Below are positions 1 to 64,000 of a stretch of 64,000 bases of DNA, piece after piece. This DNA is from Agrobacterium vitis (GTDB lineage: Bacteria > Pseudomonadota > Alphaproteobacteria > Rhizobiales > Rhizobiaceae): contig NZ_CP146244.1 in NCBI RefSeq assembly GCF_037039395.1, positions 186,001-250,000 on the forward strand. The letters run 5' to 3'. The position numbers were made by a program, and so were the translations under genes. The notes under the pieces are model-generated. The model did no database searches, was not told where the DNA came from, and saw only the letters and a list, made by a program, of their open reading frames with translations. The first letter of the stretch is position 1, and each line of letters starts with the position of its first letter.

Positions 1-27
1 GCTCGATTGTTTTCGTTGCCTCGGTTT

Positions 28-1140
28 TCAGGCCGTTTCCTGAAGCAGCGCCAGGTAATCCTCCCGGCTGGCGAGCCGGGGATTGGTGGCGTGGCAATGG
101 TCTTTCAGGGCTTCTCCGGCGATTTTTTCCATCATCGCGTCCGTCACGCCCATGGCTTTCAGGCCGGAGGGCATGCCAATGTCGCGGTTCAGCGATGCCG
201 TGACTTCATCCGGCGCGCCGCCCATGATGTCTGCCATCACGTCCCATTTCGCGCCGATGACTGAGCGGTTGAAGCGCAAGACGGCGGGCATCAGCACCGC
301 ATTCAACGTGCCATGATGCAGATTAAGCTCGCGGATGGCGCCCAGCGGATGGGTCAGCGCATGCACGGCGCCGAGACCTTTCTGGAACGCCATGGCGCCT
401 TCCAGCGCAGTCATCATCATGTCCCAGCGGGCTTGCCGGTCGCCTCCATTGGCAACCGCCTTGCGAATGGCAGGAAAGCCGCGCTTCAAACCGTCGAGCG
501 CAATTGCATCGGCAGGTGGATTGACCGATGGACCCATATAGGTTTCCAGGCAATGGGAGAGGGCATCCATCCCGGTTGCAGCCGTCAGAAACGGCGGCAG
601 GCCATAGGTCAGTTCCGGGTCGCAGAGCGCAATGGAGGGCAGCATATGGCCGCTCAATATGCCGAGCTTACGGCCTTCCCGCGTGATGATGACGGCAGCG
701 CGGCCCACTTCCGATCCCGTGCCTGATGTGGTTGGCACGGCGATCATCGGACAGATGCGCCCGTGGATTTTCGAGGCACCGCCCTCCACCGCCGTATATT
801 GCGCCAAGGGTGCTGCGTGGCCGGTCAGAAGCCGGACGGCCTTGGCAAGATCGAGCGAAGAGCCGCCACCCAGCCCGACAATGCCGTCGCATCCGGCGCT
901 TTTATAGAGGTCATAAGCCTGGGTGACGGCCTCTTCCGTCGGATTGGCCGGAGTGCCGTCAAACACTGCGGGTGTTTCATCAAACAGGCCGAGGACTTTC
1001 GCAACCAGACCAGTCGAAACCAGGCCTTTGTCGGTTGCGATCAGCGGCTTTTTCACGCCGAGTTCAGCCAGCAACGCAGGCAATGTAGAAATTCCGCCTT
1101 CGTTGAATTCAATCCGCGTCAGATAATTGATTGTCGCCAT
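28..1140 (-). CDS. Iron-containing alcohol dehydrogenase family protein
   Basis: A 370-residue group III iron-dependent alcohol dehydrogenase, a family of cytoplasmic NAD(P)-linked enzymes that includes maleylacetate reductases and hydroxyacid or lactaldehyde dehydrogenases. The nucleotide-binding loop GLGGGSSLDLAKA lies near residue 90 and the threonine/serine-rich PTTSGTGSEV near 135. The metal site is represented by GMDALSHCLE, HALTHPLGA and HHGTLNAV, so the Asp and His ligands appear intact. Length is normal for the family. The ATG start has no strong Shine-Dalgarno sequence. The gene is divergent from a GntR regulator and from a catabolic operon that carries a second dehydrogenase of the same fold, so it probably oxidises or reduces an intermediate of that pathway. 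The exact substrate cannot be read from the sequence. Confidence 0.85.
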   Translation of the reverse strand: MATINYLTRIEFNEGGISTLPALLAELGVKKPLIATDKGLVSTGLVAKVLGLFDETPAVFDGTPANPTEEAVTQAYDLYKSAGCDGIVGLGGGSSLDLAKAVRLLTGHAAPLAQYTAVEGGASKIHGRICPMIAVPTTSGTGSEVGRAAVIITREGRKLGILSGHMLPSIALCDPELTYGLPPFLTAATGMDALSHCLETYMGPSVNPPADAIALDGLKRGFPAIRKAVANGGDRQARWDMMMTALEGAMAFQKGLGAVHALTHPLGAIRELNLHHGTLNAVLMPAVLRFNRSVIGAKWDVMADIMGGAPDEVTASLNRDIGMPSGLKAMGVTDAMMEKIAGEALKDHCHATNPRLASREDYLALLQETA

Positions 1141-1407
1141 GATCAGCTTGCATCCATAGGTTTTTCAGCCGAGGTGAGACACAGATCTCCCGTCGCCATT
1201 GCATCACGCAACGCGCAAACAGTGTCGGCCATGATCGTCATTTCCAAATTTTGAAAGCGCCTGCCAGCCTCCTCGCCAGCTCGGTTTATTCCTCCTGGCT
1301 GCGGGCTGAAAATTTCACTTGCGCCGTCAACCAATATATGAGTTATCTAAGTCAGATGATTATTCGCCTGTCAACAGGCTTTCTAAAACTTCTCTATAGG
1401 CGATAAA
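1141..1407. promoter_or_regulatory. Divergent control region, possible GntR operator
   Basis: This gap separates the divergent dehydrogenase and GntR genes and must hold both promoters. A short imperfect palindrome, TTATCT-N5-AGATGA, spans about 1343-1359 just upstream of the GntR gene and has the size of a FadR-type operator half-site pair. It is only a candidate. A short minus-strand ORF ending at 1143 lies in the same stretch but looks non-coding. Confidence 0.3.
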
Positions 1408-2121
1408 ATGCCCGAAATTGTTGATATCTCTATGCGCCCGGAAAAGATGAAGACAATTCCAAAGGCGGAACAGATATATTGGTTGTTGCGCCAAGCCATC
1501 GTCCATCTGGAGATGCAGCCGGGGGCAATCATCTCGGAAAAGGACCTTTGCGCCGAATTCGGCGTGTCGCGCACGCCCGTTCGTGAAGCCTTGCAGCGAC
1601 TGGCGGATGAGGGGTTGGTGGATGTGTTTCCCCATTCCGGCACTTATGTCAGCCGTATTTCCTTCACTGTCGCGGAAGAGGGTTTTGTCATTCGCCGGGC
1701 GCTGGAAATCGAAAGCGTCAGAAAGGCCGTGGCCAATGTTACCGATCGCGACGTCGCGCAGCTGAAGTCGATCATCACGCAGATGCAGGCCATTCTCGAC
1801 AGCAATCAGCTGGAAAAATACCTGGATTGCGACGATGCTTTTCACAGCGCCATTGCCACGATCAGCGGTTATCCGCGCATCTGGAAGTTCATCACGCTTG
1901 CCAAGGTTCATCTCGACCGGATGCGCCAGCTCAGTGCGCCGGTGCCAGGCCATCTGGCTGTCGTGACCGAGCAGCACTACACCATCGTGCGGGCGCTGGC
2001 CAGTCGCAACGCCGACCAGGCCGAGTTGGCCATGCGCATCCACCTCGATTCCTCCTTTGCTGTCATGGCCAAGATGCATGAGGACCAGGGCGCGCTTTTC
2101 GATGGAAAGGAAGGCCCATGA
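1408..2121 (+). CDS. GntR family transcriptional regulator, FCD (FadR) subfamily
   Basis: A 237-residue regulator. The N-terminal winged helix-turn-helix covers about residues 18-80, with the typical stretch EFGVSRTPVREALQRLADEGL. The all-helical FCD ligand domain covers about 90-225; it includes the conserved D-x3-H pair (DDAFHSAI) and later histidines that usually coordinate a metal used in binding an organic acid. The stop overlaps the start of the downstream UxaA-type dehydratase by four bases (ATGA), so the regulator and pathway genes are translationally coupled. It most likely represses the operon and the divergent dehydrogenase until a sugar acid or related acid appears. That ligand assignment is an inference. 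Confidence 0.88.
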   Translation: MPEIVDISMRPEKMKTIPKAEQIYWLLRQAIVHLEMQPGAIISEKDLCAEFGVSRTPVREALQRLADEGLVDVFPHSGTYVSRISFTVAEEGFVIRRALEIESVRKAVANVTDRDVAQLKSIITQMQAILDSNQLEKYLDCDDAFHSAIATISGYPRIWKFITLAKVHLDRMRQLSAPVPGHLAVVTEQHYTIVRALASRNADQAELAMRIHLDSSFAVMAKMHEDQGALFDGKEGP

Positions 2122-3650
2122 CAGTGACTTCGGTTTCTTCGCCGCTGCTAAGGCTGAATATGCGCGACAATGTTGCCGTTGCCCGGCTGACGCTGGAGCC
2201 GGTGGCACTTCCAGAGCTTGGCGGCGTGCAGCTTTCCGCCCGGATCACTCAGGGCCACAAGGTTGCCATCACGGCCCTTCAGCCGGGACAGGCTGTCATC
2301 AAATACGGCCAGATCATCGGCTTTGCCACGCAGCCTATTGCGGTTGGTGATCATGTTCACACTCACAATATGGCGATGGGGGATGTGGAACTGGCCCACG
2401 AATTTTGCGTGGATGCGCAGGAGCCTGCTTTTGTGCCCCAGCCCGCGACGTTTATGGGCTATCAGCGGGAAAATGGTGAGGCTGGTACGCGCAATTACAT
2501 CGCCATCGTCTCTTCGGTAAACTGTTCCGCCACCGTAGCCAAGGCCGTGGCGCAGCATTATGCCCAGCCGGGCAGGCTCGATGATTTCGCCAATGTCGAT
2601 GGGGTTATTGCGCTGACCCATGCGGGTGGCTGCGCCATCAATACCGCGACCGAGGGGTATCTCTATCTCACCCGTACGCTGGCCGGATATGCCACCCATT
2701 CGAATGTCGGCGGTGTGGTGATGATTGGCCTTGGCTGCGAAACCAACCAGATACCGGCTTTGCTTGCCGCTCATGGCCTCACCGAGAGCGACAGATTTCA
2801 GACGCTAACCATTCAGGCGACCGGCGGCACTCGCAAATCCATCGAAGCAGCGATTGCTGCCATCGATTCAATGTTGCCCGCCGTCAATGCCTTGAAGCGC
2901 ATCCCGCAACCGGTATCGAAGCTGAAATTGGCGCTCGAATGCGGAGGATCGGATGGTTATTCTGGGATTTCCGCCAATCCGGCGCTTGGTTATGCCGCTG
3001 ATCTGCTGATCCGCCATGGTGGCACCGCCTGTCTGGCTGAGACGCCGGAAATCTACGGTGCCGAGCATCTGTTGACCCGGAGGGCAAAAAGCCCTGATGT
3101 TGCGCAAAAGCTGCTGGAACGTATCGAATGGTGGCGTGATTATGCGGCGCGGGGCAGGGCCGAGCTGAACAACAATCCATCCCACGGCAATAAGGCCGGT
3201 GGGCTCACCACAATTCTGGAAAAATCACTCGGTGCGGTGGCCAAAGGCGGCACGACCAGGCTCAACGCCGTCTATGAATATGCCGAGCGCATCACCGAAC
3301 CCGGCTTCGTCTTCATGGATACGCCCGGCTATGACCCGATTGCCGTGACCGGTCAGGTGGCGGGCGGCTGCAACGTCATCTGTTTCACCACCGGGCGTGG
3401 TTCGGTCTCCGGCTTCAAACCGGCACCATCGCTGAAGCTTGCCACCAACACGCCGATGTATGAGCGGATGCAGGAAGACATGGACCTCAATTGCGGCACC
3501 ATCGTCACCGGCGAGGAGACGGTAGAGGCGGTCGGGCAGCGGATTTTCGAGGCTGTGATCGCCACCGCGTCGGGAGAGCCGACAGTGAGCGAGATCTACA
3601 ATTACGGCGACAACGAATTCGTCCCCTGGCAGGTCGGGGCGATCATGTAA
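2118..3650 (+). CDS. UxaA family (altronate/galactarate-type) hydrolyase
   Basis: A 510-residue, full-length UxaA/GarD-type dehydratase with both modules fused. A small SAF-like N-terminal domain covers about residues 15-85 and a long catalytic domain about 115-505. Conserved stretches are HAGGCAINTATEGY, IGLGCETNQIP, LECGGSDGYSGISANPA and TTGRGSVSGFKPAPSLKL, with several cysteines suited to metal binding. Family members remove water from aldonic or aldaric acids such as altronate or galactarate to give 2-keto-3-deoxy acids, with an Fe(II) centre. The start overlaps the GntR stop and a GMC oxidoreductase follows after about 110 bases. This is the best clue that the cluster breaks down a sugar acid, but which one is not determined. 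Confidence 0.85.
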   Translation: MTVTSVSSPLLRLNMRDNVAVARLTLEPVALPELGGVQLSARITQGHKVAITALQPGQAVIKYGQIIGFATQPIAVGDHVHTHNMAMGDVELAHEFCVDAQEPAFVPQPATFMGYQRENGEAGTRNYIAIVSSVNCSATVAKAVAQHYAQPGRLDDFANVDGVIALTHAGGCAINTATEGYLYLTRTLAGYATHSNVGGVVMIGLGCETNQIPALLAAHGLTESDRFQTLTIQATGGTRKSIEAAIAAIDSMLPAVNALKRIPQPVSKLKLALECGGSDGYSGISANPALGYAADLLIRHGGTACLAETPEIYGAEHLLTRRAKSPDVAQKLLERIEWWRDYAARGRAELNNNPSHGNKAGGLTTILEKSLGAVAKGGTTRLNAVYEYAERITEPGFVFMDTPGYDPIAVTGQVAGGCNVICFTTGRGSVSGFKPAPSLKLATNTPMYERMQEDMDLNCGTIVTGEETVEAVGQRIFEAVIATASGEPTVSEIYNYGDNEFVPWQVGAIM

Positions 3651-3760
3651 CACGAACGAGCATTGGAGCATCTTCAGGCCTTGGTAGAAAAGCGCCTTTC
3701 GGAGGAGAGAGGCATTCATTCAGACGCAGGTGCAGGCAAGGGCAGGCACGGGAGAGAGAC

Positions 3761-5326
3761 ATGAGTGAGTTGAAGCGATTTTACGACGTGATCATTATTG
3801 GCTCGGGCGTAGGCGGTGGCGCGCTGGCAAACCGGTTGGCAGAGTCGGGCCGCACTATCCTGATGATCGAGCGCGGACCACGCTTGCCACGTGAAGACGA
3901 TAATTGGAGCGTCGATGCGGTTTTTCACCAGAAGAAATATGCAACGACGGAAGAATGGCGCGACAAGGATGGCCAGTCCTTCAGGCCCAGCACGTTCTAT
4001 TATGTCGGCGGCAATAGCAAATTCTTCGGTGCGGCGACCCTGCGCTTTCGCCGGGAGGATTTTGAGGATTTGGCCCATGAAGGCGGCATAGCCCCAGCTT
4101 GGCCCGTTTCTTACGACGAGTTCGAACCCTATTATGCTGTGGCTGAACGGTTGATGGGGACGCATGGCACGGCGGGCCTCGACCCGACCGAACCACCACG
4201 CTCCGGCCCAATGCCACATCCGGCCATCGGCCATGAACCGGAAATCGCCTTCTTCGAAAAAAAGCTGAAGGAAAGGGGGCTGCATCCCTTTCCGCTGCCA
4301 ATTACCATCGATTACCATCCGGGTGGCAGCTGTATCCGATGTCGGACCTGTGACGGTTTTGCCTGCAAGCTGGGTGCCAAGGGTGATGCGGAGGTGCGCC
4401 TCGTCAATCCGGCGCTCGCCCGTGGCAAGGGTAAAATCGAGCTAGTCACGGAAGCCTTTGTGCATCGTTTGCTGACCGATCCGACCGGTAAAAAGGTGAC
4501 CGGCGTTGAACTGACCCATGGGGGTGAGAAAAAGCGGATCGAAGCCGATCTGTTCGTCTCCAGTGCAGGTGCGATCAATTCGGCAGCCCTTCTGCTGCGA
4601 TCAGCCAACCAGGCCCATAAGCGCGGCATCGGCAATAGCATGTCCGACCAACTCGGTCGCAATTACATGGCGCATAACAATACGGCGCTGATGGCGATCT
4701 CGCCCTTCAAGAAGAACCGTGTCGTCTTCCAGAAATCCATGGCGATCAACGATTATTATCTCGCCAATGCCGAAAAGCCTTATCCACTTGGCAATATCCA
4801 GGGGCTTGGCAAATTGCAGGGCGGCATGCTGACCGCTGGTGCGACCTGGGCACCGGAATGGTTGATGTCGATTTTCGCCGACCGCAGCGTCGATTGGTGG
4901 TTGATGTCGGAGGATCTGCCCGATCCTGAAAACCGCGTTACGGTCGATCCGGATGGCCGCATTCGCCTGAGCTATACAGCCAACAATCTGAAATCTCACA
5001 ATGAACTGGTCAAGGTCTGGTCGCGGCATATGCGCTCGCTCGGCTATCCGCTGATCATCACCAACAAGATGGATATCAAGGTATCCATGCATCAATGTGG
5101 CACTGCCCGTTTCGACAAGACGCCAGAGACATCCGTTCTGGACACGCACTGCAAGGTTTGGGACGTCGACAATCTCTATATTGTCGATGCGTCCTTCCTG
5201 CCGTCCTCCACTGCCGTCAATCCCTCGCTGACCATTGTCGCGCAGGCGCAGCGAACCGCAGAACATATTCTTGCCCGCTGGGGCGAAAGCACCGTTACGC
5301 CACAGGCTTCGCCGACGGTGGCCTGA
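3761..5326 (+). CDS. GMC family FAD-dependent oxidoreductase
   Basis: A 521-residue flavoprotein. The FAD-binding motif VIIIGSGVGGGALANRLAE is near residue 11 and the second GMC stretch YVGGNSKFFGAATLRFR near 78-95. The C-terminal active-site region holds HQCGTARF and the closing motif VDASFLPSSTAVNPSLTIVAQA. A cysteine cluster, CIRCRTCDGFACKLGAKGDAE, lies near residue 190 and also occurs in sugar and polyol dehydrogenases of this superfamily. The ATG at 3761 was chosen because the sequence after it begins directly with the flavin fold and GGGAGAG lies a few bases upstream; an open frame reaching back to 3491 overlaps the preceding gene. It probably oxidises a polyol or sugar in the same pathway. 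The electron acceptor is unknown. Confidence 0.85.
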   Translation: MSELKRFYDVIIIGSGVGGGALANRLAESGRTILMIERGPRLPREDDNWSVDAVFHQKKYATTEEWRDKDGQSFRPSTFYYVGGNSKFFGAATLRFRREDFEDLAHEGGIAPAWPVSYDEFEPYYAVAERLMGTHGTAGLDPTEPPRSGPMPHPAIGHEPEIAFFEKKLKERGLHPFPLPITIDYHPGGSCIRCRTCDGFACKLGAKGDAEVRLVNPALARGKGKIELVTEAFVHRLLTDPTGKKVTGVELTHGGEKKRIEADLFVSSAGAINSAALLLRSANQAHKRGIGNSMSDQLGRNYMAHNNTALMAISPFKKNRVVFQKSMAINDYYLANAEKPYPLGNIQGLGKLQGGMLTAGATWAPEWLMSIFADRSVDWWLMSEDLPDPENRVTVDPDGRIRLSYTANNLKSHNELVKVWSRHMRSLGYPLIITNKMDIKVSMHQCGTARFDKTPETSVLDTHCKVWDVDNLYIVDASFLPSSTAVNPSLTIVAQAQRTAEHILARWGESTVTPQASPTVA

Positions 5327-5361
5327 CTGGCAGAAAACAAGACAGATAGGGAGGAGCCTAC

Positions 5362-6159
5362 ATGTCAAACACAGCATCCGATTACCGCCATATGTTCGAT
5401 CTGACCGGACGCAAGGCCATCGTCACCGGTGGGTCGCGCGGCATTGGCAAGGCGCTGGCGGAGGCGCTTGCTGCCCATGGCGCAGATGTCGCCATTGTCG
5501 TGCGCTCGACGCTGGACCGTGCGGAAGAACTGGCCGTCACCTTAAGGGTGCAAGGGCGTGATAGCTTCGCCCTGCAGGCCGATGTTGCGCAGGAGGCGGA
5601 TGTCGAGCGCATGACGCAATCTGTGGTGGATCGCTTCGGGCGCATCGACATTCTCATTAATAATGCTGGTATTGTGCTGCCAGCGGCAGCGGAAGATTGC
5701 AGCCTGGATCAATGGCGCCAGACCATGGCCGTCAATCTGGACGGCGTTTTTCTTGCCTCCAAACACGTCGGGCGACAGATGATCGCGCAGAAAAGCGGCT
5801 CAATCATCAATATTGGTTCGATGTCGGGACGGATCGTCAACTGGCCGTTCCGCCACGCCGCCTATAATGTGTCGAAGGCGGGCGTTCATATGCTGACCAA
5901 GGCGCTGGCAACGGAATGGGCCGAACACAATATCCGCGTCAATGCGATTGCGCCGGGCTATATTCGCACGGAACTGACCGATGACGTGCTGCGGGAACAT
6001 CCCGATGTGGTCAGGGATCATTGGGCAAGAGGCGCCGTGCAAAACAGAATCGGCTCCGTCGAGGAACTGGCCGGTTCGGTGGTTTATCTGGCCAGCGATG
6101 CGAGTTCCTTCACCACAGGTGAGATCATCACCATTGATGGCGGCTTGACGCTGCGTTGA
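5362..6159 (+). CDS. SDR family NAD(P)-dependent oxidoreductase
   Basis: A 265-residue classical short-chain dehydrogenase. The cofactor motif TGGSRGIG is at residues 22-29, NNAG is near 97, and the catalytic Ser and Tyr-x3-Lys are in IGSMSG and YNVSKAG near 150-175. The PGYIRTELT segment and C-terminal IDGGLTLR are typical. It resembles gluconate 5-dehydrogenase and related sugar-acid or polyol dehydrogenases. A good ribosome site, GGGAGGAG, precedes the ATG. The gene lies 35 bases after the GMC oxidoreductase and 31 bases before the GldA-like gene in an apparent operon. The substrate is probably a sugar acid or polyol, inferred from context. Confidence 0.85.
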   Translation: MSNTASDYRHMFDLTGRKAIVTGGSRGIGKALAEALAAHGADVAIVVRSTLDRAEELAVTLRVQGRDSFALQADVAQEADVERMTQSVVDRFGRIDILINNAGIVLPAAAEDCSLDQWRQTMAVNLDGVFLASKHVGRQMIAQKSGSIINIGSMSGRIVNWPFRHAAYNVSKAGVHMLTKALATEWAEHNIRVNAIAPGYIRTELTDDVLREHPDVVRDHWARGAVQNRIGSVEELAGSVVYLASDASSFTTGEIITIDGGLTLR

Positions 6160-6190
6160 TCATTGCATTTTTCGATAAAGGATAAAAACC

Positions 6191-7315
6191 ATGACTTCAA
6201 GAGGCTATGGCGGACCGCTGCGCTATGTTCAGGGGCCGGGCGTCATCAATGAAATCGGGCTTTATATCGCGCCGCTGTCAAACTCGGCATTGATCGTCAT
6301 CGATGGGTTTTTCTGGGATGCTCTTCGTCCGGAAGTGGAGAAAAACCTTGATGCTCATGGGGTGAAAAGCCATTTCATGAAATTTTGCGGCGAATCCACG
6401 GATAAGGAAGTCGAGCGCGCCGTGGGCCTTGGCAAAACCGCTGGCGCTGGCGTCGTTGTCGGGATTGGCGGCGGCAAAGCGCTTGATACGGCCAAGATTA
6501 CCGCGCTTCATATCGGCGCACGCACGGTAACTGTGCCCACCATCGCCTCGACCGATTCTCCGACCAGTGCGCTTGGTGTGATCTATAGCGAAGACGGCGT
6601 TTACGACCGGGTGGTGCGATGCGGTCGCAATCCGGATGTTGTTCTGGTCGATAGTGCCTTGATTATCAAGGCGCCAGTCCGGTTTCTGGTTTCCGGCATG
6701 GGGGATGCGCTATCGACCTGGTATGAGGCGCGGTCTAATTTCGAAAGCCATTCGAACAATTATATCGGTGATGGCTATGCAACAACTGCGGCGGGGGCAG
6801 CCATTGCGCGGCGTTGCCATGAGGTGCTGATGCGCGATGGGCGGGCTGCTTACGGCGCCGCCATTGACGGCAAACTGACGCCTGCGGTGGAGAACATTAT
6901 CGAGGCCAATACGCTTTTGAGCGGTCTCGGCTTTGAAAATTGCGGTGTCTCCGGTGCCCACGGCATCCATGATGCGCTGACCGTGCTGGAGCCGACCCAT
7001 CATTTCTTCCACGGCGAAAAAGTCGCCTTCGGTATTATCGGCCTGTTGGTGCTGGAAAATCGGCCGCTGGACGAGATCAACGAGGCGATTGATTTCTGCC
7101 AGGACCTGAAATTGCCGACAATGCTTGGCGATCTCGGGCTGGAGACGGTGACAGCGGAAGACCTGCTGAAAGTCGGTGAGATTGCCATGGCCCCAGCCAG
7201 CGTCATTCATTCCGTTCCGTTGAAGCTTACACCGCAACTGATTGCAGACTGCATCTGGACAGCGAGTAAACTGGCCGAGACCCGCAAACAGTCGAGGGCG
7301 GGCAGGATGCTTTGA
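6191..7315 (+). CDS. Glycerol dehydrogenase-like (GldA type) dehydrogenase
   Basis: A 374-residue metal-dependent polyol dehydrogenase of the GldA branch of the iron/zinc alcohol dehydrogenase fold. The NAD motif GIGGGKALDTAK is near residue 93 and the conserved PTIASTDSPTSAL near 118. Zinc ligands are recognisable in SGMGDALSTWYEAR (Asp), SGAHGIHDAL (His) and HFFHGEKVAFG (His). A Shine-Dalgarno-like AAAGGA lies upstream of the ATG. It closes the catabolic operon after the SDR gene. Family members interconvert glycerol and dihydroxyacetone or act on other small diols and hydroxyacids. The cluster context suggests a non-glycerol substrate, but that is not proven. Confidence 0.85.
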   Translation: MTSRGYGGPLRYVQGPGVINEIGLYIAPLSNSALIVIDGFFWDALRPEVEKNLDAHGVKSHFMKFCGESTDKEVERAVGLGKTAGAGVVVGIGGGKALDTAKITALHIGARTVTVPTIASTDSPTSALGVIYSEDGVYDRVVRCGRNPDVVLVDSALIIKAPVRFLVSGMGDALSTWYEARSNFESHSNNYIGDGYATTAAGAAIARRCHEVLMRDGRAAYGAAIDGKLTPAVENIIEANTLLSGLGFENCGVSGAHGIHDALTVLEPTHHFFHGEKVAFGIIGLLVLENRPLDEINEAIDFCQDLKLPTMLGDLGLETVTAEDLLKVGEIAMAPASVIHSVPLKLTPQLIADCIWTASKLAETRKQSRAGRML

Positions 7316-7340
7316 TGCTCCCCGCAAGATCTCCTAACGC

Positions 7341-8743
7341 TTATGCGTGCGCTGCGGTTGCGGCATTGGGAAATGTGACCGATACCGTCAGGCCGCGTCC
7401 CTCGGACGTGTCTTGAAGCGTGAGCTTGGCATTGAAGAGATTGGCGATTTCCTCAACGATCGGCAGGCCAAGACCAAGCCCGGGAGATGGGTTCTGCTCA
7501 CCCCGGGCGAACCGTTGGCGCACGATGCCGCGCCGTTCGGGGGCAATGCCAGGACCATTGTCTTCGACGATCAGGAACACGTTTTGCCCATCCTCTCGGA
7601 TGCGCACTGTAACTTCGGCGCCATGCCCCGCGTAGGCAAGGGCATTGGCGATCAGATTGCTCAGCATTTCGCCGATCAGCAGGGGTTCTGCCATAACGAA
7701 AACGGGCGCCTCCGGCCCCTCAAAGCCCAGATCGATGCCGGCATCTGCGGCGCGTGGCACATGATCGGCGGTGATCGATTGAGACAGTTGAGCCAGATCG
7801 ATCCGGGGCGGCGTTGCGGGTCATTGGAGCCGGCGGCATCGACACGCGCCATCAACAGCAGTTGGGCCAGGATATGTTCAGCATGGGCAAGCGCCTCATC
7901 GCCTTTGCGCGCTGCCTGTTGAGCATCACCAAGACTTGTGGCGCGGGCAGACAGCGCCAGCTGTGTGCGGATGATCGCCAGCGGCGTGCGCAACTGATGG
8001 CTGGCGTTGCCGGTGAAATGGCGAAGGGCATCCAGCGCCGATTGCAGCCGGACCATGAAGGAATTGACGGTTTCGACGAGGTTTTCGACTTCGCTCGGAA
8101 CGGATTGCTCGATGGGATGCAGATCGTTCGGACTGCGCTCGGCAATGGCCTCTCCCAGCAGGTAAAGCGGGCGTAGCGAATAGGTGACGGCGACCCAGAC
8201 AATGGCGCCAGCACCGGCAATCATCAGCAACAACCGCAAGGCCGAGCGCAACAGAATGGCCTGGGTGAGCTGATTTCGCGCAATCGTCGTCTCAGCCACG
8301 GTCACGACGAAGGGCAGCGAATCAATACCTGTTGAGGCAGACCGTTGCAGGGCCGCGATGCGGATCGGCTCGTTGCGGAAAGCTGCGTCCATATACACAG
8401 CCGATTGCCCCTGGAAATCGGAAACTGTCGGTAGGTTCTGGTAGCCGGTGATGAAGCGGCCCCCTGGGCCGTCGACGCGGTAGAATACCCGGTCCTGCGC
8501 CCCTGATGTCAGCATTTCCAGCGCGACATAGGGGATATCGACCGCCAACTCGCCATTTTCCGAGACGATGACCCGTTCGGCAATTGCCAATGCGGACCCA
8601 GCCAGAACCCGGTCGGAGACTGTATCGGCAGTTTTGACGGCCTCATAATAGGTGTCGACCAGGGCGACGGCACCGATGAGTGCGGTTGATAGCAGCAACC
8701 AGCCCAGCAAACGGCGGCGGAGCGAGTAGGCGACCCCGGTCAT
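7341..8743 (-). pseudogene. TctE-like sensor histidine kinase, frameshifted
   Basis: Reading from the ATG at 8743, the first part encodes an N-terminal membrane anchor (LLGWLLLSTALIGAVALV), a periplasmic sensor region, a second membrane segment (LRLLLMIAGAGAIVWVAV), a HAMP-like linker and the phospho-acceptor box ASHQLRTPLAII. The frame is lost near 7805-7808, a run of four G on the plus strand. The remaining histidine kinase ATPase domain (GEMLSNLIANALAYA, VEDNGPGIAPE, GLGLGLPIVEEI) continues in another frame down to 7341. Adding one base in the run would restore a kinase of about 467 residues. It overlaps the response regulator by four bases. As written the product would lack its ATPase domain. 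A sequence error is as likely as a true pseudogene. Confidence 0.75.
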
Positions 8744-9420
8744 GCCGTCTCGGTCATGGTTTTTTCGAGGTAATAACCGATGCCGCGCGCAGTGCGAACA
8801 GTGAGACCGTGAGGGGCAAGCCGTTTGCGCAGCCGGCTGGCATATTGTTCTATGGCATTGGCGCTGAGATCGTCGTCAAAGGCCGCCAGCGACTGGATGA
8901 TAGCTTCCTTGGCCACGACTTTGCCTGCCCGCATGAACAGCACTTCCAACAGACCGAGTTCACGAGCGGGGATATCGAGGGGGACGCCTGCTGCCGAAAA
9001 GCTGCGCGAATTCAGATCGAGCGACACCGCTCCGTAGCTGATCATCGAAGACCGCAGTCCGGCCTGGCGGCGCAACAACATGCGCACACGCGCTTCAAAT
9101 TCGCCGATATCGAAAGGCTTGATCATGTAGTCGTCAGCGCCGAGATCCAGACCTTTGACCTTGTCTTCCGGTGCGCCGCGCGCCGTCAGGATCAGGATTG
9201 CTACCTTGTCATGGCGGGCGCGCACGCAGCGCAGCACCTCTATCCCATCCATTTCCGGCAGGTTGAGATCCAGAATGACAAGATCGAAGTTCTCAGTGGC
9301 AATCGCGGCATCAGCAGACGCGCCGTCGCTGACGGTATCGACCGCATAGCCGGTGCCGCGCAGAATGGCAGACAGGCCATCGGCGAGAGCCTTATTGTCT
9401 TCAACGAGCAAGATGCGCAC
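8740..9420 (-). CDS. TctD-like OmpR family response regulator
   Basis: A 226-residue two-component response regulator. The receiver domain has acidic residues E7, D8 and the phospho-acceptor D51 in VILDLNLPEMDG, the conserved Lys in DDYMIKPFDIGE, and is followed by an OmpR/PhoB winged helix ending near GLTVRTARGIGYYLE. The GTG at 9420 (product beginning MRILLVEDN) is preferred because it fits family starts and AGGAG lies about ten bases upstream. A GTG at 9438 would add six residues. Its stop overlaps the kinase start by four bases. Position beside a TctCBA transporter suggests control of tricarboxylate uptake, like TctD/TctE. Confidence 0.88.
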   Translation of the reverse strand: MRILLVEDNKALADGLSAILRGTGYAVDTVSDGASADAAIATENFDLVILDLNLPEMDGIEVLRCVRARHDKVAILILTARGAPEDKVKGLDLGADDYMIKPFDIGEFEARVRMLLRRQAGLRSSMISYGAVSLDLNSRSFSAAGVPLDIPARELGLLEVLFMRAGKVVAKEAIIQSLAAFDDDLSANAIEQYASRLRKRLAPHGLTVRTARGIGYYLEKTMTETA

Positions 9421-9547
9421 CGGGGAATGTCTCCTCACTCACTGCTCTAGCATTTTATATTTGGTCTGGAATACGATGAAACGCTGAAAATGACACTTTG
9501 CACGCCACTTCGACGCCTTTTGAAGCATTTATGCTATAGTGCCGTCC

Positions 9548-10657
9548 ATGGTGCTTGTGAACAACGCCAGGCTGCGGCATGATCCGTTTATGCGGTTTAT
9601 CATGTTTATTTCAATCCTGCTGGGCCTTACGTTTCCAGCTGCGGCCAACCCTGTGTTGTTTCCTGCCTTATCGGGCGATGCGAAAGCTCCCGAGCTGCTT
9701 GTCTATTCCTCGCTTGATGAGCCGATGGCCAAGCAGATCATTGCAGGCTTCCAGGCGAAAAATCCTGATATCGCGGTGCGCTACGAGGACATGCAGACCA
9801 GCGAAATCTATGACCGGATCGTTCAGGAAACCGATGCGGGCAAGACGACAGCGGATTTTGCATTTTCGTCGGCCATGGATCTGCAAGTCAAGCTCAGCAA
9901 TGACGGCTATGCCCAGCGCAGTGACCTTCCGATGAGCGCAAGCTGGCCCGCCTGGGCAAATTGGCGCAATACCGCCTATGCGCTGACATTCGAGCCTGCG
10001 GTTTTCGTCTATCACAAGCCGAGTTTTGCCAATCAGAAGCCGCCCTCGACGCGGGCGGAATTCGTGGACTACCTGAAAAACCAGGGAAATGCCGTCTATG
10101 GCCGGATCGGAACCTATGATATTGAGCGCTCAGGGGTCGGCTTTCTGTTCATGGCCCGCGACCAGGAGCAGTTTGGCGATATATGGTCGGTGATCCGCAG
10201 CATGGGCACCGCGGGCGTCAAGCTCTACTCGAACAGCTCGGCCATTCTGGAGCGGGTTGCCGACGGGCGCTTCGTGCTTGGCTATAATATTCTGGGCTCC
10301 TACGCCGCCGACTGGGCGTCGCGCCATCCCGATGTCGGCATTGTCCTGCCCAAGGATTATACCGTGGTGATGTCGCGAATCGGCCTTGTGCCACAGGCGG
10401 CCGCATCGCCGGAGCTTGGTCGGCGCTATCTGGAGTTCTTCATGTCGAAGGAAGGGCAAGGCATAATGGCGCGAGAGCTGCATATTGCGGCGGTCAGTCC
10501 GGATGTTGGCGGCGAAAACACCGCCAATACCATGCAATCCCTGCTGGGCGCACAGCTGCGACCCGTTCCTGTCAGTCCCGGGCTGATGGTCTATCTCGAT
10601 CAGGTCAAGCGCATGCGTCTCATCGCCCGCTGGAACAAGGTTTTGCGGTTGCAATAA
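9548..10657 (+). CDS. Orphan periplasmic ABC-type substrate-binding protein
   Basis: About 369 residues with an N-terminal signal peptide (FIMFISILLGLTFPAAA) and a type II periplasmic-binding fold similar to iron(III)/phosphoglycerate-regulatory binding proteins. Typical segments are LLVYSSLDEPMAKQII near the start of the mature protein, ADFAFSSAMDLQ and YLEFFMSKEGQGIM. No ABC permease or ATPase genes are adjacent. It lies between a TctD/TctE pair, from which it is divergent, and the tctCBA operon. In the PgtABC system a related binding protein, PgtC, acts as a periplasmic partner of the sensor kinase, so a signalling role is plausible here. The start is uncertain: ATG 9548 and ATG 9590 both leave a usable signal peptide. 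Confidence 0.75.
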   Translation: MVLVNNARLRHDPFMRFIMFISILLGLTFPAAANPVLFPALSGDAKAPELLVYSSLDEPMAKQIIAGFQAKNPDIAVRYEDMQTSEIYDRIVQETDAGKTTADFAFSSAMDLQVKLSNDGYAQRSDLPMSASWPAWANWRNTAYALTFEPAVFVYHKPSFANQKPPSTRAEFVDYLKNQGNAVYGRIGTYDIERSGVGFLFMARDQEQFGDIWSVIRSMGTAGVKLYSNSSAILERVADGRFVLGYNILGSYAADWASRHPDVGIVLPKDYTVVMSRIGLVPQAAASPELGRRYLEFFMSKEGQGIMARELHIAAVSPDVGGENTANTMQSLLGAQLRPVPVSPGLMVYLDQVKRMRLIARWNKVLRLQ

Positions 10658-10841
10658 CCCATTGAATTGTGGGAGGCGCGCCGCCCTTTGATAAAATGCA
10701 GTGCAATGTCAGCTCGATGACAGCTTTGTATGGTGCGTTCCAGGTCTTGATTATCCGTGGAGGCGGATGATTGCGGCTTGAGGGAGGATACTCAAGGGAT
10801 GGACGAGCACGGTGTATTGCCGCCGCTCGCAGGAGGGTCCC

Positions 10842-10913
10842 GTGAAATACTCTTCCTTCGGCATTGACGAACACTGCGCATCGAGGCGCACTCGCAGGAG
10901 GAAATTATCTTGA
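10842..10913 (+). CDS. Possible 23-residue upstream ORF coupled to tctC
   Basis: A GTG start preceded by the strong ribosome site GGAGGG opens a short frame (beginning MKYSSFGIDEH and ending in an Arg-rich tail) whose TGA stop overlaps the TTG start of tctC in the sequence TTGA. The product resembles nothing known to me. If translated, it would couple ribosome traffic to tctC or act as an attenuating leader. Chance cannot be excluded because the frame is short. Confidence 0.3.
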   Translation: MKYSSFGIDEHCASRRTRRRKLS

Positions 10914-11854
10914 AACAGTTCATTCTCGCAACCATCCTGGCCGGAGCTATCGCGCTGCCGGCTGCTGCGAATGATTACACCATTATCGCACCTGCCAATC
11001 CCGGCGGCGGCTGGGACCAGACGGCCCGCTCGCTCCAGACCGTCCTGCAAAAGGAAGGTATCTCAAAGCGGGTTCAGGTTCAGAATGTGCCCGGTGCTGG
11101 CGGCACCATCGGTCTTGCGCAATTTGCTAGTCAGCAAAAGGGAAAATCCAACGCCCTGATCATCGGCGGCTATGTCATGGTGGGCGCAATCCTGACCAAC
11201 AATGCGCCGGTGACGCTGAAGGATGTAACGCCGATTGCCCGCCTGACCGGCGAATATGAGGCGGTCGTTGTGCCTGCTTCCTCGCCGATCAAGAATGCTG
11301 CGGATCTGGTTGCTGCGCTGAAGGCAGATCCGGCCAAGGTTTCCTGGGCTGGCGGCTCTGCCGGCGGTGTCGATCATATTGCGGTTGGCCTTATCGCCAA
11401 GGCCGCTGGGGTCGATCCGACCAAGATCAACTATATCGCCTATTCCGGCGGTGGCGAGGCATTGGCGGCTATTCTCGGTGCGCAGGTGACGGCCGGTATT
11501 TCAGGCTATGGCGAATTTGAATCCCAGGTCAAATCGGGAACGCTGCGCCTGATCGCCATTTCGAGCGCCGAGCGGATCGCCGGGATCGATGCGCCGACAT
11601 TGAAGGAATCCGGTCTTGATGTCGTGGTTGAAAACTGGCGCATGGTGGCTGCCGCTCCTGGGCTGTCGGCAGAACAGAAAGCGGCTGTTTCGTCCGATAT
11701 TGATAAGCTGGCCAAGTCCGAGGGCTGGAAAGACGTGCTGAAAACCAAGGGCTGGCAGGATACCTATCTGGCTGGCGATGCTTTCAATGCGCAGCTCGAC
11801 AAGGATGTCGCCTCGACTTCGGCGATCCTCAAAGATATCGGTCTGGTGAAATGA
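10910..11854 (+). CDS. tctC: Tripartite tricarboxylate transporter substrate-binding protein TctC
   Basis: A 314-residue extracytoplasmic binding protein of the TTT (TctC/Bug) family. The N-terminal signal peptide (FILATILAGAIALPAAA) is followed by the family hallmark stretch IIAPANPGGGWDQTARSLQ and later by NVPGAGGTIGLAQF. The start is TTG at 10910, supported by AGGAGG eight bases upstream and by the signal peptide beginning immediately. It delivers citrate or other tricarboxylates to TctAB in the inner membrane. Its stop overlaps tctB by four bases (ATGA). Bug proteins have diverse carboxylate ligands, so the substrate is inferred. Confidence 0.9.
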   Translation: MKQFILATILAGAIALPAAANDYTIIAPANPGGGWDQTARSLQTVLQKEGISKRVQVQNVPGAGGTIGLAQFASQQKGKSNALIIGGYVMVGAILTNNAPVTLKDVTPIARLTGEYEAVVVPASSPIKNAADLVAALKADPAKVSWAGGSAGGVDHIAVGLIAKAAGVDPTKINYIAYSGGGEALAAILGAQVTAGISGYGEFESQVKSGTLRLIAISSAERIAGIDAPTLKESGLDVVVENWRMVAAAPGLSAEQKAAVSSDIDKLAKSEGWKDVLKTKGWQDTYLAGDAFNAQLDKDVASTSAILKDIGLVK

Positions 11855-12345
11855 GCAGTGGCTTGACCCCCTTGAACAACGAGAAGCGCCGCCCCGATTG
11901 GGCGGCGCTTGCAATCGCGGTTTTTCTGGTTGCCATCGCCGGTGTTATTCTGTGGGACTCTGCCCGGCTAGGCGCTGTGGCAGGCTACTCCCCCGTCGGC
12001 CCTGCGACCGTTCCCTATGCCATCGCGATCTGTTTGATCGGACTGGCGATCTGGACCGTGTTCGAGGCATGGCGCGGTGAATTTCCCGAGCGTGAAAAAC
12101 AGGAAATCGCTCCGGTGATATGGGTCGTGGGTGGTCTTGCCGCGCAGATGCTTCTGCTTGATGTTGCGGGCTTCTCCATTGCGACCGGCCTGCTTTTTGC
12201 TGCCACGGCCAGGGCCTTCGGCAAACGCAAATTGTGGTTCTCGATACCGATAGGCATAGCGCTCAGCCTTGCGGTCTGGCTGGTCTTTGCAGGGCTGTTG
12301 CAATTGTCGCTGCCCGCCGGGCCGCTGGAAAATCTGTTTTTCTGA
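11851..12345 (+). CDS. tctB: Tripartite tricarboxylate transporter small membrane subunit TctB
   Basis: A 164-residue inner-membrane protein with four predicted hydrophobic segments: about residues 18-36 ([17 protein letters not shown]), 50-70, 85-115 and 125-155. This is the size and topology of TctB, the small permease subunit of TTT transporters. It overlaps tctC by four bases and is followed by tctA after 22 bases, so all three are co-transcribed. TctB sequences are poorly conserved, and the assignment rests on topology and on its place between tctC and tctA. Confidence 0.87.
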
Positions 12346-12367
12346 TACCCGACAGGGACTTACCTTC

Positions 12368-13885
12368 ATGAGTACATTTGAATTCCTGATGCAGGGTCTT
12401 GTCGTTGCAATGCAACCCATGAACCTGTTCTATGCCTTGATCGGGGTGACGCTTGGCACCGCCGTTGGCGTGTTGCCGGGCATCGGTCCGGCCCTGACCG
12501 TGGCGCTGCTGCTGCCCGTGACCTATCAGCTCGATCCTGCGGGCTCGCTTATCATGTTTGCCGGAATTTATTACGGCGGCATGTATGGCGGATCGACCAC
12601 GTCGATCCTTCTCAATACGCCTGGAGAAAGCGCTTCGATTGTTACGGCATTGGAGGGCAATAAGATGGCCCGGGCCGGGCGCGGCGGCCCCGCTTTGGCA
12701 ACGGCTGCCATCGGCTCTTTCGTGGCCGGGCTTCTGGCCACGATTGCTCTGGCACTTGTCGCCACGACCATCGTCAAGCTTGCCCTGGTGTTTGGCCCGC
12801 GCGAATATTTTGCGCTGATGGTGCTTGCCTTCGTGACTGTGTCCTCTGCGTTTGGTGACTCGGCATTGCGGGGGCTGACCTCGCTTTTCATCGGTTTCAC
12901 ACTGGCTATTGTCGGCATCGACCAGTTGACGGGCCAGACCCGGATGAGTTTCGGCGTGCCGGATCTTCTTGACGGTGTCGAGGTTACGACGCTGGCTGTC
13001 GCCATGTTCGCCATTGGCGAGACCCTGTACATCGTCGCCCAGGGCAATCTTGGCCCCGACAAGATCGAGGCGGTTAAAGGCTCTGTGTGGATGAGTGCGC
13101 AGGATTGGTCACGGTCCTGGAAGCCTTGGTTGCGCGGCACAGCTATTGGGTTTCCAATTGGGGCCATGCCGGCAGGCGGCGCCGAGATCGGCACCTTCCT
13201 GTCCTATGCTACCGAAAAGAAGCTGACGAAATATCCTGAGGAATTCGGCAATGGCGCCATCGAGGGTGTGGCCGGTCCGGAAGCCGCCAACAATGCTTCG
13301 GCAGCCGGAACGCTGGTGCCGCTGCTGACGCTTGGCCTGCCGACCACGGCAACGGCGGCCATCATGCTGGCCGGCTTCCAGCAGTTCGGCCTTCAACCTG
13401 GCCCCTTGCTGTTTGCCACCAATCCGCAACTGGTCTGGGGCCTGATTGCCAGCCTGTTGATTGCCAATTTCATGTTGCTGGTTTTGAACCTGCCGTTGAT
13501 CGGTCTCTGCGTAAAGCTGCTGACCATCCCGAAGCCCTGGCTTTACGCTGGCATCCTGCTGTTTGCCACGCTTGGCACGATTGGCGCCAATCCCTCGGTG
13601 TTCGAACTTGGCATGCTACTGGCCTTCGGAATTCTCGGATATGTCATGCGCATCTTCGGTTATCCGATCGCGCCTGCGGTCATCGGCCTCATTCTTGGTC
13701 CGCTTGCTGAGCAGCAATTGCGCCGGGCGCTGGCGATAGGGCAGGGGGATTTCACGGTGCTGTTCACATCTCCGATTGCCGTTGGTCTGTTCCTCGTTGC
13801 CGCCGCTGCCTTCTTCATTCCGCTGATCATGAGGATTCGCGGGCGCGGGCAGGTCCTGTCCCAGCTTGCAGCCAATGAAGATTGA
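12368..13885 (+). CDS. tctA: Tripartite tricarboxylate transporter large permease TctA
   Basis: A 505-residue polytopic inner-membrane protein with about twelve hydrophobic segments. The TctA hallmarks are [20 protein letters not shown] near residue 30 and the related repeat [18 protein letters not shown] near 265. [21 protein letters not shown] and [18 protein letters not shown] are also characteristic. The ATG at 12368 gives the usual family length; an open frame extends upstream into tctB and is not used. The operon ends at the strong terminator just downstream. Confidence 0.93.
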
Positions 13886-13913
13886 GTTTCAGCCGGAGTT
13901 GAAAATTAACAGT

Positions 13914-13960
13914 GAACAGCCCCCTGCGCCAGAATGGCGCAGGGGGCTGTTCTGTTTTAT
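13914..13960 (+). terminator. Rho-independent terminator of tctCBA
   Basis: A perfect 17-bp inverted repeat (13914-13930 with 13936-13952) with a five-base AGAAT loop is followed by the T-rich TGTTTTATT. It begins about 29 bases after the tctA stop. Confidence 0.92.
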
Positions 13961-14174
13961 TCACACGACTTATCTGCAAATTTCTCTTGAAATGAGCTGT
14001 GTTTGGCTCACTTCGGCTTAAAAAGCCGCGCCAATTGATAGATCCGCAAAGCTCAATAGGGGAACAGCCCGACTTGTTTAGGTTGCATGGCTACAGTGCG
14101 TTTATGTGCATTGAAACCAGCTAATGGAAGGCTCATCTTTGCTCTGTAAGATTTAACAAGGAAAGAGAACGAAA

Positions 14175-14342
14175 ATGGCTTCCCTCCCCCGTAAAGGCTT
14201 TATCGGTCGTGCCATCGCCGTGTTCGGTGCAGCAACCGCAGCTGCCGCGGCTGTAGATGGGCATCGCCAGCCGCGTGACCGCGACCTGCGTCTTCTGGGC
14301 ATCGATCCCCTAAGCTTCCGCAATATCAAGCGCGCTGACTGA
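14175..14342 (+). CDS. Small hypothetical protein, 55 residues
   Basis: A short frame beginning MASLPRKGFIGRAIAVFG, with an alanine-rich stretch around residues 19-26 and a charged, arginine-rich C-terminal half (HRQPRDRDLRLLGIDPL). AAGGAAAGAGAAC upstream gives a plausible ribosome site, and a strong terminator lies 20 bases after the stop. The previous operon is also closed by its own terminator, so this is a monocistronic unit. A weak hydrophobic segment near residues 13-27 could touch the membrane. I do not recognise a family and assign no function. Confidence 0.6.
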   Translation: MASLPRKGFIGRAIAVFGAATAAAAAVDGHRQPRDRDLRLLGIDPLSFRNIKRAD

Positions 14343-14362
14343 ATTTTTTCATATCCGCATGT

Positions 14363-14399
14363 AAAAGCCCGCCAGTTGTGCAAACTGGCGGGCTTTTTG
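14363..14399 (+). terminator. Rho-independent terminator after the small gene
   Basis: A perfect 15-bp inverted repeat (14363-14377 with 14383-14397) and a five-base GTGCA loop, with the GGGC stem running into TTTTTGT. Because the stem starts with AAAA it can also serve the opposite strand, where the DUF475 gene ends at 14468. Confidence 0.9.
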
Positions 14400-14467
14400 T
14401 TTGGCAAGACGCTCTTGTCCGTGCAGCACACGGCGCCACAAAGGAGCCCGGTGCCGCCGCAGGCTTT

Positions 14468-15529
14468 TTACGCCTTCTGGTGTTCGCGTTTGTTGTAACG
14501 GATAGACGACCAGAGAGAGATGCCGATCAGTGCCGCACCGCCGAGGCCGGTAATCACTTCGGGAATATGCACCAGCGTCTGACAATACATGATCACCGAG
14601 AGGATCAGGATCGCGTAGAAGGCGCCATGTTCCAGGTAACGGTATTCCGCGAGTGTGCCTTTTTCGACCAGCATGATCGTCATCGAGCGAACATACATGG
14701 CACCGATACCAAGGCCGATGGCGATTACGAACAGGTTTTGGGTGAGCGCAAACGCGCCAATCACACCGTCGAAGGAGAAGCTGGCGTCGAGCACTTCGAG
14801 ATAGATGAAGGCGCCCAAGCCACCCTTGGCCGCAGCACTCATCGTTTGCTGGGAGGCATCAAGGAGACCGCCGACCAATTCGACGGCGAGGAAGGTCAAC
14901 AGGCCATAGATGGCGCTGTAAAGGAAGGTAATTGCTTCCGCTCCCTCCAGGAAAGACGAAAACAGCAGGATCAGCACCAGGACGAAGGCAACTTCAATGC
15001 CCTTGATGCTTGCGTATCGCGCCATATGCTTTTCGATAAAGGCGATCCAATGAACGTCTTTTTCCTGATCGAAAAAGTAGTTGAGACCAACCATCATCAG
15101 GAATGTGCCGCCGAAAGCGGCAATCGGCAAATGCGCTTCATTCATGATCCGCGCATATTCCGCCGGTTCGGCAGCGGCCAGTTTCAGGGCTTCGATTGGA
15201 CCGATCTGGGCCGCGATGGCGACGATTGCCAGTGGAAAAATGATTCGCATGCCGAAGACGGCGATCAGGATACCCCAGGTCAGGAAGCGTTGCTGCCAGA
15301 CGGGGGTCATTTCCTTCAGCTTGTTTGCGTTGACAATGGCGTTGTCGAAGGAAAGCGAGATTTCCAGAACGGCAAGGACGGTGCAGATGAAGAACACACT
15401 GGCCATGCCGCCAAGCGTGCCTGTCATGTTCCAGCCGAGCCAGGCACCGAGTGCAAGACCTGCAATGGTGACGATGAAGGCCCATTTGAAATAGCTGAGA
15501 ACGGAATTGGAAGGGGTTGCCGTGCTCAT
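14468..15529 (-). CDS. DUF475 (TerC-like) integral membrane protein
   Basis: A 353-residue polytopic membrane protein of the DUF475 family, distantly related to TerC. About nine hydrophobic segments are visible, with conserved acidic motifs inside them: LEISLSFDNAIVNA near residue 60, FLEGAEAITFLYSAI near 195 and LEVLDASFSFDGVIGAFA near 245. Such buried Asp/Asn residues in TerC relatives are thought to handle metal ions, so a role in metal homeostasis or tellurite-type stress is possible but not shown. The ATG at 15529 was chosen because GGAGG lies seven bases upstream; the frame itself stays open 28 codons further upstream. Confidence 0.85.
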   Translation of the reverse strand: MSTATPSNSVLSYFKWAFIVTIAGLALGAWLGWNMTGTLGGMASVFFICTVLAVLEISLSFDNAIVNANKLKEMTPVWQQRFLTWGILIAVFGMRIIFPLAIVAIAAQIGPIEALKLAAAEPAEYARIMNEAHLPIAAFGGTFLMMVGLNYFFDQEKDVHWIAFIEKHMARYASIKGIEVAFVLVLILLFSSFLEGAEAITFLYSAIYGLLTFLAVELVGGLLDASQQTMSAAAKGGLGAFIYLEVLDASFSFDGVIGAFALTQNLFVIAIGLGIGAMYVRSMTIMLVEKGTLAEYRYLEHGAFYAILILSVIMYCQTLVHIPEVITGLGGAALIGISLWSSIRYNKREHQKA

Positions 15530-15925
15530 GCCCGCACCTCCAAAACGCGAGGGAAAAGCGGGGTGGCACGCGAACGACCGTCGGACATGCCGAAACGATC
15601 GCGCGAAAAACACGTGAATGGAATTGTCATTACATTATAATCCGCCGGCCATGATTGCTGGCGGTACCGACATCACGAGAGCGCCGTAAACTCTCGCCAG
15701 AGGGGCCCGGCACCATAAGTTCACTCCGCAAAGACCGATGTCTGGCTATGCGGCAGCATATGTTAACTACCAGCCATGCGAGCAAGGTCAAGTGCTGTTG
15801 TGTAAATGCAAACAACCATCGCACAGATAGGCATTCGTAACGTCTGAGGAAACGGCGCTAAAGACGAAAAAGGTGGAGAAAGCATCCTCCACCTTCATCT
15901 GTCGTCTTACCGGTTTGAAATCGGA
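15530..15925. other. Intergenic region between DUF475 and pcaF
   Basis: No convincing gene. On the minus strand a TATAAT hexamer near 15634-15639 could be the DUF475 -10 box. Short hairpins (CGAGAG/CTCTCG at 15676-15696 and CCGCC/GGCGG at 15642-15664) lie upstream of it. I looked for the manganese-riboswitch core common upstream of TerC-like genes and did not find it. The pcaF terminator is at the right end. Confidence 0.5.
15861..15895 (-). terminator. Terminator of the pcaIJF operon
   Basis: On the minus strand a 9-bp stem (15895-15887 with 15878-15870) is followed by TTTTCGTCTTT. It lies about 30 bases beyond the pcaF stop. Confidence 0.8.
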
Positions 15926-17131
<1,206 letters not shown>

Positions 17132-17141
17132 TTGGGGGTCC

Positions 17142-17831
17142 TCAAAGCGCGGGTACAGTGAGATCGGCGATCGGCCCATCTACGTGCAGCTTTGCGCCGG
17201 TCATTGCCTGCAATTCGTCCAGCGTCATGGCGGCGAGCATCTCGCGCACCACGAAATGGCCCTTGGTGATATCGATCACGGCATGGCTGGTATAGACACG
17301 GGTAATGCAGCCGACGCCGGTCAACGGGAAGGTGCATTTGTCCAAAAGCTTGAACTCGCCCTTTTTGCTGACATGTTCGGTGATGACGAAAACCTGTTTT
17401 GCGCCATGCACCAGATCCATGGCGCCGCCCACGGCAGGCACGCCCTTGCTCCCGACCCGCCAATTGGCGAGATCGCCATTTTGTGCGACCTGATAGGCGC
17501 CGAGAATGGCGACATCCAGATGGCCGCCACGCACCATGGCAAAGCTATCGGCATGGTGGAAAAACGCAGCGCCCGGTTTCAGCGTGACCGCCTTTTTGCC
17601 GGCGTTGATCAGGTCCCAGTCTTCCTCGCCTTCCGGCGGCGCTTCGCCAAAATTCAGAATGCCGTTTTCCGTGTGAAAAATCGCCTGACGGCCCGGCGGC
17701 TGATATTGCGCCACCATTTCGGGAAAGCCGATGCCGAGATTGACATAGGCACCGTCGGCAATGTCCTGGGCTGCGCGCCAGGCGATCTGGGCGTTGGAAA
17801 GCTTGATGTCTTCGCGGGTGTTGATACTCAT
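17142..17831 (-). CDS. pcaJ: 3-oxoadipate CoA-transferase subunit B
   Basis: A 229-residue beta subunit of the succinyl-CoA:3-oxoadipate CoA-transferase, which activates 3-oxoadipate to its CoA ester. The active-site glutamate lies in HTENGILNFG, and the family stretch YVNLGIGFPEMVAQY is near residue 30. The start overlaps the pcaI stop by four bases, so the two subunits are translationally coupled, as expected for an equimolar complex. pcaF follows after ten bases. Confidence 0.94.
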   Translation of the reverse strand: MSINTREDIKLSNAQIAWRAAQDIADGAYVNLGIGFPEMVAQYQPPGRQAIFHTENGILNFGEAPPEGEEDWDLINAGKKAVTLKPGAAFFHHADSFAMVRGGHLDVAILGAYQVAQNGDLANWRVGSKGVPAVGGAMDLVHGAKQVFVITEHVSKKGEFKLLDKCTFPLTGVGCITRVYTSHAVIDITKGHFVVREMLAAMTLDELQAMTGAKLHVDGPIADLTVPAL

Positions 17832-18535
17832 GAATAGGCCACTCCCGCGCGGATCAGCGCTTCTTCCTGTTGTGGATTGGCGATCTCAACGACGCCATCG
17901 ATGAAAATGCCGGGGGTTATGATAATTTCGGGATCAATCTCACCGGGGGCAACAATTCTTGAGACCTGCGCAATGGATTTTGTGGCGGCCATACACATCA
18001 GAGGATTGAAATTGCGGCCAGCCTTTTTGTAGGTGAGGTTGCCAAGCAAATCGCCAAGATCGGCTTTGACGATGGCGAAATCCGCCTTCAGCCAGCGTTC
18101 TTGCACATAATGCCGCCCGTCGAATTCGGTAATCACCTTGCCCTCTGCCAGTTCGGTGCCATAGCCAGTGGGGGTGTAAAAGGCAGGGATGCCAGCGCCG
18201 CCGGCGCGAATGCGCTCGGCCAGCGTGCCTTGCGGCACCAGTTCCAGCTCAATTTCGCCAGCCAGATAGCGTTCGTTGAAGGCCCGTGGATCGGAAGAAC
18301 GCGGAAAGGAGCAGATCATCTTCCTGACCATGCCCGCATCGATCATTGCAGCGATACCGATCCGGCCATTGCCTGCATTATTGTTGATGACCGTCAGGTT
18401 CTTTGGCCCTTTGTCGATCAGGGCGTGAATGAGTTCGATAGGCGCGCCGGAGCCGCCAAAGCCGCCAATCATTACTGTGGCGCCGTCATTGATACCGGCA
18501 ACGGCGTCTGCCGCGCTGGCGATTGTCTTATCCAT
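17828..18535 (-). CDS. pcaI: 3-oxoadipate CoA-transferase subunit A
   Basis: A 235-residue alpha subunit of the 3-oxoadipate CoA-transferase, partner of PcaJ. The N-terminal CoA-binding motif GATVMIGGFGGSGAP is near residue 20, and NNNAGNGRIGIAAMI and VPQGTLAERIRAGGAGIPAFYTP are typical. The ATG at 18535 starts a normal-length protein and follows GGGAGAATCCC; a longer open frame to 18643 would run over the regulatory region. It is the first gene of pcaIJF and is divergent from the IclR-type regulator gene pcaR. Confidence 0.94.
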   Translation of the reverse strand: MDKTIASAADAVAGINDGATVMIGGFGGSGAPIELIHALIDKGPKNLTVINNNAGNGRIGIAAMIDAGMVRKMICSFPRSSDPRAFNERYLAGEIELELVPQGTLAERIRAGGAGIPAFYTPTGYGTELAEGKVITEFDGRHYVQERWLKADFAIVKADLGDLLGNLTYKKAGRNFNPLMCMAATKSIAQVSRIVAPGEIDPEIIITPGIFIDGVVEIANPQQEEALIRAGVAYS

Positions 18536-18623
18536 GGGATTCTCCCGTTTGCGATTGCGCCAGGTGAAAACCAGGCGCGCCTCCGAGCTGAAAGATAAGG
18601 CCGGACCGATGACCTCGCAACCA

Positions 18624-18664
18624 GTTTGTGCGATAATTGACATTTGTTCGAATATCGCACAAAC
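18624..18664. promoter_or_regulatory. Probable PcaR operator between pcaI and pcaR
   Basis: A perfect 12-bp inverted repeat, GTTTGTGCGATA at 18624-18635 and TATCGCACAAAC at 18653-18664, is separated by 17 bases and lies in the 149-bp gap between the divergent pcaI and pcaR starts. A further partial copy, TGTTGCGAT, follows immediately. The position and size fit an IclR-family operator controlling both directions. Confidence 0.75.
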
Positions 18665-18684
18665 CTGTTGCGATTGAGGAGAGC

Positions 18685-19443
18685 ATGATGCGCGAAACGG
18701 ATATCATGGGCGGGTTTGCCAAGGGCCTGAAGATCATCGAGGCTTTCGAAGAGGCAGCGCCACGCCTATCCATTGCGGAAGCAGCAAGGCTGTCGGGCCT
18801 GGATCGAGCCACGGCCCGACGATGTTTGCTGACGCTTTCTCAACTGGGCTATGCCGATTATGACGGCAAGTTCTTCTCCCTGACGCCAAAGATCCTGCGG
18901 CTCGGCCACGCCTGGCTCTCGGCGACCCCGTTGCCTGCCATTCTACAGCCGCATCTCGATCAGCTCAGTGAAAAAGTTGGACAGAGCGCGTCTGCTTGCG
19001 TTCTCGACGGGACGGAGATTGTCTACATCGCCCGCGCCTCACAACGGCGTGTCATGTCAATAAACCTGATGCCGGGCAGCCGGTTGCCAGCCTATTCCGC
19101 CTCCATGGGGCGGGTTTTGCTGGCTGGATTGAGTGATGCCGAGATCAGGGACGTTCTGGCGGCATCGGTGTTGAAGGCCAATACGGCCTTTACCCGAACC
19201 GATCCGGAAGAACTCATGGCCGAAATTGCTGATGTGCGGCGCCAAGGCTATGCAATCATCGATCAGGAACTGGAAATCGGCCTGTGTTCTATTGCCGTAC
19301 CGGTGTATGACAGCCGGGGCCAGATGGCGGCGGCTATCAATATCGGCGCGCCGGCCGCTCTTATCCCCGCATCGGAAATGGCTGAGCGCTACCTTCCGGC
19401 GCTGCTGGCGACACAAGCTATTCTGAAGCCGTTGCTGCGCTGA
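18685..19443 (+). CDS. pcaR: IclR family regulator of the pca genes
   Basis: A 252-residue IclR-type regulator. The N-terminal winged helix (FAKGLKIIEAFEEAAPRLSI, then SGLDRATARRCLLTLSQLGY) covers about residues 10-70 and the effector-binding domain about 85-250. PcaR proteins respond to 3-oxoadipate and activate pcaIJF. The tandem ATGs at 18685/18688 follow GAGGAGAG; an open frame starting at 18637 would run through the operator. Its 3' end overlaps the convergent pobR gene by 26 bases. Confidence 0.88.
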   Translation: MMRETDIMGGFAKGLKIIEAFEEAAPRLSIAEAARLSGLDRATARRCLLTLSQLGYADYDGKFFSLTPKILRLGHAWLSATPLPAILQPHLDQLSEKVGQSASACVLDGTEIVYIARASQRRVMSINLMPGSRLPAYSASMGRVLLAGLSDAEIRDVLAASVLKANTAFTRTDPEELMAEIADVRRQGYAIIDQELEIGLCSIAVPVYDSRGQMAAAINIGAPAALIPASEMAERYLPALLATQAILKPLLR

Positions 19444-20344
19444 TTTCCGCCTGCGCGCGGTCGCTGAGGTTTTGAAGTTTTTGCCGTTCCGCGAGGCGCC
19501 AGGCCCGTGGTGTCAGGCCGGTTTCCCGGGTGAAAAAACGGGTAAAATAGGCGGGATCGGTAAAGCCGTGGTTGAGCGCGATAGCCTGAATACTGGTTTG
19601 GCTGAAGATCAACTCCTGTTGGGCGATTTCCAGCTGTTTACGAGCGATCAATTGTTGCAGGGTTGCGCCGGTCCCCGCCTTGGCAAGCCTGTTCAGATGG
19701 GTGGGTGAAAGGCCCATTTCCCGCGCATAGAAGGCCGCGGTCTTGTGGCTGCGAAAATGGGCGGCAATCAGTGCGTTAAGCTTTTCCATCCGCCGGTCAT
19801 TGGCCGTCAGAGTCAACCTGTCTGGAGAGGCGTCCGGCGCGGCCTGCCTTGCCAGCAGAAGCACGACAGTCGCAAGATAGGCCTCGAGCAATCCGTTACG
19901 GCCCGGTTTTGCACCAGCATATTCCTCGGCAATCCTTTCCATCAACTGACCGATTTCGATTGCACATGGCTCGCCTTCCAAAGGCATATAACGAGGCAGG
20001 GGCAAGGCCTGTTTCAGGCTGGTTCGAACAGCAAGCGGCAGGGCTGCTGGCAGAACGGTGATGATCATGCCCTTGATTGCGCGCGAAAACCGAAATCCAT
20101 GGCTAAACAGCGGTGGAACGATGATGGCGGCAGGTGGGGTGATGCCAATCACCTCTGCGTCCAGCGTCGCATCTCCCTGGCCCTCGGAAATGTACAGAAT
20201 TTGCAGAAAATTCTCATGGCGGTGGAGGTCGATTTCGAAGCGATACAGGCTGCTGCGCGAAAAAAGTGTTTCGCAATGCAGCAAAAACTCACCGGAAACC
20301 TCGGTTTTTTCGCCATATAGCTTGTAAGTCGGTATGGCAGCCAT
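19418..20344 (-). CDS. pobR: AraC family regulator of pobA
   Basis: A 308-residue AraC/XylS-type activator. The N-terminal cupin-like effector domain covers about residues 1-170 (HENFLQILYISEGQGDATLD). Two C-terminal helix-turn-helix motifs cover about 205-300, including FYAREMGLSPTHLNRLAKAGTG and ALNHGFTDPAYFTRFFTRETGLTPRAWR. It is divergent from pobA, the arrangement known for AraC-type PobR, which activates pobA in response to 4-hydroxybenzoate. The ATG at 20344 has AAGGA upstream; a TTG at 20362 is a possible but less likely start. Confidence 0.87.
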   Translation of the reverse strand: MAAIPTYKLYGEKTEVSGEFLLHCETLFSRSSLYRFEIDLHRHENFLQILYISEGQGDATLDAEVIGITPPAAIIVPPLFSHGFRFSRAIKGMIITVLPAALPLAVRTSLKQALPLPRYMPLEGEPCAIEIGQLMERIAEEYAGAKPGRNGLLEAYLATVVLLLARQAAPDASPDRLTLTANDRRMEKLNALIAAHFRSHKTAAFYAREMGLSPTHLNRLAKAGTGATLQQLIARKQLEIAQQELIFSQTSIQAIALNHGFTDPAYFTRFFTRETGLTPRAWRLAERQKLQNLSDRAQAEISAATASE

Positions 20345-20376
20345 GGTCGCAGCATCCTTCAATCATGGTCGGATAG

Positions 20377-21633
<1,257 letters not shown>

Positions 21634-21641
21634 GCAAGCCG

Positions 21642-22562
21642 TTAAGGCATAATGGCTGCTGCCGCATCGCGGATTGCTTGCATGAGCAGTGATTGCGGCA
21701 GCGTCGCCATGGCGTCGGCGCGGATGGTCAATCCGACCGGGCCACGCGTCGGGGAACAGTCTATCGGAAGGGCGCAAATCGTTCCTTCTGCTATGTCGCC
21801 CGCCACAACACCCTCGGAAATCACCCAGACGGCGTCGCTGATTTTTAGAAAGGCACGGCCGAAGGAATCGGAAACCGTTTCGATCTGGTTGGGGAGGGTG
21901 GCTACGCCGTTGGCGATCAGGAAATAATCAACCAAGGGACGGATGATCGAGTTGCGGGTCGGCATCAGTACCGGAAATTCACGCATCCGCTCAAACGGAG
22001 CACTTTCGCCCGTCAGCAATGGATGGCCCGACCGGACGACGAAAACCACAGGTTCCGAATAGAGATGCTCAAAGGAAAATCCTGCCATTTTCTCCGGCGC
22101 CGCCAGCCGGCCTACCACGAGATCCAGCTCCCCAATCCGCAATTGTTCGAGCAGGACCGAATTGTCGCCGGTGACGATCTTGATCGGGCTTCTGGAGTTT
22201 TCCGTGAGGAACGCCGTCATGGCCTGGGGCATGATGCGGGTTGCGACGGTTGGCAACGCGCCGACCCGCACTGGCGGTCCGGCCTTGGCCGCTTCCTGCG
22301 AAACAGAATCGACCGCATGGCGCAGGGCGGTCAGGGTTGCGCCCGCATGGCGCAGAAAGACCTCACCATAGCGCGTGATGCGAATGCCGCGCCCTTCGCG
22401 CTCAAACAGGCTGACGCCCAATATCTCTTCCAGCTCGCGTACCGTTTTGGTCACCGCAGGTTGGCTGACATGCAGCAGATTGGCGGATTTCACCACGCTT
22501 TTTTGCCGCGCAACCTCGACAAAGGTTTGAAGATGACGAAACTTGATGCGCTGATCGATCAT
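21642..22562 (-). CDS. pcaQ: LysR family activator of pcaDCHGB
   Basis: A 306-residue LysR-type regulator with an N-terminal helix-turn-helix (FRHLQTFVEVARQKSVVKSA, then LHVSQPAVTKTVRELEEILG) and a C-terminal effector-binding domain. PcaQ activates pcaDCHGB in response to 3-carboxymuconate or beta-carboxy-gamma-lactone intermediates. It is divergent from pcaD, and a canonical PcaQ box lies between them. The ATG at 22562 (product MIDQRIKFRHL) is preferred because it lies outside the operator; an ATG at 22571 overlaps it. Confidence 0.92.
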   Translation of the reverse strand: MIDQRIKFRHLQTFVEVARQKSVVKSANLLHVSQPAVTKTVRELEEILGVSLFEREGRGIRITRYGEVFLRHAGATLTALRHAVDSVSQEAAKAGPPVRVGALPTVATRIMPQAMTAFLTENSRSPIKIVTGDNSVLLEQLRIGELDLVVGRLAAPEKMAGFSFEHLYSEPVVFVVRSGHPLLTGESAPFERMREFPVLMPTRNSIIRPLVDYFLIANGVATLPNQIETVSDSFGRAFLKISDAVWVISEGVVAGDIAEGTICALPIDCSPTRGPVGLTIRADAMATLPQSLLMQAIRDAAAAIMP

Positions 22563-22569
22563 ATTTCCC

Positions 22570-22585
22570 ATAACCTACAGGTTAT
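22570..22585. promoter_or_regulatory. PcaQ operator upstream of pcaD
   Basis: ATAACC-N4-GGTTAT, a perfect inverted repeat of six bases with a four-base spacer, matches the rhizobial PcaQ consensus ATAACC-N4-GGTTAA in eleven of twelve defined positions. It lies 70 bases upstream of the pcaD start and abuts the pcaQ start, so it can serve both activation and autoregulation. Confidence 0.88.
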
Positions 22586-22654
22586 CATTGGTGGCGATAA
22601 TGTCATTTTACTTAACCGATTGGCTGTCGCAAGATCGAGTTCGGAGGATAAGTG

Positions 22655-23446
22655 ATGAAATTTCTAAAGACGACGGATGCGGTTATCCATTACCGCACGA
22701 TTGGCCTGGAGAGTGGCAAGCCGGTGATTGCGTTTGCCAATTCACTCGGCACGGATTTCCGGATCTGGGACGAGGTGATCGAACGGCTCCAGGATCGTTA
22801 CGCCTTCGTGCTGCATGACAAGCGCGGTCATGGCCTGTCGGATCTCGGAAATCCTCCCTATTCGATGGCGACACATGTCGATGACATGGCTGCAATACTG
22901 GACCATCTTTCGTTAAAACAGGTGATTGTCGTCGGGCTTTCCGTCGGAGGTCTGATTGCCCAGGGCCTTTACGCCAGTCGACCCGATCTGGTGCGGGCGC
23001 TTATTCTCAGCAATACCGCCCATAAGATCGGTTCTGCCGAAATGTGGAATACCCGCATTGCGACAATTCAAAACAACGGCATCGGAGCCTTGCTTGAGCC
23101 GATCATGGAGAGGTGGTTCACGCCACCGTTCCGCACGACGGATAATTCGCTCTATGCAGGCTGCTGCACCATGTTGCTGCGCCAGTCAGCAGAAGGCTAT
23201 TGCGGCACTTGCGCTGCGTTGCGCGATGCCGATTTCACGGAGCAGGCATCGGCTATCGCCGTTCCGACGCTATGTGTCGTTGGCGACCAGGATGGCTCGA
23301 CCCCGCCAGCCCTGGTGCAATCGCTGGCGGAGTTGATTGCCGGTAGCCGGTTCTCAGTCGTGGCTGAGGCAGGCCATATTCCATGCCTTGAGCAACCGGA
23401 CGCCTATGTGGCGGCCTTGCTGCCGTTTTTGGATGACTTGGCCTGA
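22655..23446 (+). CDS. pcaD: 3-oxoadipate enol-lactonase
   Basis: A 263-residue alpha/beta hydrolase that opens 3-oxoadipate enol-lactone to 3-oxoadipate. The nucleophile elbow is VVGLSVGGLIAQG near residue 92, the acid Asp is expected in VVGDQDGSTPP, and the catalytic His is in VAEAGHIPCLEQP near the end. HDKRGHGLSDLG is also typical. The ATG at 22655 follows GGAGGATAAGTG; a GTG one codon earlier is less likely. It is the first gene of the pcaDCHGB operon controlled by PcaQ. Confidence 0.93.
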   Translation: MKFLKTTDAVIHYRTIGLESGKPVIAFANSLGTDFRIWDEVIERLQDRYAFVLHDKRGHGLSDLGNPPYSMATHVDDMAAILDHLSLKQVIVVGLSVGGLIAQGLYASRPDLVRALILSNTAHKIGSAEMWNTRIATIQNNGIGALLEPIMERWFTPPFRTTDNSLYAGCCTMLLRQSAEGYCGTCAALRDADFTEQASAIAVPTLCVVGDQDGSTPPALVQSLAELIAGSRFSVVAEAGHIPCLEQPDAYVAALLPFLDDLA

Positions 23447-23488
23447 CCTAAAAACAAAAGACGAGATCGTCGCGGAGACAGAGCGGAC

Positions 23489-23899
23489 ATGACGGATAAA
23501 GCAGATACAGCATCAGACGCGCATCGGCGCGGTATGAAAACCAGGCGTTCCGTGCTTGGTGACGCCCATGTGGATCGGGCAACAGCGGCGGCCACCGCCT
23601 TCGATCAGCCCTTCCAGACGCTGATTACGGAAAGTGCCTGGGGAACCGTGTGGTCGAGTGAGCAGTGGACGAAACGTGAGCGTTCGATGGTGACCATCGC
23701 GCTGCTGGCCGCCCTTGGCCAGGATGAGGAAGTGGCGATGCACATTCGCGCCACGGTCAATACCGGGGCAACCCGCGAGGATATACGCGAGGCGCTGATG
23801 CATGTGGCGATCTATGCGGGCGTTCCAGCCGCAAACCATGCGTTCAAGATTGCCAAGGGCGTTTACGCGCAGATGGATGCCGATGCAGCCTCAGCCTAA
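23489..23899 (+). CDS. pcaC: 4-carboxymuconolactone decarboxylase
   Basis: A 136-residue protein of the CMD/AhpD-like fold that decarboxylates 4-carboxymuconolactone to 3-oxoadipate enol-lactone. Family features are WTKRERSMVTIALLAALGQ near residue 62 and the segment IREALMHVAIYAGVPAANHAF near 100. It lies 42 bases after pcaD and 45 bases before pcaH. Unlike some actinobacterial versions it is not fused to PcaD. Confidence 0.93.
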   Translation: MTDKADTASDAHRRGMKTRRSVLGDAHVDRATAAATAFDQPFQTLITESAWGTVWSSEQWTKRERSMVTIALLAALGQDEEVAMHIRATVNTGATREDIREALMHVAIYAGVPAANHAFKIAKGVYAQMDADAASA

Positions 23900-23944
23900 C
23901 CGGCATCAGGAAGGCTGCAACGGAGAAACTTGAGGAGGAAAGAC

Positions 23945-24685
23945 ATGAAGAATTCCCTGCCGGAAACCGGGCCGTTTTTTGCCCGTGACCGGGATATGCA
24001 TCCGCCGGCCTATGCCCCCTGGTACAAGACCAGTGTGCTGCGTTCGCCGCAGCGGGCGCTGATTTCGCTTGAAGGCACGAAGAGCGAAATTACCGGTCCG
24101 GTCTTCGGACACGGACTGTTGAACGATACCGATAATGATCTGATCCTAAACTATGCAAAACCAGGCGAAATGGCGATTGGCCAGCGCATTCTGGTGCATG
24201 GTCGGGTGCTGGACGAGCGTGGGGTCGGCGTAAACGGCGCTTTGGTTGAATTCTGGCAGGCCAATGCCGGTGGGCGTTATCGCCACAAGAAGGAAACCTA
24301 TCTGGCAGCGCTCGATCCGAACTTCGGCGGGGTAGGTCGTACCATCACCGACGAGAACGGCTATTACTGGTTCAAGACCATCAAGCCCGGTGCCTATCCC
24401 TGGCCGAACGGCGTCAATGACTGGCGCCCGGCGCATATTCATTTTTCCATTTTCGGCCACGGCTTTGCCCAGCGCCTCATCACCCAGATGTATTTCGAAG
24501 GTGATCCGATGATCTGGCTGTGTCCGATCGTCAAAACCATTCCGGATGAAGAGGCGATCAAACGCCTGGTGGCGCCGCTGGATATGAATGCGGCCATCCC
24601 GATGGACATGCGCGCCTATAAATTCGATATCGTCCTGCGCGGACGCCGCTCGACACTGTTTGAAAATCGCAAGGAGGGCAACTGA
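23945..24685 (+). CDS. pcaH: Protocatechuate 3,4-dioxygenase beta subunit
   Basis: A 246-residue beta subunit of the non-haem Fe(III) intradiol dioxygenase that cleaves protocatechuate to 3-carboxy-cis,cis-muconate. This subunit carries the iron, and the Tyr and His ligands are recognisable in [11 protein letters not shown] and [13 protein letters not shown], with an upstream Tyr in [11 protein letters not shown]. The intradiol signature begins [20 protein letters not shown]. The ATG at 23945 follows GAGGAGGAAAGAC. One base separates its stop from the pcaG ATG, so the two subunits are coupled. Confidence 0.95.
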
Positions 24686-24686
24686 T

Positions 24687-25304
24687 ATGGTACAGCCACT
24701 CGGTTACCTGAAGGAATCGCCCTCGCAGACGGCTGGTCCCTATGTTCATATCGGTTGCACACCGAACTTCTGCGGCATTGAGGGGATCTTCAAGGAAGAT
24801 CTCGGTTCTGGTCCGCTTTATAACGACAAAACCCGTGGTGAACGCATCACCATTCGCGGTTTCGTTTATGATGGTGGCGGGAATGCGCTGAAAGACGCGC
24901 TGATCGAAATCTGGCAGGCCGATAGCGATGGGCTTTACAACAGCCCATCCGAAACCGGCGGCAAAGCGGACCCGAATTTCCTCGGTTGGGCTCGTTGTCC
25001 AGGCGATATGTCAACCGGTGAATTCGTCTTTCACACCATCAAGCCGGGCAAGGTTCCCTTTGCCGGAGGCCGGTGGATGGCACCGCATGTGACCTTCTGG
25101 GTCGTGGCGCGCGGAATTAATATTGGCTTGCAGACACGCATGTATTTTCCGGAAGAAGAGGCGGCCAATGCCGCAGATCCGCTTCTGGCGCGTATCGAGC
25201 ACAAGGTGCGTATTCCGACATTGATTGCCAAAAAGCAGGGCAATGATTACGTGTTCGATATTCACCTGCAAGGCGAAAACGAAACTGTCTTCTTCGATAT
25301 CTGA
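24687..25304 (+). CDS. pcaG: Protocatechuate 3,4-dioxygenase alpha subunit
   Basis: A 205-residue alpha subunit of the protocatechuate dioxygenase. It shares the intradiol fold with PcaH (IRGFVYDGGGNALKDALIE, IWQADSDGLYNSPS) but lacks the full set of iron ligands, as expected for the structural subunit. The sequence SPSQTAGPYVHIGCTPNF near the N-terminus is characteristic. The ATG at 24687 has AAGGAGG upstream inside the pcaH 3' end. pcaB follows after eight bases. Confidence 0.95.
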   Translation: MVQPLGYLKESPSQTAGPYVHIGCTPNFCGIEGIFKEDLGSGPLYNDKTRGERITIRGFVYDGGGNALKDALIEIWQADSDGLYNSPSETGGKADPNFLGWARCPGDMSTGEFVFHTIKPGKVPFAGGRWMAPHVTFWVVARGINIGLQTRMYFPEEEAANAADPLLARIEHKVRIPTLIAKKQGNDYVFDIHLQGENETVFFDI

Positions 25305-25312
25305 TTGGCATC

Positions 25313-26371
25313 ATGAGCATTTCCCCATTTGAACACCCCTTCCTCTCCGGCCTGTTTGGCGATGAGGCTTTTGCGGCCTTGTTTGCCGGGCAGGCGGATA
25401 TTGCCGCCATGTTGTCCTTTGAGGCGGCGCTGGCCAAGGCTCAAGGGGAGGCCGGGGTGATCGAGGCGGGAGATGCCACGGCGATCCAGGCGGGCCTCGC
25501 CCGTTTCGAAGTGGATCTCGATGCCTTGAAAACGGCCACGGCACGCGATGGCGTGGTCATTCCCGAATTGGTCGGCCAGATGCGCAAAGCCATCGGCGGT
25601 GCAAGCGCTGCAAAATTACATTTCGGCGCTACCAGCCAGGATGTCATCGATACCAGCCTCGTGCTGCGTCTGAAGACGGCGGCGGGACTCCTCGACGAGC
25701 GGTTGGCGGCATTGATCGCCGGGTTTGAGCAGATGGACGCCGCTTTTGGGCAGAATGCTCTGATGGGCCATACGCGCATGCAGGCGGCGATCCCGATTAC
25801 GGTTTCAGACCGGATCGCAGCCTGGATTGGACCTTTGCAACGGCACCGCTCTCGCCTACAGGCTCTGCTTGGCGATGGTTTTGCCCTGCAATTTGGCGGT
25901 GCGGCCGGAACATTGGAAAAGCTCGGCGACAAAGGTCCTGCGGTGCGCGCCAGACTGGCTGACCTGCTTGGACTTCAGGATGCGCCGCAATGGCATAGCC
26001 AGCGTGACCGGATCGTCGCGTTTGCCGATCTTCTTTCACTGATCTCCGGCAGCATTGGCAAATTCGGCCAGGACGTGGCGCTTCTGGCGGAAATGGGCGG
26101 TGAAATTCAATTGACCGGCGGTGGCGGCTCCTCGGCCATGCCGCATAAGCAAAACCCGGTTGGGGCGGAAACGCTGGTGACGCTCGCCCGTTTCAATGCC
26201 GTACAGATTGCTGGTCTGCATCAAAGCCTTGTCCATGAACAGGAGCGCTCCGGCGCTGCCTGGGCCTTGGAATGGTTGCTGCTGCCGCAGATGGTTGTGG
26301 CGACGGGGGCCGCCACAAAAACCGGATTGCTATTAATCGGTTCTATCGCCCGGCTTGGTAAATCGGCCTGA
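25313..26371 (+). CDS. pcaB: 3-carboxy-cis,cis-muconate cycloisomerase
   Basis: A 352-residue member of the fumarase/aspartase superfamily that cyclises 3-carboxymuconate to 4-carboxymuconolactone. The superfamily signature GGSSAMPHKQNPVGAET is near residue 270; FGATSQDVIDTSLVL and GHTRMQAAIPITVSDR are the other conserved regions. It is the last gene of the pcaDCHGB operon. The length is somewhat shorter than the 450-residue Pseudomonas enzyme, but I recall such short forms in rhizobia. Confidence 0.92.
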   Translation: MSISPFEHPFLSGLFGDEAFAALFAGQADIAAMLSFEAALAKAQGEAGVIEAGDATAIQAGLARFEVDLDALKTATARDGVVIPELVGQMRKAIGGASAAKLHFGATSQDVIDTSLVLRLKTAAGLLDERLAALIAGFEQMDAAFGQNALMGHTRMQAAIPITVSDRIAAWIGPLQRHRSRLQALLGDGFALQFGGAAGTLEKLGDKGPAVRARLADLLGLQDAPQWHSQRDRIVAFADLLSLISGSIGKFGQDVALLAEMGGEIQLTGGGGSSAMPHKQNPVGAETLVTLARFNAVQIAGLHQSLVHEQERSGAAWALEWLLLPQMVVATGAATKTGLLLIGSIARLGKSA

Positions 26372-26406
26372 TATCAGGCGGACAAGCGAAGTCTGCCGAT
26401 TGCCGA

Positions 26407-26430
26407 ATACGAAGGGTCATTGAAAATGAC
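26407..26430. repeat. Truncated copy of a short repeat at a gene 3' end
   Basis: This 24-base stretch, containing AAGGGTCATTGAA, matches 41017-41040 at 21 of 24 positions. The other copy has a palindromic right arm that is missing here. It touches the stop codon of the quinone-oxidoreductase-like gene. Confidence 0.5.
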
Positions 26431-27425
26431 TATCTCGTCACATCGATCACCACCCGGCCACGGGTTTTCCCAGCCAGGATGGCCTCTGCCAGTGCGGGTA
26501 AATTGGACATCGGCTCGACAGTCGTCATGGTTGTCAGGTGGTCGCGGTTGAGGTGCTGGTCGAGAAACTCCCAGGCGCGAATGCGCTTTGCCATCGGCGT
26601 CATGACGGAATCGATGCCAAGCAGGGCCACCCCACGCAGGATGAATGGCATGACGGTTGCAGGCAGGTCGGCACCGCCAGCCAGTCCGCAGGCTGCAACG
26701 GCACCATTATAGACGGTTTGGGCGATGACATTGGCGAGTGTGGTTGAACCAACGCTATCGATGGCGCCGGTCCAACGTTCTTTTTGCAAGGCACCGGCCT
26801 TTTGCGCCAACTCGGCACGATCAACGAATTGGCTGGCCCCAAGCGCTTTCAGGTAATCATGGGTTTCAGGCCTGCCAGTGGATGCCGTTACCTGATAGCC
26901 CCGCGAAGCCAAAAGGCTGACGGCCATGGAGCCAAGGCCGCCGCCAGCCCCCGTCACCAGAACCTCATCATTCCCCGGCTGGATTACCCCCCAATCCTCA
27001 AGGGCCAAAACGGCGAGGGCGGCGGTATAGCCGGCTGTGCCGATGGCCATTGCTTCCTGCAAGGAGAAGCCTTCAGGCAGCCGCAGCAGCCATTCCGGCT
27101 TGACGCGCTGGTATCGGCTATAGCCGCCGCCTTCCGTCTCGGTCATGCCGAACCCGTTAACGACCACGCGGTCACCGGGCTTCCAGTCCGGCGAGCGCGA
27201 GTCCACCACCGTTCCGGCAAGATCGGCCCCGGCGATGATAGGCGTGCGCCGGGCAATCCGACCGGCGCCCGTAAAGGCCAATCCGTCCTTATAGTTCAAG
27301 GTCGAATAGGCAACTTCCACCAGCACGTCGTGATCGGCCAGATCCGCCAGCGTCAATTGCCGAAAGACACCTTTTGGCTTGCCGTTGACGGTATCGATGA
27401 CGATTGCGGTGAATGGTTCGGTCAT
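26430..27425 (-). CDS. MDR family oxidoreductase, YhdH/AcuI-like
   Basis: A 331-residue zinc-independent medium-chain reductase of the YhdH/AcuI type (quinone oxidoreductase family; AcuI members reduce acryloyl-CoA with NADPH). It has an N-terminal GroES-like domain (YSTLNYKDGLAFTGAGRI, PIIAGADLAGTVV) and a Rossmann domain with EVLVTGAGGGLGSMAVSLLASRGYQV near residue 155. RGVALLGIDSVMTP near 265 is typical of YhdH. The ATG is unambiguous. It is convergent with pcaB and probably unrelated to it. Physiological substrate not determined. Confidence 0.87.
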   Translation of the reverse strand: MTEPFTAIVIDTVNGKPKGVFRQLTLADLADHDVLVEVAYSTLNYKDGLAFTGAGRIARRTPIIAGADLAGTVVDSRSPDWKPGDRVVVNGFGMTETEGGGYSRYQRVKPEWLLRLPEGFSLQEAMAIGTAGYTAALAVLALEDWGVIQPGNDEVLVTGAGGGLGSMAVSLLASRGYQVTASTGRPETHDYLKALGASQFVDRAELAQKAGALQKERWTGAIDSVGSTTLANVIAQTVYNGAVAACGLAGGADLPATVMPFILRGVALLGIDSVMTPMAKRIRAWEFLDQHLNRDHLTTMTTVEPMSNLPALAEAILAGKTRGRVVIDVTR

Positions 27426-27836
27426 GATTGTCTCCTCGCTATCAGTGCCGTGGAATCTGCCATGTCCCGTTCGGCCTGGCTACTGTCGATTCGTCTAAGC
27501 TGGTGGGGGCATGAATGAGGAAACCAGCGACATTCCTTCGAGAACGATGAAGAATGGGATGGGGTCCATCGCTTTGCTCCCGGCTGGACGAATAAAAAGG
27601 GTGCGAAGGCCCAACCGAGGCGAAAGAATTTCCGGCTGCGATTATTCCCTGTTTTCAAGGCGGTGAGGGCTGGCTTTGATCTGTGCTCTTCCAGTCACGC
27701 ATTGAAAAACAATGGGTTATACGCGGGGTTTCGCAAGGCTTTGCGCAGTTATGATGCGGCTTGGAAAGGAGTGATTAACCTTTATTTTTTACTTCTATAG
27801 GGGACAAGAGCCATTCCAAATGAACTGTTAGGCATC
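27426..27836. other. Intergenic region upstream of ftsK
   Basis: No supported gene. A minus-strand frame with a TTG start runs through the left half and just overlaps the oxidoreductase start, but its residue composition is not protein-like. The right end, with TTTATTTTTTACTTCTATAGG near 27781-27801, is A/T-rich and probably contains the ftsK promoter. Confidence 0.4.
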
Positions 27837-30701
27837 ATGCGCGTTCCAACACAGAATAGTCCCCGTTCTTCCGATCAGTCCGGTCATGACGATCCGCAGT
27901 CTGGCGCGGTGTCTTCATCCGATCAGGGCCGACAATCCGGTCCGAACGGGCCGCTGGAGCCTTGGCAATCGGCCTTCGTCTTGGGGCCGAATGTGCGCTT
28001 TACCCGCACACCGGAAGCCGCCATCAACAAGCGCCGGGAAGCTGAGGCCGCAGCCGAGCAGGCAGCAGTTGTCGCCGCCTTGCAGAAGGCTGTCGATCAG
28101 GCTCGCGTATCCACCCCTGTGGCCTCCGTTTCCCCCGATCTGGCGTCGACCACGGCTATGCCTGCATCGATTGCTCCTGATTCCGCAGCGCAGAACACGA
28201 GCTTTTTCGGATTGCCGAAGACGGGCAGCCCGCTCATCGTCCCACGCCGTGCGCCTCCACCAAGGCCGGTCAATGCGCGTCCACCACAGCCCGTTGCCGA
28301 GGTGTCAGTGGCTGAACCTGTTCAGGATCAGTTGTCTGCCCAGGCTGAGGTTGTTCAAGTGCCGCAGATTGTTATCGCCCCGCAATTTTCGCCGGAGACG
28401 CTGGTGCGGTCCTTGCCGAGCTCACAGAGAATCGAATCTATCGGTGCGGAACTGCCGCAATTGCCTGAGGCGCTGCGTTTGCGTCAGGCGGCGGCATCCA
28501 TGCGCATGGCAGAGAATATCGAGTTGAACCTGCGCAATGAGGGCCTGTCGGTGGCCGCTGCTGAGGAAAATTCAGCGGGCGAGGCGCAGGCGGCGCCTGT
28601 TGTCGCTACAGCGCAGCTGTCGGTGTCCGATTTCGCATTTTTCGAAATGCTCGCCGATCCCTTTGATCTGCCCGTTGAGGTCGAGGCTCCAAGGGTCGCT
28701 TTGGCGCCGGTATGGACGCCCATTCCTGCGGTCACGCCCGTGTCAGAGCCGGTTAGCGGTTCGGTGGCTGCGCTTTATCGCGAAATCCGGGTGCGCCATG
28801 GCGCGGAACAGGCCATTTCCGTGCCTGCTCCCACCATCATTGTCGAAGAGAATGCTGAGCAGCCCGTTCCGCCTGCGCCAGTGGTTGAACCGGTTGTCGA
28901 GCTCGCTGCAGAGCCTGAAATTGTCGCTGACGTATCGGAAGCGGCTCCTGCCGATCTTGCCCCTTGGGAAGAGCCTGCTCAGCCTGTGGACGTCGTTCCA
29001 GACCTTTCTTTTGTCGAAGCTCAACCGATCGTTTTGGCGCCGGTGGCGATTACGCGTCCCATTTCGGAAACCATCAGGGCCAATCGTGCCATTGGCGGCC
29101 TGGAAATGAACCGTCATCACCCGTTCGATGGCGATTTCGTTTTCCCGTCGATCAGCCTGTTGCAGGAGCCGCCGGCTGCTCGCGCCGAGGCGATGTTGCC
29201 GGAAGCGCTGGAGCAGAGCGCCGGTTTGCTGGAAAGCGTGCTGGAGGATTTCGGCATTCGCGGCGAGGTCATTGACGTGCGCCCCGGTCCTGTCGTGACG
29301 CTGTATGAATTCGAACCGGCACCCGGCATTAAATCGTCGCGGATCATCGGCCTTGCCGACGATATCGCCCGCTCGATGTCGGCGCTCTCGGCCCGTGTTG
29401 CCGTCGTACCCGGTCGCAATGTCATCGGCATCGAATTGCCCAATGCTGTGCGAGAAACCGTTTATCTGCGCGAACTGATCGAATGCGAGGATTATTGGGA
29501 AAGCCGGTTCAAGCTGGCGCTTTGCCTCGGTAAATCGATTGGCGGCGAACCGGTTATCGCTGAACTCGCCAAGATGCCGCATCTTCTGGTGGCAGGCACG
29601 ACGGGGTCAGGCAAATCGGTGGCCATCAACACGATGATCCTGTCGTTGCTTTACCGGCTGAAGCCGGAGGAATGCCGGTTGATCATGGTCGATCCAAAAA
29701 TGCTGGAACTGTCTGTCTATGACGGCATTCCTCATCTGCTGACCCCCGTCGTGACCGACCCGAAAAAGGCCGTCATGGCGTTGAAATGGGCGGTTCGCGA
29801 AATGGAAGACCGCTATCGCAAAATGTCGCGGCTCGGTGTGCGCAATATCGATGGTTATAACGCCCGTGCTGCCCAGGCTCGCGAGAAGAACGAGGTGATT
29901 ACCGTCAGCGTCCAGGTCGGATTTGATCGTCATTCAGGCGAGATCCTCTATGAGGATCAGGATCTCGACATGTCGCATATGCCCTATATCGTCATTATTG
30001 TTGACGAAATGGCCGACCTGATGATGGTGGCGGGCAAGGAAATCGAAGGCGCAATCCAGCGTTTGGCGCAGATGGCGCGTGCGGCGGGCATTCATCTGAT
30101 CATGGCGACCCAGAGGCCGTCCGTCGATGTCATCACCGGCACGATCAAGGCGAATTTCCCGACCCGGATTTCCTTCCAGGTGACATCCAAGATCGACAGC
30201 CGCACTATTCTGGGCGAGCAGGGTGCGGAACATCTGCTGGGCCAAGGTGATATGCTGCACATGGTTGGCGGTGGCCGGGTTTGCCGTGTCCACGGTCCGT
30301 TTGTCTCGGATGCCGAAGTCGAGCAAGTCGTGGCACATCTGAAGACGCAGGGCCGTCCTGAATATCTCGGCACGGTGACCGAGGAAGATGGCGGCGAACC
30401 CATGGCCAGTGCGCCTGCCGTTGAAGAGACCTACGACCGCGCCCCGGTTGGCGGTAGCAGCGAAGAGAGTGACGAGGTCTATGAAAAGGCCGTCAAGGTG
30501 GTGCTGAGAGATCAGAAATGCTCGACGTCCTACATCCAGCGTCGCCTGTCGATCGGCTATAACCGCGCCGCTTCACTGGTGGAACGGATGGAGCGAGAAG
30601 GTCTGGTCGGTCCGGCAAACCATGTCGGCAAGCGGGAAATCATTGCCGGTTCTTCATCCGATCCAGTCGGGAACGGCATAGGTTTTGATGACGTCGATTG
30701 A
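27837..30701 (+). CDS. ftsK: DNA translocase FtsK lacking the N-terminal membrane domain
   Basis: A 954-residue FtsK/SpoIIIE motor. Residues 1 to about 420 are a Pro/Ala/Val/Glu-rich linker with no hydrophobic membrane segment. The alpha domain covers about 425-550 ([31 protein letters not shown]). The RecA-like motor follows, with Walker A GTTGSGKS near 588 and Walker [11 protein letters not shown] near 720, and [21 protein letters not shown]. The winged-helix gamma domain ([22 protein letters not shown]), which reads KOPS-like polar sequences, is near 885-935. It should pump DNA during chromosome segregation. Typical FtsK has four N-terminal membrane helices, so this is either a soluble paralogue or a protein recruited by its linker. 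Confidence 0.9.
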
Positions 30702-30766
30702 CTTGAGAGACTGATGATGACGCGCCATTCCTGATGATGGAGATAATGAGGCGCAGAATAAACACC

Positions 30767-30806
30767 AACGCCGAGCCTCTCACAGAGGTACGGCGTTTTG
30801 CGTTTT
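30767..30806. terminator. Probable bidirectional terminator
   Basis: The arms AACGCCG (30767-30773) and CGGCGTT (30791-30797), with an inner CCTC/GAGG pairing, form a hairpin followed by TTGCGTTTT on the plus strand. It lies between the convergent ftsK and iron-transporter ATPase genes. Confidence 0.7.
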
Positions 30807-30825
30807 AACGGCTATTGTGAACGGA

Positions 30826-31872
30826 TTATTCTGGCGGCAGGACGTGGGCGCTGCCGATAACGGTCAAGTGAGCCAGATCGCCCGGCATCGGCAGATCAAG
30901 GCGCGACATCCTCACGGAAAGCGTCGGCGCTGCCACATCGTTGCCCTGCAATTGCAAGGTTACAGTTCCACTTGCGCCTGAAAATTCGACATCCAGTATC
31001 CGCACGGGTCTGCTTGCATCTGTCTTTGCCTGTTTGATGCAGATCTGCTCCGGGCGCAGCATGATGTCGCCATTGCTGGTGCTAACGCCTTCAACCGGTA
31101 CCGTTCCGAGCGCGCAATTGGCTTTCCCGGCCGCAAATGTCGCGGGAAGAACGATGGCTTCGCCCAGGAAAAGGGCGGTTTGGCGGTCGATCGGTCGCTC
31201 GTAAAGCGCTCTGGGTGCGCCAGCTTGCACCAGCTTACCATCACGCAATACAGCAAGCTGGTCAGCGAAAGACAGTGCCTCTGTCTGGTCGTGGGTGACG
31301 AGAATGGTGGTGATCCCGGCTGCTGCAAGCAGTTTTGACACTGCCTTACGCATGGTTTCCCTCAAGCCCGTGTCCAGTGCGGAAAACGGTTCATCCAGCA
31401 ACATCAGTCGCGGTTGACGGCCAAGGGCGCGCGCCAGTGCCACCCGTTGCTGCTGCCCGCCTGAGAGTTGATGGGGACGCCGGGCGAGCATGGTCGGATC
31501 GAGCTCGACCATTTCGGCCAAATTCCTGATCCGCTCAATGCGGTTCTTCAACCCGCGTTCAAATCCGAAGCCGATATTGTCGGCCACACTCAGATGAGGA
31601 AACAGCGCGCCGTCCTGAGAAACGATGCCGATGCCGCGCTTATGGGCTGGCTGTATGAAGCCCGGCTCGGCCTGAAGCGCACCGCCAAGGGTGATCCGGC
31701 CCGAATCCGGCATTTCGAAGCCGGCGATCAACCGCAAAAGCGTGGTTTTCCCCGAGCCGGAAGGGCCGACGATGGCGGTGCGGCTGCCAGCGGGAATAGC
31801 CAGCGAGACATCGTTCAACGCCTGTACATGACCATAGTGTTTGCTGACGGATTGAATATCGAGAAAGGTCAT
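30826..31872 (-). CDS. Ferric iron ABC transporter ATP-binding protein
   Basis: A 348-residue FbpC-type ABC ATPase. Walker [15 protein letters not shown] is near residue 37, the signature [16 protein letters not shown] near 137, Walker [13 protein letters not shown] near 157 and the switch His in [10 protein letters not shown] near 193. A C-terminal TOBE-like regulatory domain follows. It powers import through the adjacent two-domain permease in the inner membrane. Its ATG overlaps the permease stop by four bases. Substrate assignment to Fe(III) rests on the binding protein; spermidine or thiamine ATPases are similar in sequence. Confidence 0.87.
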
Positions 31873-33455
31873 TGGCCAGCCGTGCGTTTGGATTGCGACT
31901 GCAAAAGCAGGGTAAGGGGCAGGGAGAGAACGACCATCATCAAGGCGAAGGGAGCCGCTGCCACATAGTCGATTTCGCTGGTCAGCGACCAGAATTTGGT
32001 GGCAAGCGTGTCGACCCCATTTGGGGCCAGCATCAGCGTTGCGGTCAGTTCATTGGTGATGCCCATGGCAACCAGCGCGATACTGGCGGCGGCACCGGGT
32101 GCGGCCAGCCGCATGGTTGTCAGCCAGACCGCCTGGGTCGGGCTTTTGCCAAGGCTCATGGCGGCCCTTTCCAGTTCCACCGGAGCCTGCGAAATGCTGG
32201 AGCGCAAACCAACCATGGCACGCGGCAGGAAAAGCAGGATATAGGCAGCGATCAGCGTTGCGAATGTCTGGTAGAAAGGCAGCGCTACCCTCACAGTGAT
32301 GGTTACCAGCGCCAGCGCCACGACGACGCCGGGCAGAGAGCCGACATAATAATGGCAGGCTTCCAGCACCTTTTGCAGGCGTCCGGGCGCGCGCACCGAC
32401 AACCAGGCCATCGGCGCTGCGGCCAGCATCGAGAGGATGCCGCCGGTGACTGCGAGCACGATGGTTTCGACAAAGGCGGTCCAAACCATGTCATTTTGCC
32501 AGGCCTGCAAACCGCCGATATAGAGCCACCGCAGCAGCGTATAGACAGGCACGCCAAGCGCCAGCACCGTCACCGTTAGCAGCACCAACAGGGCTGGAAC
32601 GACAAATCCGCCCAAGCCATGGCGCAGAGACGGCCGAATGGCGCCAGAGCCAACGCGCGCATAGCGCTCGCTGCCGCGCAAAATGCCGTCAAGACCCAAG
32701 AGCAGCAGGCAGCAGAACACCAGAACGCCGCTTAGCATATTGGCGGCGGGGCTGTTATAGGCAGACTGAAACTGGTCGACGATGGCGGTTGCAAAAGTGT
32801 CGAACCGGATCATCACGAACAGGCCGTACTCGGACAACAGATGCAGCGCCACCAGCAACGCACCACCCAGAATGGCGAGACGCAGTTGCGGCAAGACCAC
32901 GCGGAAGAAGACTTGCCACGGCCCAAGACCGAGCGAGGCAGCGGCGTCCTCTATGGCCGGATCGAGCCGGCGAAGAGAGGCGGCAACAGGCAAGTAGAGG
33001 AACGGGAAATAGGCAAGCACGGAAATTAGAACAGCGCTCCACAGCCCGTGCATGCCGGGGGCAATGCCGATCCAGGCATAGCTGTGCACGAACGCCGGAA
33101 CAGCAAGCGGCGTCACCATCAGCCAGGACCAAAGCCCGGCCCAGGGCAGGCGTGTCCGCTCGATCAGCCAGGCGAGGGCCACGGCAAGCACGACGGTAAT
33201 GGGGATGGTTGTTGCTTCCAGCAGGACCGTATTGATCAGCAGGTCGCCGACACGGCCACGAAAGACCAGGGTTTTCACCGTCTCCCAGCCGACATCGACC
33301 GTTACCCAGGCGATAAAACCGAGCGGCACAAGGCTGAAGGCCGCGACGAGGCCGGCAATGGCCAGCAGACCGATATGCCCGGCGGGCCGGTGCGGGCGCC
33401 CTGCCGTTATCTTTATCTGCGCTTTGGGCGCTGTTTGCCTATTGTCCTGCAACAA
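31869..33455 (-). CDS. Ferric iron ABC transporter permease (FbpB type)
   Basis: A 528-residue permease containing two fused binding-protein-dependent transport domains, each with six or so membrane segments. EAA-loop regions are visible around [28 protein letters not shown] (as two shorter conserved blocks) near residue 175 and [20 protein letters not shown] near 420. No ATG occurs before the first membrane helix, so translation probably starts at the TTG at 33455 or 33452, after AAGAAGAT. It is separated from the upstream binding-protein gene by a hairpin terminator and overlaps the ATPase by four bases. Confidence 0.85.
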
Positions 33456-33521
33456 CGGTATTCGATCTTCTTGTTATGGCAATATCGATATGGGCGGTGT
33501 CTGGAAAAGCCAAAATGGCTC

Positions 33522-33552
33522 TAAAAAAGGCAATCGCCGATTGGCGATTGCC
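33522..33552 (-). terminator. Intra-operon terminator between binding protein and permease
   Basis: On the minus strand a perfect 10-bp stem, GGCAATCGCC and GGCGATTGCC with a four-base loop, is followed by TTTTTTAG. It lies 111 bases after the binding-protein stop and 67 bases before the permease start. Confidence 0.87.
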
Positions 33553-33662
33553 CTAAGCCTTTCTTGAGGGAAAGACAATAGTTTCGAATTGACCGCGACG
33601 CCTTGGCAACCGGCCGGGCCGGGTGCCGTAACGCATGCAGACCGCTTTAGAGATTAGCTGTA

Positions 33663-34685
33663 TTAGAGAATCCCGGCAGCCGTCATCATTTCAGTAACTT
33701 TCTTGCTGTTCAGCTTGGTCGGCTCGACCTTCGGTGCGTCCAGATCCTTGATCGGCACCAGCTTGGCATTCGACTCCGCGCCCTTGCCCACGGCATATTC
33801 ATAGGACGTGCCGGTTTTCAGGATCGCCTGGCCTTCCTTGCTGGTCATGAATTTCAAGAAGGCCTGCGCATCCTTCATATGTTGCGTGGACTTGATGATG
33901 CCGCCGCCGGAAATGCTCAGAAAGGCGCCGGGGTCCTGATGCTTGAAATAATGCAGCGCGACGTTGCCGCTGTTTTCTGCGGTCTTTGCCTGATCGCCGA
34001 ACCAGTAATAATGATAGATGACAGCACCTTCGACTTCACCGGCGTTCACAGCCTTCATGGCGACGCTATTGCCCTTGTAGAAAGTGGCATTTTCCTTCAA
34101 TGCCTTGAGCCACTTGGCGGTCGCGTCCTCACCCTTCAGCTCCAGAAGGGCGCTGACGATGGCCTGGAAATCCGCGCCAGCCGGCGAAGCTGCCCAACGG
34201 CCTTTCCACGCCGGATCGGCCAGATCGAGCAGGGATTTTGGCAGCTTGTCTTCGCTGAGCTTGGTCTTGTCATAGGCAAACACCGTGGAGCGGGCGGCAA
34301 TGCCGATCCATTGGCCATTGGCGGGACGAAACTCTTCCGGCACCTGCGCCAGCGTATCGGCATCAATAGGCGCAAACAGGCCAGCTTGATCGACCAGCGT
34401 CATGGCTGGCGAATTTTCCGTCAGAAACACATCGGCGGGTGAGGCTTCGCCTTCCTGCAAGAGCTGATTGGCAAACTGCATGTCGCTGCCCTGGCGCATC
34501 GTGACCTTGATGCCGGTCTGTTTGGTAAAGGCTTCGACCCATTCCCGGCCCAGGCTTTCGTGCTGGGCATTATACACCACGATGCCGTCGCCATCGGCGG
34601 CGAAAGCCGACGTGATTGCGGTCGTGGTGAAGAGGACGGAAAGAACAGCCATCGCGCTCAGGCCAGAAATACGAGAGATTTTCAA
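33663..34685 (-). CDS. Ferric iron ABC transporter substrate-binding protein
   Basis: A 340-residue FbpA-type periplasmic binding protein with a signal peptide (AMAVLSVLFTTTAITSAFA). The mature start IVVYNAQHESLGREWVEAF resembles FbpA, and the Tyr pair expected to bind Fe(III) is in IYHYYWFGDQA near residue 220. GGGIIKSTQHMKDAQAFLKFM is also typical. The start is a TTG at 34685, preceded by AAGGAG; no in-frame ATG gives a complete signal peptide. A terminator after the gene should let it be expressed above the permease and ATPase. A TGA-N9-TCA motif lies upstream. Confidence 0.87.
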   Translation of the reverse strand: MKISRISGLSAMAVLSVLFTTTAITSAFAADGDGIVVYNAQHESLGREWVEAFTKQTGIKVTMRQGSDMQFANQLLQEGEASPADVFLTENSPAMTLVDQAGLFAPIDADTLAQVPEEFRPANGQWIGIAARSTVFAYDKTKLSEDKLPKSLLDLADPAWKGRWAASPAGADFQAIVSALLELKGEDATAKWLKALKENATFYKGNSVAMKAVNAGEVEGAVIYHYYWFGDQAKTAENSGNVALHYFKHQDPGAFLSISGGGIIKSTQHMKDAQAFLKFMTSKEGQAILKTGTSYEYAVGKGAESNAKLVPIKDLDAPKVEPTKLNSKKVTEMMTAAGIL

Positions 34686-34745
34686 GTCAGTCTCCTTGTC
34701 GAAGGGCAGAAGGAAGTCACAAATCTGGACCTTGGTTAGGTAAGC

Positions 34746-34760
34746 TGAGTATTGAAGTCA
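34746..34760 (-). promoter_or_regulatory. Candidate RirA iron-responsive operator (IRO box)
   Basis: TGA-N9-TCA, the core of the rhizobial iron-responsive operator bound by RirA, lies 61-75 bases upstream of the iron-binding protein start. The core is short, and one such match in about 300 bases has a modest chance probability, so context carries most of the weight. Confidence 0.45.
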
Positions 34761-34982
34761 AGTTACTCTTGGTTGGGACGCCTGTGGCTGTTGAACGGTT
34801 TAGCTGTATCCGATGCCCAAAACGACAGTTGGGCATGCCGAAGGCAACGGAAATGACGGGCTTGATGCCCTTTATCGCTCGCCATCGCGTTATGGGCGCA
34901 ATCCGCCAGGCGTTTCTGATCACGATGAATTGTACCACGGAGAAGGCAAGTGTGGATTGGAGAGGCTAAATCCGAGAGCCTA

Positions 34983-37103
34983 TCACGGCGCGTTGGCGGC
35001 CTTGGCGGCTAGGGTCGAGGCCGCTGCGGCATCGTTTATCGCCGTGCCATCGGAGCGCACGACCACGGCATTGGAGGCGAGATTGAGCCCTGCGGCCTTG
35101 AAGGCGGCGAGCAGGCGCTTGATGCCTTCGCGTTTGATCAGGCTGGGATTGCCGGGTCGGCAAGTGAACTTAAAGCGGATGACCATGGAGTTTTCGTTGA
35201 CCTCCTGAATGCCCTGCATCTTCAGAGGAATGAGAAAATCACCCGCGAATTCCGGTTCTTCCAACAAGGACAGACCGACTTTCTTGGCCGTCTTGCGGAT
35301 CATTTCCAGATCGGCGTCGCGGTCGAAGCGCAGTTCGAATTTAATCGTGCCCCAATCGCGACTGTAATTGGTAACGGCGGCGATTTGGCCGAAAGGCACT
35401 GTATGCACAGGGCCATTGTGGTGGCGCAAACGAACGGAGCGCAGGGAAATCTGCTCGACAGTACCTTGGAGCTTGCCGACATCGATATATTCGTCGATCC
35501 GGAAGGCATCTTCCGCCAGGAAGAAGATGCCGGAAACGACATCCTTGACGAGGGCTTGCGAGCCGAATGATACGGCCAGGCCAAGCACGCCGAAGCCCGC
35601 GAGAAGCGGTGCCACGTTCACGCCGAGCGAGGTCAGAATGACGAGAAACGCGACCGCCGCCACGGCCCCCATGACCAGATTGCGCACGACAGGCAGAACT
35701 GTTGACAATCGGCTGGTGGTTTTCTGTTCGCCATCATCCTCGTGACCCGGCAGTTTGACGGTATTGACCGGTGAAATGGTGTCAAAAAACTTCCAGAGGA
35801 AGCCGCAGACAAAGGCACTGCAGACGATAGTAATGCCAAATTGTTGCAGATGGTTCAGCCAATAGGAGGCATCCACCCCCGCATTGGCCAGAAGCGGTTG
35901 CCACAGGATGACGGTGATGTGAATTCCAATCAGCCAGATCGCGCCGGAAAACGGAATACGCAAGGCCCAGAGCAGGACCGAGTGCAGGCCCGGACCAAAG
36001 ATGGCTTCCCGTCGTGTCGCCAGATATTGAAACAGGCCGGACACGCCGCGATGCAGGATAGGAATAAGGATGAACAATATCTGGCTGATGCCGGACACGC
36101 GCACCCAGAGGACGTTCTGAGCTGTACCGGCGACCAGAAGACCGAGGAGCCATATGAGAATGGCGGAGACGATGTAGAAATTGGCGATCAGATTACCGGT
36201 AATCCGCTGCCATCCGCTGACATGGCTGGAATGAGAGTTGGCGATGTCGCGCCGTCCGACGATGAACCAGACCAGCAGATAGGCGGTGACGATGGTGGAA
36301 CTGAGGAACAGCCAGCCATCCACCGCCATCGGGGCAAGCCCCCGTGCATCGGCCAGATTAAGGCTGCTATGGGTAAAGCCTGACAGAAAGCCGAAGCCCA
36401 CCATCATTTTCAGATGCCAGGAGGGGTCGGCAATATCGAACAACGGTTCGGAACCATTGATCCTGGCGAAGAGCAGGCGTCCGAAACTGGCAAAGATCGC
36501 TGTCGTCATGGCAATATGAATGAAGCCGAAGGTGACTTCTTTCCCAAATGAACCGGAGACCAGGCCCATATGGGCGCCGTTGCGCGCCAGAACCACGAAG
36601 ATGACAACCGCAAGCAGATCTCCGGCGAGCCGCAGGACTGCCAATAAAGCCTTGGCAAGTGGCCCACGATCCGGCCGAAGACGTGGCATGAGCCGCCCGA
36701 AGGCCAGCAAAAATACGGCGGATGTCGCAAGCCCGGCAATTATGGCGCCTGCGGCCGTCAGGCTGAGTTCCTTCATGCCGGTTTGCTCTTCATGCAAGGA
36801 TTGCATGCTGTTGCTGAATGCCGTCGGCAAGCTTTGCAGTCCTGTCAAGGCGACGGTCCCGCCACGCCGAAGCGCATTTACCACTTCCCCGTAAGCAGCC
36901 GTCATCATGTCCGCTTCCATGCTGGCGGAACTGGATAGCGATTGCTGGGGGGCCGCATTGTTCTGCTCCACAGAGACCTTGGCCGGAACCTTGGTGCTGT
37001 CCTGTGCGGCAACCCGTGACGTTATCCCGCTGGAAAGGCTTGAGAGGAGGAGAATTGCAATGATCAGGCCGGTATGCCGGCACCTTGCGATAAACTGTTT
37101 CAT
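34983..37103 (-). CDS. MscS family mechanosensitive ion channel
   Basis: A 706-residue large MscS-type channel. An N-terminal signal peptide (GLIIAILLLSSLSSGITSRVAA) precedes a short periplasmic region, then about ten membrane segments. The pore-forming MscS core lies near residues 480-560 (VAPLLAGFGVLGLAVSFGSQA, DVVSGIFFLAEDAFRIDEYI) and the beta domain follows, with VPFGQIAAVTNYSRDW near 590. The cytoplasmic C-terminal alpha/beta domain ends near 690. Members release solutes during osmotic downshock. The extra N-terminal helices place it with the longer YbdG/YjeP-like relatives rather than minimal MscS. It stands alone, with no clear operon partner. Confidence 0.9.
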   Translation of the reverse strand: MKQFIARCRHTGLIIAILLLSSLSSGITSRVAAQDSTKVPAKVSVEQNNAAPQQSLSSSASMEADMMTAAYGEVVNALRRGGTVALTGLQSLPTAFSNSMQSLHEEQTGMKELSLTAAGAIIAGLATSAVFLLAFGRLMPRLRPDRGPLAKALLAVLRLAGDLLAVVIFVVLARNGAHMGLVSGSFGKEVTFGFIHIAMTTAIFASFGRLLFARINGSEPLFDIADPSWHLKMMVGFGFLSGFTHSSLNLADARGLAPMAVDGWLFLSSTIVTAYLLVWFIVGRRDIANSHSSHVSGWQRITGNLIANFYIVSAILIWLLGLLVAGTAQNVLWVRVSGISQILFILIPILHRGVSGLFQYLATRREAIFGPGLHSVLLWALRIPFSGAIWLIGIHITVILWQPLLANAGVDASYWLNHLQQFGITIVCSAFVCGFLWKFFDTISPVNTVKLPGHEDDGEQKTTSRLSTVLPVVRNLVMGAVAAVAFLVILTSLGVNVAPLLAGFGVLGLAVSFGSQALVKDVVSGIFFLAEDAFRIDEYIDVGKLQGTVEQISLRSVRLRHHNGPVHTVPFGQIAAVTNYSRDWGTIKFELRFDRDADLEMIRKTAKKVGLSLLEEPEFAGDFLIPLKMQGIQEVNENSMVIRFKFTCRPGNPSLIKREGIKRLLAAFKAAGLNLASNAVVVRSDGTAINDAAAASTLAAKAANAP

Positions 37104-37205
37104 CTCTTCCCCCGGCGTTCAGCCATCCGGCTACGCTATGCCTTGGGAAGTATTAGTGCGATTTTCTGAAAAATCAGCAAAGCCGTTGCGATCGTCAGGA
37201 ATTTT

Positions 37206-37243
37206 CATACAAAAATGACGCGAAACAGAGTTTCGCGCCATTT
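37206..37243 (-). terminator. Terminator of the BA14K gene
   Basis: On the minus strand a 13-bp stem with one G-U pair (37243-37231 with 37225-37213) is followed by a run of T (TTTTTG). It lies 20 bases after the BA14K-protein stop. Confidence 0.8.
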
Positions 37244-37262
37244 ATCGTTGATGAAGACAGAA

Positions 37263-37733
37263 TTACCGTGAAACGCACTGGCGACGGGGGCCGTTATTGG
37301 GCTGGTACGTATTGTCCGAAGCCCGGTAGGACCGGTAGCGATTATAGCACCATTGATCGTGCGAGTTTCCACCCTGTGGGCGTGCGCTGAGGGCGCCACC
37401 AATGATAGCACCTGCGGCCAATCCACCGATAATGGCGCCTGCGTTGCTGCGGTTATGGCGACGGTGATATCTGTCGCGATCGTGGCGGTTATAGCTGCGG
37501 CGACCATCCCAGTGGCGATCGCCATGGCGACGGGGACCAGGAACATAGCGGCGCTGGCGTCGATCATCAGCCCAACTATTTTCCGCCACTTGGACGCCGC
37601 CCTGTGCGGCGCTCGGAATGCTCTGCGTTTGTGCAGGCTGCGAAAGCACTGTTGGTGCGGCGGATGCGCCAACCGGCGCTATACCTGTCAGTAGTGTCGC
37701 GGCTGACAGTAGAATTGCGGCAAATCTTTTCAT
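37263..37733 (-). CDS. BA14K family secreted protein
   Basis: A 156-residue secreted protein. The signal peptide ([22 protein letters not shown]) is followed by an Arg/His/Tyr/Asp-rich region, a short Gly/Ala hydrophobic segment ([19 protein letters not shown]) near 105-123, and the C-terminal BA14K motif [15 protein letters not shown]. The BA14K family is named after a Brucella abortus surface antigen with lectin-like activity and is common in Rhizobiales. The ATG at 37733 follows GGTGAGGAA. The gene stands alone with its own terminator. Confidence 0.87.
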
Positions 37734-37954
37734 TTCCTCACCTGTTTCCGTCTTTGATTTCACCCGTAAACAGTTTGCCGACAAGAAAGGTTCCCCGGTC
37801 TGGGAGTTTAGGGTCTTGGATTTTAGGCCGCGTGCCGAAGCATAAGGGATGGCGTCTTGCCGTTGGGGTTAAAATCACACGTAAACTCACCTTCTCGGGA
37901 ACAAAATCCTCTGTGGCGGCTTTATTGCGGACTTCACAAACGCGAGCGGTCTCG

Positions 37955-38317
37955 ATGAAATATGTTCTCCCAATTCTATTGGCCACAGCCATGCCGGCCA
38001 TGGCCCAATCGCCGCAGCTTGAGCAGGCTTGTCATACGGTGCTGCAAAATTTTCTGATGAAGCCGGATGTGAAAATCGGCCAGACGCAGAGCTTTCCTGA
38101 ATTGACGCCTCCAGGGGCACGCATCAGCTTTTCCGAGCGAGAGGATGCCGATGCCTCGAAGATGGATGATGTCATCGATTGCGAGTTTCAAAAATCGACT
38201 GCACCTTTCGGTCTGACCAAGTTCTGCATTTCCAGCACCTGCTATTCTCCGGGTGAGCGCGCCGACGACCGCCGTCGCCGTTTCGAGGAAATGCAGGCGT
38301 TGATGAACAGAAAGTAA
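37955..38317 (+). CDS. Small secreted protein of unknown function
   Basis: A 120-residue protein with a clear signal peptide (YVLPILLATAMPAMAQ). The mature part has four cysteines (ACHTVL, DCEFQ, KFCISSTC), which could form disulfide bonds in the periplasm, and a charged C-terminus (DDRRRRFEEMQALM). The frame is open far upstream, but the ATG at 37955 is where the signal peptide begins. I do not recognise the family. It is divergent from the BA14K gene and is followed by a small membrane protein gene on the same strand. Confidence 0.75.
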   Translation: MKYVLPILLATAMPAMAQSPQLEQACHTVLQNFLMKPDVKIGQTQSFPELTPPGARISFSEREDADASKMDDVIDCEFQKSTAPFGLTKFCISSTCYSPGERADDRRRRFEEMQALMNRK

Positions 38318-38423
38318 CGGCTCTGCTGCATCTCCTTGAAGCACTGCCGAGAGGTGGCACTTCGGAGCTGGGAATGCAGGCTTGCCAAACAACATTCCAA
38401 GTCAAACACAATTTTGAGGTGAC

Positions 38424-38585
38424 ATGACACAAAACGCTAGTAAACCAAGACGTCGCATGCAGATTTTTGTCGGCTCCCTTTTCATCATTGGCTGCCTTAT
38501 CGGTAGTTACTACGTGATTGGCTACCATCCCGGCGAAGTTGAACCTGAAAATCCGCTTGCCAGCTCCAGCCAAACCAATCCGTAA
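38424..38585 (+). CDS. Small single-pass membrane protein, 53 residues
   Basis: A short frame with an Arg/Lys-rich N-terminus (SKPRRRMQ), one hydrophobic helix at about residues 13-33 (IFVGSLFIIGCLIGSYYVIG) and a short acidic, Ser-rich tail, which predicts N-in topology. TTTGAGGTGAC gives a good ribosome site before the ATG. It follows the small secreted protein after about 105 bases. Function unknown. Confidence 0.65.
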   Translation: MTQNASKPRRRMQIFVGSLFIIGCLIGSYYVIGYHPGEVEPENPLASSSQTNP

Positions 38586-38853
38586 GCTCTGCTTTCAGCA
38601 TCGGAGCGAGAAAATAAAAGCGGATATTTAATATATCTAAGTGAAAACAACAGGTTGTAGTGTATCCGCTCTTCGTGAATCACGCTTCTGAAATCATCCA
38701 GTCACGCCGCAACAGTCCTCCTTGTAGAAAGGACGGCTGTTGCTAAAATACCGCAGTCCCTGCGTTTTATCCCAAAATTGCAAATCACTTATTGGCTTCA
38801 GAATCGAGTCGATCTAAAAACCATTTATGTTCAACACCAATCAGGGAGGCTCT
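38586..38853 (+). other. Intergenic region, probable promoter of the exporter leader
   Basis: About 270 bases with no supported gene between the small membrane protein and the leader ORF. The stretch is A/T-rich around 38610-38660 and 38755-38830. A short hairpin (GTCCTCC near 38715 with the downstream GGACGGC) could be a weak terminator of the preceding gene. The transcript of the leader and ABC exporter probably starts in the right part. Confidence 0.4.
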
Positions 38854-38922
38854 ATGGCATATTTTTCCACCTCCCCGGTGGCCAGCGCCAATTTCATGTT
38901 GGCAGGCGCCATCCGCAGTTAA
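38854..38922 (+). CDS. Putative 22-residue leader peptide upstream of ABC exporter
   Basis: A short frame starting MAYFSTSPVASANF and ending AGAIRS, preceded by the strong ribosome site GGGAGG five bases upstream of its ATG. Its stop codon lies inside a small hairpin (38914-38928), directly followed by a perfect 7-bp hairpin (38934-38952). The exporter start is 151 bases downstream. The arrangement of a well-initiated mini-ORF, hairpins and a transporter resembles ribosome-mediated attenuation leaders that respond to translation inhibitors. Not recognised as a named leader. Confidence 0.55.
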   Translation: MAYFSTSPVASANFMLAGAIRS

Positions 38923-39073
38923 GCTGCGTGTGCGTAACGGTCAGTCCGTTACCTTGTGTTGAATCCGGCTGGTCCGGGAATAGAATTTTCTCCCTCTAAC
39001 GCCACTTTATCGCGTTTCCGCGCGGTTTCCATTCTATTCATATGTCGGAGCCGGCTCGCGCCGGAATTTTCCT
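38914..39073 (+). promoter_or_regulatory. Structured leader RNA of the ABC exporter
   Basis: Hairpins in order: CGCAG/CTGCG (38914-38928, containing the leader stop), GTAACGG/CCGTTAC (38934-38952), a CCGG-N5-CCGG pairing shortly after, and CCGG/CCGG (39051-39064) only nine bases before the exporter ATG. No strong free Shine-Dalgarno sequence precedes that ATG; the best match, GGAA, overlaps the last hairpin. The leader could therefore gate translation of the exporter. Confidence 0.45.
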
Positions 39074-40885
39074 ATGGCTTTAGGTTATAAATCTCGCCGT
39101 GGCGGGGCATTTCGCAGCGTTTTCGGTTTCTGTGCTGTTCATTGGCGCCGGCAGCCGGGGCGTGTGGTCTTCATGCTGTTTGCCGTATTGCTTTCCACTT
39201 TGGCGGATGTGTTGACGCCGCTGTTCTCCGGTCGGTTGGTCGATGCGGTCGTTTCCGGTCGCGCCGATGACAGCCTAGCCTGGGGCAGCGCTATGGCGGC
39301 TTTCGCTTGGCTGATGGCGCTTTCCGCCGGAGCAGTCTTGGTGCGTCATGCAACGTTTACCGCCATTATCGGCTTTACGCTGCGCTCCATGTCGGACATT
39401 GCCGCCGATGCCTTCTCCCGCATTCAACGCTTTTCCAGCGATTGGCATGCCAATAGCTTCGCGGGCTCGACGGTGCGCAAAGTGACACGCGGCATGTGGG
39501 CACTCGACCTGTTGAACGATACGGTTTTTGTGGCGCTGTTTCCCTCGCTTGTCATGCTGATCGGCTCCACTGTGCTGATGACGTGGCATTGGCCGATGAT
39601 GGGCTTGTTGGTCGGTGTCGGTTCCGTCTGCTTCGTGTTGTTTACGGCGATCATGGCTCTGCGTTACGTCGCGCCGATGGCCAGCATGGCCAATAGCTGG
39701 GATACCAAGCTGGGTGGGTCTTTGGCCGATGCGGTGACCTGTAATGCCGTGGTCAAGGCCTTCGGTGGGGAAAGCCGCGAGGAAACCCGCTTGAGCTGGG
39801 TGCTGCAAAAATGGCAGGACAGGACACGCCGCACCTGGACGCGCGGCACGCTGAATGGCAGCCTGCAAGCAACTTTGTTGATGGTGCTGCGCGGCGGCGT
39901 TTTAGGTCTGGCCCTGTGGCTATGGAGTGCTGGAAAGGCCAGCCCCGGTGACATTACGTTCGTGCTGACGGCCTTCTTCATCCTACAGGGCTATCTGCGG
40001 GAAATTGGTATGCATATCCGTAACTTGCAACGGTCGGTCAATGATATGGAGGAACTGGTTTTCCTGCATGGTCAACCCCTGGGCGTCGTGGATGTGGCCG
40101 GTGCAAAACCGATTGCGATTGAACGCGGCAAGATCGAATTCGATCGGGTGTCCTTTCACTACGGCAATCATTTTTCGCCGCTCTACAAGGACTTTTCCGT
40201 CGTGATCCAGCCCGGTGAAAAGGTTGGACTGGTTGGCCATTCCGGTTCTGGCAAGACGACGTTCATCAAGCTCATTCAGCGCTTGCATGACGTCAACGGT
40301 GGCGCGATCCGGATCGACGGTCAGGATATCGCACTCGTTGCCCAAACCTCGTTACGCCAGCAGATCGCCATCGTGCAGCAGGAGCCAATCCTGTTCCATC
40401 GCTCGCTTGCTGAAAACATTGCCTATGCGAGGCCCTCAGCAAGTCAGCAGGAAATCGAAACTGCTGCAAGACTTGCCAGCGCCCATGGCTTTATCGAGGC
40501 CTTGCCGAAGGGCTATGGCACGCTGGTGGGTGAGCGCGGCATCAAGCTTTCGGGTGGTGAACGCCAGCGGATAGCGATCGCCCGTGCCTTTCTGGCGGAT
40601 GCGCCGATCCTTATTCTGGACGAGGCAACGTCAAGCCTGGATTCGGAATCGGAAATGCTGATCCAGGAAGCCATGGAACGGCTTATGCAGGGCAGAACCA
40701 CACTGGTCGTGGCGCATCGGTTGTCGACCGTGCGGGCGCTCGACCGGTTGCTGGTCTTCGAACACGGCCGGATCGCCGAGGAGGGGACGCATGAGAGCCT
40801 TATCAGAATGAAGTCAGGCATTTACCGCGGTCTCTTCGAGCGTCAGGCGCTGGAATTGACCAAGGGCATGGTCTTCGGAGAATAG
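39074..40885 (+). CDS. ABC exporter, fused membrane and ATPase domains
   Basis: A 603-residue half-transporter of the MsbA/multidrug type, expected to work as a dimer in the inner membrane. Six membrane helices cover about residues 30-320 (VVFMLFAVLLSTLADVLTPL, LFPSLVMLIGSTVLMTW). The ATPase domain follows, with Walker A GHSGSGKTTF near 390, signature LSGGERQRIAIARAFL near 495, Walker B ILILDEATSSLDSESE near 515 and H-loop VVAHRLSTVRALDR near 550. The substrate is not evident; lipids, glycans or drugs are all possible. A leader peptide and hairpins upstream suggest attenuated, inducible expression. Confidence 0.9.
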   Translation: MALGYKSRRGGAFRSVFGFCAVHWRRQPGRVVFMLFAVLLSTLADVLTPLFSGRLVDAVVSGRADDSLAWGSAMAAFAWLMALSAGAVLVRHATFTAIIGFTLRSMSDIAADAFSRIQRFSSDWHANSFAGSTVRKVTRGMWALDLLNDTVFVALFPSLVMLIGSTVLMTWHWPMMGLLVGVGSVCFVLFTAIMALRYVAPMASMANSWDTKLGGSLADAVTCNAVVKAFGGESREETRLSWVLQKWQDRTRRTWTRGTLNGSLQATLLMVLRGGVLGLALWLWSAGKASPGDITFVLTAFFILQGYLREIGMHIRNLQRSVNDMEELVFLHGQPLGVVDVAGAKPIAIERGKIEFDRVSFHYGNHFSPLYKDFSVVIQPGEKVGLVGHSGSGKTTFIKLIQRLHDVNGGAIRIDGQDIALVAQTSLRQQIAIVQQEPILFHRSLAENIAYARPSASQQEIETAARLASAHGFIEALPKGYGTLVGERGIKLSGGERQRIAIARAFLADAPILILDEATSSLDSESEMLIQEAMERLMQGRTTLVVAHRLSTVRALDRLLVFEHGRIAEEGTHESLIRMKSGIYRGLFERQALELTKGMVFGE

Positions 40886-40891
40886 GCTTTT

Positions 40892-40996
40892 CTAGAGTTT
40901 GTCAGGGAACAGTGGAGCCCGGGTTTCCCGAAAAGACGAACGAAAACAAGACAAGCAAGAGTCTGTCTGGTTCAATCTGAACCTGACAGATTCTAG
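40892..40996. repeat. Extragenic palindromic element, full copy
   Basis: The element is bounded by imperfect inverted repeats of 15 bases, CTAGAGTTTGTCAGG (40892-40906) and CCTGACAGATTCTAG (40982-40996), matching at 13 of 15 positions. It contains an inner palindrome (GGTTC-N5-GAACC). The left half resembles 52753-52811. It has the look of the dispersed palindromic repeats known in Rhizobiales genomes. Confidence 0.7.
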
Positions 40997-41016
40997 GGAC
41001 GAAAACGCTTTGCGTC

Positions 41017-41049
41017 ATACCAAGGGTCATTGAAGATGGCCCTTGGTAT
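41017..41049. repeat. Short palindromic repeat at a gene 3' end
   Basis: ATACCAAGGG (41017-41026) and CCCTTGGTAT (41040-41049) form a perfect 10-bp inverted repeat. The left 24 bases resemble 26407-26430. It overlaps the histidine kinase stop codon. There is no T run, so a simple terminator is unlikely. Confidence 0.6.
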
Positions 41050-42350
41050 CAGATCTGCCGTATGGCGTTGTGGCTTTCTGGCCGGATGTCGCCATCCCCG
41101 GGCAATATCATGGTGATCCGCAAGCCTTTCGGTGTGACATTGCTGGCAAAGACCCTGCCGCCATGCCGCTCCACCGCCGTCTTGGCAATTGCCAGGCCCA
41201 GGCCATATCCGGATGCACTGCCGCTGCTGCCTGAACTGATAAAGGGGCGAAAAATACTCTCAAGGTCGTCTTCCTTGACGCCCGGACCTTCGTCCGTGAA
41301 GGTGAGCATCAGGCCATTCGGTGAAATGTTCGTTGAAATCCGGATTACTGTCGCTTCTCCGGTATATTTGATCGCATTGCGCAAGACGTTCTCAATGGCG
41401 CGATAGATAAGCTCACCATTGACAGCGGCGACAAAACTACCGCTGCGCTGAAAATCAATTGATACGGCCTTTTCCTGGGCTTCAAAAGTTGCGTCCTGAA
41501 CAATCTCATCGAGAATGTCGAGAATATCGATGACCAGGAGCTGATTTTCTTCATCTGTCTTGGAGGAAAGCCTGGCCAGGGTGAGGATCTCACCGACCAG
41601 CCGGTCCAGTCGCTCAATTTCGTGGTCCATGCGATCCAGCAGGCCGGGCAGGCGGCCTGGGTTTTTCCGCAGGATACCGGTAACGGCTTGCAGGCGCGAC
41701 AAGGGTGAGCGTAGTTCGTGGGAAATGTCATGAAACAGCCGTTCCCGGCTCTCGTGCAGTTCCTGTAGGCGCATGGCGCTGATATCGAAATGCTGCGTCA
41801 GAATTCCGATTTCATCCTTTCGATTTTTGACAGGATCATGGATACGGATGTTGAAGTGGCCTTCTGCCAGCATTTTCAGTCCATGGCGAAGCCGCTCAAT
41901 GGGTGTCAGCAAATATTTCGTCAGCAGGTAAGCGGAAAACAGGCTGGCGACGAGGCCTATCACCCAAGGCAAAACAAATGGCCAGTTATTGCTGATAGAC
42001 GCTTCATCGATGGTCAGGGTGTAGCATTGGTTGGCGTGATATATGGCAATGCTGCCCGGAAATTGATCCCTGGCGCAGGCTTGTGAGTCAGCGGCCTGCA
42101 CTGCCTGCAGCTGGAAATGCCCATCTTCTCCCGGAGGTGTTATGCTGCGGATAAACGCCTGTGTCTCCTGCGGCCCGACACGTTGGAGCATCTCGGCAAT
42201 TTGCGCGGCAATGATTTTGTTCTGTACCTCAGCGATGCGCATATGCGGCGGCAGCTGGCCGTTGAAGCGCGGAAGCGATATGCCCAGCATGGTTGTCAGC
42301 GTGATTGTCAGCCAGACAATGACGAAAAAACGCCAGAAAAGCCTTGGCAT
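41049..42350 (-). CDS. CpxA-like sensor histidine kinase
   Basis: A 433-residue inner-membrane kinase. N-terminal helix FVIVWLTITLTTMLGISL is followed by a periplasmic region of about 110 residues with two cysteines. The second helix FVLPWVIGLVASLFSAYLL near 150 precedes HAMP, the phospho-acceptor box FHDISHELRSPLSRL near 233, and the ATPase domain (YRAIENVLRNAIKYTG, TDEGPGVKEDDLE, GYGLGLAIAKTAVERHGG). Start overlaps the response regulator stop by one base. The domain layout, the response-regulator partner and the Cpx-type box upstream support an envelope-stress sensor. The signal is not known in this group. Confidence 0.85.
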   Translation of the reverse strand: MPRLFWRFFVIVWLTITLTTMLGISLPRFNGQLPPHMRIAEVQNKIIAAQIAEMLQRVGPQETQAFIRSITPPGEDGHFQLQAVQAADSQACARDQFPGSIAIYHANQCYTLTIDEASISNNWPFVLPWVIGLVASLFSAYLLTKYLLTPIERLRHGLKMLAEGHFNIRIHDPVKNRKDEIGILTQHFDISAMRLQELHESRERLFHDISHELRSPLSRLQAVTGILRKNPGRLPGLLDRMDHEIERLDRLVGEILTLARLSSKTDEENQLLVIDILDILDEIVQDATFEAQEKAVSIDFQRSGSFVAAVNGELIYRAIENVLRNAIKYTGEATVIRISTNISPNGLMLTFTDEGPGVKEDDLESIFRPFISSGSSGSASGYGLGLAIAKTAVERHGGRVFASNVTPKGLRITMILPGDGDIRPESHNAIRQI

Positions 42351-43039
42351 CAGCTATCCTGTAGCAGAATATAACCCTGCCCCCGCACAGACTGGATCCA
42401 GCTTTGTCGGTCTTTTCTGAGGCCGAGTTTCTGGCGGATACTGCTGAGATGGACATCGATGCGCCGGTCGAAAGGCGTCAGGGGCCTGCCGAATACGCTT
42501 TGGGAAATATCGTGTTTGGAGACCACCTTGCCGCCATTGCGGACCAGCAGCTCCAGAAGATTGTATTCTGTCCCCGTCAAGGCAAGAGCCTCACCATTGA
42601 TATGTGCCTGCCTGCTCGACGGATAAAGAACGAGCTCGCCGCTTTTGAGCGGCTGAGATGGATGTTCGGGCGGCGTTTTGCCCGTACGACGCAATATTGC
42701 CCGCAGCCGCGCCACCAGTTCGCCAGGCGAACAGGGTTTGGAGACGTAGTCGTCGGCACCAAGATCCAGGCCGGTAATCCGGTCCTTGTCATCCCCCCTG
42801 GCTGTCAGCATGACGATAGGAATTTCACTGGATTTTCGGATGTTCTGCAACACGTCCACACCATTCATGATCGGCATCATGACGTCGAGAACGATAATGT
42901 CTGTCGCCCCACTGTCGACAAAAGCAAGCCCCTTGGCGCCATCGTCTGTCGCGAGTACATCAAATCCTTCATCCGTCAGGTATTCGCAAAGCAATCCGGT
43001 AAATTCCAGGTCGTCATCAATCAAAAGAACACGCGTCAT
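42350..43039 (-). CDS. CpxR-like OmpR family response regulator
   Basis: A 229-residue response regulator. The receiver has the acidic pocket D8-D9-D10, phospho-acceptor D52 in IIVLDVMMPIMNG, and the conserved Lys in DDYVSKPCSPGEL. The C-terminal OmpR/PhoB winged helix ends SWIQSVRGQGYILLQ. It is the first gene of the pair with the CpxA-like kinase. A perfect GTAAA-N5-GTAAA box 60 bases upstream suggests autoregulation. Confidence 0.88.
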   Translation of the reverse strand: MTRVLLIDDDLEFTGLLCEYLTDEGFDVLATDDGAKGLAFVDSGATDIIVLDVMMPIMNGVDVLQNIRKSSEIPIVMLTARGDDKDRITGLDLGADDYVSKPCSPGELVARLRAILRRTGKTPPEHPSQPLKSGELVLYPSSRQAHINGEALALTGTEYNLLELLVRNGGKVVSKHDISQSVFGRPLTPFDRRIDVHLSSIRQKLGLRKDRQSWIQSVRGQGYILLQDS

Positions 43040-43098
43040 TTTTCTGCTCTTCGTGGCGGTGGCCTGTTATAAGTGAAAATCGACCAGGGGTTTCAAGT

Positions 43099-43113
43099 TT
43101 TACATAAGTTTAC
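43099..43113 (-). promoter_or_regulatory. CpxR-type box
   Basis: On the minus strand the sequence is GTAAA-CTTAT-GTAAA, an exact match to the enterobacterial CpxR consensus GTAAA-N5-GTAAA. It lies in the gap between the response regulator (start 43039) and the divergent DUF1275 gene (start 43297), so it could control either or both. Confidence 0.75.
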
Positions 43114-43296
43114 GTGCTTATGGTAGATGTTGTGCCGACATGTGGTGGCAATTCCTGCTCGTTTAGCTCCGCCATGATGTCACGGCGCATAGGATTGGCT
43201 ACAGCGGCCCATGACTGGGCTTGCAAATCGATCAGGCCGGACGGAAAATCGCATCTTTAACCCGCCACCTTGGCACTTGCCCGACTCGTACCCACC

Positions 43297-44049
43297 ATGA
43301 AAAGCCACTTGAAAAGTCTTGCCCATCGCGACCGCACCGAGACGAGCGATCGTCATCTGGCATTTTATCTGACCTTTATTGCCGGCGCCGCCAATGCTGG
43401 CGGCTTTATGGCGGTCGGTCAATACACCTCTCACATGTCGGGCATTGTCTCGTCCATGGCTGACAATCTGGTGCTGGGCGATTTAAAATTTTTGCTGATG
43501 GGGTTGCTCGCTCTGTGTTTCTTTCTTGCAGGCGCTGGCTTTTCCGCAATTTTGATCAATTGGGGCCGCAGGCGAGATTTGAGGTCGGTCTATGCGCTGC
43601 CATTGGCGGTCGAGGCGTGGTTGATGGGGGTGTTTGCCCTTTCCGGGGCGATCAACTTCAGTGAAAAGGGCGAGGCCGTGGCTTTCGTCGTCATGCTTCT
43701 CTGCTTCATCATGGGCTTGCAGAATGCCATCATCACAAAACTCTCCGGCGCGCGCATCAGAACAACCCACGTGACGGGCTTGGTCACCGATACCGGCATC
43801 GAACTTGGCAAGCTTTTCTATTGGAACGGATACTCAAATGGTAAAGCCGCATACCCACCGGTCCGGGCCGATTTAGCGAAACTCTGGTTGCTGGTGCGCA
43901 TGGTTGGATTGTTTTTCGGCGGTGGCGTGGTCGGCGCTATCCTGTTTCAGCGTATCGGTGTTTCCGCTGCGGCGTTTCTGGCGATACCTCTGGCGCTTGC
44001 CGCTCTCTACCCGATGCTCGAGGACTATTCCTCCCAAAAGCAGCGCTGA
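43297..44049 (+). CDS. DUF1275 (YoaK) family membrane protein
   Basis: A 250-residue polytopic inner-membrane protein of the DUF1275/YoaK family. About six hydrophobic segments are visible. Family landmarks are FIAGAANAGGFMAVGQYTSHMSG near residue 25 (given here as the conserved block), LCFIMGLQNAIITKLSG near 140 and RTTHVTGLVTDTGIELGKL near 158. The ATG at 43297 is taken over an upstream TTG at 43270. Molecular function of the family is not established. It is divergent from the CpxRA-like genes and shares their control region. Confidence 0.87.
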   Translation: MKSHLKSLAHRDRTETSDRHLAFYLTFIAGAANAGGFMAVGQYTSHMSGIVSSMADNLVLGDLKFLLMGLLALCFFLAGAGFSAILINWGRRRDLRSVYALPLAVEAWLMGVFALSGAINFSEKGEAVAFVVMLLCFIMGLQNAIITKLSGARIRTTHVTGLVTDTGIELGKLFYWNGYSNGKAAYPPVRADLAKLWLLVRMVGLFFGGGVVGAILFQRIGVSAAAFLAIPLALAALYPMLEDYSSQKQR

Positions 44050-44188
44050 AGGCAAATCCGGTCCGCATGTTGTGTCATTGACGCGCCGTAAAGTGGTTGA
44101 CGTTCTTGATCGGCTGGATATAACGCCTGCCAGAGATTCTGTTGCAAACCAGACAGAGTCTGGATGTCGGCATACGGCATCGGGCTTA

Positions 44189-44278
44189 GGAAGAGTGTCC
44201 GAGTGGTTTAAGGAACCGGTCTTGAAAACCGGCGTGCGGGAGACCGTACCGTGGGTTCGAATCCCACCTCTTCCGCCA
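44189..44278 (+). tRNA. tRNA-Ser (anticodon UGA)
   Basis: A 90-base tRNA gene. The acceptor stem GGAAGAG pairs with CTCTTCC, the D arm is followed by anticodon stem CCGGT/ACCGG with loop CTTGAAA (anticodon TGA at 44223-44225), and there is a long variable arm typical of tRNA-Ser. The T arm is GTGGG TTCGAAT CCCAC, and the gene ends in encoded CCA. Confidence 0.97.
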
Positions 44279-44390
44279 TTTTTGATCGACGTAGTGACGG
44301 TCACTTTGCACAGCGTACCCATAATATCGTCTGTCTTGGTGATTGAGCCGTTGCAGAATATCGCTGCTGTTTACAGCAGCCTTGTCTCGA

Positions 44391-45144
44391 TCAAATATCG
44401 TGCGCGTCTTCTGCGGAGTTCTTGCGCTTCAACAGGAACCAGAGGAATGCCAGGCTCATCACGGCCATCGCAAACCAGGTTATTGCATATTGAAGATGGC
44501 TATTGGGAAAACGGATCTGGGTTAAGCCGCCGACCGGATAGCCGCCCGGCACATCGCTTTTGCCGGCATCCATGAAAAACGGCGCCACTTGGGTCAGATC
44601 GCGCTTGTCGGCAATGGCTGCGACGTCGCGTGAATACCAGCGATCGGCATTGGGGTCATTGGAGCGCAGCAAGGTTCCATTCGGTTCGCTGATGCGCAGA
44701 AGGCCGCTTACTGTCACGTTTCCGGTAATCTGACCTTCCGACCGGCGGGTCGGGTCTTTGCGGTCAATCGGTACAAAGCCCCTGTTGATCAACAGGGTTC
44801 CGTCTTTTTCAGTCTTTAGGGGGGTCATGACCCAATAGCCCGCGCCCAATTCCGTGGCGGCGTAGACCAGGGTTTCCTTGTCGTGCTCGTAAATGCCGGA
44901 GGCCTTGATATGGCGGTATTCATCGGCGTCTCGATTGACGGACGGCCATTGCGCTGGGGATGGCGCATCCACCGGTCTCGGCATGAACACGTGCATCGAC
45001 GCGAGCGATCAGTGCCTGTTTCCAGCCCAGACGTTCGATTTGCCAGATGCCGAGGGCTATGAACAAGGCCGTTGCCAGCAATAGAAAGCTGGATAGTGCA
45101 ACCTTCTTTATCGAAATACGCCTGATGGCCTGCTGGTCTGACAT
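44391..45144 (-). pseudogene. SURF1 family cytochrome oxidase assembly protein, frameshifted
   Basis: The N-terminal part from the ATG at 45144 gives the first membrane helix (VALSSFLLLATALFIALGIW), the SURF1 motif GIWQIERLGWKQALI and a conserved VDARVHA. The frame then shifts near 44975-44979. The rest (PVDAPSPAQWPSVN, GAGYWVMTPL, LLINRGFVP, GGLTQIRFPNSHLQYAITWF, ending in a second helix) continues in the next frame to 44391. Removing one base restores a continuous protein of about 250 residues. SURF1 helps insert haem a or assemble haem-copper oxidases; it lies 64 bases after cyoD. Either the gene is inactivated or the sequence has a one-base error. Confidence 0.8.
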
Positions 45145-45208
45145 GTATCAACCGTCCTGAAACGGATCGGGCGGCATGGATGTGCCGCCCGATCGGATAT
45201 CGGCGTCC

Positions 45209-45607
45209 TTACGGGACGTTACGCATCATGTCCGGGCTCATCGGCATCATATTAGTGTTCAAGTGATGCATGACCCAGAGCGAGCCGGAGAGCGCGATAA
45301 CGACAACGATGATGGTGAAGATCAACGCCATCATGTTCCAGCCGCCTTCCGACTTGGTATTCATATGCAGGAAGTAGATCATATGAACCACGACCTGAAT
45401 GGCGCCGAGGCCCATGACGATACCAGCCAGCAAGGCCTTGTTGGTCAGACTGCCGCTCATCACCAGATAGAACGGGATCGACGTCAGGATGACCGACAGG
45501 ACAAAGCCGATCATATAGGTCTTCATCGAGCCGTGGCTGGCCTCGTGGCCGCCATGGTGATGATCATGGCCGTGGCCATGCGAATGTGCGTGCGACTTGT
45601 CGTTCAT
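45209..45607 (-). CDS. cyoD: Cytochrome bo ubiquinol oxidase subunit IV
   Basis: A 132-residue small subunit of the quinol oxidase with three membrane helices (MIGFVLSVILTSIPFYLVM, ALLAGIVMGLGAIQVVVHMIY, MMALIFTIIVVVIALSGSLW). The first 28 residues are strikingly His-rich (SHAHSHGHGHDHHHGGHE), more than I would expect for CyoD. The ATG at 45607 overlaps the cyoC stop by four bases. It is the last complete gene of the cyoABCD operon. Confidence 0.92.
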   Translation of the reverse strand: MNDKSHAHSHGHGHDHHHGGHEASHGSMKTYMIGFVLSVILTSIPFYLVMSGSLTNKALLAGIVMGLGAIQVVVHMIYFLHMNTKSEGGWNMMALIFTIIVVVIALSGSLWVMHHLNTNMMPMSPDMMRNVP

Positions 45608-46221
45608 CCGATCACTCCCAGCAGGTAGACGTAGGAGAATACGCCAATCCAGATAACGTCGAGGAAGTGCCAGAACATCGAGAGGCACATCAGGCGACGG
45701 CGGTTTGCTTCGATCAGTCCATGCTTGCCGACCTGGGCCATCAGCGTCACCAGCCAGATGATGCCGAAGGTAACGTGCAAGCCGTGGGTGCCGACCAGCG
45801 TAAAGAAGGCTGACAGGAAGGCGCTACGGTTTGGACCTGCACCTTCATGGATCAGGTGAACGAACTCATAGAGTTCGAGCGCCAGGAAGATTGCGCCGAA
45901 TACACCGGTCACGCCCAGCCAGATCAGCGTGGAGGCCTTGTTGTTCTTCTCCATCGACAGCATGGCAAAGCCATAGGTGATCGAGGAAAACAGCAGCATA
46001 GCTGTATTGATCGCTACCAGTTTCAGGTCAAACAGGTCGGCCGGAGCCGGGCCAGCCGCATAATTGCGGCCGAGCACGGCATAGGTGGCAAACAGCATTG
46101 CGAAGATCAGGCAGTCGCTCATCAGATAGAGCCAGAACCCGAGGTTCGTGCTGCTTTCCGGATGATGCTCTTCCGTCAGGTAGAATTCCGGCTTTGCGGT
46201 TTTTAAAGTTCTGGGATCCAT
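45604..46221 (-). CDS. cyoC: Cytochrome bo ubiquinol oxidase subunit III
   Basis: A 205-residue integral membrane subunit with five helices, as in CyoC. The typical N-terminal part LGFWLYLMSDCLIFAMLFATY is near residue 28 and THGLHVTFGIIWLVTL near 150. It stabilises subunit I. It starts four bases after cyoB and overlaps cyoD by four bases. Confidence 0.94.
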   Translation of the reverse strand: MDPRTLKTAKPEFYLTEEHHPESSTNLGFWLYLMSDCLIFAMLFATYAVLGRNYAAGPAPADLFDLKLVAINTAMLLFSSITYGFAMLSMEKNNKASTLIWLGVTGVFGAIFLALELYEFVHLIHEGAGPNRSAFLSAFFTLVGTHGLHVTFGIIWLVTLMAQVGKHGLIEANRRRLMCLSMFWHFLDVIWIGVFSYVYLLGVIG

Positions 46222-46225
46222 CTGA

Positions 46226-48229
46226 TCACCCCTTCCTTGCCAGAAGCGCGGTCCGCGTTGCCTCGGTATTCACCACCTCTTCGGCGGAGATATAGAAGTC
46301 GCGGTTGTAGTTGAACGTGTGGGAGATCGACACTGCGACGATCGCCACGAAAGACACGATGGCCAACCACCACATGTACCAGATCAGGCCGAATGCCATG
46401 GCAACGCTGAGACCCGCAAGGATAACCCCCGTGCCGGTATTCTTCGGCATGTGGATCGGCTTGAAGCCCAGCAGAGGACGGCTGTAGCCACGCTTTTTCA
46501 TGTCATCCCAGGCATCGGTGTCATGGACGACAGGCGTGAAAGCGAAGTTATAGGCCGGCGGTGGCGAGGAAATAGACCATTCAAGAGTCCGGCCATTCCA
46601 CGGATCGCCCGTCAGGTCGGCCAGTTCGTGACGCTTCAAATAGCTGACGACGAGCTGGATGACGAAAGAGGCAATACCAAGGGCAATCAGGCAGGCACCG
46701 AATGCGGCGATGATGAACCAGATTTGCAGCGACGGATCGTCAAACTGGCTCATGCGGCGGGTTACACCCATCAGGCCGAGAACATACAGCGGCATGAAGG
46801 CGAAGTAGAAGCCGACCAGCCAGAACCAGAAGGACATCTTGCCCCAGAACGGATCGAGCTTGTAGCCGAATGCTTTCGGGAACCAGAAAGTGACGCCAGC
46901 CATAAGCCCGAACACCACGCCGCCGATGATGACGTTATGGAAGTGGGCGATCAGGAACAGCGAGTTGTGGAGGACGAAGTCGGCTGGTGGCACGGCGAGA
47001 AGAACGCCGGTCATGCCGCCGATGACGAAAGTCACCATGAAGCCCATGGTCCACAGCATCGGCACTTCGAACCGGATACGGCCACGATACATCGTGAACA
47101 GCCAGTTGAAGATCTTCGCGCCCGTCGGGATCGAGATGATCATCGTGGTGATACCGAAGAACGAGTTGACGCTGGCGCCCGAACCCATGGTGAAGAAGTG
47201 ATGCAGCCACACCAGGTAGGACAGGACCGTAATACAGACCGTGGCGTAAACCATAGACGTATAGCCAAACAGGCGCTTGCCGGAGAAGGTCGAGACCACT
47301 TCCGAGAAAATGCCGAAGGCGGGCAGAACCAGAATATAGACTTCCGGGTGACCCCAGATCCAGATCAGGTTCACATACATCATCGGGTTGCCGCCGAGAT
47401 CGTTGGTGAAGAAATTGGTGCCGACATAACGGTCGAGCGTCAATAGGGCCAACGTGGCAGTCAGGATCGGGAAGCTGGCAACGATCAGTACGTTGGTGCA
47501 GAGCGAGGTCCAGGTGAAGATTGGCATCTTCATCATGGTCATGCCCGGAGCGCGCATCTTGACGATGGTGGCAATCAGGTTGATGCCTGATAATGTCGTT
47601 CCGACACCGGCCACCTGAAGACCCCATATGTAATAATCGACGCCGACGCCGGGGCTGTAATCGCCACCCGAAAGCGGCGGATAGGCCAGCCAGCCGGTGC
47701 GGGCGAATTCACCGACGAACAGCGAAATCATCACGATCACCGCGCCAGCAACTGTCATCCAGAAGGAGAAGTTGTTGAGGAACGGGAAGGACACGTCGCG
47801 CGCGCCGATCTGCAAGGGAACGACGAGGTTCATCAAGCCGGTGACAAACGGCATGGCCATGAAGAAGATCATGATCACGCCATGCGCGGTGAAGACCTGG
47901 TCATAGTGATGCGGCGGCAGGAAGCCTTCATTGCCGTTGAAGGCCATGGCCTGCTGGCCACGCATCATCAAGGCATCGGCAAAGCCACGCAACAGCATGA
48001 TCAGCGCCAGAATGACATACATCACGCCGATCTTCTTGTGATCGACGCTGGTGAACCATTCGTTCCAGAGATAGCCCCAGAGGCGGAAATAGGTAACGGC
48101 GCCGAGCACGGCAATGCCACCGATCGCGACAGCCAGAAAGGTCAGCACGAGAATGGGTTCGTGATACGGGATCGCATCTAGGGTCAACCGGCCGAAGATG
48201 AACTTCATAAGGTCAGGGTTTGAGAACAT
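46226..48229 (-). CDS. cyoB: Cytochrome bo ubiquinol oxidase subunit I
   Basis: A 667-residue catalytic subunit of a haem-copper quinol oxidase, which reduces oxygen to water and pumps protons. The haem-copper site is marked by [15 protein letters not shown] near 285 (CuB His and the cross-linked Tyr), [10 protein letters not shown] near 335 (two CuB His) and [12 protein letters not shown] near 420 (haem His). The K and D channel regions appear present. Length matches CyoB. It lies 40 bases after cyoA. Confidence 0.96.
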
Positions 48230-48269
48230 GGGAGGCCCCGTTTAAGTTGAATATCGCGAGATTGCCGGC

Positions 48270-49448
48270 TCAGTTTTTAGGCTGAGTTGGTGCGGTCGCG
48301 CCGTTATCTGTGTCAGGCATGTCCATTCCAGGCATGGAATGGTCGGCCATGGAGTGATGCATTGCGTGGTTGCCTGCATCTGTTGTGGAGGCGACGGGCA
48401 TGGTGTCGGTGGCGGGAGCGGCCTGCGAATGATCCTGTGGCGCATTCGCGTCGGCGCCATGGCCTGGCGTGACACTCAGATCGACGCCACGGTTGTCATA
48501 TTGCAGTTTTTCGCGGTTTTCAGCGCTTTCCTTGCCAGCTCCGCCCATCATGTCGATATGCATCATGTTGCTCATGCACATTTTGGCAGGATCGACACAC
48601 ATATTGATGATGGCGTTGAAAAGGTCCTTGTCGGCGGATGCAAAGTAGCGCACCGGATCTTTTTCACTTGGCTTTTCAAGCTTGATATAGGCGTCGCGGT
48701 TAAGCGCGGTGCCCTTCGCCTTGACCTGCGCTACCCAGTCGGCAAAGCCCTGATCGCTCAGGCCGTGGAACTTGAAGCGCATGTTGGAAAAACCAGCGCC
48801 GGAATAGTTGGCCGAGAAGCCGTCATAGACGCCTTCCTTGTTGATCACGCCGTGCAGCTTGGTCTGCATGCCGGGCATGGCATAGATCTGGCCAGCAAGT
48901 GCGGGGATATAGAAGGAGTTCATCACCGACTGGGCGGTAATCTTGAAATTGATCGGAACATCGACAGGGGCTGCCAGTTCGTTGACCGTGGCAATCCCGA
49001 GATCCGGGTAGATGAACATCCACTTCCAGTCGAGAGCGACGACTTCAACGGTCAGCGGCTTCACGTCGGCGGGAATGGTCCGTTCTGCATCGATCCGCTC
49101 CAAGGGGCGGTAAGGATCGAGCTTATGCGTGGAGATCCAGGTTACCGTTCCCAAAACCAGAATGATGGCGACCGGCGCCGACCAGATCAGGATTTCGATC
49201 TTGGTGGAATGGTTCCAATCCGGCAGGTAGACCGCCGAGGTGTTGGAAGAGCGATATTTCCACGCAAAGAAAAACGTCAGCAGGATCACAGGGACGATAA
49301 TGATCAGCATCAACACGGTGGCGAAGACCACGAGGTCGCGTTGCTGCGCTGCAATGTCGCCGGCGGGGGACATCACCACCATGTTACAGCCCGAAAGCAG
49401 CAGCATGGGCAAAAGCAGGAGGGAGGATAGGATCGGGAATTTTTTCAT
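48270..49448 (-). CDS. cyoA: Cytochrome bo ubiquinol oxidase subunit II
   Basis: A 392-residue lipoprotein subunit. The lipobox MLLLSGC puts the lipidated Cys at residue 21. Two membrane helices follow (VFATVLMLIIIVPVILLTFFF, IEILIWSAPVAIILVLGTVTW), then the periplasmic cupredoxin domain, which lacks CuA cysteines as expected for a quinol oxidase. A C-terminal tail of about 60 residues is rich in His and Met (NHAMHHSMADHSMPGMDM), well beyond the E. coli CyoA length. First gene of cyoABCD. The ATG at 49448 is preferred; an upstream ATG at 49472 is possible. Confidence 0.93.
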   Translation of the reverse strand: MKKFPILSSLLLLPMLLLSGCNMVVMSPAGDIAAQQRDLVVFATVLMLIIIVPVILLTFFFAWKYRSSNTSAVYLPDWNHSTKIEILIWSAPVAIILVLGTVTWISTHKLDPYRPLERIDAERTIPADVKPLTVEVVALDWKWMFIYPDLGIATVNELAAPVDVPINFKITAQSVMNSFYIPALAGQIYAMPGMQTKLHGVINKEGVYDGFSANYSGAGFSNMRFKFHGLSDQGFADWVAQVKAKGTALNRDAYIKLEKPSEKDPVRYFASADKDLFNAIINMCVDPAKMCMSNMMHIDMMGGAGKESAENREKLQYDNRGVDLSVTPGHGADANAPQDHSQAAPATDTMPVASTTDAGNHAMHHSMADHSMPGMDMPDTDNGATAPTQPKN

Positions 49449-49796
49449 TACTTTGACTCTCATCAAGCGCATAAGCGCGAATTAATCCTTTTCCGGTGAG
49501 ATTAAATGCGCGTTTTGTCGCAGGGAGTGTCGCTAATATAGGAAATATATCCTCCTATGGTTGTTGTGTGCTATTGCGGTGATGCGGGTACGCCTTTTAA
49601 AAACCCTTGTGATTCAGAGGGTTCTGTTCAAGTTCTCTTCGCAGTTGCGAGATGAAAAACGCTACTTTTTGCTGTGGCAAAGGGGGCGAAATGGCAATAA
49701 TCAAATTGTCGCACCCTTGAAAAATTGGCTGGCGATCGCGGGTAAGCCAACGGTTTCACGCGGAATCGGAAGATCGGCAAAAAATTATTCGTCCTC
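49449..49796. other. Divergent intergenic region, cyoA and ECF sigma genes
   Basis: No supported gene. The left part must hold the cyo promoter. The right end runs into the candidate ECF promoter. A/T-rich tracts occur around 49530-49560 and 49690-49790. I saw no clear FNR-type or RegR-type box. Confidence 0.4.
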
Positions 49797-49832
49797 GGGA
49801 ATAACAACGGTTCCTCCTGCGTATATAGGGGT
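49797..49832 (+). promoter_or_regulatory. Candidate autoregulated ECF sigma promoter
   Basis: GGAATA (49798-49803) and CGTATA (49820-49825) are separated by 16 bases and lie immediately before the sigma-factor ATG. This has the -35/-10 form of promoters read by ECF26-like sigma factors. The -10 ends only seven bases before the ATG, so transcription should begin at or next to the start codon. Confidence 0.55.
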
Positions 49833-50432
49833 ATGAACAACAGATCCGGCCCCTTTGACGTGATTGGACAATTGGCAGCGTTGAGGCGCTATGCCTTGTC
49901 GCTCGTGCGCAATGCCGATGAAGCCGAGGATCTCGTCAACGATGCGCTGGTCAGGGCCTATGAGCATCAGAGCAGCTTCCGGCGTGGCGGCAATATCCGC
50001 CACTGGTTGTTTTCGATCCTGCACAATACCCACGTGGATAGCTTGCGACGCAGGCGATCTGCGGCAAGACGCGATGCGATGGCAGCCGATCTTGTCGATC
50101 CGGTCATAGGAGCCGAGCAGGAGCATGTGGTGCGGTTGGCGCAGGTGCGCCGGGCCTTTCTGGACCTGCCGGAAGAGCAGCGCCAAGCCCTGCATCTGGT
50201 GGCGATTGAAGAGCTCTCCTATCAGGAGGCTGCGGAGGTTCTGGATATTCCGGTTGGCACGCTGATGTCGCGGCTGTCGCGGGCGCGGGCGCGGCTGCGC
50301 GATCTTGAAATGACAGATGCGGGACGGCGGGCACTACCGCCACCGATTGAGAAACCAGCCCAGAGAGGGCAGGGCGGCTCGAAACCGGCTGGCCTTCGCA
50401 TCGTTGGAGGTTCCGATGACACACCATCCTGA
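49833..50432 (+). CDS. ECF family RNA polymerase sigma factor
   Basis: A 199-residue extracytoplasmic-function sigma factor. Region 2 (LRRYALSLVRNADEAEDLVNDALVRAY; core recognition and -10 melting) covers about 15-75 and includes NIRHWLFSILHNTHVD. Region 4 (EELSYQEAAEVLDIPVGTLMSRLSRARARL) is near 125-158 and recognises the -35. The downstream anti-sigma gene overlaps by 17 bases. The features suggest the ECF26 group, in which the sigma factor is held by a membrane anti-sigma without a zinc finger. Stress signal unknown. Confidence 0.88.
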   Translation: MNNRSGPFDVIGQLAALRRYALSLVRNADEAEDLVNDALVRAYEHQSSFRRGGNIRHWLFSILHNTHVDSLRRRRSAARRDAMAADLVDPVIGAEQEHVVRLAQVRRAFLDLPEEQRQALHLVAIEELSYQEAAEVLDIPVGTLMSRLSRARARLRDLEMTDAGRRALPPPIEKPAQRGQGGSKPAGLRIVGGSDDTPS

Positions 50433-51261
50433 TCCGATTTTGGATTTCGATCTACAGGCCTATATCGACGATCAACTGAACGTTCAGCGGCGGATTGAGG
50501 TCGAGGCCTATCTTTCCAGGCATCCCGATGCAGCGGCGCGGATGATGGCTGATCTGCGCGTGCGCGACGAGTTGCGCTTGGGGCTGGCCCATGACCGAAT
50601 GGCGCTCGATTCGGGCGCGGCGCGGCTTGATTTGGGCGTGGCGCGGCCGGAAACCCGGGATGCTGCCCGCCGGCTGGAGCAGGCTTTGATGCATGCAGGC
50701 CGTATGACAGTGCTACGCCGGGCGGCTGCGGTGGCGATTTTTATCGGCGTTGGTTGGGTCGCGCATTCCGTTATCAATCCATTTGCGGCCACACAGGTCA
50801 TCGCCTCCGTGCCGACGCCTGCCTTCGTGCGCGAAGCATTGCAAGCCCATGAAACGACATTGCTGCGCGAAAGTCTTCATCCTCATCAGGTCACGCAGGG
50901 TCTAGGGAGCCAGGGCCAATCCGGGGCGCCAATGTTCGACCGCAAGGAAATTCGCTCTGCGACTGGCATCGTCATGCCGGATCTGCCCAGCAATTGGACG
51001 ATTGCCGATAGCCAGATTTTCCCCTCGGCTTACGGACCGAGTGTTGAAATCGCCGTCAAGCCGAAGCGGGGCTCGGAGGTAACGTTGTTTGCCGCCCGCA
51101 CGGGCTCCTTCGCTGTCCAGAATGTCACGCTCGCTCAGACGGATGGTGCAAAGGCGGCTTATTGGCAAATCGGCGAGGTGGCTTATGCGCTGGTGTCCAA
51201 GGACCGCTCGGGCGACGAATTGACAGACGTGGCGGGCCAGCTTGCCAGGACGCTTTACTGA
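50416..51261 (+). CDS. Membrane-anchored anti-sigma factor
   Basis: A 281-residue protein whose N-terminal part (FDLQAYIDDQLNVQRRIEVEAYL) is a short anti-sigma domain without the HxxxCxxC zinc motif. A single membrane helix lies near residues 100-120 (AAAVAIFIGVGWVAHSVI), and the rest is periplasmic. The ATG at 50416 follows TTGGAGG and lies inside the end of the sigma gene, so the two products are translationally coupled. It probably sequesters the sigma factor until an envelope or oxidative signal arrives. The frame continues upstream, but there is no better start. Confidence 0.85.
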   Translation: MTHHPDPILDFDLQAYIDDQLNVQRRIEVEAYLSRHPDAAARMMADLRVRDELRLGLAHDRMALDSGAARLDLGVARPETRDAARRLEQALMHAGRMTVLRRAAAVAIFIGVGWVAHSVINPFAATQVIASVPTPAFVREALQAHETTLLRESLHPHQVTQGLGSQGQSGAPMFDRKEIRSATGIVMPDLPSNWTIADSQIFPSAYGPSVEIAVKPKRGSEVTLFAARTGSFAVQNVTLAQTDGAKAAYWQIGEVAYALVSKDRSGDELTDVAGQLARTLY

Positions 51262-51356
51262 AATCGGGTTGGTGCTGCATCAAAAAACGGCGCGCCTGCA
51301 ATGACTTACGGCGTGACATCAATTGTCAGCTTGAACATCAAGAGGAGATCTCGATC

Positions 51357-52073
51357 ATGGAACCTGTGAATAAACATTATCCCTTTGGCGCGCAGGCGCA
51401 GGCGGGGGCCTTGTTCGACCAGGGCCTGCGTCAGCATATGCTACGCGTCTATAACTATATGGGACTTGGCCTTGTCATCACCGGTATTGTGGCGTTTATC
51501 GTCGGCTCGACGCCCGCGCTTTACGTGCCGATTTTCCAGTCGCCGCTGAAGTGGGTGGTGATGCTGGCGCCGCTCGCCTTCGTGTTTTTCTTCTCCTTCC
51601 GCATCCAGACCATGTCGGCCAGTGCGGCGCAGATGGCGTTCTGGGCGTTTTGTGCGGTCATGGGCTTGTCGATGGCCTCAGTCTTCCTGGTCTTTACCGG
51701 CACAAGCATCGCCCGGACATTCTTCATCGCCGCAACCATGTTCGGCTCCATGAGCCTTTACGGCTATACCACGAAGCGTGACCTGTCGAAATTCGGCTCC
51801 TTCCTGATGATGGGCCTGATCGGCGTGGTGATCGCCTCTATCGTCAACATTTTCCTCGGCTCCAGCGCCCTGCAATTTGCAATCTCGGTAATCGGTATCC
51901 TGGTTTTCGTCGGCCTGACGGCTTGGGACACCCAGAATATCAAGGAGCAATATGCCGAGAATATCGATCAGGAATCGCGCCAAAAGCTGGCAGTGTTCGG
52001 CGCTCTGTCGCTTTACCTGAACTTCGTCAATATCTTCCAGCTTCTGCTGAATTTCACCGGTGAACGGGAATAG
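51357..52073 (+). CDS. Bax inhibitor-1 (YccA/YbhL) family membrane protein
   Basis: A 238-residue protein with seven hydrophobic segments typical of the BI-1 family (YNYMGLGLVITGIVAFIVG, AFWAFCAVMGLSMASVFLV, FGALSLYLNFVNIFQLLL). Bacterial members are pH-sensitive calcium-leak channels or modulators of FtsH; the role here is unknown. The N-terminal MEPVNKHYPFG is soluble. The ATG at 51357 follows AGAGGAGAT; the open frame further upstream is inside the anti-sigma gene. A terminator follows. Confidence 0.9.
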   Translation: MEPVNKHYPFGAQAQAGALFDQGLRQHMLRVYNYMGLGLVITGIVAFIVGSTPALYVPIFQSPLKWVVMLAPLAFVFFFSFRIQTMSASAAQMAFWAFCAVMGLSMASVFLVFTGTSIARTFFIAATMFGSMSLYGYTTKRDLSKFGSFLMMGLIGVVIASIVNIFLGSSALQFAISVIGILVFVGLTAWDTQNIKEQYAENIDQESRQKLAVFGALSLYLNFVNIFQLLLNFTGERE

Positions 52074-52115
52074 TCTTTGAACGCGAATAGTCTTCGCTGA
52101 CACGGACTGAAGACA

Positions 52116-52155
52116 AAATAGCCGCCGGTCCTGAGGGATCGGCGGCTTTGTTTTT
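52116..52155 (+). terminator. Rho-independent terminator after the BI-1 gene
   Basis: AGCCGCCG (52120-52127) pairs with CGGCGGCT (52140-52147) and is followed by TTGTTTTT. The preceding A run lets it work on the opposite strand too, where the pseudoazurin gene ends at 52187. Confidence 0.88.
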
Positions 52156-52186
52156 ATAGCGACTTTTCGGCCTGCGCAGTCGGTTT

Positions 52187-52636
52187 TCAGTGCAGGGTAT
52201 CCAGTTCAGCCAGCAATTTATCCTTGGCTTTTTTGGGCAGGGTCGAGGCCGCAAAGGCAGCAGCGTTGGCGGGCGGAACGTCGCCGACCACCACAACAGC
52301 CACCATGCCCATGCCAACATGCGGTGCACATTTGATGCCGTAAGCACCGGCTTGGGTAAATGTCACCTTCACCGTTTCATTGATCTTGCCTTTGAAGACC
52401 TCCGCACCCTCAGGCACTAGGCCGGTAATGGCTTCGGCACTGTGTCCCTTGTCGGTTGGGATGAAGGTTACGGTGTCGCCAGGAGCGATTTTCAACGCGG
52501 CTGGTTCGAACACCATGGGTGTGCCATCGGCCCCCTTGTTCAGCATATGGATTTCGTAATCAGCGGCGAAGGCCGATGCCGTCGACATCGCGCCGATGAT
52601 GGTAAGGGCGGCGAGGCGCTTCAAGGCGATATGCAT
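52187..52636 (-). CDS. Pseudoazurin, periplasmic blue copper protein
   Basis: A 149-residue cupredoxin with a signal peptide ([17 protein letters not shown]). The mature part begins [12 protein letters not shown] and has the type 1 copper ligands His in [10 protein letters not shown], and Cys, His and Met in [11 protein letters not shown]. Pseudoazurins donate electrons to nitrite or nitrous-oxide reductase or to cytochrome peroxidases. No denitrification reductase gene is in the window, though an NnrU-like gene lies divergently next to it. A partial FNR-type box lies upstream. Confidence 0.93.
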
Positions 52637-52699
52637 GGTGTTTCACTCTCTTTTGTGTCTCTTCGCTCACGCTTTTAAATCACCGGATGCGGCATCACT

Positions 52700-52713
52700 T
52701 TGATCTTGCGCAA
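52700..52713 (-). promoter_or_regulatory. Candidate FNR/FixK-type anaerobox
   Basis: TTGAT-N4-CGCAA matches the palindromic TTGAT-N4-ATCAA consensus at eight of ten positions and lies 64 bases upstream of the pseudoazurin start. It could also serve the divergent NnrU-like gene. This is a weak match supported by the gene context. Confidence 0.35.
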
Positions 52714-52752
52714 ATCGCGCATTTGTGACCCTCAAAAGGTAGGGGCTTGGCT

Positions 52753-52811
52753 TGAGTTTATCCGGGAAAAGTGGAATGCGGTTTCCTTGAAAAGGGACGT
52801 GCTATCAAAAA
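52753..52811. repeat. Extragenic palindromic element, partial copy
   Basis: The segment starting GAGTTTATCCGGGAAAAGTG and continuing to about 52811 aligns with the left half of the element at 40892-40996. The right terminal inverted repeat was not found here, so this copy looks truncated or degenerate. Confidence 0.5.
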
Positions 52812-52935
52812 GCCTGGGAGTTGCTTAGGTCCAGATTGGGTCTTGCAGTTGCCTATGGTCATGGTGCAGCGGCCTCGGCCTTAGGAGTGTGTGGTTTGCT
52901 GTCGTTCATTGACGTCTACATTACCGGATGGTTGC

Positions 52936-53625
52936 ATGGCTAACCTGGTCCTGGCGTTGATCTGCTTTGTGTTGATGCATTCTGTTCCGGCAATACCCAG
53001 CATCAAAGGTCGGCTCGTGTCCCGTCTGGGTCGGACGACCTATATGGTTCTTTATTCGATCCTGTCGCTGGCAGGTTTGGTCTGGATATTCTACGCCTTC
53101 ATGGAAGCCGATGATGTGGCGCTGTGGATGGATAGGGCCTGGCAGGCATGGCTGACGCTGGTGCTCGTGCCGATCGGTCTTTTTCTGGTGGTGTGCGGTT
53201 TGATCAGCCCCAACCCATATTCTGTGACCTTCAGGTCAGGGCGAAAGCCTGGTGCCATCGTTTCGATAACCCGTCATCCGGTTTTGTGGGGATTTTTCCT
53301 CTGGGCTTTCGGTCATATTTTCCCGAATGGCGAAATGCGAGGCGTTATTCTATTCGGGGGATTTTCACTTTTCTCGCTGGTTGGAATAGCGGTGCTAGAG
53401 CGCCGCAGCCGGAAAATTATCGAGGCAGCCGGGCCTGAGCTGGGCGCCGCAACGTCAGTTCTGCCCTTTGCCGCCATTCTGTCTGGCCGGGCCAGATTGC
53501 GTATGGACGGCGACATGTTGTTCGCGCTTGTCCTGACCGCAACTGGTACCTTCGGTTTGCTGTTTGCTTTCCATGAAGTCTTGTTCGGTGTCGATCCCTT
53601 GCTGCTGGCGCTCTACGGGGTTTAA
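52936..53625 (+). CDS. NnrU family membrane protein
   Basis: A 229-residue integral membrane protein with about six helices, matching the NnrU family seen beside denitrification genes and now known to include isoprenoid/haem-related methyltransferase-like membrane enzymes. Landmarks are LVLALICFVLMHSVPAIP at the N-terminus, LGRTTYMVLYSILSLAGLVW near 30, and ISITRHPVLWGFFLWAFGH written as conserved His-Pro block near 110. The ATG at 52936 starts the first helix directly. The gene lies next to pseudoazurin, which suggests a link to anaerobic nitrogen-oxide metabolism, but that is only context. Confidence 0.8.
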   Translation: MANLVLALICFVLMHSVPAIPSIKGRLVSRLGRTTYMVLYSILSLAGLVWIFYAFMEADDVALWMDRAWQAWLTLVLVPIGLFLVVCGLISPNPYSVTFRSGRKPGAIVSITRHPVLWGFFLWAFGHIFPNGEMRGVILFGGFSLFSLVGIAVLERRSRKIIEAAGPELGAATSVLPFAAILSGRARLRMDGDMLFALVLTATGTFGLLFAFHEVLFGVDPLLLALYGV

Positions 53626-53801
53626 ATAAGGCGATTGTCCTGTTTTGATACGGTCGCTTCGAAATCAGTCGAATTGGCTCATTTAAGGCCTCCTGGATTG
53701 AAAAAACATTACCATTATGGGAAAGATTGATTGGCTCTCGGCGAATAGAGTCCTATAGTGGGTCAACGGGAGAGTGTTGACTGCAACTGAAAGAGGTTCG
53801 C

Positions 53802-55229
53802 ATGGCCAGCAAATATCTTCTCAACAGCTTGGGCGAGGCGCTTTATTATAGCGGCGATCCCACTCATTGGTATTCAGCAACGGGAAGTGGCCTGACGCTG
53901 AATGGATCAAGCGGCAACGACGCGATGTATGGGGATAGCTCGGTCAATGTCACCATGAATGGTGGCTCGGGCGATGATGTCTATTATCTCTATTCGAGCC
54001 TCAACCATGCCAGTGAGACAGGCGGTTCAGGTGTCGACACCGTCAACACCTGGATGAGTTACACGCTAGGCGACGGCATCGAGAATTTGGTCGTCACTGG
54101 CGACAACCGTTACGCTTTCGGCAACGGTCTGAACAATATCATCACTGGTGGTACAGGCAGCCAAACCATTGACGGCTATGGTGGCAACGATGTGCTGATT
54201 GGCGGAGGCGGTGCCGATACCTTCGTGTTCAGCAGTGGTAATGGCAGCGACAGGATCACTGATTTTTCCAGCGACGATACCGTGCGTTTGCAGAATTACG
54301 ATTTTTCAGATTTTACGGCTGTGCAAAGCCATATGACCCAGAATGGAAGCGATGTTTCGCTCGATCTCGGCAATGGCGAAAGCATCTTGTTCAGCAATAC
54401 GCTGATTTCCGGCTTTACCTCTGACCAGTTTCAGTTGACCCTGGATCGCACGCATCTCACCCAGACATTTTCCGATGATTTCAACAGTCTGTCCCTGCAT
54501 AACGGCACAAGCGGAACATGGGATACCGGCTATAGCTGGTTTGCCTCCAACGGTGGCACGCTGACCGATAACAGCGAGTTGGAATGGTATATCAATCCGT
54601 CCTACGCGGGCACGTCGTCCGTTAACCCGTTTTCCGTCTCTGATGGCACACTGACCATCACGGCGGCGGTCGCGTCGACCGAGATCCAGAGCGAGATCAA
54701 CGGCTATGGATATACGTCGGGAATGCTGAGCACCGAAACCACCTTCGGTCAGACCTACGGTTATTTCGAAATCCGCGCGGATATGCCAGACGACCAAGGC
54801 GCATGGCCAGCCTTCTGGTTATTGCCCACCAATGGTAGTTGGCCGCCGGAACTGGATGTGGTGGAAATGCGCGGTCAGAACCAGGGCGAAATTTTCGTGA
54901 CGGCTCATAGCAATGCCAGCGGGACCAACACATCAGATGCCACCACCGTTTACACCGATACGGAAGGCTACCACACCTACGGCGTATTATGGACGGAATC
55001 GAAGTTGACCTGGTATGTCGATGATGTCGCCGTTCATCAAACCGATACGCCCGCCGATATGCATCAAGAGATGTATATGGTGGTCAATCTGGCGGTCGGC
55101 GGAATGGCGGGTACGCCGAGCAGTTCGGATTTCAGCGATGGCTCGCAGATGAAGATCGACTATATCAAGGCCTACTCCCTTGACGAACACGCGGCCACCA
55201 CGACAACGACGGCCGACCACCTTCTTTAA
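53802..55229 (+). CDS. ExsH-like GH16 glycanase with RTX calcium-binding repeats
   Basis: A 475-residue protein without a signal peptide. Residues 1 to about 190 contain glycine/aspartate RTX repeats (NGGSGDDVYYL, GYGGNDVLIGGGGADTFVF), the hallmark of type I secretion. Residues from about 220 to 460 are a family 16 glycoside hydrolase with the catalytic motif ELDVVE near residue 350 (two acidic residues flanking Asp) and GYFEIRADMPDDQGAWPAFW before it. This matches Sinorhizobium ExsH, which cuts succinoglycan outside the cell after export by PrsDE. The ATG at 53802 has AAAGAGG upstream. A terminator follows. No exo genes lie nearby, so the natural substrate is inferred. Confidence 0.88.
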   Translation: MASKYLLNSLGEALYYSGDPTHWYSATGSGLTLNGSSGNDAMYGDSSVNVTMNGGSGDDVYYLYSSLNHASETGGSGVDTVNTWMSYTLGDGIENLVVTGDNRYAFGNGLNNIITGGTGSQTIDGYGGNDVLIGGGGADTFVFSSGNGSDRITDFSSDDTVRLQNYDFSDFTAVQSHMTQNGSDVSLDLGNGESILFSNTLISGFTSDQFQLTLDRTHLTQTFSDDFNSLSLHNGTSGTWDTGYSWFASNGGTLTDNSELEWYINPSYAGTSSVNPFSVSDGTLTITAAVASTEIQSEINGYGYTSGMLSTETTFGQTYGYFEIRADMPDDQGAWPAFWLLPTNGSWPPELDVVEMRGQNQGEIFVTAHSNASGTNTSDATTVYTDTEGYHTYGVLWTESKLTWYVDDVAVHQTDTPADMHQEMYMVVNLAVGGMAGTPSSSDFSDGSQMKIDYIKAYSLDEHAATTTTTADHLL

Positions 55230-55251
55230 TCCGGCTTGATTGCGGAAACAA

Positions 55252-55284
55252 AAAGCCCCGGCTGATCCAGCCGGGGCTTTGTTG
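55252..55284. terminator. Bidirectional terminator between GH16 gene and dctA
   Basis: A perfect 13-bp inverted repeat (55252-55264 with 55268-55280) with a three-base loop. The stem ends in TTT on both strands. It is followed by TTTGTTG rightward and TTTTTGTTT leftward. Confidence 0.92.
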
Positions 55285-55304
55285 TGTTTGCGCGTTACAA
55301 TGTG

Positions 55305-56639
55305 TTAGGCGGCCGTTGGAACCGGTTCGGCCACGACATCGATTTCTTCCGGCAATTCACCTGCCATGGCGGCTTGGAACTGTGTCTGATCTAGTTCGTT
55401 CTCCCAGCGGGCGACGACCACGGTTGCGACGGCATTGCCAATGAAATTGGTCAGTGCCCGGCATTCGGACATGAAACGGTCGATACCGAGGATCAGCGCC
55501 ATACCGGCGACGGGGACCGAAGGAACAACGGACAGCGTTGCAGCCAGGGTAATGAAGCCAGCGCCAGTGATGCCTGCGGCACCCTTGGAGCTGAGCATCG
55601 CTACCAGCAGCAGCAGGATCTGGTCGCCGAGCGAAAGCTGGATATCCGTCGCCTGGGCGATGAACAGGGCTGCCAGAGTCATGTAGATGTTGGTGCCATC
55701 AAGGTTGAAGGAATAACCGGTTGGAATGACCAGGCCGACAACCGAGCGCTTGCAGCCTGCCCGTTCCATCTTGGCCATCAGGCCGGGAAGGGCAGCTTCG
55801 GAAGACGATGTCCCCAGTACCAGCAGCAGTTCCTCTTTAATGTAGCGGATCAGGGCCAGGATGGAGAAGCCGTTATAGCGGGCAACGCCGCCCAGCACGA
55901 CGAGAACAAACAGCAGCGACGTCAGGTAGAATGTCCCGATCAGGAAAGCCAGGTTGGCGATCGAGCCAATGCCGTATTTACCGATAGTGAAGGCCATAGC
56001 GCCGAACGCGCCGATGGGCGCGGCCTTCATCAGGATAGCGACCAGCTTGAAGATCGGCGCAGTCAAAGCCTGTAGGAAGTTGGTGACCGGCTTTCCGAGG
56101 TCGCCGACCATGGCCAGGGCCAAGCCGAACAGCACCGAGAAGAACAGGACCTGGAGAATGTCACCCTTGGCAAAAGCGCCGACAATGGTGTCGGGGATGA
56201 TGTTCATCAGGAAGCCGGTGATCGTCGAATCATGGGCCTGCTGGGCATAGCTGGCAACAGCCTTGCCATCCAGCGTAGCCGGATTGATGTGCATGCCTGC
56301 GCCGGGTTGCAGGATATTCGACACCAGCATGCCGACGACGAGCGCCAGCGTGGAGAAGCACAGGAAGTAGATCATTGCCTTGCCGGCAACGCGACCGACC
56401 TTCTTCAGGTCGGACATGCCGGCGATGCCGGTGGCCACGGTCAGGAAGATAACAGGCGCGATAACCATTTTGACGAGCTTGATGAAAGCGTCGCCGAGCG
56501 GTTTGAGAGATTCGCCCGTTTGTGGGTAAAAATGACCGAGCAGAATGCCGCCGATAATCGCAACGATAACCTGGAAATACAGATGGCGGTAAAATGGGAG
56601 CTTGCCGCCCTGTGGGGCGGTGGTGGTAGAAATATGCAT
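55305..56639 (-). CDS. dctA: C4-dicarboxylate transporter
   Basis: A 444-residue DAACS family symporter that imports succinate, fumarate and malate, essential for nitrogen fixation in symbiotic rhizobia. Eight or so membrane helices and two re-entrant loops are expected. The hallmarks are VMLTLAALF-like [31 protein letters not shown] near 280 and the substrate-binding [16 protein letters not shown] near 310. The ATG at 56639 follows CCGGAGGATCCG; the longer frame upstream is not used. A sigma-54 promoter is located upstream, and dctBD are divergent. Confidence 0.95.
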
Positions 56640-56733
56640 CGGATCCTCCGGTAGGTGCTCCCAACCGATGACATCGGCCTCCCGGGAGCTTATGCAACGT
56701 GTCAACATCGACACCGATGTTCGGTTTCGTCAA

Positions 56734-56749
56734 TGCAATCGCCGTGCCA
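56734..56749 (-). promoter_or_regulatory. Sigma-54 promoter of dctA
   Basis: On the minus strand TGGCAC-N5-TTGCA matches the -24/-12 consensus TGGCAC-N5-TTGCW exactly. Transcription would start about 12 bases beyond the -12 box, near 56722, giving an 80-base leader to dctA. Confidence 0.9.
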
Positions 56750-56835
56750 GAATGTCGCTTCGCGGCAAGCCTTTGAAAAGCCGCGTTTCAGCCATGATCC
56801 ATGGCGGATTTTCGCGCGATCTTTCGCTCAGCGCC

Positions 56836-56862
56836 TTGTGCGTTGTGCGGAAAAATGCACAA
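56836..56862. promoter_or_regulatory. Candidate DctD upstream activator site
   Basis: TTGTGC (56843-56848) and GCACAA (56857-56862) form a perfect inverted repeat with an eight-base spacer. Another TTGTGC at 56836-56841 makes an overlapping pair. The centre lies about 130 bases upstream of the expected dctA transcription start, which suits enhancer binding by DctD. Confidence 0.65.
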
Positions 56863-56870
56863 AGTCGATA

Positions 56871-58742
56871 ATGATTATGACGCACGACAAGCCCAGAGCC
56901 AGCCCGGCCTATGCCCGGCGCCCGAGAAAGCCATGGCTTCTGCTGGCCTTTCTTGCCTGTGTGGTCACAGTCCTGGCGCTTTATCTGATTGGCCTTTACG
57001 CCCGCAATGCCGCGTTGGAGGATTTGTCCGAGCAGGCGCGCACCAGCGCCAATCTCAAGGTCGCCTTCCTGCGGGCGGTGTTGGAGAGGCCGCGCTCCTT
57101 GCCACTGCTCTTGTCGGAGGATCAGCAGGTTGTCGATGCCTTGAGCCTGCGCACAGCGGCCGCGACGGAACGGTTGAACGACAAGCTCGAGCGGTTGGTT
57201 GCCGGTACAAGTGCTTCGGTTCTTTACGTCACGGACGCCACAGGACATGCCATTGCCTCCAGCAATTGGCGCGAGCCGGTGAGCTTTGTTGGTGTCGATT
57301 ATTCTTTTCGAGACTATTTTCGTCGATCCATGGCAGTCGGTGCCGCCGAACATTTCGCGCTCGGTAACATTAGCAAGCGTCCAGGCCTCTATATTTCAAG
57401 GCGTGTCGGTCCGGTTAATGCCCCCTTGGGGGTTGTGGTCGTGAAGGCAGAGTTCGCGCAATTGGAAAGCGATTGGCGAGAGGAAGGCCGAGCGGCTTTT
57501 GTCACCGACGGGAATGGGGTGGTGCTGATTTCCAGTCTTCCATCCTGGCGCTTCATGACATTATCGACGTTGCAGTCAGAGGAATTGATCCAAATACGCA
57601 ACAGTTTGCAGTTCGGCGATGCGCCTTTGCAGGCCTTGCCGATCAATCGCGCCCAGCAGGTGCCAGGCAGCGCCATACCGGATGAGCTTCTGGTGCGTAC
57701 GGTTTTTCCCGGCGCCATACCCGCTGATTACCTTGATCTCTCGGTCGCGGTGCCGACCACCAACTGGCATCTCAATTATCTCGTCCCGACCGAACCAGCT
57801 ATCGCGGCATCGATGCGGGAATGGCGACTGCTGACCCTGGCCCTGCTGGCGCCATTTTTTCTGGCCGTCTCGCTGGTTCTTTGGCGGCGGCAGGCAACGG
57901 TGATCCGCCTTGCGCGGGTCGAGGCCGACCAGCTGGAACTGGAGCGGCGGGTGGATGAACGAACCCGGGATCTTTCACAGGCCCGAGACAGGCTGGAATT
58001 GGAGATCGCTGGCCACAAGACCACCGAACAGCGCCTGCAAGGTGTGCAGCAGGAATTGGTCCAAGCCAACCGACTGGCGATCCTGGGGCAGGTGGCGGCG
58101 GGCGTTGCCCATGAAATAAACCAGCCGGTCGCCACGATCAGGGCCTACGCCGAAAATGCCAGGGTGTTTCTGGAACGTGCCCAGCCGGAACAGGCAAACA
58201 GCAATCTTGGCGCCATCGCCTCGCTGACGGAGCGGATCGGCACGATCACCGAAGAATTGAAGGCTTTTGCCCGCAAGGGCCGAACCGCGCCGGAGCCAGT
58301 GCCGCTTGGAGCGGCGATCGAGGGGGCTGTCATGCTGCTGCGCAGCCGTTTCGCGGGGCGGCTGGAGGCGCTTTCCCTTCCCGACGTCGCGCCGGATCTG
58401 ACCGTGAAAGGCAACAGGGTTCGTCTGGAGCAGGTTCTGATCAATCTTCTGCAGAATGCGCTCGAGGCGTTGGAGCATCGCAGCGACGGCCGGGTCGAGG
58501 TCTCGGTTCAAGAGACCGAGCAGGATGTGGTGGTGACGATCGAGGATAACGGACCGGGCATTCCAGAGGACATCAGGCGTCTGCTTTTTACCCCCTTCAC
58601 CACGTCAAAGGAAAAAGGCCTGGGTCTCGGCCTAGTCATTTCCCGTGACATCATCAGTGATTATGGCGGACGGATTGGCGTCGAGAGCACGCCATCCGGA
58701 ACATGTTTCACCATCCATCTCTTGAAAGCGGATATATCATGA
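56871..58742 (+). CDS. dctB: C4-dicarboxylate sensor histidine kinase
   Basis: A 623-residue inner-membrane kinase. The first helix ([21 protein letters not shown]) is followed by a periplasmic double-PAS sensor of about 270 residues that binds dicarboxylates. The second helix [21 protein letters not shown] is near 320. A coiled coil ([21 protein letters not shown]), the phospho-acceptor box [21 protein letters not shown] near 415 and an ATPase domain ([43 protein letters not shown]) follow. It phosphorylates DctD. The start overlaps nothing and the stop overlaps dctD by four bases. The frame is open further upstream, into the dctA control region. Confidence 0.92.
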
Positions 58743-60115
58743 CGTCAGCGCAGGCGACGGCGACCAATAATGTCATCCTGATCGACAATGATCGCGATCT
58801 GCTGGCGGCAACAGGGCAGACCCTTGAACTGGCGGGATTTTCCGTTCAGGCTTTTTCAGCGCCGCTGGAGGCACTTCGTCGGATTTCCAGTGATTTTCGC
58901 GGCGTCATCGTTTCCGATATCCGCATGCCTGATATCGATGGCCTGGAATTGTTCAGCAGGGTCAAGGCATTGGACCCCGATTTGCCAGTCATTCTGGTGA
59001 CGGGCCATGGCGACATCGCCATGGCGGTACAGGCGATCAAGGACGGGGCCTATGATTTCATCACCAAGCCCTTTGCCACCGACAGGCTCCAACAAAGCGT
59101 CCATCGCGCCGTTGAAATGCGACGGCTCGTACTGGAAAATCGCAAGCTGCGCCAGGTGGCCGATGCGGCACAGGACGGATTGCCGCTGATTGGCCAGACT
59201 CCGGCGATGGAACGGTTACGGCGCACTTTGCGCCAGATTGCCGATACCGACGTCGATGTGCTGGTGACGGGGGAAACCGGCAGTGGCAAGGAAGTAGTAG
59301 CCAGCCTGCTGCATAGCTGGAGCCGCCGCGCGAAGGGTAATTTTGTCGCCTTGAACTGCGGCACTCTGCCGGAAAGCATGATCGAAAGTGAGTTGTTCGG
59401 CCACGAGGCCGGTGCCTTTACCGGTGCGCAGAAAAAGCGGATTGGCCGGATTGAACATGCCAGCGGCGGCACATTGTTTCTCGATGAAATCGAGAGCATG
59501 CCTGCGGCGACCCAGGTGCAGATGCTGCGGGTGCTGGAAATGCGGGAAGTCTCGCCACTCGGCATTAACGAAGTGCGGCCGGTGGATTTGCGTGTGGTTG
59601 CTGCGGCCAAAGTCGATCTGAGTGACCCTGCGCAGCGCGGTGAATTCCGCGAAGACCTGTATTATCGCCTGAATGTGGTGACATTGACCATCCCGCCGTT
59701 GCGCGACCGCCGTGATGACGTGCCGCTGCTGTTTGCGCATTTCATCGAGCGGGCCGCGGGCCGGTTCCGCCGCGAGCCACCGCCGGTGTCAGCCGGTGTC
59801 GAGCGTTATTTGCGGGACCATGACTGGCCAGGCAATGTGCGTGAATTGACGCATTTTGCCGAACGCTTCGTTCTGGGGCTGGAAGATATGGAGACGGGTG
59901 GTGGGAGTGCCGTTGCCGCCGATCTACCTGGTTTATCCTTGCCGGAGCGGCTGGATCGCTATGAGGCGGATATCATGCGCGAGACCCTTAGCCACTATGA
60001 GGGCGATGTGCGCAAAACCATCGAGGCTCTGAAAATTCCTCGCAAGACCTTTTACGACAAACTTCAGCGTCATGGCATTGTCCGCAAGGCATTTGCGGGT
60101 GGAGAGGAAGGCTGA
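58739..60115 (+). CDS. dctD: Sigma-54-dependent C4-dicarboxylate response regulator
   Basis: A 458-residue NtrC-type activator. The receiver domain has D60 as the phospho-acceptor ([14 protein letters not shown]). The AAA+ domain has Walker [11 protein letters not shown] near 175, the sigma-54 contact loop [16 protein letters not shown] near 225, and Walker [13 protein letters not shown]. The C-terminal Fis-type HTH is [19 protein letters not shown]. Phosphorylated DctD activates dctA from its sigma-54 promoter. The ATG overlaps the dctB stop (ATGA). Confidence 0.95.
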
Positions 60116-60140
60116 GCAATCAACAATGTGATGAGGGCAG

Positions 60141-60863
60141 TCAGGTGCCGGGTATGATTGCCGGCGCGAGAAATGCCAGCGTCACTGTCACAATATGTTC
60201 GCCCCAGGCGTCGATAGCCGTTGGTTGCCAGACGTTCGCGTCAAGATTGAGTGCCAATGTGTAGCGATTGTTGATGTAGAAGAAGCTTAGCCCGGCAATC
60301 GTCATATAGACCGTCACCGGATTGACATCGGCACGAAAGAGGCCTTGCTCGATGCCCCGCTGTAACAGCTTTTCGATTTCCGCAAGGAGCGGACCATGGG
60401 TCGAGGGAATGGTCTTGGACCGGCTCGAATATTCAGCTTTCAGAATGTTTTCGGTGGCAAGCAGGCTGACGAATTCCGGGTGGGTTAGAAAATAGTTCCA
60501 GGTGTGCAAAGCCAGTTCACGTATGCCATCAAGCGGTTGACGGCGCGACAGGTGAAGGCTTTTTCCCGCAGCGGTGACATTGGTGAAAATCACCTCGAGG
60601 ACCGCGACGTAAAGGCCCTCCTTGTCTCCAAAGAAATGGTAGAGCATTCGTTTATTGGTTTTCGAACGCAACGCGATGGCATCCACCCGGGCGCCTGCGA
60701 AACCCTTGGCGGCAAACTCCTGAATGGCGGCATCCAGAATGATTGCCCGGGTCGCATCGGGATGGCGGATCATACGCCCCTGACGGAACTGCACTGGGGC
60801 TGGGCTTTCCGCTTCAGGATCAGGCCCTTCCTCGAAAATCTGTTCCAGCCGCTGGCCTGTCAT
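60141..60863 (-). CDS. TetR family transcriptional regulator
   Basis: A 240-residue regulator with an N-terminal extension of about 35 residues before the helix-turn-helix (IILDAAIQEFAAKGFAGARVDAIA, then NKRMLYHFFGDKEGLYVAVL), and a C-terminal ligand domain from about 95. It resembles the RutR/CerR-type TetR subfamily. Convergent with dctD and divergent from a group of small ORFs; no obvious target gene is adjacent. Target and ligand unknown. Confidence 0.85.
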   Translation of the reverse strand: MTGQRLEQIFEEGPDPEAESPAPVQFRQGRMIRHPDATRAIILDAAIQEFAAKGFAGARVDAIALRSKTNKRMLYHFFGDKEGLYVAVLEVIFTNVTAAGKSLHLSRRQPLDGIRELALHTWNYFLTHPEFVSLLATENILKAEYSSRSKTIPSTHGPLLAEIEKLLQRGIEQGLFRADVNPVTVYMTIAGLSFFYINNRYTLALNLDANVWQPTAIDAWGEHIVTVTLAFLAPAIIPGT

Positions 60864-61194
60864 GGGAATCTCACTTCATGGTATTTTGAAATAGAAAATT
60901 AGATTTACATGAAATACATTGCGTCGGTTAATTACGTGCATGCAAAGTCTGTAAATTGTGATTGGAGGCTGTGAATACGATGCGAATGATCGGCTGAGAT
61001 GCGGGTACGCCGATCTCGACAGGATCTTTTAGGCTTTTCGATGTTTTGAAAACAAAATTTCTCTATTTACCTGTAAAAGTAGAATAGTAATTTTATAGAC
61101 TATATTGACGAAAACGCGCGTCGCTGTCACCATTGAGTAGCGTTGGAGTGAAAATAAACGGGACGGACGTCCTGCAATTTTCAAAGGGGTGACG
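60864..61194. other. A/T-rich intergenic region
   Basis: About 330 bases, noticeably richer in A and T than its surroundings, between the TetR gene and the first small ORF. It must hold the TetR promoter. Near 60890-60925 short repeats of the type AAATTAGATTTACATGAAAT could be its operator. No supported gene. Confidence 0.4.
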
Positions 61195-61491
61195 ATGCCG
61201 ATAGCTGTAAATATGTTTTCTTACGACCTGTTTGGGTTGACACGGGTTCCCTTCGATCTGGCTGAAGACGGAAAATCGCGCAGTGAGGGCCATACACAGA
61301 AGCCTCGTGTGGAGACGTCAGTGAAAACCCCGGAGGCGAAGAAAATCTCGTTTTTGTCGAGGTTCTGGAGCGGCAACCCAGTTAGCGATCAGTCCGGCAA
61401 GGACCGATATGCCGAGCAGGAGCAAAAGCTTCGGGAAGAGCGCAAGAATTGCCATGCAATTCTCCTCGGTGGTTTTTTCCCGATTTTGTAA
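61195..61491 (+). CDS. Hypothetical 98-residue protein
   Basis: The ATG at 61195 follows AAAGGGG. The product begins MPIAVNMFSYDLFGLTR, has a charged middle (EDGKSRSEGHTQKPR), a Lys/Glu-rich region (YAEQEQKLREERKN) and a short hydrophobic end. No domain is recognised. An antisense ORF (61318-61455) with a better ribosome site overlaps its second half, so only one of the two may be real. The preceding 330 bases are A/T-rich intergenic sequence. Function not assigned. Confidence 0.4.
   Translation: MPIAVNMFSYDLFGLTRVPFDLAEDGKSRSEGHTQKPRVETSVKTPEAKKISFLSRFWSGNPVSDQSGKDRYAEQEQKLREERKNCHAILLGGFFPIL
61318..61455 (-). CDS. Possible 45-residue membrane protein, antisense
   Basis: On the minus strand an ATG preceded by GAGGAG opens a frame encoding MAILALFPKLLLLLGIS followed by VLAGLIANWVAA and a basic tail (PEPRQKRDFLRLRGFH). 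The hydrophobic helix of about 25 residues and positive C-terminus look like a genuine single-pass small protein. It overlaps, on the opposite strand, the second half of the 98-residue ORF. Confidence 0.45.
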   Translation of the reverse strand: MAILALFPKLLLLLGISVLAGLIANWVAAPEPRQKRDFLRLRGFH

Positions 61492-61517
61492 ACGCATGTT
61501 TTGTGAAGGAGGCTGTG

Positions 61518-61700
61518 ATGAGTATTGTTGAACGTCTGATGCTTGATGCCGTCTCGGCCAGTGCCGGAGCCTCTCACTCTGCCATGCAGCCTGTCAGCGG
61601 CCAGTCGATTGGCCTTCGTGAAAAGATTGCCGAGGCAGTTCCCTTTGTTGCTTGCGCCGCGGCCTTCTTGTTTGTCGCGGCTATGATTGTGGGTATTTGA
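61518..61700 (+). CDS. Small single-pass membrane protein, 60 residues
   Basis: The ATG at 61518 follows a near-perfect ribosome site, AAGGAGG. The product has an amphipathic N-terminal region (MSIVERLMLDAVSASAG) and a C-terminal hydrophobic helix (AVPFVACAAAFLFVAAMIVGI), predicting a tail-anchored membrane protein. No family recognised. It is convergent with the ROK kinase gene. Confidence 0.6.
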   Translation: MSIVERLMLDAVSASAGASHSAMQPVSGQSIGLREKIAEAVPFVACAAAFLFVAAMIVGI

Positions 61701-61727
61701 CAGGAAAAGGGGATTTGAAGGCAGGGT

Positions 61728-62636
61728 TTAATTCGGCCTTGCAAGCCCCAGCAAGGCTGCCCCGATCAGGCCTGGCTCAAGTCGGCATTGCGCGGGAACC
61801 ACGATAGGATAGTTGAATCGTCGCAAGATCCTGGCCCTGACGGCTAAGTCGATGGCTTCAACCAATCTGGTCGCATTGGACAGGCCGCCGCCGACCGGCA
61901 GTATGTTTGCTCCCGTCGTGTTGACGACCAGAGCCAGAGGACTGGAAAGCAGTTCGACAAATGCCGCAATGGTCTGGCTTGCCTTGGGCTCGTTGCTTTC
62001 CCAATCCTTGACGATGTCCTCACTGCTCCGGTTTTCGCCACTCAGGTGTGTATGGAGCTTTTCCATGCCGCGCGCGCTACAGATGGCGTCGATACAGCCT
62101 TTCTGACCGCAGCCGCATTGAAACCGAGGGATGGTGACGGGCGGTTCGCCGACCTCGGTCGCTGCAATTGGTCCATGACCCCATTCTCCGGCAAAGCCGC
62201 CATCGCTATTGATCAGTTTGCCATCGACCACCAGTCCGCCGCCGACGCCTGTGCCAAGAATAACGCCGAACACCACACGGTGGCCGCGCCCCGCGCCCAA
62301 TCCGGCTTCGGCGATCGCGAAACAATCGGCATCATTGGCAATCAGCACAGGCAGGTCCAGGGCCTCTTCCAGATCGTGTTGCAGTAAACGGCCATGGATG
62401 CAGGGTATATTGGCGACGACAGCGCGGCGGCTATCCACATCTATAATGCCACAGATGGAAATTGCCACGCAGCTTGGCACCTCTCCCGCTTCGGCAATGA
62501 TTGACCTGATAACGCCGACAAATGCATCGAAATCCTGCCCCGGCGTCGGCTGACGTGGAAAGGGACGGATATCCTCAGGCGAATAGGCAATCGCGCCCTT
62601 GATGGCGGTTCCGCCAATATCGAAACAGACGATCAT
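61728..62636 (-). CDS. ROK family N-acetylglucosamine kinase-like protein
   Basis: A 302-residue sugar kinase of the ROK family. ATP motif FDIGGTAIKGAI is at the N-terminus, the catalytic Asp in LIANDADCFAIAEAGLG near 105, and the zinc motif CGCGQKGCIDAIC near 180. Together with the adjacent nagA it probably phosphorylates N-acetylglucosamine or N-acetylmannosamine after uptake. It overlaps nagA by four bases. Glucokinase-like activity is an alternative. Confidence 0.87.
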   Translation of the reverse strand: MIVCFDIGGTAIKGAIAYSPEDIRPFPRQPTPGQDFDAFVGVIRSIIAEAGEVPSCVAISICGIIDVDSRRAVVANIPCIHGRLLQHDLEEALDLPVLIANDADCFAIAEAGLGAGRGHRVVFGVILGTGVGGGLVVDGKLINSDGGFAGEWGHGPIAATEVGEPPVTIPRFQCGCGQKGCIDAICSARGMEKLHTHLSGENRSSEDIVKDWESNEPKASQTIAAFVELLSSPLALVVNTTGANILPVGGGLSNATRLVEAIDLAVRARILRRFNYPIVVPAQCRLEPGLIGAALLGLARPN

Positions 62637-63835
62637 GCGCGCCGGGCCTCGGAATTTGTTGCTGTGCTATGAACGCATGTTCCAGCGATCCAGGTGGAAA
62701 CCAGATCGAGTTGCGGGGTGAGCAACAGGAAGTCGGCGTCCTTGCCCGGCGCAAGCTGGCCTTTCGTCTCACACCCAATCGCCTGGGCTGGATAAAGCGA
62801 CGCCATGTTCAGCGCTTCCTCAAACGTTGTTGCAAGCTTTTCATGAACAAACCGAATGCAGGACAGCATATCGATATCGGCACCAGCAAGGGTTCCATCG
62901 GCTAAAGTCAGTCGCCCTCCCTGCCGGTAGACCGGGCGACCATTCAGCATGAAGCCAGTTTCGTCGGTGCCGATGCTCGACATGGCGTCGGTGACCAGGA
63001 AAATCCGTCCAGACCCGCGTTTGGCGCGAAGGGCTATTCCCATCGAGACCGGATCGACATGGAAACCGTCCGCGATAATCCCGCAGGACAGCGTTTCTGA
63101 AGAAAGGGCTGCTCCGACAAGGCCGGGTTCGCGATTGCCCATCTGGCTCATAGCATTGAACAAATGAGTGACGAGTGTCGCGCCCGCCTCGACATAGGCG
63201 CCAATCTGCGCGCAATTTGCATCCGTGTGGCCAAGGCTGATGTGATAACCGGCTGCTCGCAGGGCTTTGACCTGCTGCGGGGTAACGCTTTCCGGCGCAA
63301 TGGTGATCAGTGCAGTGCCAAATGTGCCGGCAGCGGCAATAAGCTTTGCCAGATCATCATCATTCATGGGGCGGATCAGGGCGGGATCATGGGTGCCCTT
63401 GCGCGCCAGCGAAAGGTGCGGACCTTCCAGGTGAAGCCCAAGATAGCCGGGGATCTGTTCGGCCTCAGCTTGGCGGCCAAGGCTCAAGACCTGATCGCGC
63501 AAGGCAGGGCGGTCGGTAATCAATGTCGGCAGCAGTGCCGTGGTGCCAAACCTCGCATGGGCGGCGCAAATCGTCCGGATACCGTCCAGATCCGGCTGGT
63601 TGTTTAACAACACCCCGCCGCCGCCATTGACTTGAAGATCGATAAAGCCAGGCACGACCAGAGCAGAGCCTGCATCGACCCTGGCAAGGGCGGCAGGCAC
63701 GGCATTTTCGGAGACTATATCAGCGATCCGCCCCTGATCGACAATCAGAGCCTGATCGTCATGGAACCGCACGCCGTCGAAGATCCGGCCTCCTGTCACA
63801 GCGAAAGAGGAGGGAGCCGTAAGAGACGAGATCAT
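62633..63835 (-). CDS. nagA: N-acetylglucosamine-6-phosphate deacetylase
   Basis: A 400-residue amidohydrolase that removes acetate from GlcNAc-6-phosphate. Metal-binding and catalytic landmarks are GFIDLQVNGGGGV near 60, LGLHLEGPHLS near 130, HTDANCAQIGAYVEAGATLVTH as two blocks near 200, and the catalytic Asp in IFLVTDAMSSIG near 280. Length and order match NagA. It overlaps both the upstream SIS gene and the downstream kinase by four bases, forming a tight amino-sugar operon. Confidence 0.93.
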   Translation of the reverse strand: MISSLTAPSSFAVTGGRIFDGVRFHDDQALIVDQGRIADIVSENAVPAALARVDAGSALVVPGFIDLQVNGGGGVLLNNQPDLDGIRTICAAHARFGTTALLPTLITDRPALRDQVLSLGRQAEAEQIPGYLGLHLEGPHLSLARKGTHDPALIRPMNDDDLAKLIAAAGTFGTALITIAPESVTPQQVKALRAAGYHISLGHTDANCAQIGAYVEAGATLVTHLFNAMSQMGNREPGLVGAALSSETLSCGIIADGFHVDPVSMGIALRAKRGSGRIFLVTDAMSSIGTDETGFMLNGRPVYRQGGRLTLADGTLAGADIDMLSCIRFVHEKLATTFEEALNMASLYPAQAIGCETKGQLAPGKDADFLLLTPQLDLVSTWIAGTCVHSTATNSEARRA

Positions 63836-64000
63836 CGGGTTTCCGTTACTTTTTTCAGGGCGGCGGGCTTGTCTGGATCAAGGCCCCGGGCGCGCGACAG
63901 TGATTCCACCATACCATAATAGGGTACAATCAATGCCAGCGCATCGGTCAACGGATGGCCGGTTTCGATGAAAGGTAGATGATTTGCCTCCTTTGCCAAG
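63832..64000 (-). CDS. SIS domain protein, probable glucosamine-6-phosphate deaminase, partial
   Basis: Only the last 56 residues are in the window; the gene runs off the right edge. The visible part reads FIETGHPLTDALALIVPYYG, then MVESLSRARGLDPDKPAALKKVTET, the C-terminal helix of SIS sugar-phosphate isomerases such as NagB-II and AgaS. The stop overlaps the nagA start (ATGA). In this operon it should convert glucosamine-6-phosphate to fructose-6-phosphate and ammonia. Confidence 0.82.
   Translation of the reverse strand, partial: LAKEANHLPFIETGHPLTDALALIVPYYGMVESLSRARGLDPDKPAALKKVTETR

Follow-up and report, generated by a model that had tools for sequence, protein, structure and literature searches.

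The genes for ExsA-type ABC exporters in many families of the Hyphomicrobiales are preceded by a conserved mRNA leader. In this leader a short upstream open reading frame (uORF) with a strong ribosome site tends to carry a hairpin around its stop codon, an untranslated spacer biased toward C over G follows, and a covarying hairpin appears to bridge the distance between the Shine-Dalgarno (SD) sequence of the exporter and its start codon. We describe the leader here from the window, which is the whole 64,000-nucleotide stretch of Agrobacterium vitis DNA that was analysed, and from the upstream regions of related exporters. The reading that we favour, tentatively and at a little under even confidence, is that of a cis-regulatory leader that acts by transcription attenuation, probably by Rho, and that is gated by ribosomes on the uORF. 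The recurrence of one layout in many related bacteria suggests that it is probably an undescribed ribosome switch on the production of a pump.

The exporter and the parts of its leader

The gene downstream of the leader, in a genome of 6.0 Mb, encodes a protein with the Pfam domains ABC_membrane and ABC_tran; its closest named relatives are those of Agrobacterium (Allorhizobium) vitis strains (98–99% identity), and all 25 of the NCBIfam models shown for it score under their cut-offs. In Sinorhizobium meliloti ABS7 the orthologue is a pSymB gene, with exoZ preceding it and queC-queD-queE following. This neighbourhood is the place of exsA (exsBCD have been renamed queCDE; PMC3568095), and on that synteny we read the exporter as the orthologue of S. 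meliloti ExsA, described as an ABC transporter important for the secretion of high-molecular-weight succinoglycan (PMC3233446). The exsA gene has been listed among those up-regulated under predation by Myxococcus (PMC10315480). MsbA2 was considered as the S. meliloti orthologue and rejected, since it is placed at 938 kb of pSymB (PMC3687685) and the orthologue of the exporter lies at 1166 kb. The exporter match in Sinorhizobium terangae (L083, 4001–6495) is about 700 nt longer than the others, perhaps through an insertion in the gene.

The leader and the gene that follows it comprise these features:

38792..38820, plus strand: predicted promoter TTGGCT-N17-TAAAAA, from sequence and from the recurrence of the site in the family, with the transcript start predicted near 38827
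38844..38849, plus strand: SD sequence of the uORF, GGGAGG, ending 4 nt before the ATG, from sequence
38854..38922, plus strand: uORF of 22 codons, MAYFSTSPVASANFMLAGAIRS, stop TAA, from sequence, with counterparts in 144 of 172 upstreams and a peptide conserved in the clade
38914..38928, plus strand: stop-codon hairpin CGCAGT-taa-GCTGCG, with the uORF stop in its loop, from the local fold and a family-wide score
38934..38952, plus strand: perfect 7-bp hairpin after the uORF, from the local fold (z −2.72), terminator-like in a scan
38965..38977, plus strand: small CCGG hairpin in the spacer, from the local fold (z −1.31)
38923..39046, plus strand: untranslated spacer from the uORF to the exporter SD, a candidate Rho loading region by its composition
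39047..39050, plus strand: SD sequence of the exporter, GGAG, 23 nt from the ATG, from sequence and the split-site filter
39051..39064, plus strand: bridging (last) hairpin CCGGC-TCGC-GCCGG, ending 9 nt before the exporter ATG at 39074, from covariation
39074..40885, plus strand: ExsA-type ABC exporter, 603 amino acids, from its domains and the synteny of the S. meliloti orthologue

The original prediction had proposed a 22-codon frame with an excellent ribosome site, ending inside a hairpin and followed at once by a perfect 7-bp hairpin, and all three elements are present at these positions. Taken alone, the hairpins of the window are moderately unusual (z −1.77 for the stop-codon hairpin and −1.33 for the last, beside the two values listed), and the 7-bp hairpin shows one compensatory change (T-A to C-G) in an 80%-identical relative, L009. 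We do not claim the small-ORF start at 38827, which shares the frame of the uORF, since L009 has lost it. The SD sequence of the uORF can pair with CCTCCC at 38870–38875 within the uORF, and does so in the local fold; across the family a hairpin between this SD and CUCC codons is strong in several groups and weak overall (15.0 against 13.4 for codon shuffles over 144 leaders, 102 of the 144 lying above the shuffle mean), so we do not claim it as a general feature.

Several other features lie near the leader and the exporter. Directly upstream of the leader, at 38424–38585 on the plus strand, lies an ORF of 53 codons. It has a GAGG that resembles a ribosome site, a single predicted hydrophobic stretch and no match in Pfam or NCBIfam. 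The palindrome CGCAGTCCCTGCG (38752–38764), terminator-like on both strands, stands between this ORF and the leader promoter. A histidine kinase and a response regulator (41049–43039, minus strand), whose best NCBIfam relatives, below cut-off, are CpxA and CpxR, are convergent with the exporter. The window also holds a gene for a large MscS-type mechanosensitive channel protein (34983–37103, minus strand) and a terC RNA (15658–15718, minus strand; Rfam RF03067, 62.8 bits).

Recurrence of the layout and the split ribosome site

The layout was sought in 172 exporter upstreams, comprising 80 loci of named genomes, 29 loci and 60 stretches of other genomes of the order, two plasmid loci and the window; the search of the order's genomes gave an exporter match at threshold in 87 of 397, and one match, G404, was left out of the set. 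S. meliloti 1021 (L126), being a second S. meliloti, stands outside the 172, and its uORF is present (MKAFSSPYGADPRS). Upstreams of probable paralogues that have no leader were retained in the denominators, and exporter starts were re-chosen in an interval of −60 to +45 nt around the aligned one. Both filters were fixed: the uORF filter took an ATG-started frame of 12–30 codons with an SD core at −270 to −150, and the split-site filter an SD core 0–2 nt ahead of a stem of 5 bp or more, with the end of the stem 5–12 nt upstream of the start. Controls were 349 other genes in the named-genome loci, called as ORFs of at least 150 amino acids.

A uORF with a strong ribosome site is present in 144 of the 172 exporter upstreams against 4 of the 349 controls, the SD-hairpin-ATG layout in 132 against 3, and the two together in 125 against 0, a comparison that is flattered because the controls were called by longest ORF, so that some of their starts are wrong and their counts are lowered; a linear SD core is present in just 88 of the 349. 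The 125 complete cases span many Hyphomicrobiales families (the names of some genome groups are inferred), and the lack of conservation of the mini-ORF among orthologues, which the original prediction had named as refuting, is not seen. Of the incomplete upstreams, 19 carry a uORF alone, 7 a split site alone, and 21 lack both. Near misses include L097, with an 11-codon ORF, and L153, L163 and L167, with TTG-start candidates; other misses are probable paralogues.

The leader seems to travel with the exporter, also in the betaproteobacterial genus Pigmentiphaga, where loci L112–L114 and L121 carry the uORF and L112 passes the split-site filter too. By DNA similarity the leader was matched in 14 of 150 genomes: eight, the window's own genome included, have the full leader at 97–100%, one has it at 80%, and the remainder are short fragments. 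A scan of 90 genomes for GGAGCCGG...CCGG...ATG gave 4 matches (both strands) in the window's genome against 2 for the reversed control; therefore such sites are not common.

What is kept between genera is the SD-hairpin-ATG spacing. The distance from stem to ATG is 8, 9 or 10 nt in 127 of the 132 split sites, the linear distance from SD to ATG is 22–37 nt (median 28), and an SD core at normal distance is absent in 119 of the 132. Each peptide cluster among the 144 upstreams with a uORF contributed one representative, giving 49 at <50% identity and 65 at <62%; the covariation alignment uses the 65, unselected for pairing, and the folding statistics use the 52 of these in which the filter finds a split site. 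At the five bridging positions, 92.6% of cells hold a standard pair, against 80.2% when shuffled and 28–42% when slid by 1–3 columns. Furthermore, 36 cells are double-changed against 7.8 in shuffles, with both sides changed at all five pairs, and compensatory change, which had been proposed earlier as a check on the stems, is thus borne out for the last hairpin.

Local folding predicts the bridging hairpin at the 52 split sites (a mean of 0.86, with 46 sites above 0.7), and the region from SD to ATG folds better than its dinucleotide shuffles (mean z −1.17). The exporter SD is unpaired at a mean of 0.41, above 0.7 in 4 sites and below 0.3 in 16, and S. meliloti L089 prefers an alternative fold, with the bridging hairpin at 0.01. 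Because pairing is high in the covariation but the SD is not clearly open in the folds, the bridge is well supported by evolution and less so by thermodynamics. On comparative grounds, the last hairpin appears to bridge an SD that lies at this unusual distance from the ATG, rather than simply to hide it. The original prediction had this hairpin cover the ribosome site nine bases before the ATG; the distance is right, and the SD is not inside the hairpin, GGAG lying directly 5′ of the stem. In the local fold of the window GGAG pairs with a UUCC located after the last stem, so that the word "covers" is locally right; this UUCC is found in 4 of 4 A. vitis relatives and is missing from three other aligned species.

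Phage T4 offers a likeness to this arrangement in its genes 38 and 25: there a hairpin lying between the SD and the AUG is described as shortening the spacing from 22 to 5 nt and from 27 to 11 nt, as it would here from a median of 28 to 8–10 nt, and initiation falls in mutants whose structure is destabilised (PMC3014915). Those are phage genes that have no uORF, and their split sites are supported by structure probing and mutants, whereas the data here are comparative only. The split site is a comparative, testable case in which RNA structure may enable, rather than block, the translation of a bacterial gene. If true, it would to our knowledge be the first hairpin-bridged ribosome site so widely conserved in bacterial genes.

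The upstream open reading frame and the spacer

A promoter-like site, TTG[AG]C-N16..19-TA, ends 32–41 nt before the uORF ATG in 32 of the 65 representatives, against 1.2 expected from letter shuffles. An E. coli-type promoter scan did not list the TTGGCT-N17-TAAAAA of the window; it gave one site inside the leader, at 38959–38986 (9/12), where 0.6 are expected by chance. A transcript start downstream of 38922, the outcome that the original prediction had set against itself, was not found, and the conserved, predicted site lies upstream of the ORF.

The start of the uORF, its ribosome site and its position are kept, and its peptide drifts between families. Synonymous bias was assessed by a column-permutation test on 13 group alignments of codons. 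With p values uncorrected for multiple tests, the Agrobacterium group has 162 amino-acid differences against 282 expected (p = 0.0005), or 182 against 310 with the window (p = 0.0005), and differences are also fewer than expected in Devosia (p = 0.0005), a Mesorhizobium group (p = 0.016) and a Bradyrhizobium-like group (p = 0.045). Synonymous-biased conservation of the peptide thus holds in five of the thirteen group alignments, the window's clade included, and the permutation test finds no synonymous bias in the other eight; two of the five positive alignments (those at 0.016 and 0.045) would fail correction for 13 tests, and the protein alignment of gapped groups leans the test toward finding such bias.

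Biases also mark the end of the frame. A pyrimidine precedes the stop in 47 of the 49 representatives (background 0.50, from ORFs of at least 200 amino acids), the stop is UAG in 32 (background 0.23), and Arg stands within the last two residues in 32 (background 0.28). P-x-G occurs in 15 of the 49 peptides against 5.1 when shuffled, and of the 102 Arg codons in these uORFs 26 are CGA, compared with 94 of 3791 in the exporter genes, which makes CGA about ten times commoner in the uORFs. Part of this preference for Arg and CGA near the stop may serve the stop-codon hairpin rather than the peptide. That hairpin scores at least 11 in 30 of 65 representatives against 17.1 (s.d. 3.2) when 3′ partners are dealt among sequences, and at least 9 in 44 against 34.6. 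Against dinucleotide shuffles in the 52 representatives, the 60 nt after the stop and the 60 nt before the exporter SD have mean z of −1.24 and −0.89, and the uORF region folds less clearly better (−0.39). The macrolide-stall motif [RK]x[RK] occurs in 20 of 49 peptides against 10.1 expected and is not claimed, because the stop-codon hairpin may account for Arg near the end of the ORF. In S. meliloti-type uORFs (L089, L100, L102), two one-base indels put the middle of the uORF in another frame and leave its end in the original one; they appear to be mutually compensating, which fits a frame whose end matters. In L070 and L075, also from Sinorhizobium, the ORF extends to a later stop.

In the untranslated spacer, about 70–180 nt long across leaders, C outnumbers G in 123 of 125 cases (mean C 0.335, mean G 0.235), and mean (C−G)/length in control upstreams is 0.000 (n = 629). 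The best 60 nt reach a (C−G)/length of at least 0.15 in 79% of the 144 leaders against 23% of the 629 controls. The spacer of the window is weakly C-rich, with 34 C and 29 G of 124; its best 60 nt, at 38987, have a (C−G)/length of 0.20, a value that 9.5% of controls reach.

The proposed attenuation, its rivals and known systems

The C-rich spacer across the family, taken together with a precedent in S. meliloti, leads us to favour ribosome-gated attenuation, probably by Rho. In that precedent, a DUF1127 gene is preceded by a uORF and then a C-rich element, and tetracycline lifts an attenuation in which the authors infer a role for Rho (PMC12218461). For the exporters, the transcript would start about 25 nt before the uORF, and ribosomes would translate the uORF. 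In ordinary growth they would finish it and depart, and a factor, probably Rho, would load on the free spacer and halt transcription ahead of or early in the exporter gene. A ribosome held at the start or the end of the uORF, whether by a translation inhibitor, by slow decoding or by a nascent-peptide ligand, would block this loading, so that the full mRNA is made; the exporter would then be translated from its split site, where the last hairpin would bring the SD to working distance. Rho, the signal, the holding of the ribosome, the on/off direction and the translation of the uORF are all parts of this model that we infer, and it counts against Rho attenuation that C richness can have other causes.

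We give distinctly less credence to a reading in which the leaders form an undescribed class, kept over much of the order, where the end of the mini-ORF senses a compound that the exporter removes and the output is made through the split ribosome site. The sensing end would then comprise the Arg near the end, the pyrimidine followed by UAG, and the stop in a hairpin loop.

Translational attenuators of the erm kind work with mutually exclusive hairpins. Such a mechanism here, in which a ribosome stalled on the uORF shifts the hairpins and frees the exporter site with no premature termination, appears rather unlikely to us, even though the uORF, the stop-codon hairpin, the following hairpins and the structured exporter site are all conserved and E. 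coli toiL is reported as a case with drug-stalled ribosomes (PMC12121999). When the start, middle, stop or whole of the uORF was blocked in folding of 125 leaders, the mean accessibility of the exporter SD was 0.21–0.25 against 0.23 when free, and a ribosome at the stop raised it by more than 0.2 in 2 of the 125 and had it fall in 5, which argues against attenuation by re-pairing, within the limits of a thermodynamic folding that can miss co-transcriptional switches and pseudoknots. The remodelling that the original prediction had placed at its centre, with stalling freeing the exporter site, thus finds no counterpart in these in silico accessibilities.

The uORF might instead be translated and sense nothing, setting a fixed basal level, protecting the 5′ end or preventing interference, with the split site giving a rate that is constitutive or that depends on temperature or a ligand, as in a thermometer or riboswitch. 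The free drift of the peptide in several groups and the strong conservation of the bridging hairpin alone speak for this; the biases at the uORF end and in spacer composition have no place in it, and no known RNA family matches. We hold it to be improbable. More doubtful still is nascent-peptide arrest at termination, in which the uORF end would be a tnaC-like sensor of a ligand or drug and the arrested ribosome the signal, whatever the output. The enriched Arg in the last two residues, the pyrimidine before the stop, UAG and P-x-G would suit it, as would the conservation of the peptide in some clades, but the motif is loose, some families lack it, and the stop-codon hairpin accounts for part of it. 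Finally, a terminator scan gave 4 sites in the region where 0.5 were expected; the palindrome ahead of the promoter, counted once on each strand, supplies two of these. Intrinsic termination at the 7-bp or the last hairpin, both listed as terminator-like by the scan, is very improbable given the tails CTTGTGTTGA and AATTTTCCTA in this species and a stretch after the last stem that is mostly not T-rich in the 65 representatives.

That no named leader of this kind was known is upheld by our searches: Rfam 15 gave no match in the leader at the gathering threshold or at E ≤ 1, and none at gathering in 14 orthologous loci, and a full-text literature search found no description of the leader, nor of leader regulation for S. 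meliloti exsA, the orthologous gene beside exoZ and queCDE. The uORF itself may be contained in an S. meliloti Ribo-seq paper (PMC10117765). Because the layout is retained across the Hyphomicrobiales, and the uORF also in a betaproteobacterial genus, the signal can be sought in S. meliloti, a laboratory model that carries exsA in its succinoglycan region. Among Gram-negative soil bacteria, few switches based on a uORF have been described.

It is informative to set the proposed ribosome-gated attenuation of the exporters beside the systems that it resembles. One of the closest is the duf1127-1 leader of S. meliloti (PMC12218461), likewise in the Hyphomicrobiales, with a uORF near the transcript start, a long leader (279 nt there), a hairpin predicted between the uORF ribosome site and C-rich codons, and a C-rich, G-poor element after the uORF (45 nt, 38% C and 18% G there). 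It differs in that the gene is another, that by mutation the RNA and not the peptide matters, that regulation by tetracycline has been shown, and that a split ribosome site is not mentioned in the available text of that account. Attenuation of this kind is known for tnaC of E. coli, where, as perhaps here, the uORF end can hold the ribosome with a Rho region immediately downstream; tnaC, however, stalls at Pro24 with tryptophan (PMC12218461), whereas the leader here has no known ligand and no strict peptide, and its stop lies in a hairpin loop. CruR (bp2923) of Bordetella couples a uORF with a C-terminal arrest motif to Rho termination, but it is described as a DUF2946 protein with CXXC and RAPP motifs that senses copper (PMC9426467), none of which is seen here. 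For toiL of E. coli topAI, the proposal is that a uORF senses antibiotics directed at the ribosome, with termination by Rho further downstream; the ribosome site there is occluded by a structure and becomes open upon stalling (PMC12121999), whereas folding here gives no such switch. Attenuators with a uORF and split ribosome sites are both of known kinds, and their combination, together with its wide retention, is as far as we know new.
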